A stretch of DNA of 64,000 nucleotides from Thiotrichaceae bacterium (GTDB taxonomy: Bacteria; Pseudomonadota; Gammaproteobacteria; Beggiatoales; Beggiatoaceae), in assembly GCA_028688145.1 (NCBI GenBank), contig JAQTYU010000005.1, positions 62,001 through 126,000 of the forward strand, read 5' to 3'. The translations under genes and the position numbers were made by a program. Every line of letters starts with the position of its first letter. Position 1 is the first letter of the stretch. Under the pieces are notes generated by a model, which did no database searches, was not told the origin of the DNA, and saw only the letters and a program-made list of their open reading frames with translations. Below, one piece after another: positions 1 to 64,000 of this stretch.

Positions 1-2
1 TT

Positions 3-998
3 TATTACCATGCCCTGCAAAAGAATGATCCTGTATTTTTTCGTTCTATGTTGCAACTAGTGGGTTTAAAACTGAGCCAAAACTGGGAAATTGACGAACA
101 TGCAAAACTTATCCTTGTTGATATAGAAACGCCTGAAGGTCAGTCTTTTTGGCAAAATCCACCGAAGGAAGCGGTGTTGATCGCTTATGCACGACAAAAT
201 GATATACAAACGCCATGGTTTCTCCCCAAACCGATTCGCACCCAATCCCTTATTCAATTATTGAATGAGCTGGCTGAACATGTCTGTTGTGAAGATGAGC
301 CTAAGCCACAAGTAAACAAACCCCAACCTTCACATGCCGATATAGTAAAGGCGAAGGCAAGCAATTTCTTTCAAGCAGAATATTATCTGGTCGGTGTACT
401 ACAACAAATTTTACAAGGGCAATCGATTACACGAGTACAATGCACGGGATTTCCTCCCTTGTATATCATTCCCGAAGAACGTCGCTGCTTTACCCATCAA
501 GTACAATTTAATCAAATTAATACGGCACAAAAAATGTTTTATGCTGCCAGTATTGACGAAATCGAATGCGAAACAGTCAGCGCAGAACAATTACAGCAAG
601 AAATCAAACAACAACACCTCGTCGCCTATCCCGTTGAAACGATGCTTTGGCTCAGTGCAATGTGCGCCTCTCAAGGGCGTTTTTCATCTGCGGGGGCGCA
701 AAATAAATTTATGCGTTTAGTACAGTGGCCCAATTTTGCCCTCTTTCCCTATCAGCCCTATCACATGAATCTGGCGGCATACATGCTGAAAAATATTGCT
801 GATGTGCATGGAATCGCACAGAAGACTCAATGTAGTTTAGAAAATGTGGTGGACTTTACCAACGCTTGTTCTATTATAGGAATACTTAAATATGAACAAG
901 AACATAAAATTGTTGAAAAACAACTTCCTGAGGCACGGCGCAGTTTATTCAAAACCATCCTTCAACGTTTAGCTGACACAGTCACGTTTCACAAATGA
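3..998 (+). CDS. GTPase-module partner protein (5'-truncated by window edge)
   Basis: The frame is open to the left edge. The residues before the first ATG (position 48) read as ordinary coding sequence (DPVFFRS then MLQLVGLKLS), so the gene probably begins outside the window. The N-terminal part (LILVDIETP, later WFLPKPIRTQSL) looks like a degenerate receiver-type alpha/beta domain. The C-terminal part (YPVETMLWLSAMCASQGR, QWPNFALFP, then a helical end with DFTNACSIIGI) matches my recollection of an uncharacterised domain encoded just before Ras-like GTPases in gammaproteobacteria. The stop overlaps the start of the GTPase gene, giving a tight operon of three. It may act as sensor or adaptor for the GTPase; that role is inferred. 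Confidence 0.6.
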   Translation, partial: YYHALQKNDPVFFRSMLQLVGLKLSQNWEIDEHAKLILVDIETPEGQSFWQNPPKEAVLIAYARQNDIQTPWFLPKPIRTQSLIQLLNELAEHVCCEDEPKPQVNKPQPSHADIVKAKASNFFQAEYYLVGVLQQILQGQSITRVQCTGFPPLYIIPEERRCFTHQVQFNQINTAQKMFYAASIDEIECETVSAEQLQQEIKQQHLVAYPVETMLWLSAMCASQGRFSSAGAQNKFMRLVQWPNFALFPYQPYHMNLAAYMLKNIADVHGIAQKTQCSLENVVDFTNACSIIGILKYEQEHKIVEKQLPEARRSLFKTILQRLADTVTFHK

Positions 999-1528
999 GA
1001 AAAGATCAGATTAAGCTGGTGTTCACGGGTAATATGGGGGCAGGCAAGACCACGGCAATTGCTTCGATCAGTGAGATTCCCGTGATTAATACCGATGTGC
1101 TCATGAGTTCAGGAGCAAGCGCCGATAAGGAAAGAACCACTGTTGCTATGGATTATGGCGAATTAACCTTAGGCAGTGGCGAAAAATTATTTTTATACGG
1201 AACGCCGGGGCAGCAACGTTTCGATTACATGTGGCAGATTTTAATTCAAGGCGGCTTGGGCTTGATCATTCTGATTGATAATTCAGGAGATGATCCCATC
1301 GGTGATTTAGCACGCTATCTTGATAGTTTTCATGATTTTATTCAGGAAACAGGCGCAGTGATTGGCGTAACTCACACTGATGATGCACCGCGCCCTGATT
1401 TGCAAATGTATTATCATTATTTACAAGAGCGGGGCTTGCAGCTCCCTGTGTTTCCAATCGATGCTCGCTCGCGTGAAAGTGTGGTGATGTTGATTCAAGC
1501 TTTATTAGCAATCTTAGAATATGGTTAA
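995..1528 (+). CDS. Ras-like small GTPase (COG2229/MglA-like)
   Basis: A 177-residue P-loop GTPase. The Walker A/G1 motif is GNMGAGKTT near residue 12. G3 is GTPGQQRF, with Gly replacing the usual Asp as is typical of the COG2229 group. G4 is THTD. Its start overlaps the stop of the preceding gene by four bases, and its end overlaps the following roadblock/LC7 gene. Such GTPase-roadblock pairs are known as polarity switches (MglA-MglB) in gliding and type IV pilus-dependent motility. The same role here is inference, consistent with a pilA gene 4 kb away. Confidence 0.85.
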   Translation: MRKDQIKLVFTGNMGAGKTTAIASISEIPVINTDVLMSSGASADKERTTVAMDYGELTLGSGEKLFLYGTPGQQRFDYMWQILIQGGLGLIILIDNSGDDPIGDLARYLDSFHDFIQETGAVIGVTHTDDAPRPDLQMYYHYLQERGLQLPVFPIDARSRESVVMLIQALLAILEYG

Positions 1529-1922
1529 GGACTCCAATATTATGCTCTCTAAATTAGCTACCATCCAATTAGAACAACGTTTAAGTAAATTAATCGAGCA
1601 ATGCAGCGCAGTGGATGCGGCTGTGGTTGCTACCTTGGATGGTTATACTTGTGCAATGAAACAACGCTCGCAGCAATATCCTTTGGAACGCTTAGCGACC
1701 ATGGGCAGTACTTTAATGTCTTTGGGAGACACGATTACCGCAGAACTGCGTCTAGGCACTTGTGACAATATTATTTCGGAAAATAAAAATGGTATCGTTG
1801 CCTTCATGCACATTGATGATAATTTGGTGTTAATTACCTTAGCAACCCAGAAAAATGCCTTGGGAATGTTGTTAAGTCATTCGCGCCGCTGTGCCGAAGA
1901 AATGAAAAAAGTAGTGGTTTAA
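1521..1922 (+). CDS. Roadblock/LC7 domain protein (MglB-like)
   Basis: A 133-residue protein with the roadblock/LC7 fold pattern: an amphipathic N-terminal helix, a strand reading AAVVATLDGYTCA, a helix with MGSTLMSLGDTI, and strands NGIVAFMHIDDNLVLITLA. Roadblock proteins are GTPase-activating or scaffolding partners of small Ras-like GTPases, and the gene overlaps the GTPase stop by eight bases. An alternative ATG lies seven codons downstream (1542), giving MLSKLATIQL. It is the last gene of the operon and is followed at once by a strong terminator. Confidence 0.8.
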   Translation: MVKDSNIMLSKLATIQLEQRLSKLIEQCSAVDAAVVATLDGYTCAMKQRSQQYPLERLATMGSTLMSLGDTITAELRLGTCDNIISENKNGIVAFMHIDDNLVLITLATQKNALGMLLSHSRRCAEEMKKVVV

Positions 1923-1935
1923 ACATTGAATAACG

Positions 1936-1968
1936 CCTTGAGGAATAGTCTCATTCCTCAAGGTTTTT
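1936..1968 (+). terminator. Rho-independent terminator of the GTPase operon
   Basis: A perfect 11-bp stem (CCTTGAGGAAT / ATTCCTCAAGG) with a six-base loop is followed by five T residues. Confidence 0.9.
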
Positions 1969-2012
1969 ACTTGAACAAATTGTAAATTAAATATTGAGTA
2001 TCATACGCAGTT

Positions 2013-2921
2013 ATGGAATTTGGAAAAGTTACTGATTTACAAGCGATAGACTTCACGCTCCCTCCCGACCATCCTCTCACTGCCCATAGTCTGCAACGTG
2101 CCTCCCACAGCACTTCAGCACAAATTTATGTGGGTTGCCCCGTCTGGGCAAATAAACACTGGCTTGGAACTTGGTATCCTGCCACCGCGAAAGATGCAAG
2201 TTTTCTGTCACATTATGTCAAGCAATTCAACAGCATTGAATTAAACAGCACCCATTATCACTTGCCTGATATTGCCACGATGCAACGTTGGAAAGTAACC
2301 GCACCGCGTCACTTTCGTTTCTGCCCAAAAATTTTACAAGAAATTAGTCATTATCAATTATTTGACGGCACAGCCGCGCCCTTGTTAGCCGAATTTTGTG
2401 CACATTTACAATTATTAGAAGAGAAACTGGGCTGTGCTTTCCTGCAATTACCCAGCTATTTCACCCCCGACAAATTGCCATTGTTGGAAAACTTATTGCA
2501 TGTCCTGCCCCCAACTTTCCCGCTCGCAGTCGAAATACGCCATCCTGCCTGTTTTCAGCCTGAATTTTTTAAACGTTATTTAGATTTACTGCAGCACTAT
2601 CAGCTCAGCACCGTGATTACCGATGTTGCGGGCAGACGAGATGCCTTACAGTTAGCATTGACTTCGTCCACAGCATTAATTCGTTTTGTGGGAAATAGTC
2701 TGCATCCTAGCGATTTTCAACGTTTAGATGCCTGGGTCGAACGTATTGCAGTATGGTTGGAACAAGGTTTACAGCAGTTGTATTTTTTCTTGCATCAGCC
2801 GGATAACACGCTCGCGCCCGAACTGGTGGTGTATTTTATCGAGCGCTTAAACCAACGTTGTCAATTACAACTCGCCATTCCTCAAAAACAAGCACAAGTG
2901 CAACAAGGAAAATTATTTTAA
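2013..2921 (+). CDS. DUF72 family protein (YecE-like)
   Basis: A 302-residue protein of the DUF72/YecE family, a TIM-barrel-like fold of unknown biochemical function. Family signatures are IYVGCPVWANKHWLGTWYP near residue 38, FNSIELNSTHYHLP, FRFCPKILQEISH, LGCAFLQLPSYF and LAVEIRHPACF. The length is normal for the family. It stands alone after the GTPase-operon terminator. Cysteine replaces the usual Ser/Thr in the first motif. Confidence 0.85.
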   Translation: MEFGKVTDLQAIDFTLPPDHPLTAHSLQRASHSTSAQIYVGCPVWANKHWLGTWYPATAKDASFLSHYVKQFNSIELNSTHYHLPDIATMQRWKVTAPRHFRFCPKILQEISHYQLFDGTAAPLLAEFCAHLQLLEEKLGCAFLQLPSYFTPDKLPLLENLLHVLPPTFPLAVEIRHPACFQPEFFKRYLDLLQHYQLSTVITDVAGRRDALQLALTSSTALIRFVGNSLHPSDFQRLDAWVERIAVWLEQGLQQLYFFLHQPDNTLAPELVVYFIERLNQRCQLQLAIPQKQAQVQQGKLF

Positions 2922-2983
2922 GGCACATAGAATTCTTGTTAGAATGCAACGACAAAGCTTGGTATAACCAGAGGACAATCCAG

Positions 2984-3187
2984 ATGTCAAAACCAATTTA
3001 TATTATTATTGAAAAGCGTACCGATACGGCTTTGGCTGAAGAAGTGAATAAAAAAATTAGAGAAGGCTATGTTCCACATGGCAATCTTGTGATTTGTGCT
3101 GATCAAGCAGGCTTTACCCAAAGTTACACCCAAGCTTTACTGCTAAGAGCGCAACCTGCCGCAGCTCCAGCAAAACCTAAAGCTTAA
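2984..3187 (+). CDS. Small DUF1737-like protein, 67 aa
   Basis: A short protein starting MSKPIYIIIEK. It has a beta strand, a helix (ALAEEVNKKIREGY), the phrase VPHGNLVICAD and a YTQALL stretch, the pattern of the small DUF1737 family of unknown function. The start is set by a GAGGA ribosome-binding site at 2971-2975, nine bases before ATG 2984; a longer open frame upstream overlaps the DUF72 gene and is not needed. The C-terminus is a low-complexity Ala/Pro/Lys tail. Confidence 0.7.
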   Translation: MSKPIYIIIEKRTDTALAEEVNKKIREGYVPHGNLVICADQAGFTQSYTQALLLRAQPAAAPAKPKA

Positions 3188-3316
3188 GTTTTATGGGCAT
3201 GAATTTACTAAAAACAGTATTTTTAAATTTGACGGGATAGATGTTTCTCTAAGCGCAAGCTCAGGGAAAATTTAAAATCGTTCATGTGCTGCAATTAAAA
3301 TAACTGAACTGATTCC

Positions 3317-3366
3317 ATAATGGGGTGATTTTTAGCTAACCACTTAAATCACCTCATTATTTTTTG
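3317..3366. terminator. Bidirectional terminator between convergent genes
   Basis: A 15-bp stem (ATAATGGGGTGATTT / AAATCACCTCATTAT, one G-T pair) with T-rich flank on the plus side separates the plus-strand small gene from the convergent minus-strand gene. Confidence 0.75.
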
Positions 3367-3379
3367 AAATGCGGATTTT

Positions 3380-4204
3380 TTAACGTGTACGCAAACTAAT
3401 CCAAAGTTTTCGTAAGGGAGTCACCCGCACCGCATGTTTAAAAAGTTGATAACCATCATTCTCTAGCTCTTGCAGGGTGGCAAGCGAAAGTTGAATTCTT
3501 ACCCGCCCTGAACGTTGGGTTTCATAATCAAGCAGCGGCAATTGCGTTAATGCCTTGCTGTAATATTTGCGAATTCGTGTCGCTTGATAGGCAAAAATTG
3601 CCTGAACTTTTTCGTTAAAGCGTGCCTCGTAAAAATCTTGAGGTGTTATCTGAAATTGTTTCAGCTCATCTTGCGGTAAATAAATTCGTCCAACCAGTGC
3701 GTCCCGCCGCACATTACGCAAAATGCCCAACAGTTGCATCGCAATTCCCAAGGTGTTTGCATAAGTTAAACTGTTGACATCTTTATAACCCATCACCTGT
3801 GTACACAGTTGGCTGAGTTTGCCCCCTGTCAAATCGCAAAAAGCTTCTAATTCCGCAAAATTCGCATATTCGCCTTGATCTAAATTGTGATCAATGCCGT
3901 GCAGTATTTGTTCAAAATGCTGGACATCTAAGGAACAGGTTTCAATCACTTTGCTTAATTCTACGCACACAGGATGTCGTGCATTACCTGCAAATAGCTC
4001 GGTTATTTCGGCTTGCCACCATTGAAGCTTAGCGCGCGCTACTTGTGGATCATGACATTCATAACTAATTTCTTGCAGCTCGCGCCACAGAGCGTGTAGT
4101 GCAACAATGGCATTGCGCTTTGCAGTGGGCAAAATGCGAATACTGTAATAAAGGCTAGAGCCTTCTCGCACCGCTTTTTCTTCACAATAGGAGAGCGAAT
4201 TCAT
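3380..4204 (-). CDS. Squalene/phytoene synthase-like protein with degenerate metal motifs
   Basis: A 274-residue protein of the trans-isoprenyl diphosphate synthase head-to-head family, closest in pattern to HpnD (SSLYYSIRILP, VARAKLQWWQAEI, GRIYLPQDEL, VTPLRKLWISLR). Both aspartate-rich metal-binding motifs are altered. Where HpnD has DDVVDE, this protein reads QEISYE; where HpnD has a DVxED-type motif, it reads NVRRD. Catalysis by the usual mechanism is therefore doubtful. It is encoded immediately downstream of ubiG (two-base gap). No other hopanoid gene is in the window. Non-catalytic family members such as mitochondrial NDUFAF6 serve respiratory complex I assembly, so a non-enzymatic role is an alternative. 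Confidence 0.75.
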   Translation of the reverse strand: MNSLSYCEEKAVREGSSLYYSIRILPTAKRNAIVALHALWRELQEISYECHDPQVARAKLQWWQAEITELFAGNARHPVCVELSKVIETCSLDVQHFEQILHGIDHNLDQGEYANFAELEAFCDLTGGKLSQLCTQVMGYKDVNSLTYANTLGIAMQLLGILRNVRRDALVGRIYLPQDELKQFQITPQDFYEARFNEKVQAIFAYQATRIRKYYSKALTQLPLLDYETQRSGRVRIQLSLATLQELENDGYQLFKHAVRVTPLRKLWISLRTR

Positions 4205-4206
4205 GA

Positions 4207-4929
4207 TTAGATTGAAGCGTTAGATTGAGTGTGTACAAGATAATTGACGGAAACATCATTGCTTAAGTAATAATGTTTTGTAACAGGATTATATCCCATT
4301 CCTGTGAAGTTTTTGACTGTTAAATCAGCCTGTTCTGCCCACATTGCTAATTCTGCGGGGCGGATAAATTTGGCATAATCATGCGTGCCTTTGGGCAGTA
4401 ATTGCAACACGTATTCAGCCCCCACCACTGCCAGCAAATAGGCTTTCAAATTGCGGTTCAAGGTTGAAAAAAATACATGTCCATTAGGCTTTACCAAACG
4501 TTGGCAGGCTTGAATCACTGAGGCAGGATCGGGCACATGTTCCAACATTTCCATGCAAGTGACTATATCGAAACTAGCAGGCATACTGCTGGCAAGCGCT
4601 TCAGCAGTGATTTGTTGGTAATCCACCTGTAAACCTGACTCGTATAAATGCAGTTTTGCTACATTCAAAGGTTCGCTACTCATGTCAATGCCAGTCACTT
4701 TTGCACCGCTACGCGCCATGCTCTCGCTTAAAATACCGCCGCCGCATCCCACATCTAAAATTTTCTTTCCTGATAAACCCTGAGCACGGGATTCAATATA
4801 TTTTAGACGTAACGGATTAATGTCGTGTAAGGGTTTAAATTCACTGTCTTGATCCCACCAACGGGCAGCTAAGACGGCAAACTTATCTAATTCGCGCGGA
4901 TCAACATTTGTGTTCATAGCGGTATCCAT
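4207..4929 (-). CDS. ubiG: Ubiquinone biosynthesis O-methyltransferase UbiG
   Basis: A class I SAM methyltransferase making the two O-methylations in ubiquinone synthesis. Family signatures are [18 protein letters not shown] near the N-terminus, [12 protein letters not shown], the SAM motif [13 protein letters not shown] near residue 58, [16 protein letters not shown] and FFSTLNRN. The length of 240 is normal. A second ATG four codons in (4917) gives [10 protein letters not shown] and could be the true start; neither has a clear ribosome-binding site. It is co-directional with the degenerate squalene-synthase-like gene. Confidence 0.95.
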
Positions 4930-5117
4930 GAGTTCTTCTGCAAGGAGGACATATTATAACCTGTATATTGAGGTTCTTAATGAATAAATTAAGCTGCTAC
5001 ACCGCCCTGAGCTTAGAAACAATATTAATTGAAGTGTTTTATTTCAACAAGTACAGATAATAGTAAGTCCATCTAAGTCCATAACTCATTGAATTTTTTT
5101 AGTTAAAGTAAGTAGTT

Positions 5118-5146
5118 CATTTCAACAGCTATAAACTGCTGAAATG
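5118..5146. other. Inverted repeat in the pilA upstream region
   Basis: CATTTCAACAG and CTGCTGAAATG form an 11-bp hairpin with one G-T pair around a seven-base loop. It lies about 160 bp upstream of the sigma-54 promoter. It could be an operator or a terminator for neither gene; no function is assigned. Confidence 0.4.
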
Positions 5147-5280
5147 AGCAAAGGTAAATTTACATATTTAATCATTAAAATCAATATATTAGAAGTATGC
5201 ATACAAACAGGGGAAGCATAAGTATTTTTATGTAGTAAATGCTATATTTGTAACAAATTGAATTTAAACAACTAATAAAG

Positions 5281-5296
5281 TGGCTCACTTATTGCT
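5281..5296 (+). promoter_or_regulatory. Sigma-54 promoter of pilA
   Basis: TGGC at 5281-5284 and TTGC at 5292-5295 give the exact GG-to-GC spacing of 12 bases required by RpoN. Pilin genes in gammaproteobacteria are commonly RpoN/PilR-dependent. The site is 145 bp before the pilA ATG, so the mRNA leader would be about 130 nt. The remaining bases of the 4930-5440 gap are A/T-rich and hold only this promoter and the hairpin at 5118. Confidence 0.7.
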
Positions 5297-5440
5297 TTAT
5301 TCTAAGCAAGACTTAGACAAACACAATGCGTTTAAGATCGGGAAAATTCAGTAGTGGTTGCTTGGTTATCTTAATTCTGTTGTACAAAATTTTTGGCAGC
5401 AATAACTACTTCAAAACCTCTGTGTTAGGAGCTATATAAA

Positions 5441-5848
5441 ATGAAAATGCAAAAAGGTTTTACCTTGATCGAATTAATGATCGTGGTTGCAATTATCGGC
5501 ATTTTAGCAGCAGTCGCAATTCCTGCTTACAGCGATTACATCAAACGTGCGAAAGTTGTTGAAGGTTTGGGTTTGTTAGCTGGTCTGAAAACGCCAGCTG
5601 AAGAATGGTACGGTTCTAAGGGTGGTACTTCATTCCCATCCGTTGCTAGCTTAGGTGGCAAGACTGGTGGTAAGTACAGCACCCTGATTGGTTTGGATGG
5701 TAGCTTCGCTTACTCCGTCGACTTCTCAGCTTTGGATAAGGATATTACAGGTAAGTTAGTTTTAACCTATGATACCACTAACAAAACTTGGGGTTGCGTC
5801 ACTGGTACGACCACTCCTGCTAAATACTTACCCAGCAACTGCAAATAA
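5441..5848 (+). CDS. pilA: Type IV major pilin PilA
   Basis: A 135-residue prepilin with a six-residue leader (MKMQKG), a cleavage site before Phe, Glu at mature position 5 (FTLIE) and the hydrophobic spine through [11 protein letters not shown]. Two cysteines near the C-terminus (GCVTG and SNCK) would form the pilin disulfide loop. AGGAG precedes the ATG. It would form the type IV pilus fibre for twitching or gliding, adhesion or DNA uptake. It is a single gene under a sigma-54 promoter and ends at a strong terminator. Confidence 0.93.
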
Positions 5849-5893
5849 TAGCCTGCTTGGTTAGTAGATTCTCTTAGAATATCGAGAGAGCTG

Positions 5894-5925
5894 AAAAGCC
5901 CACCCCTCAAAAGGTGGGCTTTTTC
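5894..5925. terminator. Bidirectional terminator between pilA and cysG
   Basis: Stem AAAAGCCCACC / GGTGGGCTTTT has T runs on both strands and lies between the convergent stops. Confidence 0.9.
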
Positions 5926-5944
5926 ACGTCTGCGATGTTACAGA

Positions 5945-7384
5945 TTAACCGTGACTAATATCCTCTTCTGGCAAATTGGGAAAAGTTTCCACTGTGGATG
6001 AATCAAACCATGCTAACTTTTCATGCAGTTTCACCACTTCCCCCACAATAATTAAACTGGGTAAGGTGATTTGAGCATGGCTAATCATTGTGGGCAAGGT
6101 TTCTAAATTTGCAATTAACACTTTTTGCTGGCGCGTAGTGGCTTGTTGCACCAAAGCAGCAGGATGTGTGGGCGGTAAACCATGCACGATTAATTCGCGA
6201 CACAAAATTTCTACTCCTCTTAATCCCATGTAAACCACGACAGTTTGCTGCTGTTGAGCCAAAACCTGCCAATTGAGATTCATCGTATTGTCTTTTAAAT
6301 GTCCCGTGACAAAGACACAAGACTGAGCATAATCACGATGTGTCAGCGGAATTCCCGCATACGCGCCTGCACCCAAAGCCGCAGTAATTCCAGGTACAAC
6401 TTGAAATGGAATACCTTCTTCCATCAATGTTTCAATTTCTTCCCCGCCGCGCCCAAACATAAACGGATCACCACCTTTGAGGCGCAATACCCGTTTACCT
6501 TGTTTTGCCAAAGTAATGAGCAATTTATTAATGTCTTGTTGGGGCAAAGTGTGATGGCTAGGTTCTTTACCGACATAAATTCGCTCTGCTTCACGGCGGG
6601 TTAAAGCCAATACCGCAGGCGAAATCAAACGGTCGTAAACGACAACATCAGCTTGTTGCATGAGACGCAAGGCACGAAACGTTAATAAATCAGGATCACC
6701 TGGTCCCCCTCCGACCAAATAAACTTCACCATACGTGGTTTTACGATCTTCGTCAGGATTTTCTAAACGCTGTTCTAAGGCAGTACGCGCTTCTTTGGTG
6801 TGTCCTGATAACAACATTTCTGAAATCGAACCTTGTAGCACCGATTCCCAAAAACGCCGCCGTTGCCGTAATTCGGGAAAGCGCGATTTTACCCGTTCAC
6901 GGAAATTCTCCACAAACTCGGCTAATTGCCCAAAAGCTGAAGGAATCACGGTTTCTAAACGCGCCCGTAATAAACGCGCAAGAATAGGAGATGCACCGCC
7001 TGTGGAAATTGCAACTTGTACGGGATGGCGATCAATAATTGAAGGCACGATAAAACTGCCCAGTTTGGGCTGATCAATAACATTGACGAACAGATTCTGC
7101 ATGTGCCCTAAAGTAGCAACTTGCTGATTAACAAATTTATTATTGGTTGCTGCGATGACTAAACGACAAGTTTGTAAATCTGTGGGTACAAACTCGCGTG
7201 CATGATGTACCAGTTTACCTTCTTCTGACCACGCCTGAATTTTCGCGCTGACTTGAGGAGCGATAACAATAACTTTTGCTTCAACACGTAATAACAATTC
7301 CACCTTACGGGTCGCAGTATTTCCACCCCCGACAACGAGGCAAGGTTGATGCTGTAATTTTAAAAAAATAGGTAGAAAATTCAT
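5945..7384 (-). CDS. cysG: Siroheme synthase CysG
   Basis: A 479-residue trifunctional enzyme. The N-terminal domain (to about residue 210) is the precorrin-2 dehydrogenase/sirohydrochlorin ferrochelatase, with the nucleotide-binding turn VVGGGNTATRKVELLL and STGGASPILARLLR. The C-terminal domain is uroporphyrinogen III methyltransferase, with GEVYLVGGGPGDPDLLT near residue 219, VVYDRLIS, RLKGGDPFMFGRGGEE and VVPGITAALGAGAYAGIPLTHRDYA. The product, siroheme, is the cofactor of assimilatory sulfite and nitrite reductases and of Dsr-type sulfite reductase. It is divergent from tusA, which fits a sulfur-metabolism neighbourhood. Confidence 0.96.
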   Translation of the reverse strand: MNFLPIFLKLQHQPCLVVGGGNTATRKVELLLRVEAKVIVIAPQVSAKIQAWSEEGKLVHHAREFVPTDLQTCRLVIAATNNKFVNQQVATLGHMQNLFVNVIDQPKLGSFIVPSIIDRHPVQVAISTGGASPILARLLRARLETVIPSAFGQLAEFVENFRERVKSRFPELRQRRRFWESVLQGSISEMLLSGHTKEARTALEQRLENPDEDRKTTYGEVYLVGGGPGDPDLLTFRALRLMQQADVVVYDRLISPAVLALTRREAERIYVGKEPSHHTLPQQDINKLLITLAKQGKRVLRLKGGDPFMFGRGGEEIETLMEEGIPFQVVPGITAALGAGAYAGIPLTHRDYAQSCVFVTGHLKDNTMNLNWQVLAQQQQTVVVYMGLRGVEILCRELIVHGLPPTHPAALVQQATTRQQKVLIANLETLPTMISHAQITLPSLIIVGEVVKLHEKLAWFDSSTVETFPNLPEEDISHG

Positions 7385-7532
7385 AGTAAAAACAATTCCT
7401 TGCCTGTTATATGATTTTTAGATTATCGATAAGATTTTATCGTATAAGACATCATCTTGCCTAAATCGGTTAATTAGTATATAAGAATAAGATGTTGTAC
7501 TTCTGAAATAGTTGATTAAAGGAGAGTATATT

Positions 7533-7763
7533 ATGGCAAATTTTGACCAAGAATTAGATGCTTGTGGCTTAAATTGTCCCTTGCCTATTTTACGCACTAA
7601 AAAGGCGTTGACGGCAATGAATGCAGGGCAAGTGTTACATGTAATCGCAACCGATCCCGGCTCGGTGAAAGATATTCCCGTGTTTGCCAAACAAACAGGA
7701 AATACCTTGTTGGAATCTTCAGAAATTGAAGGCAAATATCATTACCTCATCCAAAAAAGCTAA
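7533..7763 (+). CDS. tusA: TusA-family sulfurtransferase
   Basis: A 76-residue SirA/TusA-fold sulfur carrier. The signature DACGLNCPLPILRTKKAL contains the Cys-Pro-x-Pro motif whose cysteine carries the persulfide. The start is set by GGAG at 7521-7524 before ATG 7533; an upstream in-frame TTG lies before the ribosome-binding site and is rejected. It is paired 21 bp upstream of a DsrE2-like gene, the arrangement seen in sulfur oxidisers where TusA and DsrE2 shuttle sulfane sulfur in the cytoplasm. Confidence 0.92.
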   Translation: MANFDQELDACGLNCPLPILRTKKALTAMNAGQVLHVIATDPGSVKDIPVFAKQTGNTLLESSEIEGKYHYLIQKS

Positions 7764-7784
7764 ATAGTCACAGGTCTCTGAGTC

Positions 7785-8255
7785 ATGTCTGAAAACAAGA
7801 GTTTAGCGATTATCGCAACCAAAGGTTCGTTAGATTGGGCTTATCCGCCCTTTATTCTTGCCTCGACGGCGGCGGCTTTGGGTTATGATGTTCAAATCTT
7901 TTTCACTTTTTACGGGTTAAATTTGGTTCGTAGAAAATTAGATTTACGGATTTCTCCCTTGGGCAATCCCGCAATGCCAATGCCGTTTCCTGTGCCTACC
8001 GTAGTCCAAGCTTTACCCGGCATGGAATACATCATGACGGCAATGATGGAGCGTAAAATAAAAGACAAAGGCGTTGCCAGCATCGAAGAATTACGTGATC
8101 TCTGCATCGAAGCTGAGGTAAAACTGGTTGCGTGCCAAATGACCGTAGATTTATTCGATTATTCACATGATGACTTCTTACCTTGTGTTGAATATGGCGG
8201 CGCGGCAAGCTTTTTAGATTTTGCAGGCAACTCCGATATTTGTCTGTATATTTAA
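7785..8255 (+). CDS. DsrE2-like sulfur relay protein
   Basis: A 156-residue DsrE/DsrF-like protein, close to the DsrE2/peroxiredoxin-like group. It starts LAIIATKGSLDWAYPPFILASTAAALGYDV, with a FFTFYGLNLV segment. The candidate persulfide cysteine lies in KLVACQMTVDLF. Hydrophobic stretches are compatible with membrane association. It is downstream of tusA in an apparent two-gene operon. Known TusA-DsrE2 pairs exchange persulfide sulfur, so the same is likely here. A rhodanese, often the third member, is absent from this window. Confidence 0.85.
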   Translation: MSENKSLAIIATKGSLDWAYPPFILASTAAALGYDVQIFFTFYGLNLVRRKLDLRISPLGNPAMPMPFPVPTVVQALPGMEYIMTAMMERKIKDKGVASIEELRDLCIEAEVKLVACQMTVDLFDYSHDDFLPCVEYGGAASFLDFAGNSDICLYI

Positions 8256-8296
8256 CGACTCGTTTATCTTGACTTTGTAAGCATCCTACCCCAAAT

Positions 8297-8324
8297 TATC
8301 GCTGCAAGCTGCTATGCAGCGATA
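8297..8324 (+). terminator. Hairpin after tusA-dsrE2
   Basis: TATCGCTGCA and TGCAGCGATA pair perfectly around an eight-base loop, 41 bp after the dsrE2 stop. The following bases are only moderately T-rich. Confidence 0.5.
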
Positions 8325-8504
8325 GTGTCTTTGTTTCAAAACACCTACACAATAATCTGTTGTGAACGCCTTATTGCGCTCGAAGTCTCGTCTGCTTGCT
8401 GCTATACTGTAAAGTTTTTATAGGGTTACTAATTTTAAGAATAATTAACCCAATAATATCCCATTCAGCAACCCTACGCTCCAACGCACTTTCGGAATCC
8501 ATAG

Positions 8505-9026
8505 ATGATGAGGCAGACTCAAAATAGTTATACTTATGAAGAATTATTAACTTGTGGACGCGGCGAGATGTTTGGTGCAGGCAATGCCCAACTTCCCATG
8601 CCCCCGATGTTGATGTTCGATCGTATTATCAAAATAAATGAAGACGGTGGCAGTACAGGAAAAGGCGAGATTATCGCAGAATTAGACATTCATCCTGATT
8701 TATGGTTTTTCGCCTGTCACTTCCCCGGAGACCCTGTCATGCCTGGCTGCTTAGGTTTGGATGCGATGTGGCAATTGGTCGGATTTCATTTAGGATGGTT
8801 GGGTGGTCTGGGGCGTGGTCGGGCTTTGGGGGCTGGTGAAGTCAAGTTCACTGGACAGGTTACACCCGTATGTAAAAAAATCACCTATTCTATAGATATA
8901 AAACGAGTGATTATGCGGAAACTGGTGATGGGAATTGCAGATGCCCAGATGGAAGTCGATGGACGGGTGATTTATACCGCTAAAGATTTACGTGTGGGAT
9001 TATTTACTTCCACCGATGGTTTTTAA
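8505..9026 (+). CDS. fabA: 3-hydroxydecanoyl-ACP dehydratase/isomerase FabA
   Basis: A 173-residue hotdog-fold enzyme that dehydrates 3-hydroxydecanoyl-ACP and isomerises the product, the branch point to unsaturated fatty acids. The catalytic His72 lies in [16 protein letters not shown] and Asp86 in [11 protein letters not shown]. The N-terminus ([17 protein letters not shown]) and end (KDLRVGLF) match FabA rather than FabZ. Two adjacent ATGs open the gene. It lies 12 bp upstream of fabB, the classic anaerobic unsaturated-fatty-acid pair. Confidence 0.97.
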
Positions 9027-9038
9027 GAGGATAAGACA

Positions 9039-10256
9039 TTGAGACGTGTTGTCATCACGGGGTTAGGCATTGTTTCTAGTCTCGGCAATAATAAGCAAGA
9101 AGTCCTCAACTCCTTACGTGAAGGACGTTCAGGCATTGAATTTTACCAAGGTTATGCGGATTTAGGCTTTCGTTCGCATGTTCATGGTGCATTACACTTA
9201 GATTTGGATGCGTTGATCGATAAAAAAGTAAAACGTTTTATGGGCGATGCGGCTGCATTTAATTATGTGGCAATGCTAGAAGCGATTGCAGATGCAGGCT
9301 TAACCGAAGCTGAAGTGTCGAACCCTAAAACGGGCTTGATTACGGGTTCTGGCGGTGGTTCACCTGAAAATCAAGTGATTGCAACAGATTTGTTGCGTAC
9401 TAAAGGATTACGTCGCGTTGGTCCTTACATGGTGCCACGTACCATGGCAAACACCACCTCCGCTTGTTTGGCTACCCCTCTGAAAATTAAAGGGATTAAC
9501 TACTCTTTAAGTTCCGCCTGTGCCACCAGTGCGCATTGCATTGGCAGCAGTATGGAACAAATTCAAATGGGCAAACAAGATATTATGTTTGCAGGTGGCG
9601 GTGAAGAATTACACTGGAGCATGACGCTGTTATTTGACGCGATGGGTGCATTATCCTCAAAGTACAATGACACGCCTCAAACTGCCTCACGCCCTTATGA
9701 CGCAACCCGCGATGGCTTTGTGATTTCTGGCGGTGGCGGCATCGTGGTGCTTGAAGAATTGGAACATGCCTTAGCGCGGGGTGCAAAAATTTACGCTGAA
9801 GTCGTGGGCTATGGCGCAACCTCTGACGGTTATGACATGGTGCAACCTTCTGGGGAAGGCGCGGTGCGTTGTATGCAGCAAGCCCTTGCCACCGTGAATG
9901 CGCCGATTGATTATGTCAACGCACATGGCACGAGTACCCCTGTGGGTGATATGCGGGAATTAGAAGCCATCAAGCAAACTTTTGGTGATAAATTACCCCC
10001 CATCAGCTCGACTAAATCCTTGTCAGGACATGCCTTAGGGGCTGCGGGTGTGCATGAAGCGATTTACAGTTTATTGATGATGGAAAATAACTTCATTGCC
10101 GCCTCTGCGAATATTACCGAATTAGACAGTTTTGCCGTGGGCGTGCCCATTGCGCGGGAACGTATCGACAATGTCGAATTAAACACCGTGATGTCTAACA
10201 GTTTCGGCTTTGGTGGAACTAACGCGACTTTAGTGCTACAACGTTTGGCAAAATAA
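9039..10256 (+). CDS. fabB: Beta-ketoacyl-ACP synthase I FabB
   Basis: A 405-residue condensing enzyme starting at TTG ([17 protein letters not shown]), preceded by AAGAGG. The active-site cysteine is Cys161 in [10 protein letters not shown]. The two catalytic histidines lie in [11 protein letters not shown] and [11 protein letters not shown], and the C-terminal [10 protein letters not shown] is present. It elongates cis-unsaturated acyl-ACP made by FabA. No ATG start is available close by, so the TTG is likely genuine and may lower expression relative to fabA. Confidence 0.97.
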
Positions 10257-10267
10257 GCCGTTTTCAC

Positions 10268-10290
10268 AAGGGGGAACATACTTCCCCCTT
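10268..10290 (+). terminator. G/C hairpin after fabB
   Basis: AAGGGGGAA / TTCCCCCTT around a five-base loop lies between fabB and gspC. No T run follows, so it is more likely an mRNA stabiliser or partial terminator than a full stop. Confidence 0.4.
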
Positions 10291-10310
10291 CAACTCAGGA
10301 AAAGGCAAAC

Positions 10311-11186
10311 ATGCGCTATGGATTGCTAAAACGTCTGTTATGGAATAAGTATTGGATTGTCCTGATTAATTTGCTTCTGAGCGCGTTTTTAGGCTATCAG
10401 CTCGTATTTACAGGCTTACAAAGCTATAAGCCGCTGAGTCAGCCGCTACCCGTCGCACAGCCCTCTTCTGGTAATGTGAGCACTGCCGCCAAATCTTCCG
10501 AACCCGCCCTGCTGAATTTATCCCCCATCCTTGAGGCACGATTATTTGGTGAGGCATCCCAAAGCAATAATTCCACCGCCCGCACCACCACCCAAATTCC
10601 TCCTGACACCAAACTTAGCTTAAAATTACTGGGCATTTATCATAATCCCGACCCACAACAATCACTGGCAATGATTGGCACTGCTGAAAACAAAAGTGGT
10701 TTGTATCATATCGGCAAAGCGGTTAGCAATGGCGTAATCTTATCTGAAGTGTATCCTAAATATGTGATTTTGCAGCGCGGGGATCGCTATGAAACCTTAC
10801 GTCTGGCTGGTACAGGTAATAATCCTGCATTACACCCAGTCGCGCCACAAAATTTGAATAAGCCATCACCCGCGCGTCAACTCGGCAATTTACAACGCCA
10901 ATTAGCGACCAATCCTGAAGCTTTAGGCAGATTATTGCGCGTAGACCCCGCCAACGAAAATGGCAAATTTATCGGGTTTAAACTATCCGCAGGGCAAGAC
11001 CCCAGTTTAATGGCGCAATTCGACTTGCAAACAGGCGATATTTTGACTTCAGTCAATGGTATAGAATTGGATTCACCGCTAAAAGGTTTTAGCATCGTGC
11101 AACAATTATCCACAGCCAACCAATTAACTTTACAAATCATGCGGCAAGGACAATCACGAACTTTGTCTTTCAATATTGAGAAATAA
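10311..11186 (+). CDS. gspC: Type II secretion protein GspC
   Basis: A 291-residue inner-membrane protein with a short cytoplasmic start and one transmembrane segment (residues about 15-35: IVLINLLLSAFLGYQLVF). The homology region (LKLLGIYHNPDPQQSLAMIG, GLYHIGKAV, VILSEVYPKYVILQRG) contacts GspD. The C-terminal PDZ-like domain is residues about 195-290 (LQTGDILTSVNGIEL). It links the inner-membrane platform to the secretin. It is separated from other gsp genes: gspG lies 42 kb away and gspD-F are not in the window. Confidence 0.9.
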   Translation: MRYGLLKRLLWNKYWIVLINLLLSAFLGYQLVFTGLQSYKPLSQPLPVAQPSSGNVSTAAKSSEPALLNLSPILEARLFGEASQSNNSTARTTTQIPPDTKLSLKLLGIYHNPDPQQSLAMIGTAENKSGLYHIGKAVSNGVILSEVYPKYVILQRGDRYETLRLAGTGNNPALHPVAPQNLNKPSPARQLGNLQRQLATNPEALGRLLRVDPANENGKFIGFKLSAGQDPSLMAQFDLQTGDILTSVNGIELDSPLKGFSIVQQLSTANQLTLQIMRQGQSRTLSFNIEK

Positions 11187-11188
11187 TT

Positions 11189-12220
11189 ATGTTCCTAAAC
11201 TACATCAATAACTTACGCGGCTTGGTAATTATTTTTATCGTTGGATTTCACAGTTTTTGGTTAATCAATTGGGACACTAACAGTTTTCTATATGACGTGC
11301 TGTATAGTTTCTTCAAAGGTTCTTCCGCCTATTTTTTATTTATTGCAGGTTTTCTGTTTCAGCACCTACTCAAAAGTTATCAATATCAAAACTATTTAAA
11401 AAAGAAATTTCAATATGTTATTTTACCCTATTTACTAGTTTCCATTCCTGCGATTGTGAAAATAGTTTTTTTCGCAACCGATGGCATTTTTAAAGATTAT
11501 CCCAGTTACCTACAAGTGCCCTTATATTACCTGAGCGGGCTGCATGTCAGTCCTTTTTGGTTTATTCCAATGATTGCGCTGTTTTATTTATGTTCTCCCT
11601 TGTTTGCCTATTTTGATAAAAAGCGTGGCTTTTACTGGGCGTTACCCATCCTGATTCTATTATCTCAAGTAGTATTGCGTAGTCGTGGTTTAGCCTTTGG
11701 AGACATAAATTATTCCTTGTTGACTATCTTGCTTGCACCGTTGCAATCTTTTGTACATTTATTATCAATTTATATTTTCGGGATGTTTTGCAGCCATCAC
11801 AAACAAGCCCTGTTTGAGTATTTGCAACGTTACATTGGCTGGATAATTTTGGCATTTTTCGGGCTGTTTGGCTTAGAACTCTTTATTGAAGGACATATTA
11901 GCTATTTTGAACAAAATGTGAATTATTTCAAAAGTCTCATATTTTTACTGCTGATTCTGTATGTTTTTCAACGTTATGACCTGTATTTAGGCAAAAAACT
12001 CGCCCTGATTGGTGAGATGAGTTTTGGCATCTTTTTTCTGCATGAATATGTGAACTGGGTAGTTTGGAAAATTGAGAAGTTTTTATTCGGCAGCGTGATG
12101 GCGGGCACATTATTAAATAGCTTGCTACTATTAGCAGTCAGTATCGGAATTTGTATGCTGTTACTGGGCATTGCAAAACGTCTGTTTGGGCGCAACAGCC
12201 GCTTGCTGGTGGGTTATTAG
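11189..12220 (+). CDS. Acyltransferase 3 family membrane protein
   Basis: A 343-residue integral membrane protein with about ten hydrophobic segments. It opens NYINNLRGLVIIFIVGFHS, where the conserved Arg and His are the acyltransferase-3 motif. A later FGIFFLHEYVNW segment also fits the family. Members transfer acetyl or other acyl groups to surface polysaccharides or lipids; the substrate cannot be told. It lies two bases after gspC and is probably co-transcribed with it. Confidence 0.85.
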   Translation: MFLNYINNLRGLVIIFIVGFHSFWLINWDTNSFLYDVLYSFFKGSSAYFLFIAGFLFQHLLKSYQYQNYLKKKFQYVILPYLLVSIPAIVKIVFFATDGIFKDYPSYLQVPLYYLSGLHVSPFWFIPMIALFYLCSPLFAYFDKKRGFYWALPILILLSQVVLRSRGLAFGDINYSLLTILLAPLQSFVHLLSIYIFGMFCSHHKQALFEYLQRYIGWIILAFFGLFGLELFIEGHISYFEQNVNYFKSLIFLLLILYVFQRYDLYLGKKLALIGEMSFGIFFLHEYVNWVVWKIEKFLFGSVMAGTLLNSLLLLAVSIGICMLLLGIAKRLFGRNSRLLVGY

Positions 12221-12278
12221 TTTCCCTGAATAATTAGCGCAATTCTGTTAAAATCTCGTGTATGTAAAGGCGCAGCTA

Positions 12279-12314
12279 ACGCTATAATTATTTGTTTTAT
12301 AATAATTATAGCGT
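12279..12314. other. Perfect 14-bp A/T-rich inverted repeat
   Basis: ACGCTATAATTATT and AATAATTATAGCGT flank an eight-base spacer between the acyltransferase and mltG. It may terminate the upstream operon or be an operator; no T tract follows. Confidence 0.5.
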
Positions 12315-12383
12315 CATATTTCCACTGTATTATCCCTAAAGTTTGAACCCTGATATTAAAGAGACCCGTAGGATTTAAACGGC

Positions 12384-13544
12384 ATGATTAATTTTTTGAT
12401 AAAACTGGGCATTCGCTTACTCATTACCTTACTTGTTATCAGTGCCGCGCTTGCGGGTGGTGCGTACTGGATTCATGAAAACCGTTTACAAATGCCCTTG
12501 CCCATCAGCCAAGATGCGCGTTATATCATCACTGCTAAAAGCAATTTAGCTTTGATTTCCAGTGAGTTAGTGGATAAAGGTTTCTTTGATTATCCCACCG
12601 CATGGACATGGCTTGCGATGGCGCGGTGGCAGCAAAAGGCGCATCGCATTAAAGCAGGTGAATACGCGATTCTTGTCGGCATGACTCCCCAACAATTGCT
12701 AGACCTGTTTGTAGAAGGCAAAACCGTGCAGCATGTGCTCACCGTGCCCGAGGGTTGGACATTTCGCCAACTGCTCACCGCCTTGCACAATGAACCAAGC
12801 TTAACTCATAAACTCAAAGGTTTAGATGATAAAGCGGTGATGGCACAATTGGGCTTTCCGAACCAACACCCCGAAGGACGCTTTTATCCCGATACTTATC
12901 ATTTTCCGTTGGGCATGAGTGACATTGAATTTTTACAACGCGCTTATCACATCATGGCGCAACAGCTTAAAACTGCGTGGGAAAAACGCCCCCCAGATTT
13001 GATTTTAACCAGCCCCGATGAAGCGTTGACGCTTGCCTCGATTGTGGAAAAAGAAACCGCCGTGCCCAGTGAACGTCCTCAAATTGCAGGCGTATTTACG
13101 CGACGTTTAAAATTGGGAATGCGTTTGCAAACCGACCCCACGGTGATTTATGCCTTGGGCGAGGCGTATGATGGCAATATTCACCAACAAGATTTATTAG
13201 TCGATAGTCCTTATAATACTTATGTATACAAAGGCTTACCGCCAACCCCGATTTCCTTGGTGGGGAAAGAGGCATTGAATGCCGCGCTGAATCCTGCGGC
13301 AGGGGATAGTTTATACTTTGTGGCGAAAGGCGATGGTTCAGGTTCGCATTATTTTTCAGCAACTTTAGGCGAACACGAATGCGCAGTGATTGAATATCAA
13401 CTGAAAAACAAAGCCCCTGCGCGTTTCCGCAGCCGTTGCCATGAAAGCCCACATTGTGGCGCGTGCCGTAATAATTCCAGCTCAAGCGTGGGTGAAGCAC
13501 GTAAACCTAGCCAATCGGCTTTGAGTTTTCCAAAAATACGTTAA
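12384..13544 (+). CDS. mltG: Endolytic peptidoglycan transglycosylase MltG
   Basis: A 386-residue YceG/MltG protein that cleaves nascent glycan strands. It has an N-terminal transmembrane anchor (residues about 8-28), a LysM-like region (KAGEYAILVGMTPQQLLDLF) and the catalytic domain with SIVEKETAVPSERPQIAGVF, whose Glu is the family catalytic acid, then RLQTDPTVIYALG and YNTYVYKGLPPTPI. Beyond the usual end an extra tail of about 35 residues contains RCHESPHCGAC and a Ser-rich stretch. tmk and holB, its usual neighbours, do not follow. Confidence 0.93.
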   Translation: MINFLIKLGIRLLITLLVISAALAGGAYWIHENRLQMPLPISQDARYIITAKSNLALISSELVDKGFFDYPTAWTWLAMARWQQKAHRIKAGEYAILVGMTPQQLLDLFVEGKTVQHVLTVPEGWTFRQLLTALHNEPSLTHKLKGLDDKAVMAQLGFPNQHPEGRFYPDTYHFPLGMSDIEFLQRAYHIMAQQLKTAWEKRPPDLILTSPDEALTLASIVEKETAVPSERPQIAGVFTRRLKLGMRLQTDPTVIYALGEAYDGNIHQQDLLVDSPYNTYVYKGLPPTPISLVGKEALNAALNPAAGDSLYFVAKGDGSGSHYFSATLGEHECAVIEYQLKNKAPARFRSRCHESPHCGACRNNSSSSVGEARKPSQSALSFPKIR

Positions 13545-13809
13545 TTTTAAAGTTGACTGGACTCCCAATTCCTCCACGAAAACTTTTTAAAAACTCAATG
13601 ATTGTTTATGTTTAGCCCTTTTAGGAAGTTGGAAAGCAGTAAAATTTATGAACTTTAAACCTCGTATTTTAGAAATTTAGAATAAGCTACTTTACAAGTC
13701 GTGCATTATATGCTCATAATAAAGCACATCTGTAACGCAGATAATTTGATAATCATAACAGTGACACGGTAAAGTACACTGAAAAAACAACACCCTCAAA
13801 GGAGCTTGT

Positions 13810-14322
13810 ATGCAAGTTGCAAAATTATTAGGTTTCGCAGGTTTAGCCTGCACCGTCGCTTTTTCCTCCAACGTATTTGCTGCTGAAGCTGCCACCGCAG
13901 CCGAAGTTATGGCAAAAGTCAAAGAAGCCGCCAAAGAACTTTCTGCTGCCAAAGGTAGCGATGCTGCTTTGGCAGAATTCAACAAGAAAGATGGCAAGTT
14001 CGTGTGGAAAGACAGCTATGTGTTCGTTTATGACTGCGATGCAGACAAAATGGTAGCACACCCCATGAAAGCCGATTTAGTGGGCAAGCCCGTGTTAAAA
14101 ATCACCGACAAGAAAGGAACTTTACTGTTCAAAGAATTGTGTGATGCTGGCAAGAAAGCAACGGGCGGCTGGGTCGCTTACATGTGGCCTAAGCCCGGTC
14201 AAGAAGATGCAGCACAAAAAGTGTCCTATGCGACTTCAGTCGAAGGCACGCATTATCAAGTCAGCGCGGGGATTTACGACGACAAATCTACCGTTGCCGA
14301 TTTGACCAAACTGCTCAAATAA
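13810..14322 (+). CDS. Secreted single-cache domain protein
   Basis: A 170-residue protein with a signal peptide (MQVAKLLGFAGLACTVAF, cleavage likely after VFAAEA). It is followed by a cache-2 type sensory domain: KDGKFVWKDSYVFVYDCDADKMVAHP, then a central KPVLKITDKKGTLLFKELC and GGWVAYMWPKPG. Cache domains bind small ligands in the periplasm. Here there is no attached kinase or chemoreceptor, so it may be a ligand-binding partner of one. GGAG lies seven bases before the ATG. It is monocistronic, with its own terminator. Confidence 0.88.
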   Translation: MQVAKLLGFAGLACTVAFSSNVFAAEAATAAEVMAKVKEAAKELSAAKGSDAALAEFNKKDGKFVWKDSYVFVYDCDADKMVAHPMKADLVGKPVLKITDKKGTLLFKELCDAGKKATGGWVAYMWPKPGQEDAAQKVSYATSVEGTHYQVSAGIYDDKSTVADLTKLLK

Positions 14323-14353
14323 TCTTTTCCTAAAGACTGTTTAAAACAGTTTC

Positions 14354-14389
14354 AAAGCCAAGTGATTTAATTATCGCTTGGCTTTTTGT
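14354..14389 (+). terminator. Terminator of the cache-protein gene
   Basis: AAAGCCAAGTGA / TCGCTTGGCTTT stem followed by a T tract. Confidence 0.9.
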
Positions 14390-14620
14390 TTTTAAGCTAT
14401 TCCGACTAAATTTTAAGTATTCACTTTTAGCTCGAATGTTGTATAGATTACAAGCTAAACATTAATAATTAATTGAAAGTCAACAATAAATTTATTGGCA
14501 TTACTTTTGCTAAAGGCTAAGCATTTCACCAAAGTGAAAATTAGTTGGGCAAAAATGAAAGTGGATGTAACTTAATGTTCTTAAAATGAATAAATGTCAA
14601 TAAATTAGCAAGGAAATCTG

Positions 14621-15973
14621 ATGAAAACTTTTCTCGATTGGTCAGCTTATAAAGATTCAGGCATGGGCGATGCATATGCCGATATTCCCAAAACAGGCGG
14701 TGATTTTGCCAAAGCGGTGGCAGTGTGCATTAACAGCCGCCAATGTGAACGCGAAGCCAAGGGCGTGATGTGTCCCAGTTTTCGGGTTAGTCAAAATACC
14801 AATTATTCCACGGGCGGGCGAGTGCGTTTGTTAAAAGCCGCGCTGAATGGGGAAATGGGCGACTTGCCTTTTACTGACCCAAAACTTGCCGAAGCGATGG
14901 ATTTATGTCTGGGCTGTAAGGGTTGTAAACGCGAATGTGAAAATAAAGTAGATATGGCATTGATTAAAATGGAATATCTTGCACAGCGTCAGGCAAAAAC
15001 AGGGATTAGTTTACGCAGTCGTATTCTTGCGAATTTTCCCGTGTGGTTGCATCGTTATCCTTGGTTAAAATCTTTACCTAAATTACGCAATCGTTCTGGG
15101 CTACTGGCGAAATTGGGGGAAAAGTTTCTCGATGTCAGTGCGCGTCGTCAACTGCCCGAACCCGCTTCTGATACTTTTAGCCCGCCCGCACCTTTGCTCA
15201 CAGATTTAGCCGCGCAGGGCAAGGAAGTCGTGTTATTTATTGATACTTTTAGCCGCCATTTTGAGCCTGAAATTCCCGAAGCGGCTTTGTATGTGTTGAC
15301 CGCCGCAGGTTATCAAGTTTCTTTTGCAGAGGCGACAAAGAACAGCGCGGACGCTTCGCGTCCCTTGTGTTGTGGGCGGACTTTTTTGGCGCAAGGTTTG
15401 ATTGATGAAGCGCGGGCTGAGGCGCAACGGGTGGTTGATGCCTTGTTGCCGCATGTGGAGGCGGGGCGCACGATTATTGGTTTAGAGCCTTCTTGTTTGC
15501 TGAGTTTGCGTGATGAATATTTAAGTTTAGGGCTGGGCGAGGCGGCGGTGAAAATCTCGCAACACGCCTTTTTATTTGAAGAGTTTTTGGCGCGGGAACA
15601 CACGGCAAAACGTTTAAATTTATCTTTTAGAACTTTAGGTCCCAAAACTATACCCGCTTTAATTCATGGACATTGTCACCAAAATGCCTTGGGAGCAATG
15701 AAATCGATGCGTAAAATTTTAAAACTGATTCCACAGTTTGAATTTGAAATTATTGAGCCGTCTTGTTGTGGGATGGCGGGCAGTTTTGGGATTGAGGCGG
15801 AACATGCGGAATTGAGTTTAGACATGGCAAATCAGACTTTATTGCCTGCTCTGCAAGCCGCGCCTGAAGCACAGGTGATTAGTAATGGTTTTTCATGTCG
15901 CCATCAAATTCGGGAAACCGCGCAGCGTCAACCCAAGCATTTGGCGGTGTTGTTGCGTGAGGCGTTGGATTGA
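14621..15973 (+). CDS. Fe-S oxidoreductase with CCG domains, lacking the FAD domain
   Basis: A 450-residue iron-sulfur subunit matching the C-terminal half of FAD/Fe-S D-2-hydroxyacid (lactate, glycolate or hydroxyglutarate) dehydrogenases. The first cluster motif is CINSRQCEREAKGVMCPSF, followed by STGGRVRLL. The second is CLGCKGCKRECENKVDM. Two cysteine-rich CCG-type sites follow (LCCGRTFLA and PSCCGMAGSFG, with GHCHQNA). The FAD-binding half that normally precedes these motifs in the same polypeptide is missing and is not upstream. It probably works with a separately encoded flavoprotein. Confidence 0.85.
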   Translation: MKTFLDWSAYKDSGMGDAYADIPKTGGDFAKAVAVCINSRQCEREAKGVMCPSFRVSQNTNYSTGGRVRLLKAALNGEMGDLPFTDPKLAEAMDLCLGCKGCKRECENKVDMALIKMEYLAQRQAKTGISLRSRILANFPVWLHRYPWLKSLPKLRNRSGLLAKLGEKFLDVSARRQLPEPASDTFSPPAPLLTDLAAQGKEVVLFIDTFSRHFEPEIPEAALYVLTAAGYQVSFAEATKNSADASRPLCCGRTFLAQGLIDEARAEAQRVVDALLPHVEAGRTIIGLEPSCLLSLRDEYLSLGLGEAAVKISQHAFLFEEFLAREHTAKRLNLSFRTLGPKTIPALIHGHCHQNALGAMKSMRKILKLIPQFEFEIIEPSCCGMAGSFGIEAEHAELSLDMANQTLLPALQAAPEAQVISNGFSCRHQIRETAQRQPKHLAVLLREALD

Positions 15974-15982
15974 TTTGAAAAT

Positions 15983-16201
15983 CGCCCCTAAATCTCCTAA
16001 AGGGGACTTTAAAGATTAAACAAAAGTTTCGTAGGGTGCATAAGGCACAGCCGCCATGCACCCGTGTGCTGAGCTATTAATTATAACCTATTGTTTTTAT
16101 GGGTTAAGGTGTATGACGCTACGCTTATACACCCTACGCAACTTTAAAGATTAAAACAATTGTTTAGTCTTTAGCCCCTTTAGAGGGTTGGGGGCGCAGT
16201 T
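15983..16201. repeat. Family A G/C palindrome, split by a second repeat
   Basis: The left arm (CGCCCCTAAATCTCC, 15983) and right arm (GGTTGGGGGCGCAG, ending 16201) are those of the compact ~90-bp family A repeats elsewhere. The halves are separated by a different repeat at 16027-16142. Confidence 0.8.
16027..16142. repeat. Family E repeat (GTAGGGTGCA type) inside family A
   Basis: Contains GGGTGCAT/ATGCACCC and GGTGTAT/ATACACC hairpins, with outer CGTAGGGTG and ACCCTACG ends. It fills the 317-bp gap between two genes together with the flanking family A halves. Confidence 0.65.
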
Positions 16202-16290
16202 AAAGATTCCCCGCATTCCGCTGCGCTCCATACGGCTATTTTCTGTTTTAATTATGTTAATTGCGGTAATTATGTGAATTGTGGTTCAGA

Positions 16291-17517
16291 CTAACTTTTC
16301 AAATCCGTCCAAAAATTCCGCGTCTGAAATACCTGTGGCGCAAACCCCTTGCCCTGCGCTCTTAAATGGCGTTTCAGCACAAAATCAAACAGCAACGGAT
16401 TATAAACCCGCAAGGTTTTCAACACAGGAATGCTACTTTCAGGAATAAAATGCTTTTCTGCCAACAACTTCAATGACAACATCGGCAGCACCGCAGGCAA
16501 AGGATAATCCGAGGCATACAATAAACGTGAATGCCAGTCTGAGCGCAACAGCACCTTATCCAGCACCGCCACCCGATTAATTTGTGGCATTGCAGAAATA
16601 TCCCCAAATAACGTGCTTTGATAACGCGGTTCATCCATCAAACGCCCAAATAAATCAATATTTAGCACAGGCTGCGCGTTTTCACCCTTGTCCAAATCAA
16701 CACTGCTGCCCGATGAGGCACAATGCGCCACCACCACCCGCACCCCATGATCCAAAGCGCGGCGCAATAATAAAGGATTGCCATAATTTTGCATTTCCAT
16801 GCCCACAACCGCATGTTCATCGCCGCCATGACACAGCAAAGGCAAATTAAACTTCGCCATCGCTTCATAAAATTTATCACACAAGGGCGAACTGGGATTA
16901 ATCCCCATCGCGGGCGGCAACCATTTCACCCCCAACGCGCCATCCTTCACCGCTTGGTTTAATGCCTCCACGCAATCTTTACGATAGGGATGCACCGAAG
17001 CCAACCAACCAAATTGTTGCGGATTTTCCCGACACACTTTTGCCGCATATTCATTGGGGGTGTGAAACGCAGAATGCTCCTCAATACGCTCGCCTTGCTC
17101 GTTATACGAATAATCGAAGGCTAACAACAAAAAGCGCATGTTTTTGCCCCAATGCAGTTTTTTCAAATGGTCAAGATAGCCTTGATCCACGGGCATATTC
17201 GGTGTTGGGCAAGAGGCTTTTAGGTAAAACTGAAATTGTAAATATTGTTTTGGATTGATTAACGATTGAGATTGAGGATTGACCCAAACCCCGCTGCCCG
17301 CATCGCCTAAACCAATCAAATGCACATGTCCATCCCAAATTTGGGCGGGGTCGATACCTTGGAACGCGGCTTGAATTAATTCATTTTTGGCAAATTCGGG
17401 CGGTAATTCACCATTTAAACATTCTCTGAAAAATTCACCATCGTCAGGGAAATATCTCGACACACACGCCGATAAAATCCCCAAACCTGCCATGCTCACA
17501 AAATAACGCCGCTTCAT
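16291..17517 (-). CDS. Amidohydrolase-2 family lipoprotein
   Basis: A metal-dependent TIM-barrel hydrolase of about 408 residues. The start MKRRYFVSMAGLGILSAC is a lipoprotein signal with a lipobox cysteine, preceded by a GGGG-containing site. Its ATG overlaps the nudF stop as ATGA, which decides the start. Metal-site residues are WDGHVHL near residue 65, LLCHGGDEH, VVVAHCASSG and LYASDYPLP. The substrate is unknown; relatives include decarboxylases and lactonases. It is translationally coupled to nudF. Confidence 0.8.
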   Translation of the reverse strand: MKRRYFVSMAGLGILSACVSRYFPDDGEFFRECLNGELPPEFAKNELIQAAFQGIDPAQIWDGHVHLIGLGDAGSGVWVNPQSQSLINPKQYLQFQFYLKASCPTPNMPVDQGYLDHLKKLHWGKNMRFLLLAFDYSYNEQGERIEEHSAFHTPNEYAAKVCRENPQQFGWLASVHPYRKDCVEALNQAVKDGALGVKWLPPAMGINPSSPLCDKFYEAMAKFNLPLLCHGGDEHAVVGMEMQNYGNPLLLRRALDHGVRVVVAHCASSGSSVDLDKGENAQPVLNIDLFGRLMDEPRYQSTLFGDISAMPQINRVAVLDKVLLRSDWHSRLLYASDYPLPAVLPMLSLKLLAEKHFIPESSIPVLKTLRVYNPLLFDFVLKRHLRAQGKGFAPQVFQTRNFWTDLKS

Positions 17518-18122
17518 GCACTGATACCCCATTGTTTTCTAACGTCTTCGCGGTGCAAAGCCAGCCATTGCAGCGCAATAATCGGCGGTGCTGAGCGAAT
17601 TTTGCCTTCTGCCAGCATTTTTAAAGCGTCGTCGAATTTGACCACATGCACTTGAATATCTTCATTTTCTTCGACTAAACCATGAATCCCGCCCACACCT
17701 TGCGTGCTCACCCGCCCACAAAAAATCGCAGTGGTTTCGCTGGTGCCGCCAGGACTGACTAAAAATTGATACATCGGGATTAAATCGCTGATCACACAAC
17801 CCGCTTCTTCTTTTGCTTCACGAATGGCGACTTGTTCGGGGGTTTCGCCAACTTCCATAATTCCCGCGACTACTTCTAATAACCAAGGGTTTTCGCTGTG
17901 TGCGGCATACGCGCCTGCGCGAAATTGCTCAATTAACACCACTTCGTCACGGATAGGGTCGTAAGGTAAAACGGCGGCAGCATGTCCACGTTCAAACACT
18001 TCGCGAACCACCTCGCCAGTCCAGCCGCCTGCAAATAAGCGGTGACGTAAATGATAGCGCACAATTTTGAAATAACCGTCGAATGCAGTTACTTTTTGTA
18101 ATAATTCAACTTTATCGGTCAC
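17514..18122 (-). CDS. nudF: ADP-ribose pyrophosphatase NudF
   Basis: A 202-residue NUDIX hydrolase that splits ADP-ribose to AMP and ribose 5-phosphate. The Nudix box GIMEVGETPEQVAIREAKEEAG is complete, with REAKEE metal ligands near residue 105. The N-terminus (GYFKIVRYHLRHRLFAGGW) and VLIEQFRAGAY are typical of NudF. It precedes the lipoprotein hydrolase in an overlapping pair. Confidence 0.93.
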   Translation of the reverse strand: MTDKVELLQKVTAFDGYFKIVRYHLRHRLFAGGWTGEVVREVFERGHAAAVLPYDPIRDEVVLIEQFRAGAYAAHSENPWLLEVVAGIMEVGETPEQVAIREAKEEAGCVISDLIPMYQFLVSPGGTSETTAIFCGRVSTQGVGGIHGLVEENEDIQVHVVKFDDALKMLAEGKIRSAPPIIALQWLALHREDVRKQWGISA

Positions 18123-18139
18123 TTTTCTATCTCTATTTG

Positions 18140-18234
18140 TTGTCTGAATCAGGATTCACAGGATTCCCCGAATTAAGCAGGATTAAACCCTAATCCAGTC
18201 AATTCTTCAATCCTGAAAATTCTGATTCAGACAA
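18140..18234. repeat. Family F repeat with 12-bp perfect terminal inverted arms
   Basis: TTGTCTGAATCA and TGATTCAGACAA bound a 95-bp element. Inside are repeated AGGATT and AATCCTG words that extend the imperfect palindrome. It separates nudF from the DUF2063 gene. Confidence 0.65.
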
Positions 18235-18260
18235 TCCTTCATTCTTTAGGACTACTTTTT

Positions 18261-19013
18261 TTAACGGCGTACACCTAACAAAATACCACGCTCTAGCCAT
18301 GCCTGCATAATTTCTAAACCGCCAGAAATTACTGCTTCTGGCTGCGGATGTTGCAACGCACTCGCGATTTCGGAAAGTAGCTGATTACCTGTGTCTGGGC
18401 TTTCAATGAGGCAATTTAATAAATGGGCACTGACCGCATTTAAACTTAGAAAACAGACTTTATCATTCAAATCCCGATAAACTACCAAACAAGTGGGTGT
18501 TTCTGGTGGAGTTTTGGGTTGATTATTTTCCCCAATTTCATGCACAGGATATTTATAAACAAGGAGTTGAAGATAAGGACTGACCGCAGGAATACGATTT
18601 AAAAAATCAGCACTTTGTTCAATATTTGTCCAGTCAATGACTTGCGCGTCAATCGACACCGCCAATTCTACCCATTCGTAATGCGCCAATTCTGCCATAA
18701 AAGGCGGGTCGTCGGGAGCGGCGACATATTCTTCATTCAGAAATTGTAAAAATTCTTGGGGAAAACAGGGGAATAGCGGAGTTTGTGAAGGATGCTTTTC
18801 GTAAAACTCTCGCATTAACGCCGCCCAGCGGGTTTCACTGAACAGGCTTTTTAACACGGGATAAGTTGCAGAAAGCAGGCTGTCTACATTGTTGTAACAC
18901 AGTTCGACATAGACGGCGGCTCGCTCGGGGGCGACATCTTGGGGGGCTGGATTTTTTTCAGGATTGCGAACATGGGCGGTAAAACGCGCTTGGGTTTCAC
19001 GTAAATTAAGCAT
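18261..19013 (-). CDS. DUF2063 (BufC/HvfC-type) MNIO partner protein
   Basis: A 250-residue DUF2063 protein. The N-terminal helical domain (LRETQARFTAHVRNP, VYVELCYNNVDSLLSATYPVLKSLF, FYEKHPSQTPLFPCFPQEFLQFL, ELAHYEWVELAV) is the putative recognition domain of the partner of DUF692 enzymes. Its start overlaps the DUF692 gene by eight bases. In bufferin and related pathways this protein presents a Cys-containing precursor peptide to the MNIO enzyme. The C-terminal part is less conserved. Confidence 0.88.
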   Translation of the reverse strand: MLNLRETQARFTAHVRNPEKNPAPQDVAPERAAVYVELCYNNVDSLLSATYPVLKSLFSETRWAALMREFYEKHPSQTPLFPCFPQEFLQFLNEEYVAAPDDPPFMAELAHYEWVELAVSIDAQVIDWTNIEQSADFLNRIPAVSPYLQLLVYKYPVHEIGENNQPKTPPETPTCLVVYRDLNDKVCFLSLNAVSAHLLNCLIESPDTGNQLLSEIASALQHPQPEAVISGGLEIMQAWLERGILLGVRR

Positions 19014-19857
19014 ACGCCGCCACCTGTGGCTGAAAACACGCTTGAATACGCTGAATGGTGTTTAATTCCCCAAGCAATTCTTCCAAGGGCGGAATATTAA
19101 AATCGCGTTCTAATAAAGTGGGAAATACGCCAAAATTCTCATAAGCAACATTTAATAAATTCCACACGGGGTCAATCACATCTGCGCCGTGGGTATCAAT
19201 CAGCAAGCTATCGGATTCGTGATAATGTCCTGCAATATGCGCGTAAGCAATGCGTTCCGCAGGCAGAGCTTTCAAAAAAGCTTCGGCGTTGTAGACATGA
19301 TTGACGCTGTTGACGTAAATATTGTTCACATCAATCAGAAAATCGCAGTCGGCGCGTTTCACCACGGCATTGATAAATTCAATTTCGCTGAGCTGTTGGC
19401 TGGGGGCGCAGTAGTAGGAAATGTTTTCAATCGCAATGCGGCGTTCTAAGATTTCTTGCACCCGTTGAATGCGTTGCACCACATGTTCGATGGCTTCTTC
19501 ACTGAATGGAATCGGCATTAAATCGTATAAATGCCCGTGTTCATCGGCACAATAACTGAGGTGTTCGCTGTAGCAGTGCATGTGGTGGGTTTCGAGAAAG
19601 GCTTTGACTTGTTTGATAAAAACTTCATCGAGGGGAGCTTGTCCGCCAATGTTTAAAGACAGTCCGTGTGCGACAAAGGGATAGCGTTCCGTGAAATAGC
19701 GTAGTCGCTTGCCAAGTCGCCCCCCGACATTAATCCAATTTTCGGGCGCAACTTCCATAAAACCAATTTGGGCAGGTAATTGGGCTTCTAATGCGTCTAA
19801 CATCTCGCGCTTAAAGCCCAATCCCGCGCCGTGCACGGGATAGGACATGGTTTTCAC
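19006..19857 (-). CDS. DUF692 multinuclear non-heme iron oxidase (BufB/HvfB-type)
   Basis: A 283-residue MNIO enzyme. Characteristic metal-site segments are all present: HGAGLGFK near residue 10, EVAPENWINVGG, VAHGLSLNIGG, CYSEHLSYC, IAIENISYYC, FLIDVNNIYVNSVNH, AYAHIAGHYHES and TLLERDFNIP. Family members modify cysteines in ribosomally made peptides, for example methanobactins and the copper-binding bufferins. It overlaps the DUF2063 partner. No DUF2282-type or other signal-peptide precursor with clustered Cys is found next to it. Confidence 0.92.
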   Translation of the reverse strand: MKTMSYPVHGAGLGFKREMLDALEAQLPAQIGFMEVAPENWINVGGRLGKRLRYFTERYPFVAHGLSLNIGGQAPLDEVFIKQVKAFLETHHMHCYSEHLSYCADEHGHLYDLMPIPFSEEAIEHVVQRIQRVQEILERRIAIENISYYCAPSQQLSEIEFINAVVKRADCDFLIDVNNIYVNSVNHVYNAEAFLKALPAERIAYAHIAGHYHESDSLLIDTHGADVIDPVWNLLNVAYENFGVFPTLLERDFNIPPLEELLGELNTIQRIQACFQPQVAAYA

Positions 19858-19904
19858 CTTTGAATATTAAAGTCTGACTGCGCCACTAAATAGGATTAAA
19901 CTTT

Positions 19905-19992
19905 AACACAAGCCCCCAACCCCCTAAAGGGGGCTAAAACTTAAAGATATTTGTCTTTAAAGTCCCCTTTAGGGGATTTAGGGGCTTGTGTT
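19905..19992. repeat. Family A G/C palindrome
   Basis: AACACAAGCCCC / GGGGCTTGTGTT outer arms enclose CCCCCTAAAGGGGG and TCCCCTTTAGGGGA inner palindromes. It lies between the DUF692 gene and the acidic protein gene. Confidence 0.85.
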
Positions 19993-20013
19993 AGGGACTT
20001 GAGGGGCTTCTTT

Positions 20014-20493
20014 TTAGTGATGCAAATACTTAGGTTCGCCTTCATGAAGATCGAAGTTATTTTCACCTTCATCTTCCTCGCTGGCAAATTCAGGTTCTTC
20101 CGCTTCTTGCTCTATCCATGACAGCAATTCGTCGGAAACATCACGCGCCATTTGTTCGATTTCGGGAAATTCTGCGGGTTCTTCCCAAGACAGGCAGCCA
20201 TCAGAAGTCAGCCACATCAGCTTTAATTCAGTGATGGATAATTCTTGAATCAGTTGCAGGCACATATCATCGATTAATTCGATAAAAGTGTGATAAAGCA
20301 TACTTTCCGCGCCTTGTTGCAATTCTTCGACAAAAGCCGCCCAAAAGTTTTCAAAGTGAGTGTCGAGCTTGCAGCCTTCTTCAAGACGATTTTGCACATC
20401 TTCCATGTTTAAAGCTTTCAATTCGTCGATAGCGGTATCGACCAACTCTTCAAATTTCTCTTGAATGATGATGCGAACGCGTTCTTCAAACAT
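20014..20493 (-). CDS. Acidic helical protein of unknown function
   Basis: I do not recognise this 159-residue protein. It is strongly acidic, with Glu/Asp runs near the C-terminus (EEPEFASEEDEGE) and a His-ending tail (YLHH). It is predicted almost wholly helical, with no signal peptide or membrane segment, and has three scattered cysteines. It is co-directional with and upstream of the DUF692-DUF2063 pair, but a family A repeat separates them. It is not a typical precursor peptide. A cytoplasmic role is all that can be said. Confidence 0.6.
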   Translation of the reverse strand: MFEERVRIIIQEKFEELVDTAIDELKALNMEDVQNRLEEGCKLDTHFENFWAAFVEELQQGAESMLYHTFIELIDDMCLQLIQELSITELKLMWLTSDGCLSWEEPAEFPEIEQMARDVSDELLSWIEQEAEEPEFASEEDEGENNFDLHEGEPKYLHH

Positions 20494-20689
20494 GATATTC
20501 TCCCGTTAAATTCTAAATCGGAATAAACAATTATATTTAGTATGACAGAGTTTTTTAGAAATATAAAATATGCCCTGTTATTGGAAAAATAGGCTCGTAA
20601 ATTTTAAGCAAATTCGTGCGATTTATCGTAATATTTCTACATAACTTAAGCTGACTAAATAATTCTTTTTACCCACGGAGGAAATGAGA

Positions 20690-21457
20690 ATGCCTGATGA
20701 ATTATTAGAGTTGATGCAGAAACAGTTATTGGATTTTAAAAAAGCCCTGATTTTAGAAACCGATGCAGGCGTTAAATTTAAGCTCAAACACGAGATTAAG
20801 AACTTAGAGCAGCAACTCGCGGAATATCAACCTGCTTTAAATCCTATTCCACAAGCTAAATCAGGCTCTGATAAATCCACTTCAACCGTCTCCCAACAAG
20901 ATGAAATTTTCATATCTTACAAGTGGAGAGGCGAAAGTGAGCGCATTGTCAATGAACTCGACAAGCATTTGATGGAAAAAGGATTGACGGTTATTCGGGA
21001 CAAGCGTGATTTAGGGTTTAAAGGCAAGATTAAAGAATTCATGCAACGTATTGGACGCGGACGTTACGTTGTTGTTGTTATCAGCGATAAGTATTTAAAA
21101 TCGGATAACTGCATGTTTGAGTTATTAGAAATTGCTCAGAACGGCGATTTTTACGACCGCATTTTCCCGATTGTGTTGGCAGATGCTGATATTTACAAAC
21201 CCGTAAAACGTTTGGCGTATGTCAAACATTGGGAAAACGAAATTCAAGCATTAAATGAAGCAATGAAAGAAGTTAGTGCTGCAAATTTACAGGGTTTTAG
21301 AGATGAGATTGATTTGTATACTAAAATTCGTGAACGGATTGCAAGTTTAACTGACGTGCTCAAAAACATGAACACACTCACCCCCGAAATGCACGAAGCC
21401 AGCGGTTTTGAAAAACTTTATCAAGCCATAGAAGACAGACGTACACAAGATCGATAA
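20690..21457 (+). CDS. TIR-domain protein with N-terminal helical domain
   Basis: A 255-residue protein. Residues about 3-48 are a charged helical segment (ELLELMQKQLLDFKKALILE, EIKNLEQQLAEYQ) like small effector-associated domains. Residues about 72-195 are a TIR domain (DEIFISYKWRGESERIVNEL, VIRDKRDLGF, YVVVVISDKYLKS, NCMFELLEI). The Glu in CMFEL aligns with the catalytic Glu of NAD-consuming TIRs. GGAGG at 20677-20681 suits ATG 20690 better than ATG 20684. Bacterial TIR proteins often act in antiphage NAD depletion; no partner gene lies beside it. Confidence 0.85.
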   Translation: MPDELLELMQKQLLDFKKALILETDAGVKFKLKHEIKNLEQQLAEYQPALNPIPQAKSGSDKSTSTVSQQDEIFISYKWRGESERIVNELDKHLMEKGLTVIRDKRDLGFKGKIKEFMQRIGRGRYVVVVISDKYLKSDNCMFELLEIAQNGDFYDRIFPIVLADADIYKPVKRLAYVKHWENEIQALNEAMKEVSAANLQGFRDEIDLYTKIRERIASLTDVLKNMNTLTPEMHEASGFEKLYQAIEDRRTQDR

Positions 21458-21463
21458 ACGTGC

Positions 21464-21506
21464 AAAAAATAACCGCCATTAAATATAATTAAGGCGGTTA
21501 TTTTTT
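21464..21506. terminator. Bidirectional terminator
   Basis: AAAAAATAACCGCC / GGCGGTTATTTTTT is a perfect 14-bp arm pair between convergent genes. The right arm overlaps the last codons of the minus-strand gene. Confidence 0.93.
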
Positions 21507-21953
21507 ATAAACAGAATCTTTGATTTCTTGCTGAGTCAGTGTGTGCACAGCACTGAGTTTTTTAATCTGCGAATCCGCTTCATCAATCACTTCATCGTAC
21601 AAATCCAGCACCGTTCTATCAAAATGTTCACATTCTTCAGCTTCCAATTTGAACAAAGCCATCTGATTTAAAAAATTGTTCAAAATATGCTGCATCACTG
21701 CCACCGTGGCAATAAAAACTTCCTTCTTTTCATTTTCTTGCTCAAGAATTTTCTGATAGTCTTCTTTAATCAATAAATACAGCAATAGAGTAGTGATTGC
21801 CACATAAATCCAACCCTTAAAGGTCTGTAAGATATTGAGCATTTGATGATCACTGGTCAATAAACCCAGCAATCTATCCGAGAAAAAAATCCACAACACA
21901 CCAAAAAAACAATAAATCAACGCAATCTTAAGCGGAGGCGATAAGGTTTTCAT
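21498..21953 (-). CDS. Truncated membrane sensor-like protein
   Basis: A 151-residue protein with two transmembrane segments (residues about 8-28 and 44-66) around a short periplasmic loop, FFSDRLLGLLTSDHQMLNILQTFKGW. This is the N-terminal sensor module often found before PAS, GGDEF or kinase domains. The remaining cytoplasmic part is helical (VMQHILNNFLNQMALFKLEAEE), slightly like a phosphoacceptor helix, but no ATPase or cyclase domain follows. It may be a degraded or minimal sensor. Confidence 0.55.
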   Translation of the reverse strand: MKTLSPPLKIALIYCFFGVLWIFFSDRLLGLLTSDHQMLNILQTFKGWIYVAITTLLLYLLIKEDYQKILEQENEKKEVFIATVAVMQHILNNFLNQMALFKLEAEECEHFDRTVLDLYDEVIDEADSQIKKLSAVHTLTQQEIKDSVYKK

Positions 21954-22093
21954 TTGAAAATCTCTAGGTTTAGATAAGTTGCGAGCCTAATGTCATAAAA
22001 ACGGCGCGAATATTAAAGAAGAGTATAGCAACTGCGACTGGAGAATTAGGCAAGAGCAATGCCATAATGAATGAAAAGTATGAAAATTTTCAC

Positions 22094-22132
22094 GAAAAAA
22101 ATTGGGCAAGGTTAAAACCTAACCTTGCCCAA
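22094..22132 (-). terminator. Rho-independent terminator of leuA
   Basis: On the minus strand TTGGGCAAGGTTA / TAACCTTGCCCAA (13 bp) is followed by seven T residues. Confidence 0.93.
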
Positions 22133-22150
22133 AGTTTAAGTAAATACAGT

Positions 22151-23692
22151 TTACAACGGCGTATTTTGAGGATGTTGCCGCTCAGTCGGTGAAGTAATCT
22201 TATTTAACGCATTGAGATAAGCTTTTGCCGAAGCAATCACAATATCCGTATCCGCGCCTTGCCCATTGACCACGCGCCCGCCTTTTTCCAAACGTACCCC
22301 AACTTCACCTTGTGAATCCGTGCCATTGGTGACATTGTTCACCGAATAAACAAGAAGGGTAACGTGACTTTGTACAAGCGACTCAATCGCCTTAAAAGTT
22401 GCATCCACAGGGCCGCTGCCGCGTGCATGAGAACTCTTTTCAACCCCTTGAATATTCAAGGTAATTTTAGCGTGCGGGGTTTCGCCCGTTTCAGAACACA
22501 CTTTGAGAGAAACTAACTTCAAATGTTCGCGTTCTGTAGACACCGAATCCGAAACCAAGGCTTGCAAATCTTCGTCGTAAATCTCGTGCTTCTTATCCGC
22601 CAACTCTTTGAAACGTGAGAATGCGGCATTGAGTTCTTCTTCAGAAGTGAACTCAATATTCAAACCCTTGAGATGCGCCCGAAACGCGCTGCGCCCTGAA
22701 TGCTTGCCCAACACCATTTTATTGGTATGCCAGCCCACATCTTCTGCCCGCATGATTTCGTAAGTTTCGCGGCTTTTCAAAATGCCATCTTGATGAATGC
22801 CTGATTCATGCGCAAACGCATTTGCACCGACAATCGCTTTATTCGGTTGCACAGGAAAACCCGTAATTGTCGAAACCAAACGTGAGCAATTTAAAATTTG
22901 CGTGGTGTCTAAAGTGACATCGCAAGGGAAAATATCTTGACGGGTGCGCACTGCCATCACGATTTCTTCCAAGGCAGCATTACCCGCACGCTCGCCCAAA
23001 CCGTTAATCGTACATTCGACTTGACGCGCCCCATTGAGCACCGCAGACAAAGAATTTGCCACCGCAAGCCCTAAGTCATTGTGACAATGCACGGAAAAAA
23101 TCGCCTTATCGGCATTGGGAATACGTTCCCGCAATTCCAAAATCAAACGCCCAAAACGGTCAGGCAAGTTATAACCGACGGTGTCGGGAATATTAATCGT
23201 GCTTGCGCCTGCGTCAATCACTGCCTCAATAATCCGACAAAGAAAATCGCTTTCCGAACGTCCTGCATCTTCGGGGGAAAATTCCACATTATCGGTGTAA
23301 CGTCGCGCACGTTTGACCGCAGCCACGGCACGTTCAACCACTTGATCAGGAGACATGCAAAGCTTCATTTGCATGTGAATCGGAGAGGTCGCGATAAAGG
23401 TATGAATCCGTGCAGATTTTGCCGCTTTTAAGGCTTCCGCAGAACGGTCAATATCCCCATCCACGGCACGCGCCAACGCACAAATCGTGCTTTCACGCAC
23501 CGCTTGGGCAACGGCTTTCACCCCTTCAAAATCCCCCACACTGGCGGCGGGAAAACCCGCTTCGATGACATCGACTTTCAAGCGTTCCAAAGCTTTCGCA
23601 ATGCGCACTTTTTCGTCTTTGGTCATGGACGCGCCGGGACTTTGTTCGCCGTCACGCAAGGTTGTGTCAAATATAATGAGTTTGTCAGTCAT
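22151..23692 (-). CDS. leuA: 2-isopropylmalate synthase LeuA
   Basis: First committed enzyme of leucine synthesis, condensing acetyl-CoA with 2-oxoisovalerate; about 513 residues. The catalytic domain opens [20 protein letters not shown]. Metal ligands lie in [16 protein letters not shown], and [15 protein letters not shown] and [11 protein letters not shown] follow. The C-terminal regulatory domain (about 390 on, [15 protein letters not shown]) binds leucine. ATG 23692 is chosen because of GGAG just upstream; an in-frame ATG 11 codons earlier lacks one. Transcription appears controlled by a leucine attenuator in the 200-nt leader. Confidence 0.95.
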
Positions 23693-23746
23693 AATAGCTC
23701 CGTAATTCCTGAATAGGATTGTCAATATAAATTAAAGAAGGATGCG

Positions 23747-23806
23747 CAAAACTGCCCTCGACGGGCGAATGATGTAGGCTGCCCTAAGGCAGCAGTCGCA
23801 GACTGC
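23747..23806 (-). promoter_or_regulatory. Leucine attenuator hairpins of leuA
   Basis: Read on the minus strand, three stems follow each other. GCAGTC/GACTGC (23792-23806) lies over the Leu codons. GCTGCC/GGCAGC (23778-23793) overlaps the leader-peptide stop. GCCC/GGGC (23754-23766) is followed by AGTTTT. The first and second stems share bases, and GGGCAG occurs in both the second and third stems, so alternative pairing is possible, as in ribosome-mediated attenuation. Confidence 0.7.
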
Positions 23807-23843
23807 TCAGGAGGAGGGTATTACGGGGGGGAACGCACGCCAT
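23784..23843 (-). CDS. Leucine-rich leader peptide (LeuL-like), 19 aa
   Basis: The minus strand encodes MACVPPRNTLLLSSLRLLP then TAG: six Leu in ten residues (CTC CTC CTG AGC AGT CTG CGA CTG CTG), with the stop inside the second attenuator hairpin. A CAGG sequence lies just before the ATG. It sits between a sigma-70-like promoter and leuA. Ribosome stalling at the Leu codons when charged tRNA-Leu is scarce would alter the downstream hairpins and allow leuA transcription. The role is inferred from this arrangement. Confidence 0.8.
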   Translation of the reverse strand: MACVPPRNTLLLSSLRLLP

Positions 23844-23898
23844 TACCTGCCCGTTGCGGACATGTACAATTAAATAAATTGTTGAGTAAATGGAGTAC

Positions 23899-23926
23899 AT
23901 AATAGGCGGTGTGTGTAATAATTCAA
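23899..23926 (-). promoter_or_regulatory. Sigma-70-like promoter of the leuA leader
   Basis: On the minus strand TTGAAT (23926-23921) and TATTAT (23904-23899) are spaced by 16 bases. Transcription would start near 23892, giving a 200-nt leader. The 23700-24035 gap is thus occupied by this leader; 23930-24035 shows nothing else clear. Confidence 0.65.
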
Positions 23927-24035
23927 TGAAGTGTAGTGTTTGATAATAGACAAAATTGCAAGCTTTGCCAAGTGTTTTTCTGCAACCGATAAGGCTAAAT
24001 TAATTTTGATGCGGCTATGCACCGCAGCTTCGCTC

Positions 24036-24512
24036 TTAATTTTCCCGCCGAAATTCGCCTTCAATCACAGTGTTACGCGCTTGTATTGAAGGTTCAGGAC
24101 GTGGGATTTCTGATTCATTGGCAGCTTGTGCGCCGCGCTGACGGTATAATAAGGGAATGCCGTAGCGTAAAATCAATTGCACGATGCCCTTGCGTGTCCA
24201 CGGAATCAGACATAATAAGCCAAGGATGTCGGTGAAAAATCCGGGGGCAAGTAACAACACGCCCGATAATAAGAGTAAAATAGCTTCTAACAAGGCGGTT
24301 GTCGGTAATTCACCTTGCTGAATCATTTGTTGTAAACGGCTGATCGTGATTGCACTTTGTGTGCGCAGTAAATACGTTCCTAAAATTGCCATCAAAATTA
24401 ACAAGGCAATGCTGGGCAGATAGCCGATGAAATTGCCCATTTGTACAAACAGGTAAATTTCAATAATCGGTGTAACGATAAATAACACCGCAAGATAACG
24501 AAATAACTTCAT
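24036..24512 (-). CDS. fxsA: FxsA-family membrane protein
   Basis: A 158-residue FxsA protein with four hydrophobic segments. Signatures are PIIEIYLFVQMGNFIGYLPSI near residue 15, ILGTYLLRTQS, and LLLLSGVLLLAPGFFTDILGLLCLIP near residue 80. The tail after residue 120 is hydrophilic. In E. coli FxsA relieves F-exclusion of phage T7; its cellular role is otherwise unclear. The length and motif order are normal. It is divergent from cutA. Confidence 0.9.
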   Translation of the reverse strand: MKLFRYLAVLFIVTPIIEIYLFVQMGNFIGYLPSIALLILMAILGTYLLRTQSAITISRLQQMIQQGELPTTALLEAILLLLSGVLLLAPGFFTDILGLLCLIPWTRKGIVQLILRYGIPLLYRQRGAQAANESEIPRPEPSIQARNTVIEGEFRREN

Positions 24513-24645
24513 CCAATTTCCTTTATGGTCACTCGATAGATGAACTTGGGTATGGATTGAAACAAAACCCTAAGCAGGCTCATGCCTTTTTTAACAAACT
24601 GGGGTCAAAACTAGCAAACTCCACTTGAGAATACAAATAAATCTT

Positions 24646-24987
24646 ATGGAAACGACAAATTACTTATTAGTGATGACCACCTGCCCCTCGCGTGAAGTGG
24701 CGGAGCGTTTGGCAACCCAAGTGTTAGGACAGCATTTAGTCGCCTGTGTGAATATGCTGCCTGGAATGCAATCTTGGTATTTTTACGAAGAAGAATTGAT
24801 GCAAGATCAAGAAATTTTGATGTTGATGAAAACCCGTGAAGATTGTTATCCGCATTTACAAGCCTTGTTGTTACAACTGCATCCTTATGAAGAACCTGAA
24901 TTAATTGCTTTACCCATTCAAACAGGTTCGCCCAGTTATTTTGACTGGATGGATAATATGCTCATCACCAAGCCGAAGCCTGAATAA
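24646..24987 (+). CDS. cutA: Divalent-cation tolerance protein CutA
   Basis: A 113-residue CutA (METTNYLLVMTTCPSREVAE; HLVACVNMLPGMQSWYFYEEE; EILMLMKTRE; HPYEEPELIALPI). CutA forms compact trimers and is linked to copper tolerance. ATG 24646 is chosen over an upstream in-frame TTG. Its stop overlaps the first ATG of dsbD by one base, the conserved cutA-dsbD order. Confidence 0.93.
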   Translation: METTNYLLVMTTCPSREVAERLATQVLGQHLVACVNMLPGMQSWYFYEEELMQDQEILMLMKTREDCYPHLQALLLQLHPYEEPELIALPIQTGSPSYFDWMDNMLITKPKPE

Positions 24988-26861
24988 TGATGTGCCGCGC
25001 CCTTGTCTTCACTTGTTTATGCCTAATTGCGTCCTTAGTCTCGGCTGCGGAAAGTTCGCCTGTCCTGAATGATGGTGTGTTTGGCAAATCAAGTGCTTTA
25101 AACTTTCAAACCGCGCCTGTTGCCAGCAACGAGTTTCTCGACCCTGAGCAAGCTTTTGTGGTCTCTGCACACATGTCTTCCCCGCAGCAAATCGTGCTGA
25201 AATGGCAGATTGCAGAAGGCTATTATTTATACCAACAGCGTTTGAAGTTTAATCTAGCCACGGGCGCGGCAAAATTAGGCGCGCCAATTTTCCCCCCCAG
25301 CAAAACTAAAGATGATCCTAGTTTTGGCAAGGTCGAGATTTACGAACACAGTTTAGAAATAAAACTGCCCGTTGAAAATTTGGGCGCGGCTTCAGAATTA
25401 GTGTTAAATATCAGTTATCAAGGTTGCGCCTCCGCAGGATTATGCTATCCCCCGATAGAAAAAACCTTGCCCTTAATCGTGCCACAAGGCGCGGTGAATT
25501 CTGTCAGTCCTGCGCCTGTAGCCAGTGTTGTGACAAACCCCACGCCTGTCGAAAATCTTTCAGAACAAGACCGTATCACCCGCTTATTAGAAAACAGCAG
25601 CGTGTGGTATAGCTTATTGATGTTTTTCGGATTTGGTTTATTACTGTCGTTCACGCCCTGCGTGTTCCCGATGATTCCGATTTTATCCAGCATTATTGTC
25701 GGCGAAGGCAAACATGTCACCACGCGCCGCGCCTTCATCATGTCGCTCACTTATGTATTGGCGATGGCTTTAACCTACAGTATTGCAGGCGTATTTGCAG
25801 GTTTATTGGGTGAAAATTTACAAGCGGCTTTCCAAAATCCGTGGATTATTTCCGCCTTCGCGCTGGTGTTTGTGGCGTTGTCGCTGTCGATGTTTGGGTT
25901 TTATGAACTGCAAATGCCGAGTTTTATTCAAACCAAACTCACCCATGTCAGCAATAAACAGCAAGGCGGCAGCTTATTCGGTGTGGCAATCATGGGCTTA
26001 TTATCTGCCTTGATTGTCGGCCCTTGTGTGGCAGCTCCCTTGGCGGGTGCATTGATTTATATCGGGCAAACGGGAAATGCAGTGTTTGGCGGATTTGCCT
26101 TATTCGCGCTAAGCATGGGCATGGGTATTCCCTTGATTTTAATCGGAACATCTTCAGGGCATGTGTTACCGCGTGCAGGCGAATGGATGGACGGCGTTAA
26201 AGCGATTTTCGGAGTATTATTGCTCGTGGTCGCAATTTGGATGTTGGAACGCGTTTTGCCTCCCATGCTAAGTTTATTGTTGTGGGCGAGTTTATCAATC
26301 ATTTCTGCCATTTACATGGGCGCGGTCGATAATCTAGGCGCAGGGGTGACAGGATGGCGTAAGTTGTGGAAAGGTTTCGGGATTATCTTGTTAGTGTATG
26401 GTATATTACAGCTTATTGGGGTGGCGAGTGGCAATTATGACCGCTTCCAGCCGCTAAAGTTTCAAAACCTGATGAGCAGTAGCCATGCAGCAAGCAGTGA
26501 AACTGCCTTCAAACGCATCAAAGGCATGGAAGCCCTACAACAAGAATTAGCGCAGGCGCGTGATAAAATAGTGATGTTAGATTTTTATGCAGACTGGTGT
26601 GTTTCCTGCAAAGAGATGGAAACTTTAACTTTTAACGATCCCAGCGTGCAACAAGCTTTGAAAAATGTGATTTTGCTGCAAACCGATGTCACTGCCAATG
26701 ATGCACAAGACAAAGCTTTATATAAACAATTCAATTTATTTGGTCCTCCTGCCATTTTATTTTTTAAACAGCAACAAGAGCAACAGGCTGCGCGGATTAT
26801 TGGCTTTATGCCCGCCGCCGAATTTCGTCAACATTTGAGTAAGATAACTGGTTCACCATGA
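24987..26861 (+). CDS. dsbD: Thiol:disulfide interchange protein DsbD
   Basis: A 624-residue inner-membrane reductant conduit. The signal peptide is followed by the alpha domain with the cysteine pair in QGCASAGLCYPP. The eight-segment membrane domain holds the redox cysteines FTPCVFPMIP and VGPCVAAPLAG. The C-terminal gamma thioredoxin domain has DWCVSCKEME near residue 535. It passes electrons from cytoplasmic thioredoxin to periplasmic proteins. The next gene overlaps its stop and encodes a TlpA-like thioredoxin, a plausible recipient. Confidence 0.95.
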   Translation: MMCRALVFTCLCLIASLVSAAESSPVLNDGVFGKSSALNFQTAPVASNEFLDPEQAFVVSAHMSSPQQIVLKWQIAEGYYLYQQRLKFNLATGAAKLGAPIFPPSKTKDDPSFGKVEIYEHSLEIKLPVENLGAASELVLNISYQGCASAGLCYPPIEKTLPLIVPQGAVNSVSPAPVASVVTNPTPVENLSEQDRITRLLENSSVWYSLLMFFGFGLLLSFTPCVFPMIPILSSIIVGEGKHVTTRRAFIMSLTYVLAMALTYSIAGVFAGLLGENLQAAFQNPWIISAFALVFVALSLSMFGFYELQMPSFIQTKLTHVSNKQQGGSLFGVAIMGLLSALIVGPCVAAPLAGALIYIGQTGNAVFGGFALFALSMGMGIPLILIGTSSGHVLPRAGEWMDGVKAIFGVLLLVVAIWMLERVLPPMLSLLLWASLSIISAIYMGAVDNLGAGVTGWRKLWKGFGIILLVYGILQLIGVASGNYDRFQPLKFQNLMSSSHAASSETAFKRIKGMEALQQELAQARDKIVMLDFYADWCVSCKEMETLTFNDPSVQQALKNVILLQTDVTANDAQDKALYKQFNLFGPPAILFFKQQQEQQAARIIGFMPAAEFRQHLSKITGSP

Positions 26862-27439
26862 AAAAGTTCGTTGTGGCACTCTTAATTCTGGGCTTAGGTG
26901 CACTCACCGCCAGTATTGGTTACAGTTTTTTTAACCGTAATCCTGATGTACACAATCAACCCACCTTGCTTGAACCCACCTTAGAAATTGAAAAGCAAGT
27001 AATGCGTCCCACGTTCACCATGCCTGACTTAGATGGCAATTTGCATCAGAACTCGGAATGGGATGGGCGCGTGGTGGTGATGAATTTCTGGGCAGCTTGG
27101 TGTGTTCCTTGTGTGAATGAAATTCCCCATTTTATTGAATTACAACGGCGTTACCAACAACAAGGTTTACAATTTGTGGGCGTTGCGATGGATGAGCGCG
27201 ATGCTGTGCGGCGTATTATCGAAGAGACCAAAATCAATTACCCCATTTTACTTGATCCTGACGACAGCAAAATGCGCAGCATTGCCGAAAGTTTTGGCAA
27301 CCGTATTGGAGCCATGCCGTATACCGTGGTGCTGGATCGTAAAGGCATCATGATTTCTCGTCATCCGGGCGAGTTGACTGCGGAAAAATTGGAAAAAGTG
27401 ATTCTGCCACTGCTTAATCCCACGTCTATTGCTAAATAA
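26858..27439 (+). CDS. TlpA/ResA-family thioredoxin-fold protein
   Basis: A 193-residue protein with an N-terminal membrane anchor (VVALLILGLGALTASIGYSF) and a periplasmic TlpA-type domain: FTMPDLDGNLHQNSEWDGRVVVMNFWAAWCVPCVNEIP, with the CVPC active site near residue 84. VAMDERDAVRR and MPYTVVLDRKGI follow, with the cis-proline segment intact. It starts four bases before the dsbD stop, so it is translationally coupled. It probably keeps apocytochrome or other periplasmic thiols reduced. Confidence 0.88.
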   Translation: MKKFVVALLILGLGALTASIGYSFFNRNPDVHNQPTLLEPTLEIEKQVMRPTFTMPDLDGNLHQNSEWDGRVVVMNFWAAWCVPCVNEIPHFIELQRRYQQQGLQFVGVAMDERDAVRRIIEETKINYPILLDPDDSKMRSIAESFGNRIGAMPYTVVLDRKGIMISRHPGELTAEKLEKVILPLLNPTSIAK

Positions 27440-27440
27440 T

Positions 27441-27533
27441 TTGACTGCGCCCCTAAAGAAGCCCCTAAATCCCCTAAAGGGGACTTTAAAAACTTAAGCT
27501 TTAGCCCCCTTTAGGGGGTTGGGGGCGCAGTTA
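27441..27533. repeat. Family A G/C palindrome
   Basis: TTGACTGCGCCCC / GGGGGCGCAGTTAA ends with inner CCCCTAAAGGGG and CCCCCTTTAGGGGG palindromes. A duplicated partial left arm (GCGCCCCTAAAGAAGCCCCTAAAT) suggests one copy inserted into or recombined with another. Confidence 0.85.
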
Positions 27534-27571
27534 ATATTTCAAATCCATCCCCGAGCCGTTTTATTATCACC

Positions 27572-28387
27572 ATGTCAACACCCGATTATTTAAGCTATTT
27601 GCAAATCATGGATATTCCCGTGTGGGTACGGCGTAATTTGCCCCCGCAGACAGTTGAAGATTTATCTGCTGAATCGCCCGTAGTTGCCATGTCTGAAACA
27701 CAGGTTATCCCTCAAATTTCGCAAGTGGCAGTTTCACAAATTATCGAAACGATGCCCTTGCCAACGCTTGCCATGCCTGAAATTACAACACCTGTTATTC
27801 CTATCACGCCCGTTAATTTGACGGAGTGGGAAACTCTGCGTTCACAAGTTGCCGCGTGCACCGCTTGTAGCTTACATCTCACCCGCAAACAAACCGTGTT
27901 CGGGGTGGGCGATAAGCAAGCCGATTGGCTGATTGTCGGCGAAGCCCCCGGTGCAGACGAAGATGAACAAGGCGAACCTTTTGTGGGCCGAGCAGGAAAA
28001 TTATTAACATCAATGTTGCAAGCAATTGGTTTATCACGCGATGCGGTTTATATTGCCAACGTGCTCAAATGTCGCCCACCTGATAACCGCGTGCCCACAC
28101 CTGAAGAGCGCGTCAGTTGCACACCGTTTTTACAACAACAAATTGCCTTAATTCGTCCGAAACTGATTTTTGCTGTGGGTTCAACCGCCGCCCAATATTT
28201 ATTAAACACTGACACCGCCATTGGCAAATTACGCGGACAACGCTGGTTTTACCAAGGCGTGCCCTTAATTGCCACCTATCACCCCGCCTATTTATTGCGC
28301 CGCCCCACCGAAAAACGTAAAGCATGGCAAGATTTACAATTAGCGCAACGCATTTTCAATGAAGCATCCCATGTCAGCCAGTCCTAA
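27572..28387 (+). CDS. Type 4 uracil-DNA glycosylase
   Basis: A 271-residue family 4 UDG. An unconserved Pro/Val/Thr-rich N-terminal extension (to about residue 85) precedes the catalytic domain. Cys96 and Cys99 (ACTAC), the Cys of NVLKCRPPDNR and that of VSCTPF are the 4Fe-4S ligands. VGEAPGADEDEQGEPFVGRAG is the uracil-binding/active-site motif, and TYHPAYLLRR is motif 2. It removes uracil from DNA. The rimI gene overlaps its end. Confidence 0.93.
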   Translation: MSTPDYLSYLQIMDIPVWVRRNLPPQTVEDLSAESPVVAMSETQVIPQISQVAVSQIIETMPLPTLAMPEITTPVIPITPVNLTEWETLRSQVAACTACSLHLTRKQTVFGVGDKQADWLIVGEAPGADEDEQGEPFVGRAGKLLTSMLQAIGLSRDAVYIANVLKCRPPDNRVPTPEERVSCTPFLQQQIALIRPKLIFAVGSTAAQYLLNTDTAIGKLRGQRWFYQGVPLIATYHPAYLLRRPTEKRKAWQDLQLAQRIFNEASHVSQS

Positions 28388-28829
28388 ATCTTTAAGTTTT
28401 CGGACAATTCAACTCCAAGATTTACCCGAAGTCATGGCAATCGAACGGCAATGCTATGAATTTCCGTGGACAGAAGAAATTTTCAAAAGCTGTTTTAATG
28501 CGGGTAATTTGGCGATATTTGCGGAATTGGAAGGCAAAGCGATTGGTTATGGCGTTTTATCCACCGTGCTTGATGAAGCCAGCTTGTTGAATATTTGCAT
28601 TGTGCCAAGCGAGCAGGGCAAAGCTTACGCCAAAGTGTTGCTGCAATTTTTGTGTGAACAAGTGCGGGCTTTAGGTGCAGATACGCTATTTTTAGAAGTA
28701 CGTGCTTCAAATCAAGCAGCATTGCATTTGTATGAAAAGATGGGATTTAATCAGATTGGAACGCGGCGTAATTATTATCCCGCCAAGAAAGGGCGTGAAG
28801 ATGCGTGGATGTTTGCGTTGAGTTTGTAA
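28371..28829 (+). CDS. rimI: Ribosomal-protein-alanine N-acetyltransferase RimI
   Basis: A GNAT acetyltransferase of about 152 residues that acetylates the N-terminus of ribosomal protein S18. It reads FRTIQLQDLPEVMAIERQCYEFPWTEEIFKSCF, then the acetyl-CoA loop (LLNICIVPSEQGKAYAKVLLQFL) and FLEVRASNQAALHLYEKMGFNQIGTRRNYYP. It overlaps the UDG stop. An in-frame ATG four codons earlier (28359) is an alternative start. QGKAYA replaces the commoner Q-R-x-G-x-G form of motif A. Confidence 0.9.
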   Translation: MSASPKSLSFRTIQLQDLPEVMAIERQCYEFPWTEEIFKSCFNAGNLAIFAELEGKAIGYGVLSTVLDEASLLNICIVPSEQGKAYAKVLLQFLCEQVRALGADTLFLEVRASNQAALHLYEKMGFNQIGTRRNYYPAKKGREDAWMFALSL

Positions 28830-28890
28830 ACCTTTAAGTTAAGCTTTATCTTATTGATTATGAAAGCTTAGCTTGTTGCAATCCCAAGTT

Positions 28891-28929
28891 TTTAGCCTTT
28901 CACCCCCTTTGAAAAAGGGGGAGGCTAAA
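28891..28929. repeat. Family B C-tract palindrome
   Basis: TTTAGCCTTTCACCCCCTTT and AAAAGGGGGAGGCTAAA form a near-perfect stem between convergent rimI and the cyclase gene. Confidence 0.7.
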
Positions 28930-28993
28930 CCCGCATATTGCCTTGTTATAAGCTTAACTTAATGGCTTTGACGCGGGAACGAGAACTTTCAAA

Positions 28994-30361
28994 TTAACGC
29001 GACAAACGGGTTTTATAAACCACTTGCTGCCCATCTAAACCCTTGAGATTCACCAAATCACGGCTTGCAATTTCCAATTTCAATTGCGCCAATGCCTCTT
29101 GAAAACTCGCATCTTGATAAACTTGTTCTGAAAAACAAATTTCACCGCTATCCGCAACCCCTTGAACTCGCGCAGCTTTATTTACCGTCGAACCAAAATA
29201 ATCTAACCGGTCATTCAAATTCACTAAAATCGCTTGTCCGTGGTGCATTCCCGTTTTAATTTGTACTCGGGCATCTTCGGGCAATTCATGATTGTAATGG
29301 TCAAAGTCTTTCAATGCCGCCACCAAACTGCGGACAGCCGCGCCGCTGTTGGTGAAAGATGCCATCACCGCATCGCCAATGGTTTTCAAAACCACGCCAC
29401 CTTCGGCTTCAATCTGGGCGAATAAAATATCAAAATGGTCACGCACGATATTGTAGGCTTTGGCATCGCCCAATTTTTCATACAACTGCGTCGAGCCTGT
29501 GATGTCGGTGAAAATAATCGTCACCGAGGCGACTTTCATTTGTTCACGTTTTGATAAAACTTGCTCGCCAAAAAGTTTTCTAAAATCAGGATAATGCAGA
29601 ATATCCAAGCCCGACAAAGTTGCGGGACGATGTGCGCCTGTCAAATCTGAAACTTCACCTGCAAAAACCCGTAAACCTGACATCGGATAAGCCAAGTTGG
29701 TTAAATTCAGGCGAATCGTGCCTTTACGCGCATGAATCACGGGCGGGTCAAATTTACCTTCTGCCAATTGTTTGATGCTGAATTCTTGCGGCGAACTACA
29801 GCCTTCATCAGCAATAATCAATGTACCTTTGGAAAAGGTGGCGGGACAAAAATAATGATAACTGCCTGCTTCTAAAAAGATTTCTTCAGCAGAAGCGGTT
29901 TGCAAATAGGGCACGCCCAAATTAAAACGGGAATCAAATTGCGGTGGCGGCTCGCAGACGGGGGGAAATTCGCGCTCATCAATTGATTTATTCAGAGAAA
30001 AGGTGATTTCGACTTGCTCGGAAAAATCGGTTTCAAAGCCGACTTCGCACATATTGCAATAGCCTTGCCCTGAGGCGTGCTGCAAATTGTTATAGGCTTT
30101 GGTCAACATGTAGCAATGTGGGCAGTGAATATCCCAGTTCAAATCGAACAAGCCTAAAGGCACAGCGTGTAGGAATTCTGGCACAATCTGCGGCAAAGGC
30201 AGGTGTGAATATTCGGCAATTTTAATCGGGGTGATGCGAGAAATTGTAAAATCGTCTTGATGTGCCAGTAACCAGTGTTCTATCGCATGGACGGCGGGCA
30301 CGGAGGCATGAGCGCGTTGTTTAAGTAAATCAAGCTTTTGAGTAAGGCGTTGTGTATCCAT
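28994..30361 (-). CDS. Class III adenylate/guanylate cyclase with N-terminal zinc-ribbon region
   Basis: A 455-residue cytoplasmic protein. The N-terminal half carries a likely zinc ribbon (CPHC near residue 99, CNMC about 25 residues later) within a DUF5939-like region. The C-terminal catalytic domain starts near residue 275: VTIIFTDITGSTQLYEKLGD with both metal aspartates in range, LKTIGDAVMASF, and DYFGSTVNKAARVQ with the Asn and Arg of the transition-state motif. ATG 30361 is preceded by AGGA. It should produce a cyclic nucleotide; which one cannot be told. Confidence 0.85.
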   Translation of the reverse strand: MDTQRLTQKLDLLKQRAHASVPAVHAIEHWLLAHQDDFTISRITPIKIAEYSHLPLPQIVPEFLHAVPLGLFDLNWDIHCPHCYMLTKAYNNLQHASGQGYCNMCEVGFETDFSEQVEITFSLNKSIDEREFPPVCEPPPQFDSRFNLGVPYLQTASAEEIFLEAGSYHYFCPATFSKGTLIIADEGCSSPQEFSIKQLAEGKFDPPVIHARKGTIRLNLTNLAYPMSGLRVFAGEVSDLTGAHRPATLSGLDILHYPDFRKLFGEQVLSKREQMKVASVTIIFTDITGSTQLYEKLGDAKAYNIVRDHFDILFAQIEAEGGVVLKTIGDAVMASFTNSGAAVRSLVAALKDFDHYNHELPEDARVQIKTGMHHGQAILVNLNDRLDYFGSTVNKAARVQGVADSGEICFSEQVYQDASFQEALAQLKLEIASRDLVNLKGLDGQQVVYKTRLSR

Positions 30362-30503
30362 GAGTGATCCTGTGGCGGAAAATGCTGATCTATCCAGAAG
30401 TATAGCAAGCAAATTGGTGACCATTTGTGTCTAAATTAGGATTCACAAAAAAATGTAGCTGTATGAAGCGTAGCAGAATATGGGATGGATCAAGATTATA
30501 GAT

Positions 30504-30622
30504 TTAGGAGTTACGCAGTTGAATCGGTAACTTGTTGATTTTACTGGAAATATGATTGTGCAGTGCACAATACTAACTCATTGTAAATTAATGAATTATG
30601 ATTTCAACCGAGTAACTCCTAA
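30504..30622. mobile_element. MITE-like element, 119 bp
   Basis: Terminal inverted repeats TTAGGAGTTACGCAGTTGAA and (right end) TTCAACCGAGTAACTCCTAA match at most positions. The element is bounded by GAT on both sides, a possible 3-bp target duplication. The centre contains a further ATTGTGC/GCACAAT hairpin. No coding capacity. Confidence 0.7.
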
Positions 30623-30687
30623 GATTTAAAAACCACTCCTACCATTGTTTGTGATTGCACAGCGATTCAAATCACAAGGTGTATGAC

Positions 30688-31304
30688 TCAATGCTTATAG
30701 AACCGATTTGGAATTTTTAAAGAGAAGCGAGAACGGTAAAGCTCTTTAAAATCTGCGGTTGGGTATAAAGTTTCATCACATAAACTGGTGACTAACACCT
30801 CAAATTGTCCCTTTAGACGCACTCGCACAAAACGGACAGCAAGGATTTTGGGTAAGCCTGCCTGTTTTATTGAATGGAGTTTTGACGTATGGGGTTGTAG
30901 TGTATGTAATTGACTGTCTGCACCCTCGACTTTTGCCTTATTACTGTAGGAGATTTCTCCAAATTCTCCAATGACGCTGGGTGTGGAAGCATGACATCGA
31001 CCACAGCTTTCTGGTTGAGTTCGATAAAGGCTGTATGTTTGAGCTGCATTCTGCGCTGACTAAAAGCACTATGACTGACGGGAGAGACTCCCCAATGGAG
31101 ACTCATCTCATTTAACAACAACTGTATGGACTTCACGCCCTTTTGTAATAACAGTGTCATTAACAAGAGGAAACTTAGCTTTCTGTCCCTTGTGAAGTTG
31201 CGGTGTTGCGCTTTGAAACTATCCATGTGAATGAGTTCGTTACTTTGGATTAACGTTGCGTTTTTTTTAACATGGGAGATAATCCTGTTCCTTTTATCTC
31301 TCAC
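30688..31304 (-). pseudogene. IS4-type transposase remnant
   Basis: The 5' part (145 codons from 31304) reads as an IS4-family N-terminus (RKLSFLLLMTLLLQKGVKSIQ, FSQRRMQLKHTAFIELNQ). After about residue 100 the frame diverges and stops at 30867. In a different frame further on (about 30850-30688) the conserved C-terminal region reappears (VRFVRVRLKGQFEVLVTSL, YPTADFKELYRSRF) before a TGA. The catalytic middle, several hundred bases, is missing, so it is inactive. It lies next to the MITE-like element. Confidence 0.8.
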
Positions 31305-31381
31305 TATAGCTCTTTTTCCTTAACTTAATGGCAGTGAAGTGCCACTTGGGAACGAGACAAATACACAAGAACTAATTAAAA

Positions 31382-31975
31382 ATGAGCATTCAAATTCTCG
31401 AAAACACGCCAGACAGCTTGAAACTGCGTTCTTCTAATCTCCCAGGATTTTTTATCGGATTGATCTTCGTTTCTATTATTTTTCTGGTCAGTGGTTCCAT
31501 ATCCATACTGTTTGTCCGACATATAATACTGGGAGAGAAAGATGGTTTTTTGATAGGCTTTTTAAGCCTGTTTTTCACCGTGATTGGTGCGTTGGGGGTG
31601 CGTGCGATGTTACTTTCCGCTCATGCTTGCATTTTACATTTCGACCAGACCACAAAGAAATTGAATCTTTATCCCCAGTCCATCTTCCGAAAGCTGCCTG
31701 TTGAGGAAATTCCCTTCGCGCAATTAGAGAAAATTGAACTTGAGGAAAAACTCAATACAGATGATGATGACAAAGATAAAGAATATCTGACTTACGCTCT
31801 TACGCTGAAGACAAAAGACAAATTTGTTTCGACCACAGCCAAGTGGTGTTCGTTATGGAGTGGTGCTAAAGAATCGCAACGTCATGAAGTTGAGGAAATG
31901 GCTCGTCTAATTTCCAAAATCACTGGGATTCCATATATTTTCTCCACAGACAAGCCGTTGCCAGAAAAATCGTAA
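31382..31975 (+). CDS. Two-segment membrane protein of unknown function
   Basis: I do not recognise this 197-residue protein. Two transmembrane segments lie at residues about 22-45 and 57-80. A cytoplasmic domain with strand-rich character follows (ACILHFDQTTKKLNLYPQSIF, YALTLKTKDKF), along with an acidic stretch (NTDDDDKDKE) and helix EVEEMARLISKITGIP. It resembles small bacterial PH-like membrane proteins in layout only. It lies alone downstream of the transposase remnant. Confidence 0.6.
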   Translation: MSIQILENTPDSLKLRSSNLPGFFIGLIFVSIIFLVSGSISILFVRHIILGEKDGFLIGFLSLFFTVIGALGVRAMLLSAHACILHFDQTTKKLNLYPQSIFRKLPVEEIPFAQLEKIELEEKLNTDDDDKDKEYLTYALTLKTKDKFVSTTAKWCSLWSGAKESQRHEVEEMARLISKITGIPYIFSTDKPLPEKS

Positions 31976-32026
31976 GGCTATCCGCTTGCCCGTAATGACC
32001 AGCTTAAGCTCGTTATAGCTTCGTAG

Positions 32027-32051
32027 GTTGGGCTGCCAATGGCAACCCAAC
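32027..32051. repeat. Family D repeat (GTTGGG...CCCAAC)
   Basis: GTTGGGCTGCC and GGCAACCCAAC flank a short loop. It is one of two related palindromes in the 31976-32239 gap. Confidence 0.65.
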
Positions 32052-32098
32052 TTAATCCCCGATTTTCCCCATATCACATCTTCTCATTTCATGTTTTC

Positions 32099-32123
32099 GT
32101 TGGGTTGGCGTACGCCAACCCAA
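32099..32123. repeat. Family D repeat, second copy
   Basis: GTTGGGTTGGCG / CGCCAACCCAAG share a TA centre, a near-perfect palindrome of the common GTTGGGTTGGCG type. Confidence 0.7.
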
Positions 32124-32140
32124 GCTACTTTGTTTTCTTT

Positions 32141-32166
32141 TACCCCCTTTTTCAAAGAGGGTAGCT
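32141..32166. repeat. Family B C-tract palindrome, short copy
   Basis: TACCCCCTTTTT / AAAGAGGGTA, a degenerate copy of the C-tract repeat seen at 28891. Confidence 0.5.
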
Positions 32167-32239
32167 ACGTCTTCCATCTTACCTTGTTATGCGCCTAACT
32201 TCCCTTTATCCCAATAACTTATCCAGAACTCAGATTAAG

Positions 32240-32773
32240 TTATAACCGAATACCTATCAATTCATCAATAATAAATTGCGTGATTTGCTCAGGCTCATTC
32301 ATATTTAATGAGGGCACATGGCTAATTTCATCCAAAGTTATATCACTTGCCACCGCAATAATATTTTCATCTTCCAAACACAATAAACGCCGCCCTAAAC
32401 TGGGGCGATGCACTTCGAGTTTTGGAAAGACTTCATGTTTAAAACCTTCAACCAGAATCAAATCTAAGATACTTTGATCAAGTTGTGGCAATAACGTATC
32501 TAAACAAGGTTCGTCAAACTCGCCCGTTTCCGTCATCAATACCCAACGTTTTCGCGAGGCGACCAACATTTGCGACACTCCACCTTCTTTACGTAAGCGA
32601 TAACTGTCTTTTTCAGGATGGTCGATTTCAAATTGATGATGTGCATGTTTAATCATGCCCACCCGTATGCCACGCGCTTTGAGCAGAGGTAGAACTTTTA
32701 ATAATAAAGTGGTTTTACCCGCGCCGCTGAAGCCGACAAAACCAAGAATAGGAATTTCTGCGGTGCTAAGCAT
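32240..32773 (-). CDS. mobB: Molybdopterin-guanine dinucleotide biosynthesis adapter MobB
   Basis: A 177-residue P-loop GTPase-like protein (ILGFVGFSGAGKTTLLLKVLPLL; VGMIKHAHHQFEIDHPEKDSYRLRKEGG; LDLILVEGFKHEVFPKLEVHR). MobB assists MobA in attaching GMP to molybdopterin. The gene starts six bases after the mobA stop. The length and motifs are normal. Confidence 0.95.
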   Translation of the reverse strand: MLSTAEIPILGFVGFSGAGKTTLLLKVLPLLKARGIRVGMIKHAHHQFEIDHPEKDSYRLRKEGGVSQMLVASRKRWVLMTETGEFDEPCLDTLLPQLDQSILDLILVEGFKHEVFPKLEVHRPSLGRRLLCLEDENIIAVASDITLDEISHVPSLNMNEPEQITQFIIDELIGIRL

Positions 32774-32779
32774 AAATAA

Positions 32780-33382
32780 TTAAATACTTGGGTGTTGGGC
32801 GAAGGAAAGGAGTTGTTCGGGCGTATTGAGATTTAAAAACATTTGGGGAGTCGTTGAAAAATCTACGGTTACAAGATGATGTTCTTGATAGAACTTATAA
32901 ACTTTACGTTCGCCTGCGTTTAATGCCTGTTCTAAGGCGGGCAACAAACGCCGCGTCAACAAAGCAAAAGTCGGTTGTAAATGTACGCCATCATGCGCCA
33001 CGCTGACTTCTGCCCGTGCACTGCTTAAAGCTTGATACAAGCGCGTCACTAATTCAGGATGAATGACAGGCGCGTCGCAGGGAATGAATGCCACATATTC
33101 CGTGCGAGCGGCACGTAACCCGCTGGCAATTCCTACCAAAGGCCCTGAAAAATCAGCACAATCTTGATCCGCAATCACGGGGCATTCACATAATGCGGCA
33201 TATTGCGCCTGATTTCGATTGGCATTCACGAATAATTCTGAAACTTGTGGTCGTAAACCTGCAACCGCATATTCAATCAAGAATTTCGTGTTGACACGAC
33301 ACAAACCTTTATCTTGTCCGCCCATACGTTGCGCCTTGCCACCCGCTAAGATAACACCCGTAATCAAGGTTTTAATTGACAT
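32780..33382 (-). CDS. mobA: Molybdenum cofactor guanylyltransferase MobA
   Basis: A 200-residue nucleotidyltransferase that converts Mo-molybdopterin to the MGD cofactor. The N-terminal GTP-binding motif is GVILAGGKAQRMGGQDKGL. PVIADQDCADFSGPLVGIASGL and FIPCDAPVIHPEL carry the metal-binding Asp, and LNLNTPEQL is the C-terminal signature. It forms an operon with mobB. Together with moaB in this window it indicates molybdoenzymes of the DMSO-reductase family elsewhere in the genome. Confidence 0.95.
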   Translation of the reverse strand: MSIKTLITGVILAGGKAQRMGGQDKGLCRVNTKFLIEYAVAGLRPQVSELFVNANRNQAQYAALCECPVIADQDCADFSGPLVGIASGLRAARTEYVAFIPCDAPVIHPELVTRLYQALSSARAEVSVAHDGVHLQPTFALLTRRLLPALEQALNAGERKVYKFYQEHHLVTVDFSTTPQMFLNLNTPEQLLSFAQHPSI

Positions 33383-33421
33383 AGATAACTCAGGTTTGAG
33401 GATAATAATATCAACGTCGAT

Positions 33422-33567
33422 TTTAACTGCGCCCCCCTAAAGAGCACTGCCATTAAGTTAAGCGTTACATCAAGACTTCGTCGATTTAAATCGAGAATGA
33501 GACCTGCTAGGTTTCAAAAACCTAGCAGGTCTTGAGTCCTTGTAGAGGAGTTAGCGGCACAGTTAAG
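33422..33567. repeat. Degenerate family A repeat containing family C
   Basis: TTAACTGCGCCCCC (33422 region) and GCGGCACAGTTAA near 33567 look like decayed family A ends. The family C palindrome lies inside. Confidence 0.5.
33501..33531. repeat. Family C palindrome (ACCTGCTAGGTTT)
   Basis: GACCTGCTAGGTTT / AAACCTAGCAGGTC, an almost perfect 14-bp arm pair. A sister copy is at 53993. Confidence 0.85.
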
Positions 33568-33575
33568 TCAAAAAC

Positions 33576-34187
33576 TTAGGGCGACAAACGTTCCAAATAC
33601 CAGCCTGCCCCTTGCGCACGATAGACTAAACGATCATGTAAACGACTGGCGCGACCTTGCCAAAACTCTACCGACTCAGGTTTTAAACGATAGCCGCCCC
33701 AATGTGATGGACGTGGCACGGGTTGCCCTGCGTATTTTTCAGTGACTGCCTGTAATTTCGCTTCAAATTCTGCACGGCTGCTTAACACTTGGCTCTGTGC
33801 CGAAGCCCATGCGCCAAGTTGACTTTCACGCGGACGGATTGCGAAGTATTCATCTGATTCAGCCGCGCTGACTTTTTCAGTTTTGCCTTCAATACGCACT
33901 TGTCTAGCCAATTTATCCCAGAAAAACAATAAGCTGGCATAAGAATTATGTGCCAATTCTTGCCCTTTACGACTTTCATAATTGGTGTAAAACACAAAGC
34001 CATTTTCATCAAATTCTTTCAATAACAAAATGCGGGCAGCAGGTTTACCGTCGGGGGTGACGGTGGCGACGGTCATCGCGGTATGATCCACCAAACCCGC
34101 AGTTTTTGCGTCTTCAAACCAGCGGGCAAATTGGCTGATAGGGTCAGCAGTCACATCTTTTTCATACAGTTCTGTGGCGTAAGTCAT
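33576..34187 (-). CDS. pdxH: Pyridoxamine 5'-phosphate oxidase PdxH
   Basis: A 203-residue FMN enzyme making pyridoxal 5'-phosphate. Motifs include [92 protein letters not shown] and the C-terminal [15 protein letters not shown]. The length is normal. It is upstream of no obvious partner and is preceded by trmL on the same strand. Confidence 0.96.
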
Positions 34188-34217
34188 TATTATTCCTGTT
34201 TTTACGATAAAAACGGA

Positions 34218-34673
34218 TTATTTAAAATCATGTTGCCGCCATGCCTCGTAAATAATGACAGCGGCTGAATTCGATAAATTCAGGCTACGATTGCCTGCTT
34301 GCATCGGAATTTTAATAATTTGATCAGCGGGTAAATTATCTAAAATCGCTTGCGGCAAACCACGGGTTTCAGGGCCAAATAAAAACGCATCACCTGCTTG
34401 ATAATGCGGGTCTACATGGCGCAATGTGCCGCGTGTTGAACAGGCAAAAATTCGTTTTGGGGCAACTTTCTCAATGAAATCCTCTAAGTTGGGATATTCT
34501 TTGACATTCACCCATTCGTGATAATCCAAACCTGCACGGCGCAAACGGCGGTCGTCTAGCACAAAGCCCAGCGGGTGAATTAAGTGTAACGCAACATTAG
34601 TATTGGCACACAGGCGAATAATATTGCCAGTGTTCGGGGGAATTTCGGGTTGGTAAAGCACACAATGAAACAT
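34218..34673 (-). CDS. trmL: tRNA (cytidine/uridine-34-2'-O)-methyltransferase TrmL
   Basis: A 151-residue SPOUT-class methyltransferase acting on the wobble base of tRNA-Leu. It begins MFHCVLYQPEIPPNTGNIIRL, as in the family. FLFGPETRGLP and IPMQAGNRSLNLSNSAAVIIYEAWRQ form the trefoil-knot SAM site. A TTG seven codons earlier is in frame; the ATG matching family N-termini is preferred. Confidence 0.94.
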   Translation of the reverse strand: MFHCVLYQPEIPPNTGNIIRLCANTNVALHLIHPLGFVLDDRRLRRAGLDYHEWVNVKEYPNLEDFIEKVAPKRIFACSTRGTLRHVDPHYQAGDAFLFGPETRGLPQAILDNLPADQIIKIPMQAGNRSLNLSNSAAVIIYEAWRQHDFK

Positions 34674-34706
34674 GCCGATAAATCTATCCTGCAAAAGTTG
34701 AAAAAA

Positions 34707-35165
34707 TCAGAGAAAAGTCCATTGGGAAAATGTGGCAGCTTGTCCGCAATATTGCCCTTGTGGGTTGTATATATTCCAAACAATGGCTTGTTTAATTTGA
34801 AAACGTTTGCCCGTGGTGGAAATGCGTACACCGCTGTAATCGTCAATATAGCCGTTTTCGGTGACACGCTGCAATAAAACTGCCCGTTCACTGCGTTCCA
34901 TCGGTTCTGCGGTGAGGCGTGACGGCATGAGAATTAAATGATCCCAATCCGTTTCCCACAAGTTAAGGGCGGTTTGATTACCGTAATTTAACAAGGGATC
35001 GGCTTGTGTGCCATGCGAAACCACGACTTTATCTGCATGAAATAATTGGGCGGCTTGTTCGACAGGATCAGCATTGTCTAAAAGCGGATAGCCTAAGGCT
35101 TGTTGAAAAGAATTTAATAAGTGTTGCGTGTGCGCAATCACTTTGGGCATTTGCCAAATATTCAT
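34707..35165 (-). CDS. MEKHLA domain protein
   Basis: A 152-residue MEKHLA protein: HTQHLLNSFQQALGYPLL, VVVSHGTQADPLLNYGNQTALNLWE, MPSRLTAEPMERSERAVLLQRV, GYIDDYSGVRISTTGKRFQIKQAIVWNI. The domain has a PAS-like fold and occurs alone in bacteria and algae; its function is unknown. It lies upstream of trmL on the same strand. Confidence 0.88.
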   Translation of the reverse strand: MNIWQMPKVIAHTQHLLNSFQQALGYPLLDNADPVEQAAQLFHADKVVVSHGTQADPLLNYGNQTALNLWETDWDHLILMPSRLTAEPMERSERAVLLQRVTENGYIDDYSGVRISTTGKRFQIKQAIVWNIYNPQGQYCGQAATFSQWTFL

Positions 35166-35294
35166 GATTTAAGGGGCGTTGATTGGAGAGAAGGGAAAAG
35201 CATATTAAAAGCCCAGTGAGGTTTCAATGGGCTTGTGTTGAAAATTGACGGGGATTTAATGAAAACGCGCTGTTAGTTTAAACACCGCTTAAAA

Positions 35295-35771
35295 TTAGGG
35301 GTTGGGATGATGGCGCATCGAGTCCCAGATTTTTCCCACCCATGACTTTTCTGACCAAGTGGGCTTTAAACCTTTGCCGAGCAGGAACGGACCATATTTC
35401 TTATCATCATTTAAAATGTGATAAGTCAGCCAGTGGCGAAGAAAATGTAACACTTCCATGCTCACCGAGGCTTCGTGAGCGGCGGTCTTGTGCTGCAATT
35501 CCACCACTTGATTGATTAATTCTTGATGGTGTTTCTTGTGGGCATCATAGTCGGGATAGTCGAAAATCCGCATCAGGCTTTCTTCGACGGCGAAGTGAAT
35601 CACGGTGTACTGTGCGAGTTCATTGAGAATCGCATTCACTTCTTCTTTATCGGTACGGCGGATGATGGATTCGTACATCCGATTGACTAAGCCCACTAAG
35701 ACCTTGTGTTGCTCGTCAATTTCTTGTACGCCGACGCTAAGTTCATCCGTCCATTCTACCAAGGGTTTCAT
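35295..35771 (-). CDS. Bacteriohemerythrin
   Basis: A di-iron O2-binding protein of about 158 residues. All ligand motifs are visible: VGVQEIDEQHKVLVG, YTVIHFAVEESLM, DAHKKHHQELI and HWLTYHILNDDKKYG. ATG 35771 (MKPLVEWTDELSVG) is chosen because a longer frame upstream begins in unconserved sequence. It could serve O2 storage or sensing in microoxic conditions, which suits a sulfide-oxygen gradient organism. A 20-residue Trp-containing tail follows the domain. Confidence 0.92.
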   Translation of the reverse strand: MKPLVEWTDELSVGVQEIDEQHKVLVGLVNRMYESIIRRTDKEEVNAILNELAQYTVIHFAVEESLMRIFDYPDYDAHKKHHQELINQVVELQHKTAAHEASVSMEVLHFLRHWLTYHILNDDKKYGPFLLGKGLKPTWSEKSWVGKIWDSMRHHPNP

Positions 35772-35873
35772 CGTGTATTTCTCTTTATTGTTGAGTGAAA
35801 AGTAGAGCACAAAACTCATCTACTTGCAGATAAAATCCTGCTTTGCAGTATCTGCGCCACATTTTTATGTCTT

Positions 35874-38219
35874 TTAGGTCACGAATCTTGAAAACCAATG
35901 TTCTGGATTCGCTGCGAAAAAGCTCACGAACACGGTTTGTAAATCCGCGTTGTAATCACGATTTTGAATATCGACCACCGTTTTATATAAGGCCTCAAAC
36001 AACAGGCGCGGTTCTTCTTTGAGAGTAATGAACCTATTGCTATCATCATAGTTCCTAAAACGATCAATTTCTTGTTTGCCGACTTTACCCATGATTTCGG
36101 GCTGACGCGCATCGCGGAAAATGGCAAAGAGAATCTGGGGATATGAAACCACCAATTCATTTAAATTTTTCAGGCGTGAGGTGAAACTTGTGCCTTCCGC
36201 ATGTAGAAAACCGACTAGACGTTTTACTTCAGGACAGCCTTCTTGTTTAGGAAAAACTAACATCAGATGTTCAGGCAAAGCACGCTTGCTGAGATGTAAG
36301 TAATCAATTTTAAAGGCTTTAAATTGATTCCAAGCCTTCACCAAAAACAGCAGTTTTCCCAAATCGTCACCATCAGAAATAATGCTGTTCGTGTAACGTG
36401 CGGCTAATAAAGTTTTTTGCTGCTCTAAATACTTCAAAATCTGAACGTCAGCAGTGCTTGTGGTTTCGGGGTCTGCCACAAATTTTTGGGTACGCTTCAA
36501 CTTATCAATTTCATCGCGCAATTTTTGTAAATCACTTAAAACGCGCTCTTCAAACGTGCGGGCGTGCACAGGCAAGGGCACACTGTCAGCTTTTAGACGG
36601 TAATAATCAGCCGCCACATTGAGCACGGCACGAATTGAATTTTGCTTGACGATATTTTCAACTTCTTCAGGCATCAATAATTCTTCAATATCAATCTGAT
36701 AAGGCACAGCTTTGGCGGCAAGAATTTCTGTTAATTCGCGTTCGCTGGGGCGGTTTAAATAAATCTGATTTTGTGCAATGCGGTCGGTGATAGAGCTGTC
36801 GAAAAAATGCTGAAAATGTTTCCAACGATCAGGAAACAGAGTCACAATAATCAAACTGTTTGAAACTTCAGTGAATAATTGTTTCAAAGCCGCGCCAAAA
36901 CTGCGTAATAAATTTTCATGATCGCGCAAACTTTCGAGCTGGTCGAACACAATAATTAAAGGCTGATCTTCAATTGACAGTTTGCTGAATACGCGAATCG
37001 CTTGCAGCGCGAATTCTTCACGATCCATGCTTTCTGACCAATTACTTAGCCCAATATTTTTTAATTCATCTTCATCAACTTCTTGACCCGCCAACCATTT
37101 TCGTACTAAATCACGTTTACTCGCCTCGGTATAACTGCAAAACTTAATCAAGCCTTTAATCACATCACAGCCATAATTGCTAAATCCATACTGATTTGTC
37201 CACCATTCGGTGGTGTGCTTTTCAATAAATTTCCAATTATTTCGATATTGATCCGAGCCTTCTTTACCCAACACCTTGTAAATACTGAGATGATCTTCAT
37301 CAATACGCTTCAGCAATAGTTCATGTTTATTGCTGGCAGTCACGCTGGCTTTTGCAAAATGTTCCAGCACAATTCGTGAAAAACTGTGTGCTAATAAAAA
37401 CTCAAGCTGTGAATATTCGCTATTCGGTACAGTTTCCATGAAAGATTCTAAAATACGGCAATAAATGTGATGGATAACCGTCTCAGGATGGTTGGGCTGT
37501 CGAATAAATAACAGGCGATTATTTTTCAAAACTTCATGCGCAAGCCGCATAATCAGGTGAGTTTTGCCATTACCCGCTTCACCAATCACTAACGCGCCCT
37601 TGCTCTGATGATTCGGATCACGTTTGATTTCTTCGAGAATGGTGGTGAAACGTGAAAATTCATGTTCATAAACTTTCGGCATATCCACATGATATTCAAA
37701 GGGATTATCGACGCGACTATCGCCAAAAGGATTGGGCTTGCCGTGCAATTGCTGTTTTAATTGCTCAGATTTGAGCTTGCGATATAACAAATAAGTGAAT
37801 TGAGTATCATAACGTGCGGTGTGGGCGACATCTCTATTGTAAGCGCGCTTATCCCAATGCAAGTCGAGGTGTTTGCAGAGATATTCTAAACTGTGTCCGT
37901 TTATATCGGGATATTCTTGTTTGGCTAAATTATAAGTACAAACAAAATCAAGCTGTTCCCACAAAATGCCCGCTTGCTGACAGGCTTGTTGCAAAACTTC
38001 ACGATCATGATCCGCATAATGACAAACCACTTGTTTGCCACGCGCCAAAGCAAAAAATTCTTCTAATACGGTGAGTAAGGGTTTTGCCCGCCACGTATCG
38101 GTATTACTTAAAGCTTCTTGCACAAACACATTGTAAAGTTCATTGCCGTGACGGTCTAAAATTGCAAGTTCACGTAAAAACTCTTTCCCTTCAGTATCTA
38201 ATACGATGAAATCTTGCAT
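35874..38219 (-). CDS. DEDDh exonuclease / P-loop ATPase fusion protein
   Basis: A 781-residue protein, started at ATG 38219 behind AAGGAG. Residues about 1-150 are a DEDDh 3'-5' exonuclease: Asp8 and Glu10 (VLDTEGK), Asp72 (CHYADHD) and His133/Asp138 (HTARYD). Residues about 185-500 are a P-loop NTPase with Walker A GEAGNGKT (213-220) and Walker B LIIVFD (421-426), a STAND/ORC-like layout. A short coiled coil (about 557-580) and an unrecognised C-terminal domain of about 200 residues follow. I know no named system with this exact architecture. A nucleic-acid surveillance or antiphage role is inferred. It is a single gene, divergent from an MFS gene. Confidence 0.8.
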   Translation of the reverse strand: MQDFIVLDTEGKEFLRELAILDRHGNELYNVFVQEALSNTDTWRAKPLLTVLEEFFALARGKQVVCHYADHDREVLQQACQQAGILWEQLDFVCTYNLAKQEYPDINGHSLEYLCKHLDLHWDKRAYNRDVAHTARYDTQFTYLLYRKLKSEQLKQQLHGKPNPFGDSRVDNPFEYHVDMPKVYEHEFSRFTTILEEIKRDPNHQSKGALVIGEAGNGKTHLIMRLAHEVLKNNRLLFIRQPNHPETVIHHIYCRILESFMETVPNSEYSQLEFLLAHSFSRIVLEHFAKASVTASNKHELLLKRIDEDHLSIYKVLGKEGSDQYRNNWKFIEKHTTEWWTNQYGFSNYGCDVIKGLIKFCSYTEASKRDLVRKWLAGQEVDEDELKNIGLSNWSESMDREEFALQAIRVFSKLSIEDQPLIIVFDQLESLRDHENLLRSFGAALKQLFTEVSNSLIIVTLFPDRWKHFQHFFDSSITDRIAQNQIYLNRPSERELTEILAAKAVPYQIDIEELLMPEEVENIVKQNSIRAVLNVAADYYRLKADSVPLPVHARTFEERVLSDLQKLRDEIDKLKRTQKFVADPETTSTADVQILKYLEQQKTLLAARYTNSIISDGDDLGKLLFLVKAWNQFKAFKIDYLHLSKRALPEHLMLVFPKQEGCPEVKRLVGFLHAEGTSFTSRLKNLNELVVSYPQILFAIFRDARQPEIMGKVGKQEIDRFRNYDDSNRFITLKEEPRLLFEALYKTVVDIQNRDYNADLQTVFVSFFAANPEHWFSRFVT

Positions 38220-38521
38220 GTTAAACCGTCTCCTTGGTGGGGCTGTAAAAAGCATCTGAACTGTCACTTGCTTAAATTCGTGAAAATTTGGACAGTCCGA
38301 AATAATCGAGTATTGTAATGCTTAATGAAAAAAGTGGTAATACTAAAATGATAAGGATTTTGTCACAAAAAATATTAAGCTTTTTTCTGTAATTCCTTCA
38401 TTCAGACAAACAGTTTTAACTCCCTTTAGAAGCTTGGAAGTTTAACCCAGTAGTTTTCTTCTTTCTCAAAAAATGCCAAACTTGCCCCCATTGTTTATCC
38501 CTACGGAGCTTTGATAACTTC

Positions 38522-39847
38522 ATGAGCCAATTGCCTTTATTGAAAAGTCGGCGATTTCTTCCGCTGTTTTGGACACAATTTTTAGGCGCGTTTAACGACA
38601 ACGTCTATAAAAATGCCTTGGTGATTTTGATTATTTTCCAAAATGCCAGCCTGTTTGGACTCGACAGCAACCAACTGGTGACCATGAGCGCGGGTATTTT
38701 TATTCTGCCCTATTTTTTATTTTCTGCCACGGCGGGACAGTTAGCCGATAAATATGAGAAATCACGGCTGATTCGTTGGATTAAAATTTTAGAAATCATC
38801 ATTATGCTATTGGCAATTGCAGGCTTTTATTTTGCCGATGTGTTCAGCTTGATCGTGCTGTTATTTTTGATGGGGGCGCAAGCGACTTTATTCGGACCTT
38901 TGAAATATGGGATTTTGCCGCAGCATTTGCACGAAAATGAATTGATGGCAGGCAACGGCTTGATTGAAATGGGCACGTTCTTAGCCATTTTATTGGGTAC
39001 GATTTTGGGCGGCGTGGTGGTTGCCATTCAGCCCAATGGCAGTCTAATTGTGGCGGGCGTGGTGGTTTTTATTTCAATTTTGGGCTGGTTTGCAAGTTTA
39101 TGGATTCCGCCCGCCGAAGCCGCCGATCCGAAGATTAAAATCAATTGGAATATCGCTTATGAAACCTGGCATACTTTGCAATATGGCGCGGAAAATCGCA
39201 GCGTATTCTTAGCTTTATTAGCGATTTCATGGTTTTGGCTGGTGGGCGCAACGTTTTTATCGCAATTCCCTGCTTATAGCAAAGAAGTCCTGCACGGCAA
39301 TGAACACGTTATTACTTTGCTTTTAACCGTGTTTTCCATTGGCATCGGCACGGGTTCAACTTTGTGCGACAAGCTTTCGGGCGGGCGGGTTGAATTGGGT
39401 TTGGTGGTGTTGGGCGCAATCGGCATTAGCGTGTTTTCTGTGGATGTGTATTTTGCCAGCCAAGGTTTGGCACAATTTGCCGCAACTGTGCCCTTAATTG
39501 ATGTGAGCGTATTTTTGGCAAACGTCTCCCATTGGCGAGTTTTGGCAGATTTACTGTTAATTGGTTTGTTTGGCGGTTTTTACATCGTGCCTTTATATGT
39601 GTTGATGCAGCAACGCAGCAATCCGCATCATCGTTCACGGGTGATTGCTGCCAACAATATTTTGAACGCGCTGTTAATGGTGCTCTCAGCTTTGGCGACG
39701 GTGTGGATGTTAAAAATGGGCATGAATTCGCCACAAATCTTTTTAGTGACAGGCATCAGCAGTGCGGGGGTGACGTTTGTATTATTCCTGTTGCAGCCTG
39801 AATTTATACAAAGCTTTTTGAGATGGTCGGGGTTGCGTAAAGTTTAA
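38522..39847 (+). CDS. MFS transporter, LplT-like
   Basis: A 441-residue major facilitator with about twelve membrane segments. It begins RRFLPLFWTQFLGAFNDNVYKNAL, the signature of the lysophospholipid transporter (LplT) group, then ATAGQLADKYEKSRLIRW and LFGPLKYGILPQHL. In many bacteria this domain is fused to acyltransferase and acyl-ACP ligase domains (Aas). Here it is stand-alone and no aas gene follows. It probably flips lysophospholipids across the inner membrane. Confidence 0.85.
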   Translation: MSQLPLLKSRRFLPLFWTQFLGAFNDNVYKNALVILIIFQNASLFGLDSNQLVTMSAGIFILPYFLFSATAGQLADKYEKSRLIRWIKILEIIIMLLAIAGFYFADVFSLIVLLFLMGAQATLFGPLKYGILPQHLHENELMAGNGLIEMGTFLAILLGTILGGVVVAIQPNGSLIVAGVVVFISILGWFASLWIPPAEAADPKIKINWNIAYETWHTLQYGAENRSVFLALLAISWFWLVGATFLSQFPAYSKEVLHGNEHVITLLLTVFSIGIGTGSTLCDKLSGGRVELGLVVLGAIGISVFSVDVYFASQGLAQFAATVPLIDVSVFLANVSHWRVLADLLLIGLFGGFYIVPLYVLMQQRSNPHHRSRVIAANNILNALLMVLSALATVWMLKMGMNSPQIFLVTGISSAGVTFVLFLLQPEFIQSFLRWSGLRKV

Positions 39848-39853
39848 TTGCAG

Positions 39854-39947
39854 ATTTAACTGCGCCCCTAAATCCCCTAAAAGGGACTTAAAACCGTGTT
39901 AATTTTTATCTTTAGCCCCCATTAGGGCGTTGGGGGCGCAGTTAAAT
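39854..39947. repeat. Family A G/C palindrome
   Basis: ATTTAACTGCGCCCC / GGGGCGCAGTTAAAT ends (15-bp arms) enclose imperfect inner palindromes. It abuts the moaB stop and separates convergent genes. Confidence 0.85.
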
Positions 39948-39948
39948 C

Positions 39949-40464
39949 TCAACTTTCCAACAAGCGCGGCATCACTTCTGCCAAGTTGCAAGGCTGCGTG
40001 CGATAGTCTAATTGCATTTTAATCAGCTTATCCCAACCCGTTTTACACGCGCCTGTCGAACCGGGCAGACAAAATATATACGTGCCATTTGCAACGCCCG
40101 CCAATGCCCGCGATTGAATTGTGGATGTGCCGATTTCTTCATACGAAAGGTAGCGGAACATTTCCCCAAAACCTTCTAATTGTTTATCCAACAAGGGCGC
40201 AATCGCTTCAGGCGTACCATCGCGACCTGTCACCCCTGTGCCACCTGTGCTGATAATCACTTGAATTTCAGGATTGGCAATCCATGCAGAAACCACCGCC
40301 CGAATTTTATAAATGTCATCAGGCGCGATTTGTTTAGCGGCGAGTTTGTGCCCTGCCGTGCTGAGGCGTTCCACCAGCGTTTGCCCTGAAGTGTCGTTGG
40401 CTTCAGTGCGGCTGTCAGAAACGGTCAAAATTGCTATGTTCAGTGGAATAAATTCGCGAGTCAT
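39949..40464 (-). CDS. moaB: Molybdenum cofactor biosynthesis protein MoaB
   Basis: A 171-residue MogA/MoaB-fold protein: [26 protein letters not shown], then [46 protein letters not shown] and [18 protein letters not shown]. It adenylates molybdopterin before molybdenum insertion. The MoaB rather than MogA assignment rests on length and the EEIGTS pattern. It stands alone, 6.5 kb from mobAB. Confidence 0.93.
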
Positions 40465-40734
40465 TTTTTATCCTTACCGCATGAAATAAATGTGTTTTAT
40501 AAAATAGGGGGTTAAGTTTTAACAAAGCTATTATCGAATATTTTCCAGAAAATATAATTACTTTATCCTGCTGTTGTGCATGAAAATTCGGTAGATTAAT
40601 TAACCTCTTGTTTAGACAAATACAACTGTTGAACAGAAACTCCTTTTCTAAAACCGATTTTTGGTCTTTAATTTGCCTAACTGTTTCAATTCTATAATTT
40701 CATAATGGGGAATAAACTCCCTAGGATATTAAAA

Positions 40735-43700
40735 ATGTGGCACTTCATTCGTTTATTTTTATTTTGCCTGAGTTTATGGGGGCTGAGCCTGTCTAGTCAG
40801 GCTGCCACCATCTCAGTCAATACGCTTGCTGATAACACTACAAGTGGTGACAGTCTTTGTACCTTACGGGAAGCTATTATCAGTGCTAATACGGGTTCTG
40901 CGGGTAGTTCAGGCTGCACAATCACTGGTTTTGGCACAAGTTATATAATTCAATTGGTGGTGACTGGAACTATCAATCTAGCTTCTGAATTACCTGCGAT
41001 TACTTCAGACATCACACTTAAACAGTCCACGAGCGGCGCATCTGCTGGAAATTTTGTTATCCGGGGCGGGGTGGGATTTCGGATTATAAGAGTAAGCAGC
41101 GGCACAGTTCAATTTATCGATCTCTCTATGGTGAGTGGTAATGCGATTGATGGAGGGGCCTTATACATTGACAGTCCTGCAAACGTGACTCTCGTCAATG
41201 TTGCGATTCAAGGTAACAACGCAAGCAATTCAGGCGGTGGGATTTATAACAATGGTACTTTGACACTGCAAACTAACAGTATTGTTAAAAGTAATACTGC
41301 CAGCATCAGTGGGGGGGGAATTCATAATCAGTCGGGTACGCTTACAATAGATGCCAGTCAAGTTGGGACTGCAATTGATCCAAATACAGTAAATGGTGCG
41401 TCAGGCAGCACCCATGTGGGGGGCGGAATTGCCAATTTTAACGGCACGTTAAATATCAATAATACCTCAAAAATTTGTTCAAATACTGTTGTTTATTCGG
41501 CGGGTAATGCCTTAGGCGGTGGGATTTATAGCAGTGAGGGCACGGTTACTATCAGCAGTAATAGCGAAGTTTGTAATAACTCCACCACCAGTGACAACGG
41601 TTCGGGACAAAGTCACGGTGCAGGGATTTATAGTGTTGCTACAATAGCGGGGACGACAAATCTCACGATTCAATCAGGCAGTAAAGTTTATGGAAATATT
41701 GCTTCAGGTTTGACAGTTAACAATCGAGGAGGCGGGATTTATCAAACAGGGTCACGCGATTTAGTAATTAGTGCTGCCTTTATTGGAACCGCTGGCAATC
41801 CTAATACAGCCACATATGGTGCGGGGATTTATAACGATAAGAGCAATGTTACAATTCAAAGTGGCACAGAAGTTTGCTATAACGAAGCCAGTAATTCACT
41901 CATAAATAGTACGGGTGGCGGGATTTATAATGATACAGGTAACACAAACAACCAGTTACAGATCAATAATAGTACGTTTTGCTTCAACACAACCAATGGT
42001 TCATCCAGCAGTGCAGGCGGTGCGATTGCCAACTATGGGAGCGGAAGTAATCCCAACCTAGTCATTCAAAATAACAGTCAGTTTTATGGGAATCAAGTGA
42101 CAGGAAGTCCTTATCCAGTCGGGGGGGCAATTTATAATTACTCCACAGCAGGCGTGACTATTGACAATAGCACCATAGGTACCGAGGCTAATCCTAATAA
42201 AGCTCAAGATGGGGCAGGGATTTACAATGGGGCAGGTCTACTTACTGTACAAAACAACAGTATTATTAGTTATAACCTTGCCAGTGGAGATGGGGCAGGG
42301 ATTTATAATGCAGCCACTTTAGCGGTTAATAACAGTACGCTTTCTTATAACAATGCCACCAATGCGGGGGGTGGAATTAATAATTCAGGTACTATTAGCT
42401 CCTTTAGTAACTCTAAATTAATCTATAATTTGGCAAGTACAGGCAGTGCCTTCTATCAAGCTGCGTCCGCGCTAGGTGCTACTTTTGGCACAAATAACTG
42501 CATCGTGCAGAATTTTAATTCTACCGATGACGTGTATAACGATCCCACAAATCCCGTGCAAAGTATGAACGGCGTGTGGTGGGGTTCAAGTGATGGGGCT
42601 TCAGGCGGCACATTAACGGGGCATGGTGAAAGTATCTCTAATGTAAGCCAAGGGACTTTTTTAACGACAGCCCCCACAGGTTGTCCTGACCCTGCTTACA
42701 GTTCTAGCCCTGCCACAGGCACAATTAATCTCGGCACAACCGCTGTAAGCACGCCCATTACCACAAGTATTAACATTACTGAAGGCGGTAATGCTGATTT
42801 ATGGGTGAAACTGGCAGGCGGCAGTCTCGCAAGCGCATTAACGGGGACAAATGCCGCAGATTTCACAGTGTTAGGAAGTTTCCCACTGCATGTGACACAA
42901 AGCACCTCACAAACTATCACCGTGCAATGCACACCCAGCGCGACTGGCACACGGACAGCCACCTTGACCTTGGAAACCACCGCATCGCTCTTGCCCACGG
43001 GAAATAACCAAAAGATTTATAACTTGCAATGTAATACCCCCGCAGGTGCTGGTTTTTCCTCAACTCCCACGCCAAGCACCGCCCTTAATTTTGGCAGTGT
43101 GAATCTTGGCAGCAGTGCGGCTCAAAACATCAGTGTTTCAGAAACAGGTTCAGCCGCACTCAACGTGAGTTTAGTTTCATTATCAGGTGTAAATGCGAGC
43201 GAGTTTAGCGTGAGTGGTTTGCCCTTCAAAATTCTTGATGGGGACGCAGCCCGCACAATTGGCGTGACTTGTACACCGACAGCCGCAGGCACACGCACAG
43301 CAACTTTAACCCTGAGCACCGATGATCCTGCAAAAACAAGCGTCAGCTATCCGCTATCTTGTTCAGGTGTTACACCTTCTACAAACCCAGTATTTAATTC
43401 AAACCCGCTCCCCAGCGTTGGACTGAGTTTCGGCAATGTTTCCACCACCACAGGCGCAAGCCAAACGATCAGCATCACCAATACGGGCAACGCTGCTTTA
43501 AACGTCAGTTTAAGTAGTTTGGGGGGCGCGAATGCGGCTGATTTCAGTGTCATTGGCTTGCCTTTAAGTATCGTGAATGGTACGCCTGCACAAAATATCA
43601 CCGTCAGTTGTAAACCCAGCGCATTGGGAACACGTACCGCAACTTTGAATTTAAACACCAATGATCCTGCACAAGTCGCTATCAGTTATAACTTGACTTG

Positions 43701-46566
43701 TACCGCAGCAGGCACAACAGTTTGTGACACGCAAAAGCAAATTCCCATCCCTCAATGTAATGCTTTGTTGAATTTATATAATTCGACCAACGGCGCAAAT
43801 TGGACAGATAAAGCCAGTAATCAATGGTTGAGTGCACAGCCTTGTACTTGGGCAGGAGTTGGCTGTGTTGCAGGACAAGTGATTTCCTTAAGTCGTAGCC
43901 AACAAAACTTAATTGGGACATTGCCAAGTTTGGCGGGTTTAGCGGCTTCTTTAACCGCATTGAATTTATCCGATAACCAACTCTCGGGCGTGCTCCCTGA
44001 TTATCTGAGCTTTAGTAAATTACAAGACCTTGATTTAAGCAGCAATTTACTGAGTGGTGCAATTATTGGTTTGCCAAGCAGTTTGAAAACCTTGCGTTTA
44101 GATAATAATCAGTTGGAAGGCATTATTCCTGACCTGACCCCGTTGACAGGCTTAAACTTTTTGAATTTGGATTTTAACAAACTGGTTGGGGAAACCGCAG
44201 GTTCTGCCACGGCGATGCAAGCCACATGGCGTCTCACACAAACCATGATGCCGACTAATGTCAAAGCCACGCCCCTCTCGGCGACACAAGTGCAAGTGAC
44301 ATGGACACTGATTAACTACATCACTGACAACGGCTTTTATCGGGTGAAATATGCGACCACAGCGGGCGGCCCATACACAATATTCCCCACCACAACGACC
44401 AGTAAATCTGTCAATAATTTAACCGTGACCGGCTTAACGGCAAATACACAATATTATTTCGTGGTGGAAACGATAACCCAACCCCATTTAAGACAGCGTA
44501 GCCAATTAATCAGCGCGCCTAGTGCGGAAGTTGCTGCCAAAACCTTAACCACTGCGGCAAAATTCAGCACGATTCCTGCCATCGGTTCGAGCTTGAATTT
44601 AGGCGTTGCTGATTTTGGCAACCCCAGCACCAGCAGTGTGACCGTGATTAATTTAAGCAACACCGTACTCACCGTGAGTGCCAGTATCAGCGGAACCAAT
44701 GCCGCTGATTTCAGTGTCACGCCAAGCAGTGCTAGCATTGCGGGTAGCAGTGCAGGCGTTACGCCATTACAACAATTATTCGTGGTGCAATGTCGTCCTG
44801 CGGCAACCAGCTTTGGCGCGCTCAGTGCCACTTTGAACTTGGCAACGAATGACCCCGCACAAGCCAATGTGACTTATCCCTTGAGCTGTCAAAGCAATAA
44901 TAAGCAAGTGGTGAATAATCCCCCCACCGACATTACTTTGTCGAACAGTTCGATCAGTGACAGTTTGGTGGGCGGCGGTTTGGTGGGCTTATTGAAAACC
45001 CAAGACCCTGATGCTACGGATAGCTTTACCTACACTTTAATCGACAGTGCTACGGGTGTCTTTGCTTTAAACGGCAATGAGTTACACACGGCAGCAGGTG
45101 CAATTTTAGATGGCGCAACCCGTCCCAGTTATACGATTAAAGTGCGTAGTACCGATTCTGGTGGCTTATTCATTGAAAAAAGCTTAACAATTAGTGTGTT
45201 GTCGTCAACAAACAGCATTTTCACTGGCGAAATTGCCAGCGACAGTGGCACGATTGCCAGTAATTTAAGTTTGGAAGCATCGGAAAACTTCAAGCTGACA
45301 GGACATATTCAACCTGATAATCGTCATGTGGGGCAATCCGCAAGCATACTGGTTACTTATACTTGGAATAGTGCAGGCACTACGCCGCGCCTGATTCCTG
45401 TGACCTTGGCAAAAAATCAGGTTTTAAGCGCGAAAATGGATTTGACCTTGTTCCAAGGTAATTTAACAGGACTTTCGGGGGTGTTTAATGTGCATCTCAG
45501 TTATCGCTTGGATAGTAGCGGTAAAGAACTGGGCGGCGACATTGCGCGTTTAGAATTGCAGGTAAATCATGCACCGACAGACATTAGTTTATCGGCGACA
45601 AGTTTGAGTGAAGACAGCGTAGAGGGCAGTTTGATTGGGAAATTTAGCACAATTGATGCCGACAAGCGCGACCATTTTGTGTATGGTTTGGTGGGCACAG
45701 AGCAATTTATCCCCTTCAAAATTGTTGGCGATGAATTACGTGTTACGAACAACTTTTTACTGAATGCGAAAACCTCGCCGCAATATCAGTTCACAGTACG
45801 CAGTGTCGATTCTTTTGGCAGTTTTACTGAAAAAAACTTTACCATCAATGTGCAAACTGCTGACAGCTTGCCCACTGAAATTGGTTTAACCAATCACAAC
45901 ATTTTAGAAGCCAGTCATTACGGCGCAGTGGTGGGACGCTTGTTTACCCGTGAACGCCATCCCTACAGCTATCAGTATGAATTGCTGGATGATGCGGGCG
46001 GACGTTTTGCTCTGCATCAAGATTTGCTGATGGTGTCGAATGGCGATTTACTGCAATATGAAGTGCAACCTCAACACAGTGTGACAGTACGCAGTACCAA
46101 TGTGACCACAGGGAAAACTTTGGAGCAAAGCTTCGCGATTGATTTGATTAATATTCCTAACATTCATCTGCAAGCCAGTTTCCGTGATGCACAGGGCGCG
46201 GTGTTGGATAAATCAAGTTTTTCGGCTAACGAGTTTTTGAATCTGTCTTTGCGCTTGTATCCTGAATCAACCCACAAGGGTAAAACGGTGGATTTAATTC
46301 TGGTTGGAGTATTCCTGCCCAATGACGCACCTGATAATTACACCTTGCTCATGCTGAATCCTGATTTTAACTTAGCGATTTGGGATGGGGATTTTGCACA
46401 TTTACAAAGTGCGGGCAAAATCGTGTTAGATGCACAACACGATTTCCAATTGTGGAATGCAGCCTTGCCCGCTGTGAATGGCAAACTCGCGATTTTCCTA
46501 GGCTATCGTTTGGATTCGGGAGAAGTATTTTATCAACCGCAAGCGATTAGTTTGGAAATTCACTAA
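40735..46566 (+). CDS. Giant secreted multidomain protein (CSLREA, beta-helix, HYDIN-like, LRR, FN3, cadherin-like)
   Basis: About 1943 residues. The start ATG 40735 follows AGGA and opens a signal peptide. In order: a CSLREA segment (SLCTLREAIISAN, about 40-55); parallel beta-helix repeats with many GGGIYN/GAGIYN turns (about 90-650); three choice-of-anchor-D/HYDIN-like repeats (about 655-990); a leucine-rich region (about 990-1160); FN3-like (about 1160-1270); a fourth HYDIN-like unit; and cadherin-like units (TDITLS, TDISLS) alternating with two copies of an unnamed beta domain ending in GYRLDSG/SYRLDSS. There is no C-terminal membrane anchor, autotransporter barrel or LPXTG-like signal. 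It is probably a surface or matrix protein; the secretion route is not shown. Confidence 0.85.
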   Translation: MWHFIRLFLFCLSLWGLSLSSQAATISVNTLADNTTSGDSLCTLREAIISANTGSAGSSGCTITGFGTSYIIQLVVTGTINLASELPAITSDITLKQSTSGASAGNFVIRGGVGFRIIRVSSGTVQFIDLSMVSGNAIDGGALYIDSPANVTLVNVAIQGNNASNSGGGIYNNGTLTLQTNSIVKSNTASISGGGIHNQSGTLTIDASQVGTAIDPNTVNGASGSTHVGGGIANFNGTLNINNTSKICSNTVVYSAGNALGGGIYSSEGTVTISSNSEVCNNSTTSDNGSGQSHGAGIYSVATIAGTTNLTIQSGSKVYGNIASGLTVNNRGGGIYQTGSRDLVISAAFIGTAGNPNTATYGAGIYNDKSNVTIQSGTEVCYNEASNSLINSTGGGIYNDTGNTNNQLQINNSTFCFNTTNGSSSSAGGAIANYGSGSNPNLVIQNNSQFYGNQVTGSPYPVGGAIYNYSTAGVTIDNSTIGTEANPNKAQDGAGIYNGAGLLTVQNNSIISYNLASGDGAGIYNAATLAVNNSTLSYNNATNAGGGINNSGTISSFSNSKLIYNLASTGSAFYQAASALGATFGTNNCIVQNFNSTDDVYNDPTNPVQSMNGVWWGSSDGASGGTLTGHGESISNVSQGTFLTTAPTGCPDPAYSSSPATGTINLGTTAVSTPITTSINITEGGNADLWVKLAGGSLASALTGTNAADFTVLGSFPLHVTQSTSQTITVQCTPSATGTRTATLTLETTASLLPTGNNQKIYNLQCNTPAGAGFSSTPTPSTALNFGSVNLGSSAAQNISVSETGSAALNVSLVSLSGVNASEFSVSGLPFKILDGDAARTIGVTCTPTAAGTRTATLTLSTDDPAKTSVSYPLSCSGVTPSTNPVFNSNPLPSVGLSFGNVSTTTGASQTISITNTGNAALNVSLSSLGGANAADFSVIGLPLSIVNGTPAQNITVSCKPSALGTRTATLNLNTNDPAQVAISYNLTCTAAGTTVCDTQKQIPIPQCNALLNLYNSTNGANWTDKASNQWLSAQPCTWAGVGCVAGQVISLSRSQQNLIGTLPSLAGLAASLTALNLSDNQLSGVLPDYLSFSKLQDLDLSSNLLSGAIIGLPSSLKTLRLDNNQLEGIIPDLTPLTGLNFLNLDFNKLVGETAGSATAMQATWRLTQTMMPTNVKATPLSATQVQVTWTLINYITDNGFYRVKYATTAGGPYTIFPTTTTSKSVNNLTVTGLTANTQYYFVVETITQPHLRQRSQLISAPSAEVAAKTLTTAAKFSTIPAIGSSLNLGVADFGNPSTSSVTVINLSNTVLTVSASISGTNAADFSVTPSSASIAGSSAGVTPLQQLFVVQCRPAATSFGALSATLNLATNDPAQANVTYPLSCQSNNKQVVNNPPTDITLSNSSISDSLVGGGLVGLLKTQDPDATDSFTYTLIDSATGVFALNGNELHTAAGAILDGATRPSYTIKVRSTDSGGLFIEKSLTISVLSSTNSIFTGEIASDSGTIASNLSLEASENFKLTGHIQPDNRHVGQSASILVTYTWNSAGTTPRLIPVTLAKNQVLSAKMDLTLFQGNLTGLSGVFNVHLSYRLDSSGKELGGDIARLELQVNHAPTDISLSATSLSEDSVEGSLIGKFSTIDADKRDHFVYGLVGTEQFIPFKIVGDELRVTNNFLLNAKTSPQYQFTVRSVDSFGSFTEKNFTINVQTADSLPTEIGLTNHNILEASHYGAVVGRLFTRERHPYSYQYELLDDAGGRFALHQDLLMVSNGDLLQYEVQPQHSVTVRSTNVTTGKTLEQSFAIDLINIPNIHLQASFRDAQGAVLDKSSFSANEFLNLSLRLYPESTHKGKTVDLILVGVFLPNDAPDNYTLLMLNPDFNLAIWDGDFAHLQSAGKIVLDAQHDFQLWNAALPAVNGKLAIFLGYRLDSGEVFYQPQAISLEIH

Positions 46567-46575
46567 TCACTTAGT

Positions 46576-46620
46576 AAAACGTAGCCTGTATGGAGCGCAA
46601 CGAAATGCGGGCTACGTTTT
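46576..46620 (+). terminator. Terminator-like family E-type repeat after the giant gene
   Basis: AAAACGTAGCC / GGCTACGTTTT arms surround TGTATGGAGCGCAACGAAATGCG, the GTAGCC...GGAGCGCAACG type of intergenic repeat. A T run follows, so it can also terminate. Confidence 0.7.
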
Positions 46621-46796
46621 CTGTTGTTGGGCAACTTGAAAAGCAAAGGGGAAATTGTGGAGGGGTATTTTAACTATACTTTCGTAGGCTAAAGACCATA
46701 CAATATGAGTTTCAGATAAATAAGACGGCATTGAAGTTTAGTAAAATGTAAATTATTCGATGCTCAATAAAATTACCAAGTTATTAGAGTGAATAT

Positions 46797-47114
46797 ATGA
46801 AATTAGTATCAGTCTCAATTAAAAACTTTCGTTGCTACAAGGATGAATTTACCCTGTCTATTGGAGATTTAACAACTTTTATCGGTAGGAATGATATTGG
46901 AAAATCAACTGTGTTAGAAGCATTAAATGCATTTTTTAATGATGTGCTTGAACAGGCTGACCTTAATACTCAATGCAATGAGAATGAGCTAGTGGAAATA
47001 ACATGCGAGTTTTTAGGGTTTCCAGAAAAAATTACAATTGATAGCAGTTCAGAAACAACTTTTAAAGATGAGTACTTACTCACATCTAGAAATAATATTA
47101 AGAAAGATTGCTGA
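46797..47114 (+). pseudogene. Truncated OLD-type ATPase fragment
   Basis: The N-terminal 105 residues read MKLVSVSIKNFRCYKDEF with Walker A FIGRNDIGKSTVLEALN, the start of an OLD/RecF-like ATPase-nuclease. It stops at 47114 long before the ABC signature, Walker B and TOPRIM domains expected. Base composition is A/T-richer than neighbouring genes. Probably a deletion remnant of a defence gene (Gabija- or OLD-type); the full partner is absent. Confidence 0.7.
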
Positions 47115-47179
47115 GCTGTGTCAGTAAATTTAGCCAACGGTGGGTATAAACACAGCAACAGTTCAAAACAGAAATCCCC

Positions 47180-47398
47180 ATGCAAAAAGTCGCCTCTCTA
47201 CGCTATGAAGTTATCTTCAAAAAAGCCTTTTGCGATGTTGAAGTATTCAAAGCCTTTGCAAAAGATTTTCTCGGCATCGACTTAAAAATAGACAAAGTTC
47301 AAACTGATAAAAAGTTTGACTCGCCTATTAGTAATGTCGATTTTCGCTTTGATTTGTACGCAGAAGATGAGGACAATCGCGTAATTGTGAATATTTAA
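47180..47398 (+). pseudogene. Truncated Rpn-family PD-(D/E)XK nuclease fragment
   Basis: The N-terminal 72 residues (LRYEVIFKKAFCDVEVFKAFAKDFLGI; DFRFDLYAEDEDNRVIVNI) match the Rpn/PDDEXK transposase-like nucleases, where the last strand normally continues through the catalytic Q/E motif. Here a stop follows VNI at 47396. Together with the OLD fragment it marks a decayed insertion. 47399-47584 is A/T-rich with no further feature. Confidence 0.7.
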
Positions 47399-47584
47399 CT
47401 ATTTTTAATCAAATAGTTAATCGCTGTAGTTATTTAACTATATAATATATCTAATATTTATCTCCTTTGACGTAGCCATCTTTAGAAACTTAGACGTGCA
47501 GTTAGATTTAATCCCTTTTCAGCTTATTTTAAGCTGACTTGTTTAACATTCATCCACAGCAGAAATCCCTTGAGTGAAAACAGC

Positions 47585-48247
47585 ATGAGATTATTATTAA
47601 TAGAAGATGATGCACTGATTGGGGACGGCATTCAGGCAGGCTTAAATCAAATGGGTTATGCCATTGATTGGGTGCAAGATGCGGAAGCTGGTGAACATGC
47701 ACTGAATATAGAAAGCTACGACGGCTTAATTCTCGATGTGGGTTTACCGCGTCAAAGTGGCTTAAGTTTGTTGAAAAAATTACGCAGTGCAGGTAATGAA
47801 TTACCCGTGTTAATTCTCACGGCGCGCGACAGTATTCACGATAAAATCAAAGGTTTAGACATGGGCGCAGATGATTATATGATTAAGCCCTTTGATTTAG
47901 AAGAGCTTGCCGCACGGCTACGGGCAATTTTGCGCCGTGCTCAAGGACGCGCAAGCCCTTGTTTAGAACATGGTTCTTTGCGACTCGACCCCGCTGCAAA
48001 AATCCTTACTTTGGATGCAGAACCTATCGCGCTTTCTCAAAAAGAATTATTAATTATCCAAACTCTGCTCGAAAATATTGGCAAAATCATGTCGCGCAAT
48101 CGTTTGGAAGAAAGTCTTTATGGCTGGGACGATATGATCGAAAGCAATGCGGTTGAAGTGCATATTCATCATTTACGCAAAAAATTGGGTAAAAATCTGA
48201 TTCGCACCATTCGCGGCATTGGCTACATGATTCCTAAATTATCATGA
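47585..48247 (+). CDS. OmpR-family response regulator (QseB-like)
   Basis: A 220-residue regulator: MRLLLIEDDALIGDGIQAGL, phosphoacceptor Asp in LILDVGLPRQSGLSLLKKLR, LTARDS, and MGADDYMIKPFDLEELAARLRAILRR. A winged-helix DNA-binding domain follows (SQKELLIIQTLLENIGKIMSRNRLEESLY, then VEVHIHHLRKKLGKNLIRTIRGIGYM). ATG 47585 is used rather than an upstream TTG. Its stop overlaps the kinase start by four bases. Confidence 0.94.
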   Translation: MRLLLIEDDALIGDGIQAGLNQMGYAIDWVQDAEAGEHALNIESYDGLILDVGLPRQSGLSLLKKLRSAGNELPVLILTARDSIHDKIKGLDMGADDYMIKPFDLEELAARLRAILRRAQGRASPCLEHGSLRLDPAAKILTLDAEPIALSQKELLIIQTLLENIGKIMSRNRLEESLYGWDDMIESNAVEVHIHHLRKKLGKNLIRTIRGIGYMIPKLS

Positions 48248-49611
48248 ATGTGTCTTTACAACACCGTTTGTTATGGCTGTTGCTGAGCGTGATTACATCG
48301 GTCTGGTTATTGGCATGTTGGTCTATTTATAAAGATACTCAAGATGAAGTCGAAGAACTGTTTGATGGCAATCTCGCTCAAACTGCCAAAGTGCTTTATC
48401 GCTTGTTGGAACATGAAATCTTAGATCATGACAATGCGCATTTTTTAACGCAAGCATTAGAATTAAAACATCGTTATGAACGTAAAATTGCGTTCTCAGT
48501 CCGCAATAATGCAGGCGAACTTCTCGCAAGTTCTTCTAACATATTGAAATTTCCCGCTGAAATGGATAGCGATGGCTATCATGATTATATCGCAAAGCCC
48601 TATAATTGGCGTGTCTTCACCTTCAAAGCCAAATATGGTTTAGTGCAAACTGCAGAACGTTATGATGTACGCAATGAACTCGTCAACGAAGTCAGTTTAC
48701 ATACCTTAAAAAATTTATTATTTGCCTTGCCGTTATTGGCGATTCTCATCTGGTTAAGTATTGGGCGGGGTTTAAAACCGCTGAAACAAATCACTTATGA
48801 ACTTACCTTGCGTACGCATGATCAATTACAGCCCGTGAGCACGCAAGCTGTCCCTGTGGAAATTAAAAGCGTGATTGATGCCTTGAATAGTTTATTCCAG
48901 CGTTTGGAAAATGCTTTTGAAAATGAACGCCGCTTTACAGCTGATGCTGCTCACGAATTACGCACCCCCTTATCAGGTCTGAAAGTACAAGCCCAAGTCG
49001 CTTTACGTAGCGAAGACCCACAAGTACGCCAGCAAGCTTTGCAAAAAATCCTGATTGGTGTAGATCATGCGAGTCATTTGGTTTCGCAATTATTGACTTT
49101 GGCACGCATGGACAGTCCTCAACCTTTGTCAATTAAAACCATTGACTTACAGAAAGTGGTTCAACAAGTATTAAATAATTTAATGGAAAAAGCCTTAGAA
49201 AAAAATCAAGACTTGGGTTTGATGGTGCAAACTGAAAATACCTTGATACAAGGCAATGCGGAAGCTTTGGAAATTCTTTTGAGGAATTTTGTGGATAATG
49301 CGCTGCGTTACACGCCTGAATTGGGTGAAGTGACTGTCAGCATCGTACAAGTGGCAATGGGCGCATTATGTTTAAGCGTCAGCGACAACGGTATCGGCAT
49401 CGCGCCAGAGCAGCGTGAGAAAATCTTTGAGCGTTTTTATCGCGGCAATCATCAGCATATTCAAGGCAGTGGTTTAGGCTTATCTATTGTGCAACGCATT
49501 GCAGAATTACATAATTTACGGATTGAATTGTGTGATCCGCCCCAAGGTTCGGGTTTGGTGGTGAATGTGTATTTTCCCGTGGTGGAAAAATTAGATATGC
49601 ACGCTCTTTGA
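48244..49611 (+). CDS. Sensor histidine kinase (QseC-like)
   Basis: A 455-residue kinase. Two membrane segments (residues about 8-28 and 158-178) bound a periplasmic 2CSK_N-type domain. The H-box is FTADAAHELRTPLSGLKVQAQV near residue 235; N-box NFVDNALRYTP, G1 SDNGIGIAPEQREKIFERFYRG and G2 GSGLGLSIVQRIAELH follow. It is translationally coupled to the regulator. The stimulus is unknown. Confidence 0.94.
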   Translation: MNVSLQHRLLWLLLSVITSVWLLACWSIYKDTQDEVEELFDGNLAQTAKVLYRLLEHEILDHDNAHFLTQALELKHRYERKIAFSVRNNAGELLASSSNILKFPAEMDSDGYHDYIAKPYNWRVFTFKAKYGLVQTAERYDVRNELVNEVSLHTLKNLLFALPLLAILIWLSIGRGLKPLKQITYELTLRTHDQLQPVSTQAVPVEIKSVIDALNSLFQRLENAFENERRFTADAAHELRTPLSGLKVQAQVALRSEDPQVRQQALQKILIGVDHASHLVSQLLTLARMDSPQPLSIKTIDLQKVVQQVLNNLMEKALEKNQDLGLMVQTENTLIQGNAEALEILLRNFVDNALRYTPELGEVTVSIVQVAMGALCLSVSDNGIGIAPEQREKIFERFYRGNHQHIQGSGLGLSIVQRIAELHNLRIELCDPPQGSGLVVNVYFPVVEKLDMHAL

Positions 49612-49620
49612 TTTAAAATC

Positions 49621-49709
49621 TAAAACAAGCCCCTAAATCCCCTAAAGGGGACTTAAAACCGCTTTAAATTTATCTTTAGCCCCCTTTAGGGAGTTGGGGG
49701 CTTGTTTTA
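49621..49709. repeat. Family A G/C palindrome
   Basis: TAAAACAAGCCCC / GGGGGCTTGTTTTA ends with inner CCCCTAAAGGGG and CCCCCTTTAGGG palindromes, between convergent genes. Confidence 0.85.
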
Positions 49710-49732
49710 AATCTTCACAGTTCGGCACGATC

Positions 49733-49775
49733 TTAAATCCCCCTCATTCCCCCTTTTTCAAAGGGGGAGGTTAAA
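49733..49775. repeat. Family B C-tract palindrome
   Basis: TTAAATCCCCCTCATTCCCCCTTT and CAAAGGGGGAGGTTAA; the same words occur at 60514. A decayed family A end (AAGGGCGCAGTCAG) follows near 49805. Confidence 0.7.
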
Positions 49776-49821
49776 ACGCATTTTGAAGTTTTCTAGGAGA
49801 TTTAAGGGCGCAGTCAGGACT

Positions 49822-50859
49822 TTAAATCTTGGCGGGTAATTTAAATAATTGCTGATAGGCATTGACGTGTTGAAAGCCCAATTGTGCACCATAAAACGGT
49901 AAAACGGGTTCTAGCGGACAAGTAAACGGTTTTGGATTGGGTAGATTTTCATAACTGGAGCGCACACGACACTGGGCAATGTTTACCCAGCTTTGCAGTG
50001 CGCCCAAACTCAACCGTTCTGCAAAACTCATGCTAATTTTTGGGGCGTACAAACTCGGTAATTTATGCAGTTCTGCAAAACCGTGTGGCACGACATCATT
50101 GGTATTGTAAACCCGCACATAATCATTTCCTAAGTGCTGTTCAAAATAGCGATTAAATACCTTTTCCCCCAACGAAGCCCCTGCAAAGGTCACACACGAC
50201 AATTTTGCCACCGAATTTTTATCCCACAACGGCATCGGGCTATAAATTTCATTATGCGGCAATGGCGTTGTGCCTTGAGTTTGTTTAAACCACAATGCCA
50301 AGCCCGCAGCAATTGCCCCACCCAAACTGTGCCCTGTAAATTGAATATTGATTGCACCATTCTGCGTTAAGCTCGCCAAATAATTGACCAAGGAAACGCC
50401 CGCTTGTGGCAAGGGCGCGTAGCCTTCAGGCGTTGCAGTGGGTGGAACGGTGTTCAGCACGATTTTTAATGCTGTCGCCGTTGCTTGGGAAATATGAGGT
50501 GTGGGTGTTATTGGTGTTGGAGTCACCCAAGGGGTGAAATGCACATCAAAATCTTCAACCAACCATTCCCAAGGATTGTCGGAATTTGTGCCGCGTGTGG
50601 CAACAATATAATTGCTGGGGTTTGAGCGTGATTGTGCAACAAAACTGAGGTTTGCTTGGCGTTTGGCTAAGGCATCGGAACAATACAGGGCTGGCCCCCA
50701 AACGATTTGCCAGTCATTATTTAGATGGGGATAAGTGGGTAAAATTTCATTAAGACGCTGTGCGGTTTTAAAAACGGTGCTGGAGTCAATTGCAAAAGAT
50801 TCGCCCGCATAGGTTAAAAATGCCATGCTTGCGTTGATGTATTCGGTGGGGGTGAACAT
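49822..50859 (-). CDS. Class 3 lipase family protein
   Basis: A 345-residue alpha/beta hydrolase. The lipase-3 pattern is YIVATRGTNSDNPWEWLVEDFD, then the nucleophile elbow FTGHSLGGAIAAGLALW near residue 178 and TFAGASLGEKVFNRYF. The catalytic Asp is probably in YNTNDVVPHGF. No signal peptide is visible, so it is cytoplasmic or exported by another route. The substrate is unknown. A small inverted repeat lies between this gene and the next (50940-50995). Confidence 0.85.
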   Translation of the reverse strand: MFTPTEYINASMAFLTYAGESFAIDSSTVFKTAQRLNEILPTYPHLNNDWQIVWGPALYCSDALAKRQANLSFVAQSRSNPSNYIVATRGTNSDNPWEWLVEDFDVHFTPWVTPTPITPTPHISQATATALKIVLNTVPPTATPEGYAPLPQAGVSLVNYLASLTQNGAINIQFTGHSLGGAIAAGLALWFKQTQGTTPLPHNEIYSPMPLWDKNSVAKLSCVTFAGASLGEKVFNRYFEQHLGNDYVRVYNTNDVVPHGFAELHKLPSLYAPKISMSFAERLSLGALQSWVNIAQCRVRSSYENLPNPKPFTCPLEPVLPFYGAQLGFQHVNAYQQLFKLPAKI

Positions 50860-50944
50860 AAGCAGCCTCTGTTTAACGTAAGTTCAACGAAAGAAGATGA
50901 GTGCTATTTAAATTATTTTGAGGACTGGCAGTCCTAAACTTCGT

Positions 50945-50990
50945 TCTTATTTTAGAACTGATAGATTCTAAAAAACTATCAGCTCTAAAA
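50945..50990. other. Imperfect inverted repeat / probable terminator
   Basis: AGAACTGATAGATTCT / AAAAAACTATCAGCTCT arms lie before the stop of the HsdR-N-like gene (minus strand), preceded by AGGACTGGCAGTCCT. Confidence 0.45.
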
Positions 50991-51006
50991 ATGCAGTTTA
51001 GTTTTC

Positions 51007-52110
51007 TTATTCTGCTTTTTCTAACTTTTTCGACTTGCTTTCGTACATAGCGATAATTGCGGTCAGCTGTTCTGCATACTGATAAATGCCATCCACGCTT
51101 TCGATTGGAAATTTCGCCTCTTTGCGTTCTTCACCGACGAATACCACTAAACTCAGGCTTTTCGGATTATTGAAATACAGGCGACAAATCGGCTTACGGC
51201 TGTTGTCATCTAATAAAATGCCGCAATAACTCAAAGTATCGCGCATCACTACCCGATTTAAATCGACTACGGTGCGCACGATGCTTTTCACAATGTGAAA
51301 GCCTTCGATTTCTTGTTCTGTGGTCACGATGCCTATCTTTTCAGGTACGACTTCTTCCACCACAGGAGGCTGTGCAACGACGACAATAGGAGCTTTTTCT
51401 TCAACCATTGCCGACTTCAGGCGTTCATTAAGCCACTCATTCATAAACTGCATGAATGCCCGTTTTACCAATTCGTTAAACTGTTGTTTCACCGTGGCAG
51501 TTAATCTGCCGCCATAAACCTGAGTGGCAATCAGTTTGATAAATTCTTCACTGGGATTTTGGATTTGTTCAGCCAGAATCTTCTTGATTTCACGGGTGTA
51601 TTTTAACTCTGTCGCCGCCGTTAAAATCTCATCCAAATTGAAGGAACTCTTACTAAAACGCTTGAGTTCTTCTATTTGGGTCTCGCGCAAATCCACAAGA
51701 TTGATTTCTAAAAAGGGCTTGTTATCCATCTTGTTAGGTTCTTCAATATCTGAGAAAAACCGATAGATCATGCCATTGGTCAGAATCCCAAAACGGGCTT
51801 TAGTCACTGAGAAATAACGGTACAATTGCGAGGCGTGTTTTTCCTCTAAATCTGTCCCACACTGTTTACATTCGATCAGAATTGTGGGTTCACCATCCTT
51901 AAAGATGGCATAATCAACCTTTTCGCCTTTTTTCAGACCGACATCAGCAGTAAATTCGGGGACAACCTCACTAGGATCAAACACGTTATAGCCCAAAGCA
52001 GCTAAAAATGGCATGACAAAAGCGTTCTTAGTCGCTTCTTCCGTTTTAATCATTTCCACTTCCTTGGATAATTTTGACGAAAGTACTTTCATTTGATCAA
52101 TTAAATCCAT
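51007..52110 (-). CDS. Orphan HsdR N-terminal-domain (type I restriction-like) protein
   Basis: About 367 residues. The start at ATG 52110 is set by AGGGAG; a longer frame upstream is not used. The N-terminal nuclease domain of HsdR type is clear: EEATKNAFVMPFLAALGYNVFDPSEVVPEF, KKGEKVDYAIFKDGEPTILIECKQCG with the D-x(n)-E-x-K catalytic triad, and ASQLYRYFSVTKARFGILTNGMIYRFF. A helical middle and an unrecognised C-terminal domain follow (about residues 270-367). No helicase, HsdM or HsdS is adjacent, so it is a solitary nuclease-like protein, common in such genomes but uncharacterised. Confidence 0.85.
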   Translation of the reverse strand: MDLIDQMKVLSSKLSKEVEMIKTEEATKNAFVMPFLAALGYNVFDPSEVVPEFTADVGLKKGEKVDYAIFKDGEPTILIECKQCGTDLEEKHASQLYRYFSVTKARFGILTNGMIYRFFSDIEEPNKMDNKPFLEINLVDLRETQIEELKRFSKSSFNLDEILTAATELKYTREIKKILAEQIQNPSEEFIKLIATQVYGGRLTATVKQQFNELVKRAFMQFMNEWLNERLKSAMVEEKAPIVVVAQPPVVEEVVPEKIGIVTTEQEIEGFHIVKSIVRTVVDLNRVVMRDTLSYCGILLDDNSRKPICRLYFNNPKSLSLVVFVGEERKEAKFPIESVDGIYQYAEQLTAIIAMYESKSKKLEKAE

Positions 52111-52512
52111 AATTTCTCCCTCACCCTCATTTTCAGAATTGATGCCGTGTTTAAAAAGCTTATAAATATTCTGTAATTGTCCCAATAATAGCAGTTCGTC
52201 TTGAAAAATCTAGTGACTTTTAAGGAATTTACGCTCGAATTAAAAATAAAGGGGGATTTATATAAGTTTGATATTGTCGAAAAACTTTCTCGCATTCCAC
52301 TACGGTTCATACAGGCGACTTGCCCAATCCTTAATCCACAAAAATATCTCGTTCCATGCAAGCGATTTTTCCATTCAGACATAATCTAGTCCATAATGCA
52401 CACACTCGTTAAAAACCCGCCGTTGTTGTGCACAGCCCCTTCAAATTAATTGCAACGCACAAGTTTAAACCGCAACGGCATGACTTCTTTAAACTTTTGA
52501 AAAGGTCATTTT
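52111..52512. other. Gap with no recognised feature
   Basis: The region between the HsdR-N gene and gspG is A/T-rich. Short frames are present on both strands but none has a recognisable product or ribosome-binding site. Confidence 0.4.
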
Positions 52513-52941
52513 ATGAAGCATTGGAATAAAACACGGGGTTTCACCCTGATTGAAGTAATGGTGGTGGTGGTGATTTTAGGAATTCTTGCCGCGCTGGTTG
52601 TGCCGAAAATTATGAGTCGCCCCGATGAAGCCCGGATTACCAAAGTCAAACAAGATATTCGCGCTTTGGAAGCCTCCTTGAAATTATACAAACTCGATAA
52701 TTTCTCCTATCCCAGCACTGACCAAGGTTTAGAAGCGTTGGTGAATAAACCCACAGGCAACCCCGAGCCGCGCAACTGGAAACAATATCTTGACCGTTTG
52801 CCTAAAGACCCTTGGGGCTTTCCATACAATTATTTAAATCCCGGTACACATGGCGAACTTGATCTGTATTCCTTAGGGGCAGATGGGCAGCAAGGCGGCA
52901 CGGGCGTGAATGCAGACGTGGGCAATTGGCAATTAGACTGA
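52513..52941 (+). CDS. gspG: Type II secretion major pseudopilin GspG
   Basis: A 142-residue pseudopilin. The prepilin site is KTRG followed by [22 protein letters not shown] with Glu5. The C-terminal GspG signature is complete ([52 protein letters not shown]), including the calcium-site region. It forms the pseudopilus that drives export through the secretin. It is separated from gspC by 41 kb. Confidence 0.95.
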
Positions 52942-52996
52942 GCCTAAACTCGACAACACGGATGTTTCTTAATAAAAATAAGAAGGAATAACTAGC

Positions 52997-53977
52997 GTGA
53001 ATCCTGATATTTCAGTCTTAATCGTCTCGTTTAATACCCGCGAGACTTTGCGCCGTTGTTTACAAATTTTGCGCGAAACCAGCAATGATGTCAGTTACGA
53101 AACCATCGTGATTGATAACGCCTCCCGCGACAGCTCTGCGGACATGGTGGCAAGCGAATTTCCTGAAGTTGTACTGATTCGTAGCTCCGAAAATCTAGGC
53201 TTTGCCGCCGCCAATAATCGGGGATTTGAAATTGCACAAGGTAATTATATTGCACTGCTTAATTCCGACGCATTTCTAAGCCCCAAAGCTCTACGCACCG
53301 CATTGAATTATTTACAACAGCATCCTCGAGCGGCTTTAGTGGGCGCAAAGCTCACAGGCTCTCAGGGGGAATGGCAACCTTCGGCGCGCATGATTCCCAA
53401 TATATTGGATCATGTTTTTACCTTGAGTGGATTGTCTGCAAAATATCCAAACTCTCGCTTATTTGGACGCATCGACCGCACTTGGGCAAATCCCGACGCA
53501 GATGCCAAAGTGGATTGGGTGCCCGGTGCATTTTCACTGATTCGGCGCAGTGTGCTGGATAAAATTGGCTTATTTGACGAGTGTTTTTTCTTGTATTATG
53601 AAGAAGTTGACTTGTGTTTACGCATTCAACAAGCAGGTTATGAAGTGTGGTATTTGCCTGAAATTGTGGTGATTCATTTAGGAGGGGAATCTTCTAAAAC
53701 ACTGACTTTAGAAGGGGAACATAGCCTTTCTAACAGCGGTGTGCAAATTAGTCTGTGGCAAATTCGCAGTGCCTTACTGTTTCATCATAAAAACTTTGGG
53801 AAAACAGAAACTTGGTTGTGGTGGCAAATCGAATACCGTTGGCATCAACTGCGGGCTTGGAAAAATCGGGTTAAACAGCCTACAAAAGCCGCGTATTCGC
53901 AGCATTTTTGCCAACTGTTGCGCCAAGCTTGGCAGGACACGCAAGGCGGTGCGATTTCTCCACCGCGTCCGTGGTAA
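52997..53977 (+). CDS. Glycosyltransferase family 2 (rhamnosyltransferase-like)
   Basis: A 326-residue GT-A enzyme with a GTG start behind AGGAAT. It opens ISVLIVSFNTRETLRRCL; ENLGFAAANNRGFEIAQGNYIALLNSDAFL holds the metal-binding region. GAFSLIRRSVLDKIGLFDECFFLYYEEVDLCLRIQQAGYEVWYLP is the acceptor/catalytic signature of WbbL-like rhamnosyltransferases. It probably acts in surface polysaccharide synthesis. It is 55 bp after gspG. Confidence 0.88.
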   Translation: MNPDISVLIVSFNTRETLRRCLQILRETSNDVSYETIVIDNASRDSSADMVASEFPEVVLIRSSENLGFAAANNRGFEIAQGNYIALLNSDAFLSPKALRTALNYLQQHPRAALVGAKLTGSQGEWQPSARMIPNILDHVFTLSGLSAKYPNSRLFGRIDRTWANPDADAKVDWVPGAFSLIRRSVLDKIGLFDECFFLYYEEVDLCLRIQQAGYEVWYLPEIVVIHLGGESSKTLTLEGEHSLSNSGVQISLWQIRSALLFHHKNFGKTETWLWWQIEYRWHQLRAWKNRVKQPTKAAYSQHFCQLLRQAWQDTQGGAISPPRPW

Positions 53978-53992
53978 ATTGTTTTGACTTGA

Positions 53993-54023
53993 GAGCTGCT
54001 AGGTTTTGAAAACCTAGCAGCTC
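53993..54023. repeat. Family C palindrome (AGCTGCTAGGTTTT)
   Basis: GAGCTGCTAGGTTTT / AAACCTAGCAGCTC between convergent genes; the sister copy is at 33501-33531. It can act as a bidirectional terminator. Confidence 0.85.
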
Positions 54024-54049
54024 TGATTCGGGCGCATTGCCCAAATGAT

Positions 54050-55237
54050 TTAACGCACTCTCGCCCGTTTGTAGGTCAACCACACCAACACAAATAATAA
54101 GCTTGCGCCCGCCCACAACACAATCGGCGCGGTGGGCAACCAGCTTTTTATCACTGGTGAATTGTGCTCCCCTGAAAGCAATAATCCAATGCGCAAAAAG
54201 GCTGCCACCGACAACATCGAAAACCACAAGCCTAAAATCATGCCCTCGCGCCCGGTGTTGCCAAAAAACAGCGCGGCAGTAATTCCCACAGTAAACACCC
54301 CGCCCCAGAAACCACCCATCAAAAATTGCGCAATCAGCAATTGTTCCAAACTTCCCGCCCAAGTGGCGAGTAGCGCACTGAGCGTCGTGAGCGCGCCGAC
54401 CACAATCAACATCGGCAATGCACCCACGCGATTGACTAATAAACTCACGGGAAAGACGAGTAAATTGAATCCCATCCAAAACACGGTTAGTAAATAGGGT
54501 AATTGTTCTTTGCTCGCAAACTGCAATAATTGTGGCTGTGAATTAAAAGATGAATAAATTTGAAAACCCACCCCCGCAAATAAACTGGCGGTGATGAGCA
54601 AAACCGTCGGTGTTTTTTGTAAGGGGGGCATTTCTATTGCAGCAGGAGTTATTTGCTGTCTTAAACTACGTTCTACATAAATCAGTCCCAACACCGTCAA
54701 CACTAAAGTGACGCTATTCAGCACAAAAGGCAGGCGTGGGTCTGTATTTGCCAACACCATGCCCAAATACGGCGCAATCGAACCCGCCACCGCTAAACCC
54801 ACGGCTTGTAAAGCAACCGCAAGCGGTAATTGTGGCTTGGCGGCATATTGCCCTAACATCACCAACGGCGGCACGCGCAGGGCTGAAGATGTGAACACCC
54901 AAATAAAAATTAAGCCCAATAAGCCCGCCGCGCCCAAAGCACTGGCAGCCCACGGCATCGCAAGGAAGGCAAGACAGGAAATCAAGCTTGTGCCCACAAT
55001 CAAACCGCCAAAATTGCCAATAACACGGCGCACTTTGTCAGCAGCAAAGCCTAAAGAAATATCCATGACAATAAAAATAACTTGGTCAAGCAGTAAAATT
55101 CGCCCCAGCCACTGCGCTTCTATCCCTGCTTGCGCTAATAATTGCGGGAGAAAAATCACATAAATCGTCCACGTCGTTGCAAAAAGAAATTGAATCACTG
55201 CCAAATATAAGGCGGCGTAATACGGTATTTTGGGCAT
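54050..55237 (-). CDS. MFS transporter, substrate unknown
   Basis: A 395-residue integral membrane protein with about twelve hydrophobic segments. The loop 2-3 motif is replaced by GFAADKVRRVIGNFGGLIVG, a weak MFS signature A. It begins YYAALYLAVIQFLFATTWTIYVIFLP. The substrate cannot be told. It is divergent from the pnt operon, with a 450-bp gap. Confidence 0.75.
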   Translation of the reverse strand: MPKIPYYAALYLAVIQFLFATTWTIYVIFLPQLLAQAGIEAQWLGRILLLDQVIFIVMDISLGFAADKVRRVIGNFGGLIVGTSLISCLAFLAMPWAASALGAAGLLGLIFIWVFTSSALRVPPLVMLGQYAAKPQLPLAVALQAVGLAVAGSIAPYLGMVLANTDPRLPFVLNSVTLVLTVLGLIYVERSLRQQITPAAIEMPPLQKTPTVLLITASLFAGVGFQIYSSFNSQPQLLQFASKEQLPYLLTVFWMGFNLLVFPVSLLVNRVGALPMLIVVGALTTLSALLATWAGSLEQLLIAQFLMGGFWGGVFTVGITAALFFGNTGREGMILGLWFSMLSVAAFLRIGLLLSGEHNSPVIKSWLPTAPIVLWAGASLLFVLVWLTYKRARVR

Positions 55238-55494
55238 GTTGTGAGCTTCCTTGATGAGTATTCCCGCACGCAGAAAATTTGAAAATCCTGCGTCGTCACT
55301 GTCGCGTTAAAAGTATAATGAATTTTTGTATGATGCACTGCAAAAACTCTATAAAATCACATGGTTTTTATGTGTAAATAACTTTTGCATTTTTGAAAAA
55401 TATCGCACACAATATCCGAAAAATAAGTAATAACTATCCTAAATTGCGTATAGACCACCCCACACGCAGATAAACTTCCCACCAAAACTGAATC

Positions 55495-55512
55495 GAGCAT
55501 ATTGATATGCTC
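55495..55512. other. Perfect hairpin in the pntAA upstream gap
   Basis: GAGCATAT / ATATGCTC around TG in the 55238-55685 gap. It may be an operator; nothing else in this gap is recognised. Confidence 0.35.
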
Positions 55513-55685
55513 AGAGTAGCCTTGTGATACTGCTATGAAATTTATATCATGGTACTCATGAGTGTTAGCCATTATTAGAGCTAACCCAAGCTATTTAAAT
55601 CCTGTGACGGATTAGACATGTACAAGCCCTACATATCTCGGTCACGGGTTGGTAATTCATTGTTATAACCTTAAGGAAGTTGAGT

Positions 55686-56819
55686 ATGCCAATATGTGTG
55701 GCGGTACCAAAAGAACACACGGCAGGTGAGCGGCGTGTGGCATTAGTACCCGAAGTTGCAGCACGTTTAGCAAAGCTGGGCGTGAAAGTCCTGATTGAAA
55801 AAGGCATGGGAGAATCTGCCTTCTTCAAAGATGCGGCTTATGCAAATGTCGAAGTGATTGAAGACAGTGCAAGTTTATATCAACGCGCTGACGTGGTGTT
55901 GCGTGTGCAACCACCCACTGAAGCCGAAATTGCACAAATGAAAGCAGGCACGGTGTTAATCGGTTTTATGGCAGCGCACCATAATCCTGAACGGGTTGCC
56001 GCCTTACGTGATAAAAAAATCACCAGCTTGGCGGTGGAATTAATTCCACGTATTTCGCGTGCGCAGTCGATGGACGCTTTGTCCTCACAAGCGGCGGTTG
56101 CAGGCTATAAAGCAGTGATTATGGGGGCAGATTTAGCCAGCGTATTTTTCCCGATGTTGACCACCGCAGCAGGCACGATTCGCCCCGCGAAAGTGTTAGT
56201 CATCGGTGCAGGGGTTGCGGGTTTACAAGCGATTGCGACCGCCCGCCGTTTGGGCGCAGTGGTTGAAGCTTATGACGTGCGCTCTGCGACTAAAGAACAA
56301 GTGCAATCTTTAGGCGCGAAATTCATCGACGTAGAAGTGAAAGCGGATGGTCAAGGCGGCTATGCGCGTGAATTAACCGCCGAAGAAAAGCAAAAGCAAC
56401 AAGCGATTTTAGCCAAACACATTGCCGCCTCGCATGTGGTGATTACCACTGCGGCTATTCCCGGTCGTCCTTCTCCCAAAATCATCAGCCGTGAAATGGT
56501 AGAAGGGATGCAACCTGGAGCAGTAATTATTGATATTGCTGCCGAAGGCGGCGGTAACTGTGAATTAACCGAATCTGGAAAAACCCTTGTGCACAATGGC
56601 GTAACTATTCACGCACCGCTGAATGTGCCCAGTCAAGTCCCGATTCACGCCAGCGAAATGTACGCGAAAAACTTGTACAACCTGTTATCGCCCTTCATTA
56701 AAGAAGGCGAGTTGAAATTAGATTGGGAAGATGAAGTGCTGATCGGTAGCGTGTTGACCCATGACGGGGAAATTAAACACGCCCCCACCCGCACGCTGGT
56801 AGAAGGAGCTCAAAAATGA
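55686..56819 (+). CDS. pntAA: NAD(P) transhydrogenase subunit alpha, part 1 (PntAA)
   Basis: A 377-residue NAD(H)-binding component. ATG 55686 sits eight bases after AAGGAAG. It reads ICVAVPKEHTAGERRVALVPE, then the Rossmann turn VLVIGAGVAGLQAIATARRLGA near residue 172, VITTAAIPGRPSPKII, and IDIAAEGGGNCELT. As in many bacteria the alpha subunit is split, with the membrane part on the next gene. The complex uses the proton gradient to reduce NADP+ from NADH. Confidence 0.95.
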   Translation: MPICVAVPKEHTAGERRVALVPEVAARLAKLGVKVLIEKGMGESAFFKDAAYANVEVIEDSASLYQRADVVLRVQPPTEAEIAQMKAGTVLIGFMAAHHNPERVAALRDKKITSLAVELIPRISRAQSMDALSSQAAVAGYKAVIMGADLASVFFPMLTTAAGTIRPAKVLVIGAGVAGLQAIATARRLGAVVEAYDVRSATKEQVQSLGAKFIDVEVKADGQGGYARELTAEEKQKQQAILAKHIAASHVVITTAAIPGRPSPKIISREMVEGMQPGAVIIDIAAEGGGNCELTESGKTLVHNGVTIHAPLNVPSQVPIHASEMYAKNLYNLLSPFIKEGELKLDWEDEVLIGSVLTHDGEIKHAPTRTLVEGAQK

Positions 56820-57109
56820 TTGAAGGTTTTGTCGCGTTATACATTTTCATGTTAGCCGCGTTCACGGGTTATGAAGTGATTTCTCGTGTGCCTGTGATTT
56901 TGCACACCCCGTTAATGTCAGGTTCTAACTTCGTGCACGGCATTGTGTTAGTCGGTGCAATGGTTGCCCTCGGTCAAGCAGACACCACCTTATCCCAAGT
57001 CATTGGATTTATTGGGGTGGTGTTGGCGGCGGGAAATGCGGTTGGCGGTTATGTTGCCACCGAACGCATGTTAGACATGTTCAAGAGCCGTAAGGGAGAT
57101 CAAAAGTGA
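56816..57109 (+). CDS. pntAB: NAD(P) transhydrogenase subunit alpha, part 2 (PntAB)
   Basis: A 97-residue membrane protein with three hydrophobic segments (LYIFMLAAFTGYEVISRVP; TPLMSGSNFVHGIVLVGAM; IGFIGVVLAAGNAVGGYVATERML). It overlaps the pntAA stop by four bases and the pntB start by four bases. Confidence 0.95.
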   Translation: MIEGFVALYIFMLAAFTGYEVISRVPVILHTPLMSGSNFVHGIVLVGAMVALGQADTTLSQVIGFIGVVLAAGNAVGGYVATERMLDMFKSRKGDQK

Positions 57110-58593
57110 GCAATACCACCACTTTAGAACAAGCCTTAAGCCAGCATAAAAGCAGCTTACAACAACTTGAACAAGTCGCCGCTTCTTATACACCAAAAGA
57201 AACTATGGTTGCACCTTCAGCATTAATGCCTGTGATTGAAGTTTTCTATTTCGCTGCCGCAATTTTATTCATTCTCGGCTTGAAACGCATGAGTTCGCCC
57301 GTCACTGCACGCGGCGGGATTGTGTGGGCAGGGATTGGGATGGTGTTGGCAACGCTGATTACCTTCTTACATCCACATACGGGCAATTATTTATTAATTA
57401 CCGTGGCAATTGCTTTGGGTTCTGTGATTGCGTGGGTGTCTGCGAAACGGGTTGCCATGACTGACATGCCGCAAATGATTGCCTTGTATAACGGCATGGG
57501 TGGCGGTGCTGCGGCAGCGATTGCGGCAGTGGAATTATTCAAAGGCAGTAGCCACGGTGCAACCGCACAAGCTTTAGCCGTCGTCGGTGGTTTAATTGGT
57601 TGCGTGTCGTTCTCTGGTTCAGGCGTTGCGTTTGCAAAGTTGCAAGGTTGGATGAATAAAGCCTTCACTTTCCCCAAACAACAATGGTTAAACCTTGCCT
57701 TGTTCGTGATTACTTTAATCGTTGGCGGCGCAGTGATTTTCAAAGGCGCGGCAGCAGGCTTGACGCTGGTGACGGTGTTCTTTGTGCTGGCTTTGGTATT
57801 TGGGATTTTGATGACCCTGCCAATTGGTGGCGCAGATATGCCCGTGGTGATTTCTTTATTCAATGCGTTGACAGGTTTAGCCGTGGCATTTGAAGGCTTT
57901 GTGTTGAACAATGCCGCAATGATTATTGCAGGTACAGTGGTTGGCGCGTCGGGTACTTTATTGACGCAGTTAATGGCTAAAGCGATGAATCGCCCCATCA
58001 GCAATGTGTTGTTCAAGAGCTTTGGTAAAGCCAGCGGTGAAGCTTCTGAAGAAATCACGGGTTCTATGAAGGAAATGAGTGCCAATGACGTTGCCAGTAT
58101 GCTTAGCATCAGCAGCCAAGTGGTGATTGTTCCCGGTTACGGCATGGCGGTGGCACAAGCGCAGCATAAGGTTTGGGAATTAACCAAGCTGTTGAATGAG
58201 CGTGACATTGAAGTGAAGTTTGCGATTCACCCCGTGGCGGGACGGATGCCGGGACACATGAATGTGTTGTTGGCTGAAGCGGGCGTGCCTTATGACATTA
58301 TTTTTGACTTGGACGAAATCAACGAAGAATTCCCACAAGCCGATGTGGTGCTGGTAATTGGGGCAAATGACGTGGTGAATCCTGCGGCACGTACTGATAA
58401 AAACAGCCCGATTTATGGGATGCCGATTCTGAACGTCGATAAAGCGAAAAATGTGGTCGTGATCAAACGCGGTCAAGGTACGGGCTTCTCGGGCGTGGAA
58501 AACTTGTTGTTCTACGCAGAAAATACCCATATGTTATATGGTAGCGGTCAAGCGGTTGTCGCTGAGTTAATTCAATCGGTTAAATCAATGTAA
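57106..58593 (+). CDS. pntB: NAD(P) transhydrogenase subunit beta (PntB)
   Basis: A 495-residue protein. Eight to nine membrane segments (residues about 45-300) are followed by the NADP(H)-binding domain III: VVIVPGYGMAVAQAQHKVWEL near residue 350, IHPVAGRMPGHMNVLLAEAGVPYD, VVLVIGANDVVNPAA and VIKRGQGTGFSGVENLLF. An N-terminal extension of about 40 residues (a helical LEQALSQHKSSLQQLEQVA segment) precedes the first membrane segment and is unusual. Last gene of the operon. Confidence 0.95.
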   Translation: MSNTTTLEQALSQHKSSLQQLEQVAASYTPKETMVAPSALMPVIEVFYFAAAILFILGLKRMSSPVTARGGIVWAGIGMVLATLITFLHPHTGNYLLITVAIALGSVIAWVSAKRVAMTDMPQMIALYNGMGGGAAAAIAAVELFKGSSHGATAQALAVVGGLIGCVSFSGSGVAFAKLQGWMNKAFTFPKQQWLNLALFVITLIVGGAVIFKGAAAGLTLVTVFFVLALVFGILMTLPIGGADMPVVISLFNALTGLAVAFEGFVLNNAAMIIAGTVVGASGTLLTQLMAKAMNRPISNVLFKSFGKASGEASEEITGSMKEMSANDVASMLSISSQVVIVPGYGMAVAQAQHKVWELTKLLNERDIEVKFAIHPVAGRMPGHMNVLLAEAGVPYDIIFDLDEINEEFPQADVVLVIGANDVVNPAARTDKNSPIYGMPILNVDKAKNVVVIKRGQGTGFSGVENLLFYAENTHMLYGSGQAVVAELIQSVKSM

Positions 58594-58611
58594 GACTGTT
58601 TCTAATGTTGT

Positions 58612-58652
58612 GAAAAAGCGCGTCTCGGAGGATTTCGGGACGCGCTTTTTTT
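58612..58652 (+). terminator. Terminator of the pnt operon
   Basis: AAAAAGCGCGTC / GACGCGCTTTTTTT, 12-bp arms with a seven-T tail. Confidence 0.95.
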
Positions 58653-59085
58653 GTGGGGTTTTCAAGGTATCAGATTCCTTCTGCTTTGAATGCCAGTTTT
58701 GCGCCAACTGCATAACTCTGTGAGAAAGGGTGAATATTGCATTTAAAAATGCTATTTTCAATCTTATTTTTCAACGGCATAATTCTCATATTACTACGCT
58801 TTTCCCCTTACCTGAAGCCAGTCTACTGTCTTCATTAGAACGCAATGAATTGGCAACGGGTATAATAAAGAGAAAATTATCGCGGTATTCCCACGTATAC
58901 TGCATCACAGCCGTTAAATTAAGCGTATGACAAGGCTATGTGGGTTTAGTTTTCCTATTTTTTAAATAGGCTATATCCTGCTTAATTCAGATAATTCTGA
59001 TTTAGATATTAAACCCTTGTAAATCACTCAACCAGCCAACACTTATTCATATTCTTAAATTTAAAAAGTTTCTTTGGAAATTCTC
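58653..59085. other. Gap with no recognised feature
   Basis: No gene, RNA or clear repeat is seen. One short frame (58730-58930) lacks a ribosome-binding site and a recognisable product. Confidence 0.4.
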
Positions 59086-59913
59086 ATGCTCAATCCAATT
59101 ATTGCCCACGACAACCCCATTCCTACCCCGCCGTTTTGGGGGATGAAATGTATTGAAAACATTCCATTACGGGCTTTAGTGCCGTATATCAATCGCACCA
59201 CTTTATATAAATTTCAATGGGGTTTTAAAGCGGCGGGTAAAACATCAGAAGAATATAAGCAATGGGCGCGTAAAGAATTAGACCCGATTGTGAACCGTTT
59301 AGTGGCGCAAAGTGAGGCTGAGGATATTTTGCAAGCCAAGGCAGTTTATGGCTATTTTCCTTGCCAGTCCGATGGGGATGATTTAATCATTTATCACGAT
59401 GCCGAGCAGAAACAAGAACGTTGCCGTTTCACCTTTCCTCGCCAAACCACGGCGCGTGCCTTGTGCATTGCGGATTTTTTCCGCTCGGTGGACTCGGGTG
59501 AAATCGATGTGGTGGCGTTTCAACTGGTCACCGCAGGACAACAAACTTCTGATTATGCCCGCGAATTGTTCACCGCTGATAAATATCAAGAATATTTATA
59601 CTGGCATGGTTTGAATGCGGAAACGGCGGAAGCCTTGGCAGAATATATTCATCGGCGCATTCGGGCAGAATTGGGCTTTTCCAACCAAGACGCGCGCGAA
59701 TTGTCAGAAATGATTAAGCAAAATTATCGCGGTTCGCGCTATTCTTTTGGCTATCCTGCCTGTCCCAATTTGGCGGATCAGGATAAAATTTTGATGTTAT
59801 TGGACGCAGAGAAAATCCAAGTGGTGTTGGGCGATGAATATCAATTATGGCCTGAAGAATCGACCTCTGCGATTGTGGTGCATCATCCTGATGCCAAATA
59901 TTTCGGAATTTAG
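59086..59913 (+). CDS. Stand-alone MetH activation domain protein
   Basis: A 275-residue protein equal to the C-terminal SAM-binding activation domain of cobalamin-dependent methionine synthase. It opens PFWGMKCIENIPLRALVPYINRTTLYKFQWGFK. Near the end comes YRGSRYSFGYPACPNLADQDKILMLL, the RxxxxGYPACP SAM-binding motif, and LWPEESTSAIVVHHPDAKYF. In full-length MetH it holds SAM for reductive reactivation of cob(II)alamin. Here it is a separate polypeptide, so MetH is split in this organism. ATG 59086 replaces an upstream TTG. Confidence 0.9.
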   Translation: MLNPIIAHDNPIPTPPFWGMKCIENIPLRALVPYINRTTLYKFQWGFKAAGKTSEEYKQWARKELDPIVNRLVAQSEAEDILQAKAVYGYFPCQSDGDDLIIYHDAEQKQERCRFTFPRQTTARALCIADFFRSVDSGEIDVVAFQLVTAGQQTSDYARELFTADKYQEYLYWHGLNAETAEALAEYIHRRIRAELGFSNQDARELSEMIKQNYRGSRYSFGYPACPNLADQDKILMLLDAEKIQVVLGDEYQLWPEESTSAIVVHHPDAKYFGI

Positions 59914-59915
59914 CG

Positions 59916-60512
59916 ATGCGTAGAATTGCCCTGTGTGCAGGCTTATTGTGTTTAGTTTTGGATTTAAGCGGTTGTTATCGAACAGCTTATGGTTATTGTG
60001 CGTTTCGGATTAAAACGGGGGATTGTCGCGCTGATCCATCTGCAAAACCGCGTGCGGATGTCGATTTAATTGCGGCAGATTATGCGGCAACTGACCAATT
60101 ATTACGCGGGGCGATTCCTGCAATGTCGCCGCGTTCACGTTTGGTAGTGGCAACGATTGCCGATATTAATGCCTTGGAAGACAGCACGCCGCTGGGGCGT
60201 TTAATCACAGAACATGTCAGTGCACGTTTGGTGCAACAAGGATTCACTGTGCTTGATCCGAAATTGCAAAATAATTTATTAATGATTCCTGACGTGGGCG
60301 AATTTGCCTTGTCGCGGGAACTGCGTGAATACGGCCAAAGTCAGGCGGTGGATCGTTTGGTGGCGGGCACATATACCGTGGGCAAAGATACGGTGTATGT
60401 CAGTTTGAAGCTGCTGAATTTTGCCACGGGACAAGTCACGGCGGCACATAATTATAGTTTGCCAATGGGCGGCAATGTGGAAAATTTGGTGGCGAAAACT
60501 TCGTGGTGGTAA
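59916..60512 (+). CDS. FlgO-family outer-membrane lipoprotein
   Basis: A 198-residue lipoprotein with signal MRRIALCAGLLCLVLDLSGC (lipobox LSGC). A FlgO-like domain follows: RLVVATIADINALEDSTPLGRLITEHVSARLVQQGFTVLD, FALSRELREYGQSQAVDRLVAGTYTVGKDTVYVSLKL. FlgO proteins are best known with Vibrio flagella, but the domain occurs in many non-flagellated species. The role here is unknown. It starts three bases after the MetH-domain gene. Confidence 0.85.
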   Translation: MRRIALCAGLLCLVLDLSGCYRTAYGYCAFRIKTGDCRADPSAKPRADVDLIAADYAATDQLLRGAIPAMSPRSRLVVATIADINALEDSTPLGRLITEHVSARLVQQGFTVLDPKLQNNLLMIPDVGEFALSRELREYGQSQAVDRLVAGTYTVGKDTVYVSLKLLNFATGQVTAAHNYSLPMGGNVENLVAKTSWW

Positions 60513-60513
60513 T

Positions 60514-60612
60514 TAGCCTCCCCCTTTGAAAAAGGGGGAATGAGGGGGATTTAAGAACGGTGGAAATTGCAGAGCTTTTTAAATCCCCCAGTCCCCTTTT
60601 TCAAAGAGAGTG
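60514..60612. repeat. Family B C-tract palindrome, long copy
   Basis: CCTCCCCCTTTGAAAAAGGGGGAATGAGGGGGATTTAAG then TTTAAATCCCCCAGTCCCCTTTTTCAAAG, a nested palindrome between convergent genes. Confidence 0.75.
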
Positions 60613-60615
60613 TTT

Positions 60616-61671
60616 TTAATTCTTCGCCTTTTTCCCCGATTTTTCCGCTTCTAAACGGGCTTGCAATTGCAATAAGGGCTTATCTTCAGGCACGAGTTTT
60701 AACCCCTTGTGCACCGTTTCCAAACTTTCTTTAAGCTTATTCGCCTTTTCTTCTTGCGTCGCCAAAGTGTGCAACCGCTTCGCCATGCGTGCAACCGCTT
60801 CTTTCACTTCTTTGTGCTCAGGCGCGATTTTCAATAAAACTTGATAAGTATCAAAAGCATTATCATCTTTCGGGGCTAGATAATGTTCACTGAAAACCTG
60901 CTTTTTCACTTTCGACATTAACGCCGCTACCAATTTTTGCAAAACTTGTTGAGTCGCCGCTTGCTCGGGAGCTAAATTGTGCAATTCTTGATAATGGGCA
61001 AATGCACTGTCATTTTTGGGCAATAACACATGCTCGGCAGACAGTTGCACTTCAATGCGGTGTTTCAAAGCCAGCAAAATGTCATCGAACAATTTGGGAA
61101 CGCTCGAATGTTGCGGCGCGAGTTCACGTAATTTTTCATAATTTTTATGCGCTTCGCTGAACTTTTCTTTTTCAATCAATTTCTTATTTTGTTCAACATA
61201 CCAACCCACGATTTCATCTAAAATCGGCTGTGCTTGTTTCGGGTCAAGTTTCATCAAGGCTTGATAAGTCGCATAGGCATTATCACCCTCGGGCGAAGTC
61301 AGCCGCAATTTGGCAATTTGTCCGCGTGCTTTGTTCAATAAACTTTCAGCAGTATTGGGTTGTGGGGCTGCTGCAACGGTCGGTTTACTGGGTTCGTGGG
61401 CTTTGTGAGTGCTGGGTTTAAGCGCGGGTTTAACTTCTTTAACTTCACTGGGTTTGGCGGCAATAGTTTCAACAGGATTTGCGGGAACGGGCTGGCTACT
61501 TGTGTTTGAAGTGGGATAAAAATAATAGCCCGCGCCGCCCAAACTGCTGGCTAATAATGCTGCGCCCACCCATTTTCCCGCGCCCGATTTGCGCTGAATA
61601 CCAGGAAAACTGGGGTTATTAATCAGCACTCGGTCTTTAAAAACGGGGTCTTGTCCTTGCTTAATACGCAT
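60616..61671 (-). CDS. Membrane-anchored repeat protein
   Basis: About 351 residues. A cytoplasmic start (MRIKQGQDPVFKDRVLINNP), one membrane segment (WVGAALLASSLGGAGYYFYP, about 35-55), a Pro/Lys/Ala-rich linker (about 60-110) and then three or more related helical repeats of about 70 residues. Each contains a Tyr-Gln-x-Leu-x-x-(Leu/Ile)-x-Pro phrase (GDNAYATYQALMKLDP, NDSAFAHYQELHNLAP, DDNAFDTYQVLLKIAP). GGAA precedes ATG 61671. TPR-like repeats suggest protein binding; the partner is unknown. The linker resembles TonB-type proline-rich spacers. Confidence 0.7.
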   Translation of the reverse strand: MRIKQGQDPVFKDRVLINNPSFPGIQRKSGAGKWVGAALLASSLGGAGYYFYPTSNTSSQPVPANPVETIAAKPSEVKEVKPALKPSTHKAHEPSKPTVAAAPQPNTAESLLNKARGQIAKLRLTSPEGDNAYATYQALMKLDPKQAQPILDEIVGWYVEQNKKLIEKEKFSEAHKNYEKLRELAPQHSSVPKLFDDILLALKHRIEVQLSAEHVLLPKNDSAFAHYQELHNLAPEQAATQQVLQKLVAALMSKVKKQVFSEHYLAPKDDNAFDTYQVLLKIAPEHKEVKEAVARMAKRLHTLATQEEKANKLKESLETVHKGLKLVPEDKPLLQLQARLEAEKSGKKAKN

Positions 61672-61828
61672 ACTTATTTCCAGTGCAGTCAACGAATCAG
61701 GGGAATGGGCGGTAATAATTCACTTTACCGATATGGATTTTATACGGTATTGTTCAATCTGCAAGCCTATTTTTGGCGTGTATATCCCACTTTAATAAAG
61801 AGGGAATGAGGGGAATTTAAGATTTAAA

Positions 61829-61901
61829 GCAGCCCCCAACCCCCTAAAGGGGGCGAAACACTAAAGCTTTAATCTTAAAAGTCTCTTTTATGGGGATTGG
61901 G
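61829..61901. repeat. Family A G/C palindrome, partial
   Basis: CAGCCCCCAACCCCCTAAAGGGGG with a degraded right half. It overlaps a spurious upstream start of the next gene, supporting the later ATG. Confidence 0.7.
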
Positions 61902-61928
61902 TATTTTTTAAAATCAAGGAGCATTCCA

Positions 61929-62435
61929 ATGCGTTTTTTAATCGGTTTACTGTGTTTGTGGGGTGGATTCGCCCACGCAAACGAGTCTGACAATGGACAA
62001 GCATTTTTTAACAGCAGTTTTGGGAATTTGGTAGAAGAGCTCAGCGTGGCAAAATCTCAAGGTAAGCAAGGAATTATCTTATTTTTTGAAATGGAAGGCT
62101 GTCCGTATTGCCGCGCAATGCGCCAGAATTTGTTCACCCAAGCCACAATACAACAGATGTATCAACAGAAATTTATGATTTTCTCGATTGATATTAAAAG
62201 TGATGTAGAAGTCAGCGATTTTACAGGGAAACAATTCACCCAGAAAACTTTTGCGGCTGCCAATCGGGTGCGCAACACCCCGACCACGATTTTCTATGAT
62301 TTACAAGGACAGGAGTTATACCGCTTTGTCGGCATGTCTCAAAACTCTAAGGAATTTCTCGCATTGGAGGATTATGTGCTGAACAAACAATATCAACAGC
62401 GCAGTTTCAAGGATTATCAACGCCAAGCCCATTGA
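61929..62435 (+). CDS. SoxW-like periplasmic thioredoxin-fold protein
   Basis: A 168-residue protein with signal peptide (MRFLIGLLCLWGGFAHA). The thioredoxin-like domain has FFEMEGCPYCRAMRQNLF (CPYC near residue 58), IFSIDIKSDVEV and NRVRNTPTTIFYDLQGQELYR, with the cis-Pro TP. AAGGAG at 61915-61920 fixes ATG 61929; a frame from 61890 starts inside a repeat. SoxW proteins keep the Sox sulfur-oxidation carrier reduced. That role is possible, but no sox gene is in the window. Confidence 0.82.
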   Translation: MRFLIGLLCLWGGFAHANESDNGQAFFNSSFGNLVEELSVAKSQGKQGIILFFEMEGCPYCRAMRQNLFTQATIQQMYQQKFMIFSIDIKSDVEVSDFTGKQFTQKTFAAANRVRNTPTTIFYDLQGQELYRFVGMSQNSKEFLALEDYVLNKQYQQRSFKDYQRQAH

Positions 62436-62457
62436 AACAGGAATTTAAAAAAAGTGA

Positions 62458-62534
62458 ACGTGACACCATCGCGTTACCTTAGGGGTCACGTCCAAACCGA
62501 GGGAGGGAAATCGTTAAAAGGCTTAGCATAAGCC
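62458..62534. other. Two adjacent hairpins, possible structured leader
   Basis: ACGTGACACC / GGGGTCACGT (10 bp with one G-T) and GGCTTA/TAAGCC lie in the 62436-62717 gap before yciO. An RNA function is unproven; no T tract follows. Confidence 0.35.
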
Positions 62535-62717
62535 CTATTAGCCCGAAGTCTGTGCTGTTAAATTTACCGACAAGCTGTTAATATTCTTGTTTTTATAACA
62601 TCTATCATCAGTATACGTTCCACTTGCATCGTCAGCACGTCATGTCTTGCTTGAAAATAGTGTTTATTATACACCATTTTTTCCATAGCTAACGCGAACC
62701 CGATATTCAAAGCTATT

Positions 62718-63344
62718 ATGAGCCAATTCTTAAGCCTACACCCTAAAAATCCCCAAGCGCGCCTGATTAATCAAACCGTCGATATTATCCGTGAAGGCGG
62801 CGTAATCGTTTATCCCACAGATTCTTGCTATGCCTTGGGTTGTCATCTTGGGGATAAAGATGCGATTGAACGTATTCGGCGCATTCGTCAAATGGCAGGC
62901 GATCACAATTTTACCTTGGTGTGCCGCGATTTATCGGAATTGGCAACCTATGCAAAAGTTGATAATGTTGCCTTTCGGCTGATGAAAAGTTTAACCCCCG
63001 GTGCCTACACCTTCATTTTAAAAGCCACGCATGAAGTGCCGCGCCGTTTGCAACATCCCAAACGTAAAACTATCGGTTTGCGCGTGCCTGACAATGTCAT
63101 CGCGCAAACCCTGCTTGAAGCCCTAGGCGAGCCTTTAATCAGCACCAGTTTTCTCCTCCCACATCAAGAACATCCCGAAACTGACCCCGAAAATATTTAT
63201 CAAAGCGTTGAAAAGTTAGTGGACGTGGTGTTAGATGGGGGGCCTTGTGGCATTGAACAAACCACTGTGATTGATTTGTTGGAAGATGTTCCCCAAGTGT
63301 TACGCTATGGCAAGGGCATCGTGGACTTTTTAGGGGCATCATGA
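62718..63344 (+). CDS. yciO: YciO/TsaC-family L-threonylcarbamoyladenylate synthase-like protein
   Basis: A 208-residue YrdC-domain protein of YciO type. It reads MSQFLSLHPKNPQARLINQ, GGVIVYPTDSCYALGCHLGDKDAIERIRRIRQ, FTLVCRDLSELATYAKVDNVAFRLMKSLTPGAYTFILKATHEVPRRL, KRKTIGLRVPDN. Related TsaC makes threonylcarbamoyl-AMP for tRNA t6A; YciO shows weaker activity. Its stop overlaps the M50 protease start as ATGA. Confidence 0.95.
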   Translation: MSQFLSLHPKNPQARLINQTVDIIREGGVIVYPTDSCYALGCHLGDKDAIERIRRIRQMAGDHNFTLVCRDLSELATYAKVDNVAFRLMKSLTPGAYTFILKATHEVPRRLQHPKRKTIGLRVPDNVIAQTLLEALGEPLISTSFLLPHQEHPETDPENIYQSVEKLVDVVLDGGPCGIEQTTVIDLLEDVPQVLRYGKGIVDFLGAS

Positions 63345-63994
63345 ACGAACTTTCTGACATACAGAAAATTGCTATTTGGATATTACCAGTTTTATTCGCC
63401 ATCACCGTGCACGAAGCCGCACACGCATGGGTAGCCTACAAATTTGGCGACACCACCGCAAAACAACAAGGTCGCTTAAGTTTTAATCCTATCGTGCACA
63501 TTGATTTAGTCGGCACGATTATTTTGCCTTGCGTGTTGTTGCTCTTAGGTGGTTTCTTATTTGGCTGGGCAAAGCCTGTGCCTGTGAATGCCCGTAATTT
63601 TAAAAATCCACGCCGTGATATGGCGTATGTTGCCGCCGCAGGGCCGATTTCTAATTTAATTATGGCATTGTTTTGGGTGTTGATGATTAAAGTCGTGGAA
63701 TTAACTCTGGGCGACCAGTCCAGCGCGGCAACTTACTTGTTTTATACAGGCATGGCTGGGGTTGCGATTAATGTGGTGCTGTTTGTGTTAAATTTATTGC
63801 CCGTGTTGCCCTTGGATGGTGGGCGAGTATTATATAGTCTGCTACCGCATCGTTTGGCGTGGCAATATGGGCAATTAGAACCCTACGGTTTAATCATTCT
63901 GGTGGTGTTACTGGTTTCAGGGGCATTAAGTTGGGTGTTAAATCCCCTCGTCCGTGGTTTGCAAAACGTTTTGTTTATGTTGATTGGTTTGTAG
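63341..63994 (+). CDS. Site-2 protease family (M50) membrane zinc protease
   Basis: A 217-residue membrane protease. AITVHEAAHAWVAYKFGD near residue 20 gives the HExxH zinc motif, and NLLPVLPLDGGRVLYSLLP near residue 155 gives the third ligand Asp. About six hydrophobic segments; no PDZ or CBS domain. The yciO-M50 pair is a conserved arrangement in gammaproteobacteria. The substrate is unknown. It ends six bases before the right edge. Confidence 0.93.
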   Translation: MNELSDIQKIAIWILPVLFAITVHEAAHAWVAYKFGDTTAKQQGRLSFNPIVHIDLVGTIILPCVLLLLGGFLFGWAKPVPVNARNFKNPRRDMAYVAAAGPISNLIMALFWVLMIKVVELTLGDQSSAATYLFYTGMAGVAINVVLFVLNLLPVLPLDGGRVLYSLLPHRLAWQYGQLEPYGLIILVVLLVSGALSWVLNPLVRGLQNVLFMLIGL

Positions 63995-64000
63995 TTTTAA

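Follow-up and report, generated by a model that had tools for sequence, protein, structure and literature searches.

The window analyzed here, a 64,000-nucleotide stretch of a contig from a Thiotrichaceae bacterium, carries a gene on its minus strand (35874..38219, 781 amino acids, coordinates including the stop) whose product joins an N-terminal DEDDh 3′-5′ exonuclease to a predicted AAA+ ATPase of the initiator type and to a C-terminal alpha/beta domain. Sequence comparisons and structure models show three domains, intact key residues in the exonuclease and the ATPase, an initiator-type ATPase fold, and a patchy distribution that crosses phyla. No named family with this domain order was found in Pfam, NCBIfam, or PADLOC, and no published description of the exonuclease-AAA+ architecture was found in the open-access literature. 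We tentatively propose that the protein is an accessory, ATP-controlled 3′-5′ DNA exonuclease machine that acts on foreign or abnormally exposed DNA, an interpretation that we regard as close to an even call. A first-pass annotation, made from the letters of the sequence, had described a single 781-residue polypeptide with a complete DEDDh exonuclease, a full Walker A/B NTPase, and a C-terminal domain that it could not name, arranged in this order and encoded by a solitary gene, and it knew of no antiphage or repair family so built; all of these descriptions held up.

The 781 codons and the stop run uninterrupted on the minus strand from 38219 to 35874, and the plus strand across the same positions is crowded with stops. 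Relatives in four phyla are 36-51% identical to the protein across its full length, and, therefore, the frame is not a product of chance. An alternative GTG at 38267, 48 bases upstream of the ATG, could lengthen the frame. Because a ribosome-binding site, AAGGAG (38230..38235, minus strand, read from the sequence), lies ~10 nt ahead of the ATG at 38219, we take that ATG to be the correct start. The host genome has one copy of the exonuclease-AAA+ gene. Neither of the two genes that flank it in the window is a nuclease or defense gene: the one that begins 54 bp downstream (35819-35295, minus strand) is presumably hemerythrin-like, judging by its sequence, and the divergent upstream one, at 38522, we take to be an MFS transporter on the same grounds. 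No Rfam family matched near the gene.

The exonuclease domain occupies residues 1-155 (37755..38219, minus strand) and matches Pfam RNase_T above the cut-off (E = 2.7e−6). Its catalytic residues Asp8, Glu10, Asp72, His133, and Asp138 are all found in the window protein at a spacing that fits DEDDh enzymes, and they are kept in nearly every exonuclease-bearing homolog (Asp8, Asp72, and His133 in 48/48; Glu10 and Asp138 in 47/48). The model of residues 1-159 has the fold of PolC, DnaQ, and RNase T (Z of 17-18, rmsd of ~2.5), and in the profile comparison PolC is nearest (5.5e−8), followed by DnaQ (9e−5). Because the exonuclease is nearest to PolC and DnaQ both by profile and by fold, DNA is the more likely substrate.

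Several known systems share this part of the protein. DinG of Staphylococcus aureus (8zef, 9ii8) likewise has an N-terminal DEDDh domain fused to an ATP-driven DNA motor (Z = 17.0, 147 residues aligned), but its motor is an SF2 helicase, whereas the motor of the window protein is of the AAA+ initiator type and is followed by an extra C-terminal domain. A DinG-like exonuclease-helicase was rejected as an assignment, since the NCBIfam DinG match spans residues 38-149 only and the motor is AAA+. Cap18 (7t2s), which also has the DEDDh fold (Z = 16.3), is a free-standing CBASS exonuclease, and the PADLOC matches to candidate PDC-S48 and to Cas-associated DEDDh (1e−13 to 6e−8) span the exonuclease part only.

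Residues 160-552 (36564..37742, minus strand) make up the predicted AAA+ ATPase, delimited by a match to Pfam AAA_16 above the cut-off (E = 6.8e−9), a TnsC/ORC fold, and conserved alignment columns. The Walker A motif G213-x-x-G-x-GKT220 is present, its core being invariant in 62/62 rows, and the Walker B motif lies within residues 421-429 (F425-D426-Q-L-E429), with DQLE in 62/62. The two sensors were assigned from the sequence and the position of the helical lid, with no nucleotide-bound structure behind them; on this assignment, the sensor-2 residue Arg530 is also invariant (62/62), and the sensor-1 position, 460, is Asn in 61 of the 62 homologs and Thr in the window copy. We read Thr460 as a possible quirk of this copy, in which the ATP cycle might be altered.

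The model of residues 160-552 adopts an AAA+ fold with a helical lid and resembles TnsC of Tn7 (7mcs; Z = 16.1, rmsd = 3.5, 255 residues) and archaeal ORC2 (1w5t; Z = 15.8, 249 residues), and weak sequence matches are to the DnaA, Hda, IstB, orc1/cdc6, and DnaC-like families and to TniB. With TnsC and archaeal ORC/Cdc6 (1w5t, 2qby) the ATPase has in common the AAA+ fold (Z of 15.7-16.1), Walker A and B, and the sensor-2 Arg. In contrast to the window protein, TnsC and ORC/Cdc6 have neither an exonuclease nor a PD-(D/E)XK-like C-terminal domain, and their identity to the window ATPase is just 12-14%. These comparisons identify the ATPase as an AAA+ module of the initiator (TnsC/ORC) type. The ATPase also has a Foldseek match to the N-terminal part of BREX BrxC (9zll; E = 1.3e−3). 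A distant cousin without the exonuclease matches BrxC/BrxD (PF10923) above the Pfam cut-off, whereas the window protein has no match to PF10923, and no BREX genes were seen beside the exonuclease-AAA+ gene.

The character of the ATPase bears on a claim of the first-pass annotation that fared less well, namely, that the C-terminal domain is a sensor by analogy with STAND proteins. If the protein were an immune receptor of the STAND type, its C-terminal domain would sense a phage product, the NTPase would oligomerize, and the exonuclease would kill. The order of effector, NTPase, and C-terminal domain agrees with such a receptor, as do weak matches to nSTAND5 and NACHT; in addition, 26 of the 62 members weakly match an anti-phage protein of the NACHT kind (best E = 3e−4). 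The initiator features and fold of the AAA+ module, including Arg530, argue against it, as do the frequency of forms without the exonuclease and the C-terminal part itself, which is compact and conserved. Two specific assignments were rejected: STAND/NACHT membership by profile, where the scores are under the cut-offs (nSTAND5, 29.5 bits versus 34; NACHT, 23.1 versus 26.7; nSTAND1, 21.8 versus 27.1), and a repeat sensor (TPR, LRR, or WD40) at the C terminus, where the model has a compact alpha/beta domain instead (pLDDT of 96). We consider a STAND-type receptor improbable.

In the AlphaFold2 model built with 62 homologs (mean pLDDT of 89.6, pTM of 0.65), the ATPase is followed by a variable helical linker, residues 553-595 (36435..36563, minus strand), within which residues 577-587 have pLDDT below 50. 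The C-terminal alpha/beta domain, residues 596-781 (35877..36434, minus strand), was delimited by a separate model, by weak fold matches, and by conservation; modeled alone, it is compact, with a pLDDT of 96.2. Mean pairwise identity is 47% in the exonuclease, 53% in the ATPase, 18% in the linker, and 44% in the C-terminal domain, which is thus conserved and not diversified.

By sequence, the C-terminal domain has no match in the PDB up to an E value of 1 and only scattered weak matches in Pfam. Its order of elements, alpha-beta-beta-beta-alpha-beta-alpha-beta-alpha, fits the PD-(D/E)XK core (alpha-beta-beta-beta-alpha-beta), and its fold matches are weak (best Z = 5.9). Most of these matches are of the restriction-endonuclease type (EcoT38I, AspBHI, MspJI, Cap4, BamHI, and BstEII, all with Z < 6), and the unrelated folds of acetyl-CoA carboxylase, Ras, and APOBEC are mixed among them. 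The Foldseek matches to PD-(D/E)XK enzymes of the Cap4/AspBHI/MspJI/EcoT38I type have E values of 3e−3 to 9e−3. Unlike those enzymes, the window domain lacks (D/E)xK in its third strand, where there is no conserved acidic-x-Lys; the strand ends in RLVGF in the window copy, with Phe671 invariant. The domain instead conserves R682, N685, N687, R702, D703, and R705. We suggest that it is apparently noncatalytic and reads or binds DNA or a partner. The first-pass annotation had counted a match of this domain to a known DNA-repair factor as evidence against its proposal, and no such match was found. The domain-by-domain structure comparison that it had recommended was informative for the exonuclease and the AAA+ fold, and it gave only weak matches for the C-terminal domain.

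Relatives were gathered with an alignment-based genome scan; a single-protein scan found none, its peptide patterns being too specific. The alignment-based scan recovered 119 relatives. Full-length relatives occur in the host family (Thiotrichales/Beggiatoaceae, including Thiomargarita, Thioploca, and Parabeggiatoa), Cyanobacteria, Desulfobacterota, and Campylobacterota. Among 43 host-family genomes, 20 have the exonuclease-bearing form (in one of the 20, split into two adjacent genes) and 16 have an exonuclease-less form or fragment. Obligate pairing of the two forms is not supported, as they co-occur in 8 of the 43 genomes and the exonuclease-bearing form is alone in 12. Outside the host family, the 53 genomes examined from the same class had neither form. 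In phylum samples that each include the genome on which the sample was centered, the exonuclease-bearing form is present in 24/292 cyanobacteria (~8%) and in 3/200 Campylobacterota and 1/198 Desulfobacterota (~1%). Within the genus Nostoc, 4 of 53 genomes carry the gene and 49 do not, and in Planktothrix it is nearly fixed (9 of 10 species). The gene is chromosomal in most cases, mostly with one or two copies per genome, and 7 cyanobacterial plasmid records carry full-length copies. Cultivable carriers include Planktothrix, Arthrospira, Nostoc, and Synechococcus elongatus PCC 11801 (on a 33-kb plasmid). No relative was detected in the phage records and viral contigs searched, and a phage-borne or anti-defense origin is thus unsupported. 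Overall, the gene is accessory, mobile on a long timescale, and stably held in some lineages. Forms that lack the exonuclease occur often, so this domain by itself does not account for the family. In one host-family genome (L069:8906-11327), a 155-amino-acid exonuclease is followed by a 654-amino-acid ATPase in adjacent, overlapping genes, an arrangement that suggests that the exonuclease can work in trans.

We also found evidence in the phylogenies of movement between phyla. The cyanobacterial copies form one group (support of 99 in a quick tree), a Desulfobulbaceae copy (L086) groups with a Thiomargarita copy (100/99), and a tree constrained to place the three Desulfobacterota copies in one group is rejected (p-AU = 1.3e−4). 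Old paralogy is an alternative to transfer for the split of the Desulfobacterota copies, since two of the three lack the exonuclease. Mis-binning of L086 is unlikely because ThrS encoded on the same contig is Desulfobacterota-like, with 54-59% identity to its counterparts in most of the Desulfobacterota genomes sampled (48% for three of them) versus 48-50% to Thiotrichales. Gene exchange among giant sulfur bacteria, filamentous sulfate reducers, and cyanobacteria is documented (PMC6390638), and the present family would add one more protein family to it. The horizontal acquisition assumed in the first-pass annotation is therefore supported by the trees, the plasmids, and L086 for the family, and this support does not extend to the window copy in particular.

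As a guide to function, the genomic context is mixed. No partner gene is conserved across the ~90 loci, and the recurring neighbors are lineage-specific (a GmrSD-like gene in Nostocaceae and photolyase in Planktothrix). Most neighbors are unrelated housekeeping genes that differ by lineage, among them those for glycogen debranching enzyme, PNPOx and aldolase, photolyase, and ALAD; others, from reading their sequences, are presumably nuo, tat, gap, and eno genes. Homologs universally conserved in housekeeping loci had been named as evidence against a defense role: the surroundings are often housekeeping, but they are different each time and not universally conserved. Near neighbors matched 107 PADLOC families for 124 proteins and genes further out 138 for 130, that is, with no excess near the gene, in a comparison that is weak because it counts family totals rather than proteins matched and because the far set may include island genes.

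Clear defense neighbors occur only in some cyanobacteria. A GmrSD-like gene (GmrSD_N, 1e−27; PADLOC HEC-05, 3e−47) lies 30-33 bp downstream of the exonuclease-AAA+ gene and in the same orientation at four loci (L032, L035, L099, and L148), overlaps it at L101, and is upstream of it at L031. Where the GmrSD-like gene follows, in a Nostocaceae subclade, the arrangement is operon-like. On a conjugative Calothrix plasmid (L031:3830-9932), DISARM drmA, drmB, and drmC are located a few genes upstream. The gene adjoins a ThsB-type TIR and a macro protein (Thoeris) at L036 and a type IIG restriction-modification enzyme at L034. On these two Synechococcus elongatus plasmids (L034:14166-17332 and L036:14252-17424), it sits beside a divergent parA and is followed by different defense cargo, in the manner of a cargo hotspot. 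Because defense systems outside islands exist (DefensePredictor, PMC13092281), solitude is no argument against defense. The neighborhood survey for defense islands was thus mixed with respect to the defense role first suggested for this protein: several cyanobacterial copies lie beside defense genes, while the mostly housekeeping neighbors and the PADLOC totals without an excess near the gene count against that role.

The parA neighbors on the two Synechococcus plasmids, together with TnsC being among the closest ATPase folds and with the weak IstB and TniB matches, could also indicate plasmid or mobile-element maintenance, in which a TnsC/IstB-like ATPase with a nuclease processes or stabilizes the element. 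The mostly chromosomal location in one or two copies and the lack of shared flanks, of a partner transposase, and of any transposition-gene enrichment seen make this improbable. A transposon component was itself rejected, as the neighborhood tables hold no shared flanks or partner transposase.

A host DNA-repair or replication-stress factor, whose AAA+ module would load at damaged or stalled DNA while the exonuclease trims 3′ ends, is a more substantial alternative, and we regard it as possible though falling well short of probable. A DEDDh exonuclease and an ATPase are likewise combined in the known repair enzymes SaDinG and MrfAB (PMC12345164). In the 9 of 10 Planktothrix species that carry it, the gene occupies a stable site, with photolyase adjoining on the opposite strand in most loci compared, and a plasmid-borne copy in Tolypothrix has HerA-NurA in its vicinity, along with a protein that clusters with the Planktothrix photolyases. 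Housekeeping surroundings and the conservation of all three domains, none of them diversified, also agree with repair. However, the gene is missing from most genomes of every phylum that has it (including the 49 Nostoc genomes), it has moved between phyla and on plasmids, and GmrSD, DISARM, Thoeris, and type IIG genes neighbor it in cyanobacteria.

For the proposed exonuclease machine, we envisage that the initiator-type AAA+ module would bind ATP and assemble in the manner of TnsC and ORC, probably forming an oligomer on DNA. The C-terminal domain, PD-(D/E)XK-like but apparently not an active nuclease, would grip or read DNA or a partner, and the assembly would set the DEDDh exonuclease on 3′ ends to degrade foreign or abnormally exposed DNA. 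The DNA substrate, the oligomerization, and the role of the C-terminal domain are parts of this scheme that we infer. The kept catalytic residues, the PolC/DnaQ-like exonuclease, the TnsC/ORC-like AAA+ module, the accessory distribution, the plasmid copies, the grouping of L086 with Thiomargarita, the defense neighbors in several cyanobacteria, and the FtsK-type operon partners of distant exonuclease-less cousins argue for such a machine. Against it stand the housekeeping neighbors, the lack of a PADLOC excess, the near-fixation in Planktothrix, the absence of matches in the phage records and viral contigs searched, the frequency of exonuclease-less forms, the weak C-terminal fold matches, and Thr460; the near-fixed Planktothrix site beside photolyase is unlike fast-turnover defense genes. 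As to the purpose of the machine, we slightly favor protection against invading DNA (phage or plasmid) over a role in mending host DNA. We further conjecture, with considerable doubt, that the protein is a one-gene DNA-defense machine, that its DEDDh exonuclease is brought to invading DNA by a TnsC/ORC-like AAA+ module in place of a helicase or STAND switch, that it circulates mainly in filamentous mat-formers (giant sulfur bacteria and cyanobacteria), and that the exonuclease-less paralog either regulates it as a partner or is a decoupled form.

To our knowledge, the exonuclease-motor fusions already described all use helicases. An initiator-type AAA+ module driving a DEDDh exonuclease would, if true, represent another means of directing a nuclease to DNA, and it would pose a control problem of its own, namely, how the host chromosome is spared. 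In most hosts the gene stands alone on the chromosome, and defense-island searches would therefore miss the family. The cultivable cyanobacterial carriers mean that a knockout can separate defense from repair.

Two distant exonuclease-less cousins lie in apparent three-gene operons, each with an unnamed protein of 266-315 amino acids, the AAA ATPase, and an FtsK-type protein. The latter is a PD-(D/E)XK-FtsK translocase matching SspH in one operon (L037:5066-10025) and an FtsK_alpha-domain protein in the other (L073:863-4872); these operons are a possible undescribed restriction-like system. Elsewhere in the window, a 145-amino-acid open reading frame (30867-31304, minus strand) looks, on our reading, like the remnant of a broken transposase. 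We take a 1953-amino-acid product (40705-46566, plus strand) to be a secreted repeat protein, with stretches that read as LRR-like, choice-of-anchor-like, and cadherin-like, and a 476-amino-acid product (28994-30424, minus strand) is presumably a class III adenylate/guanylate cyclase with an N-terminal extension.
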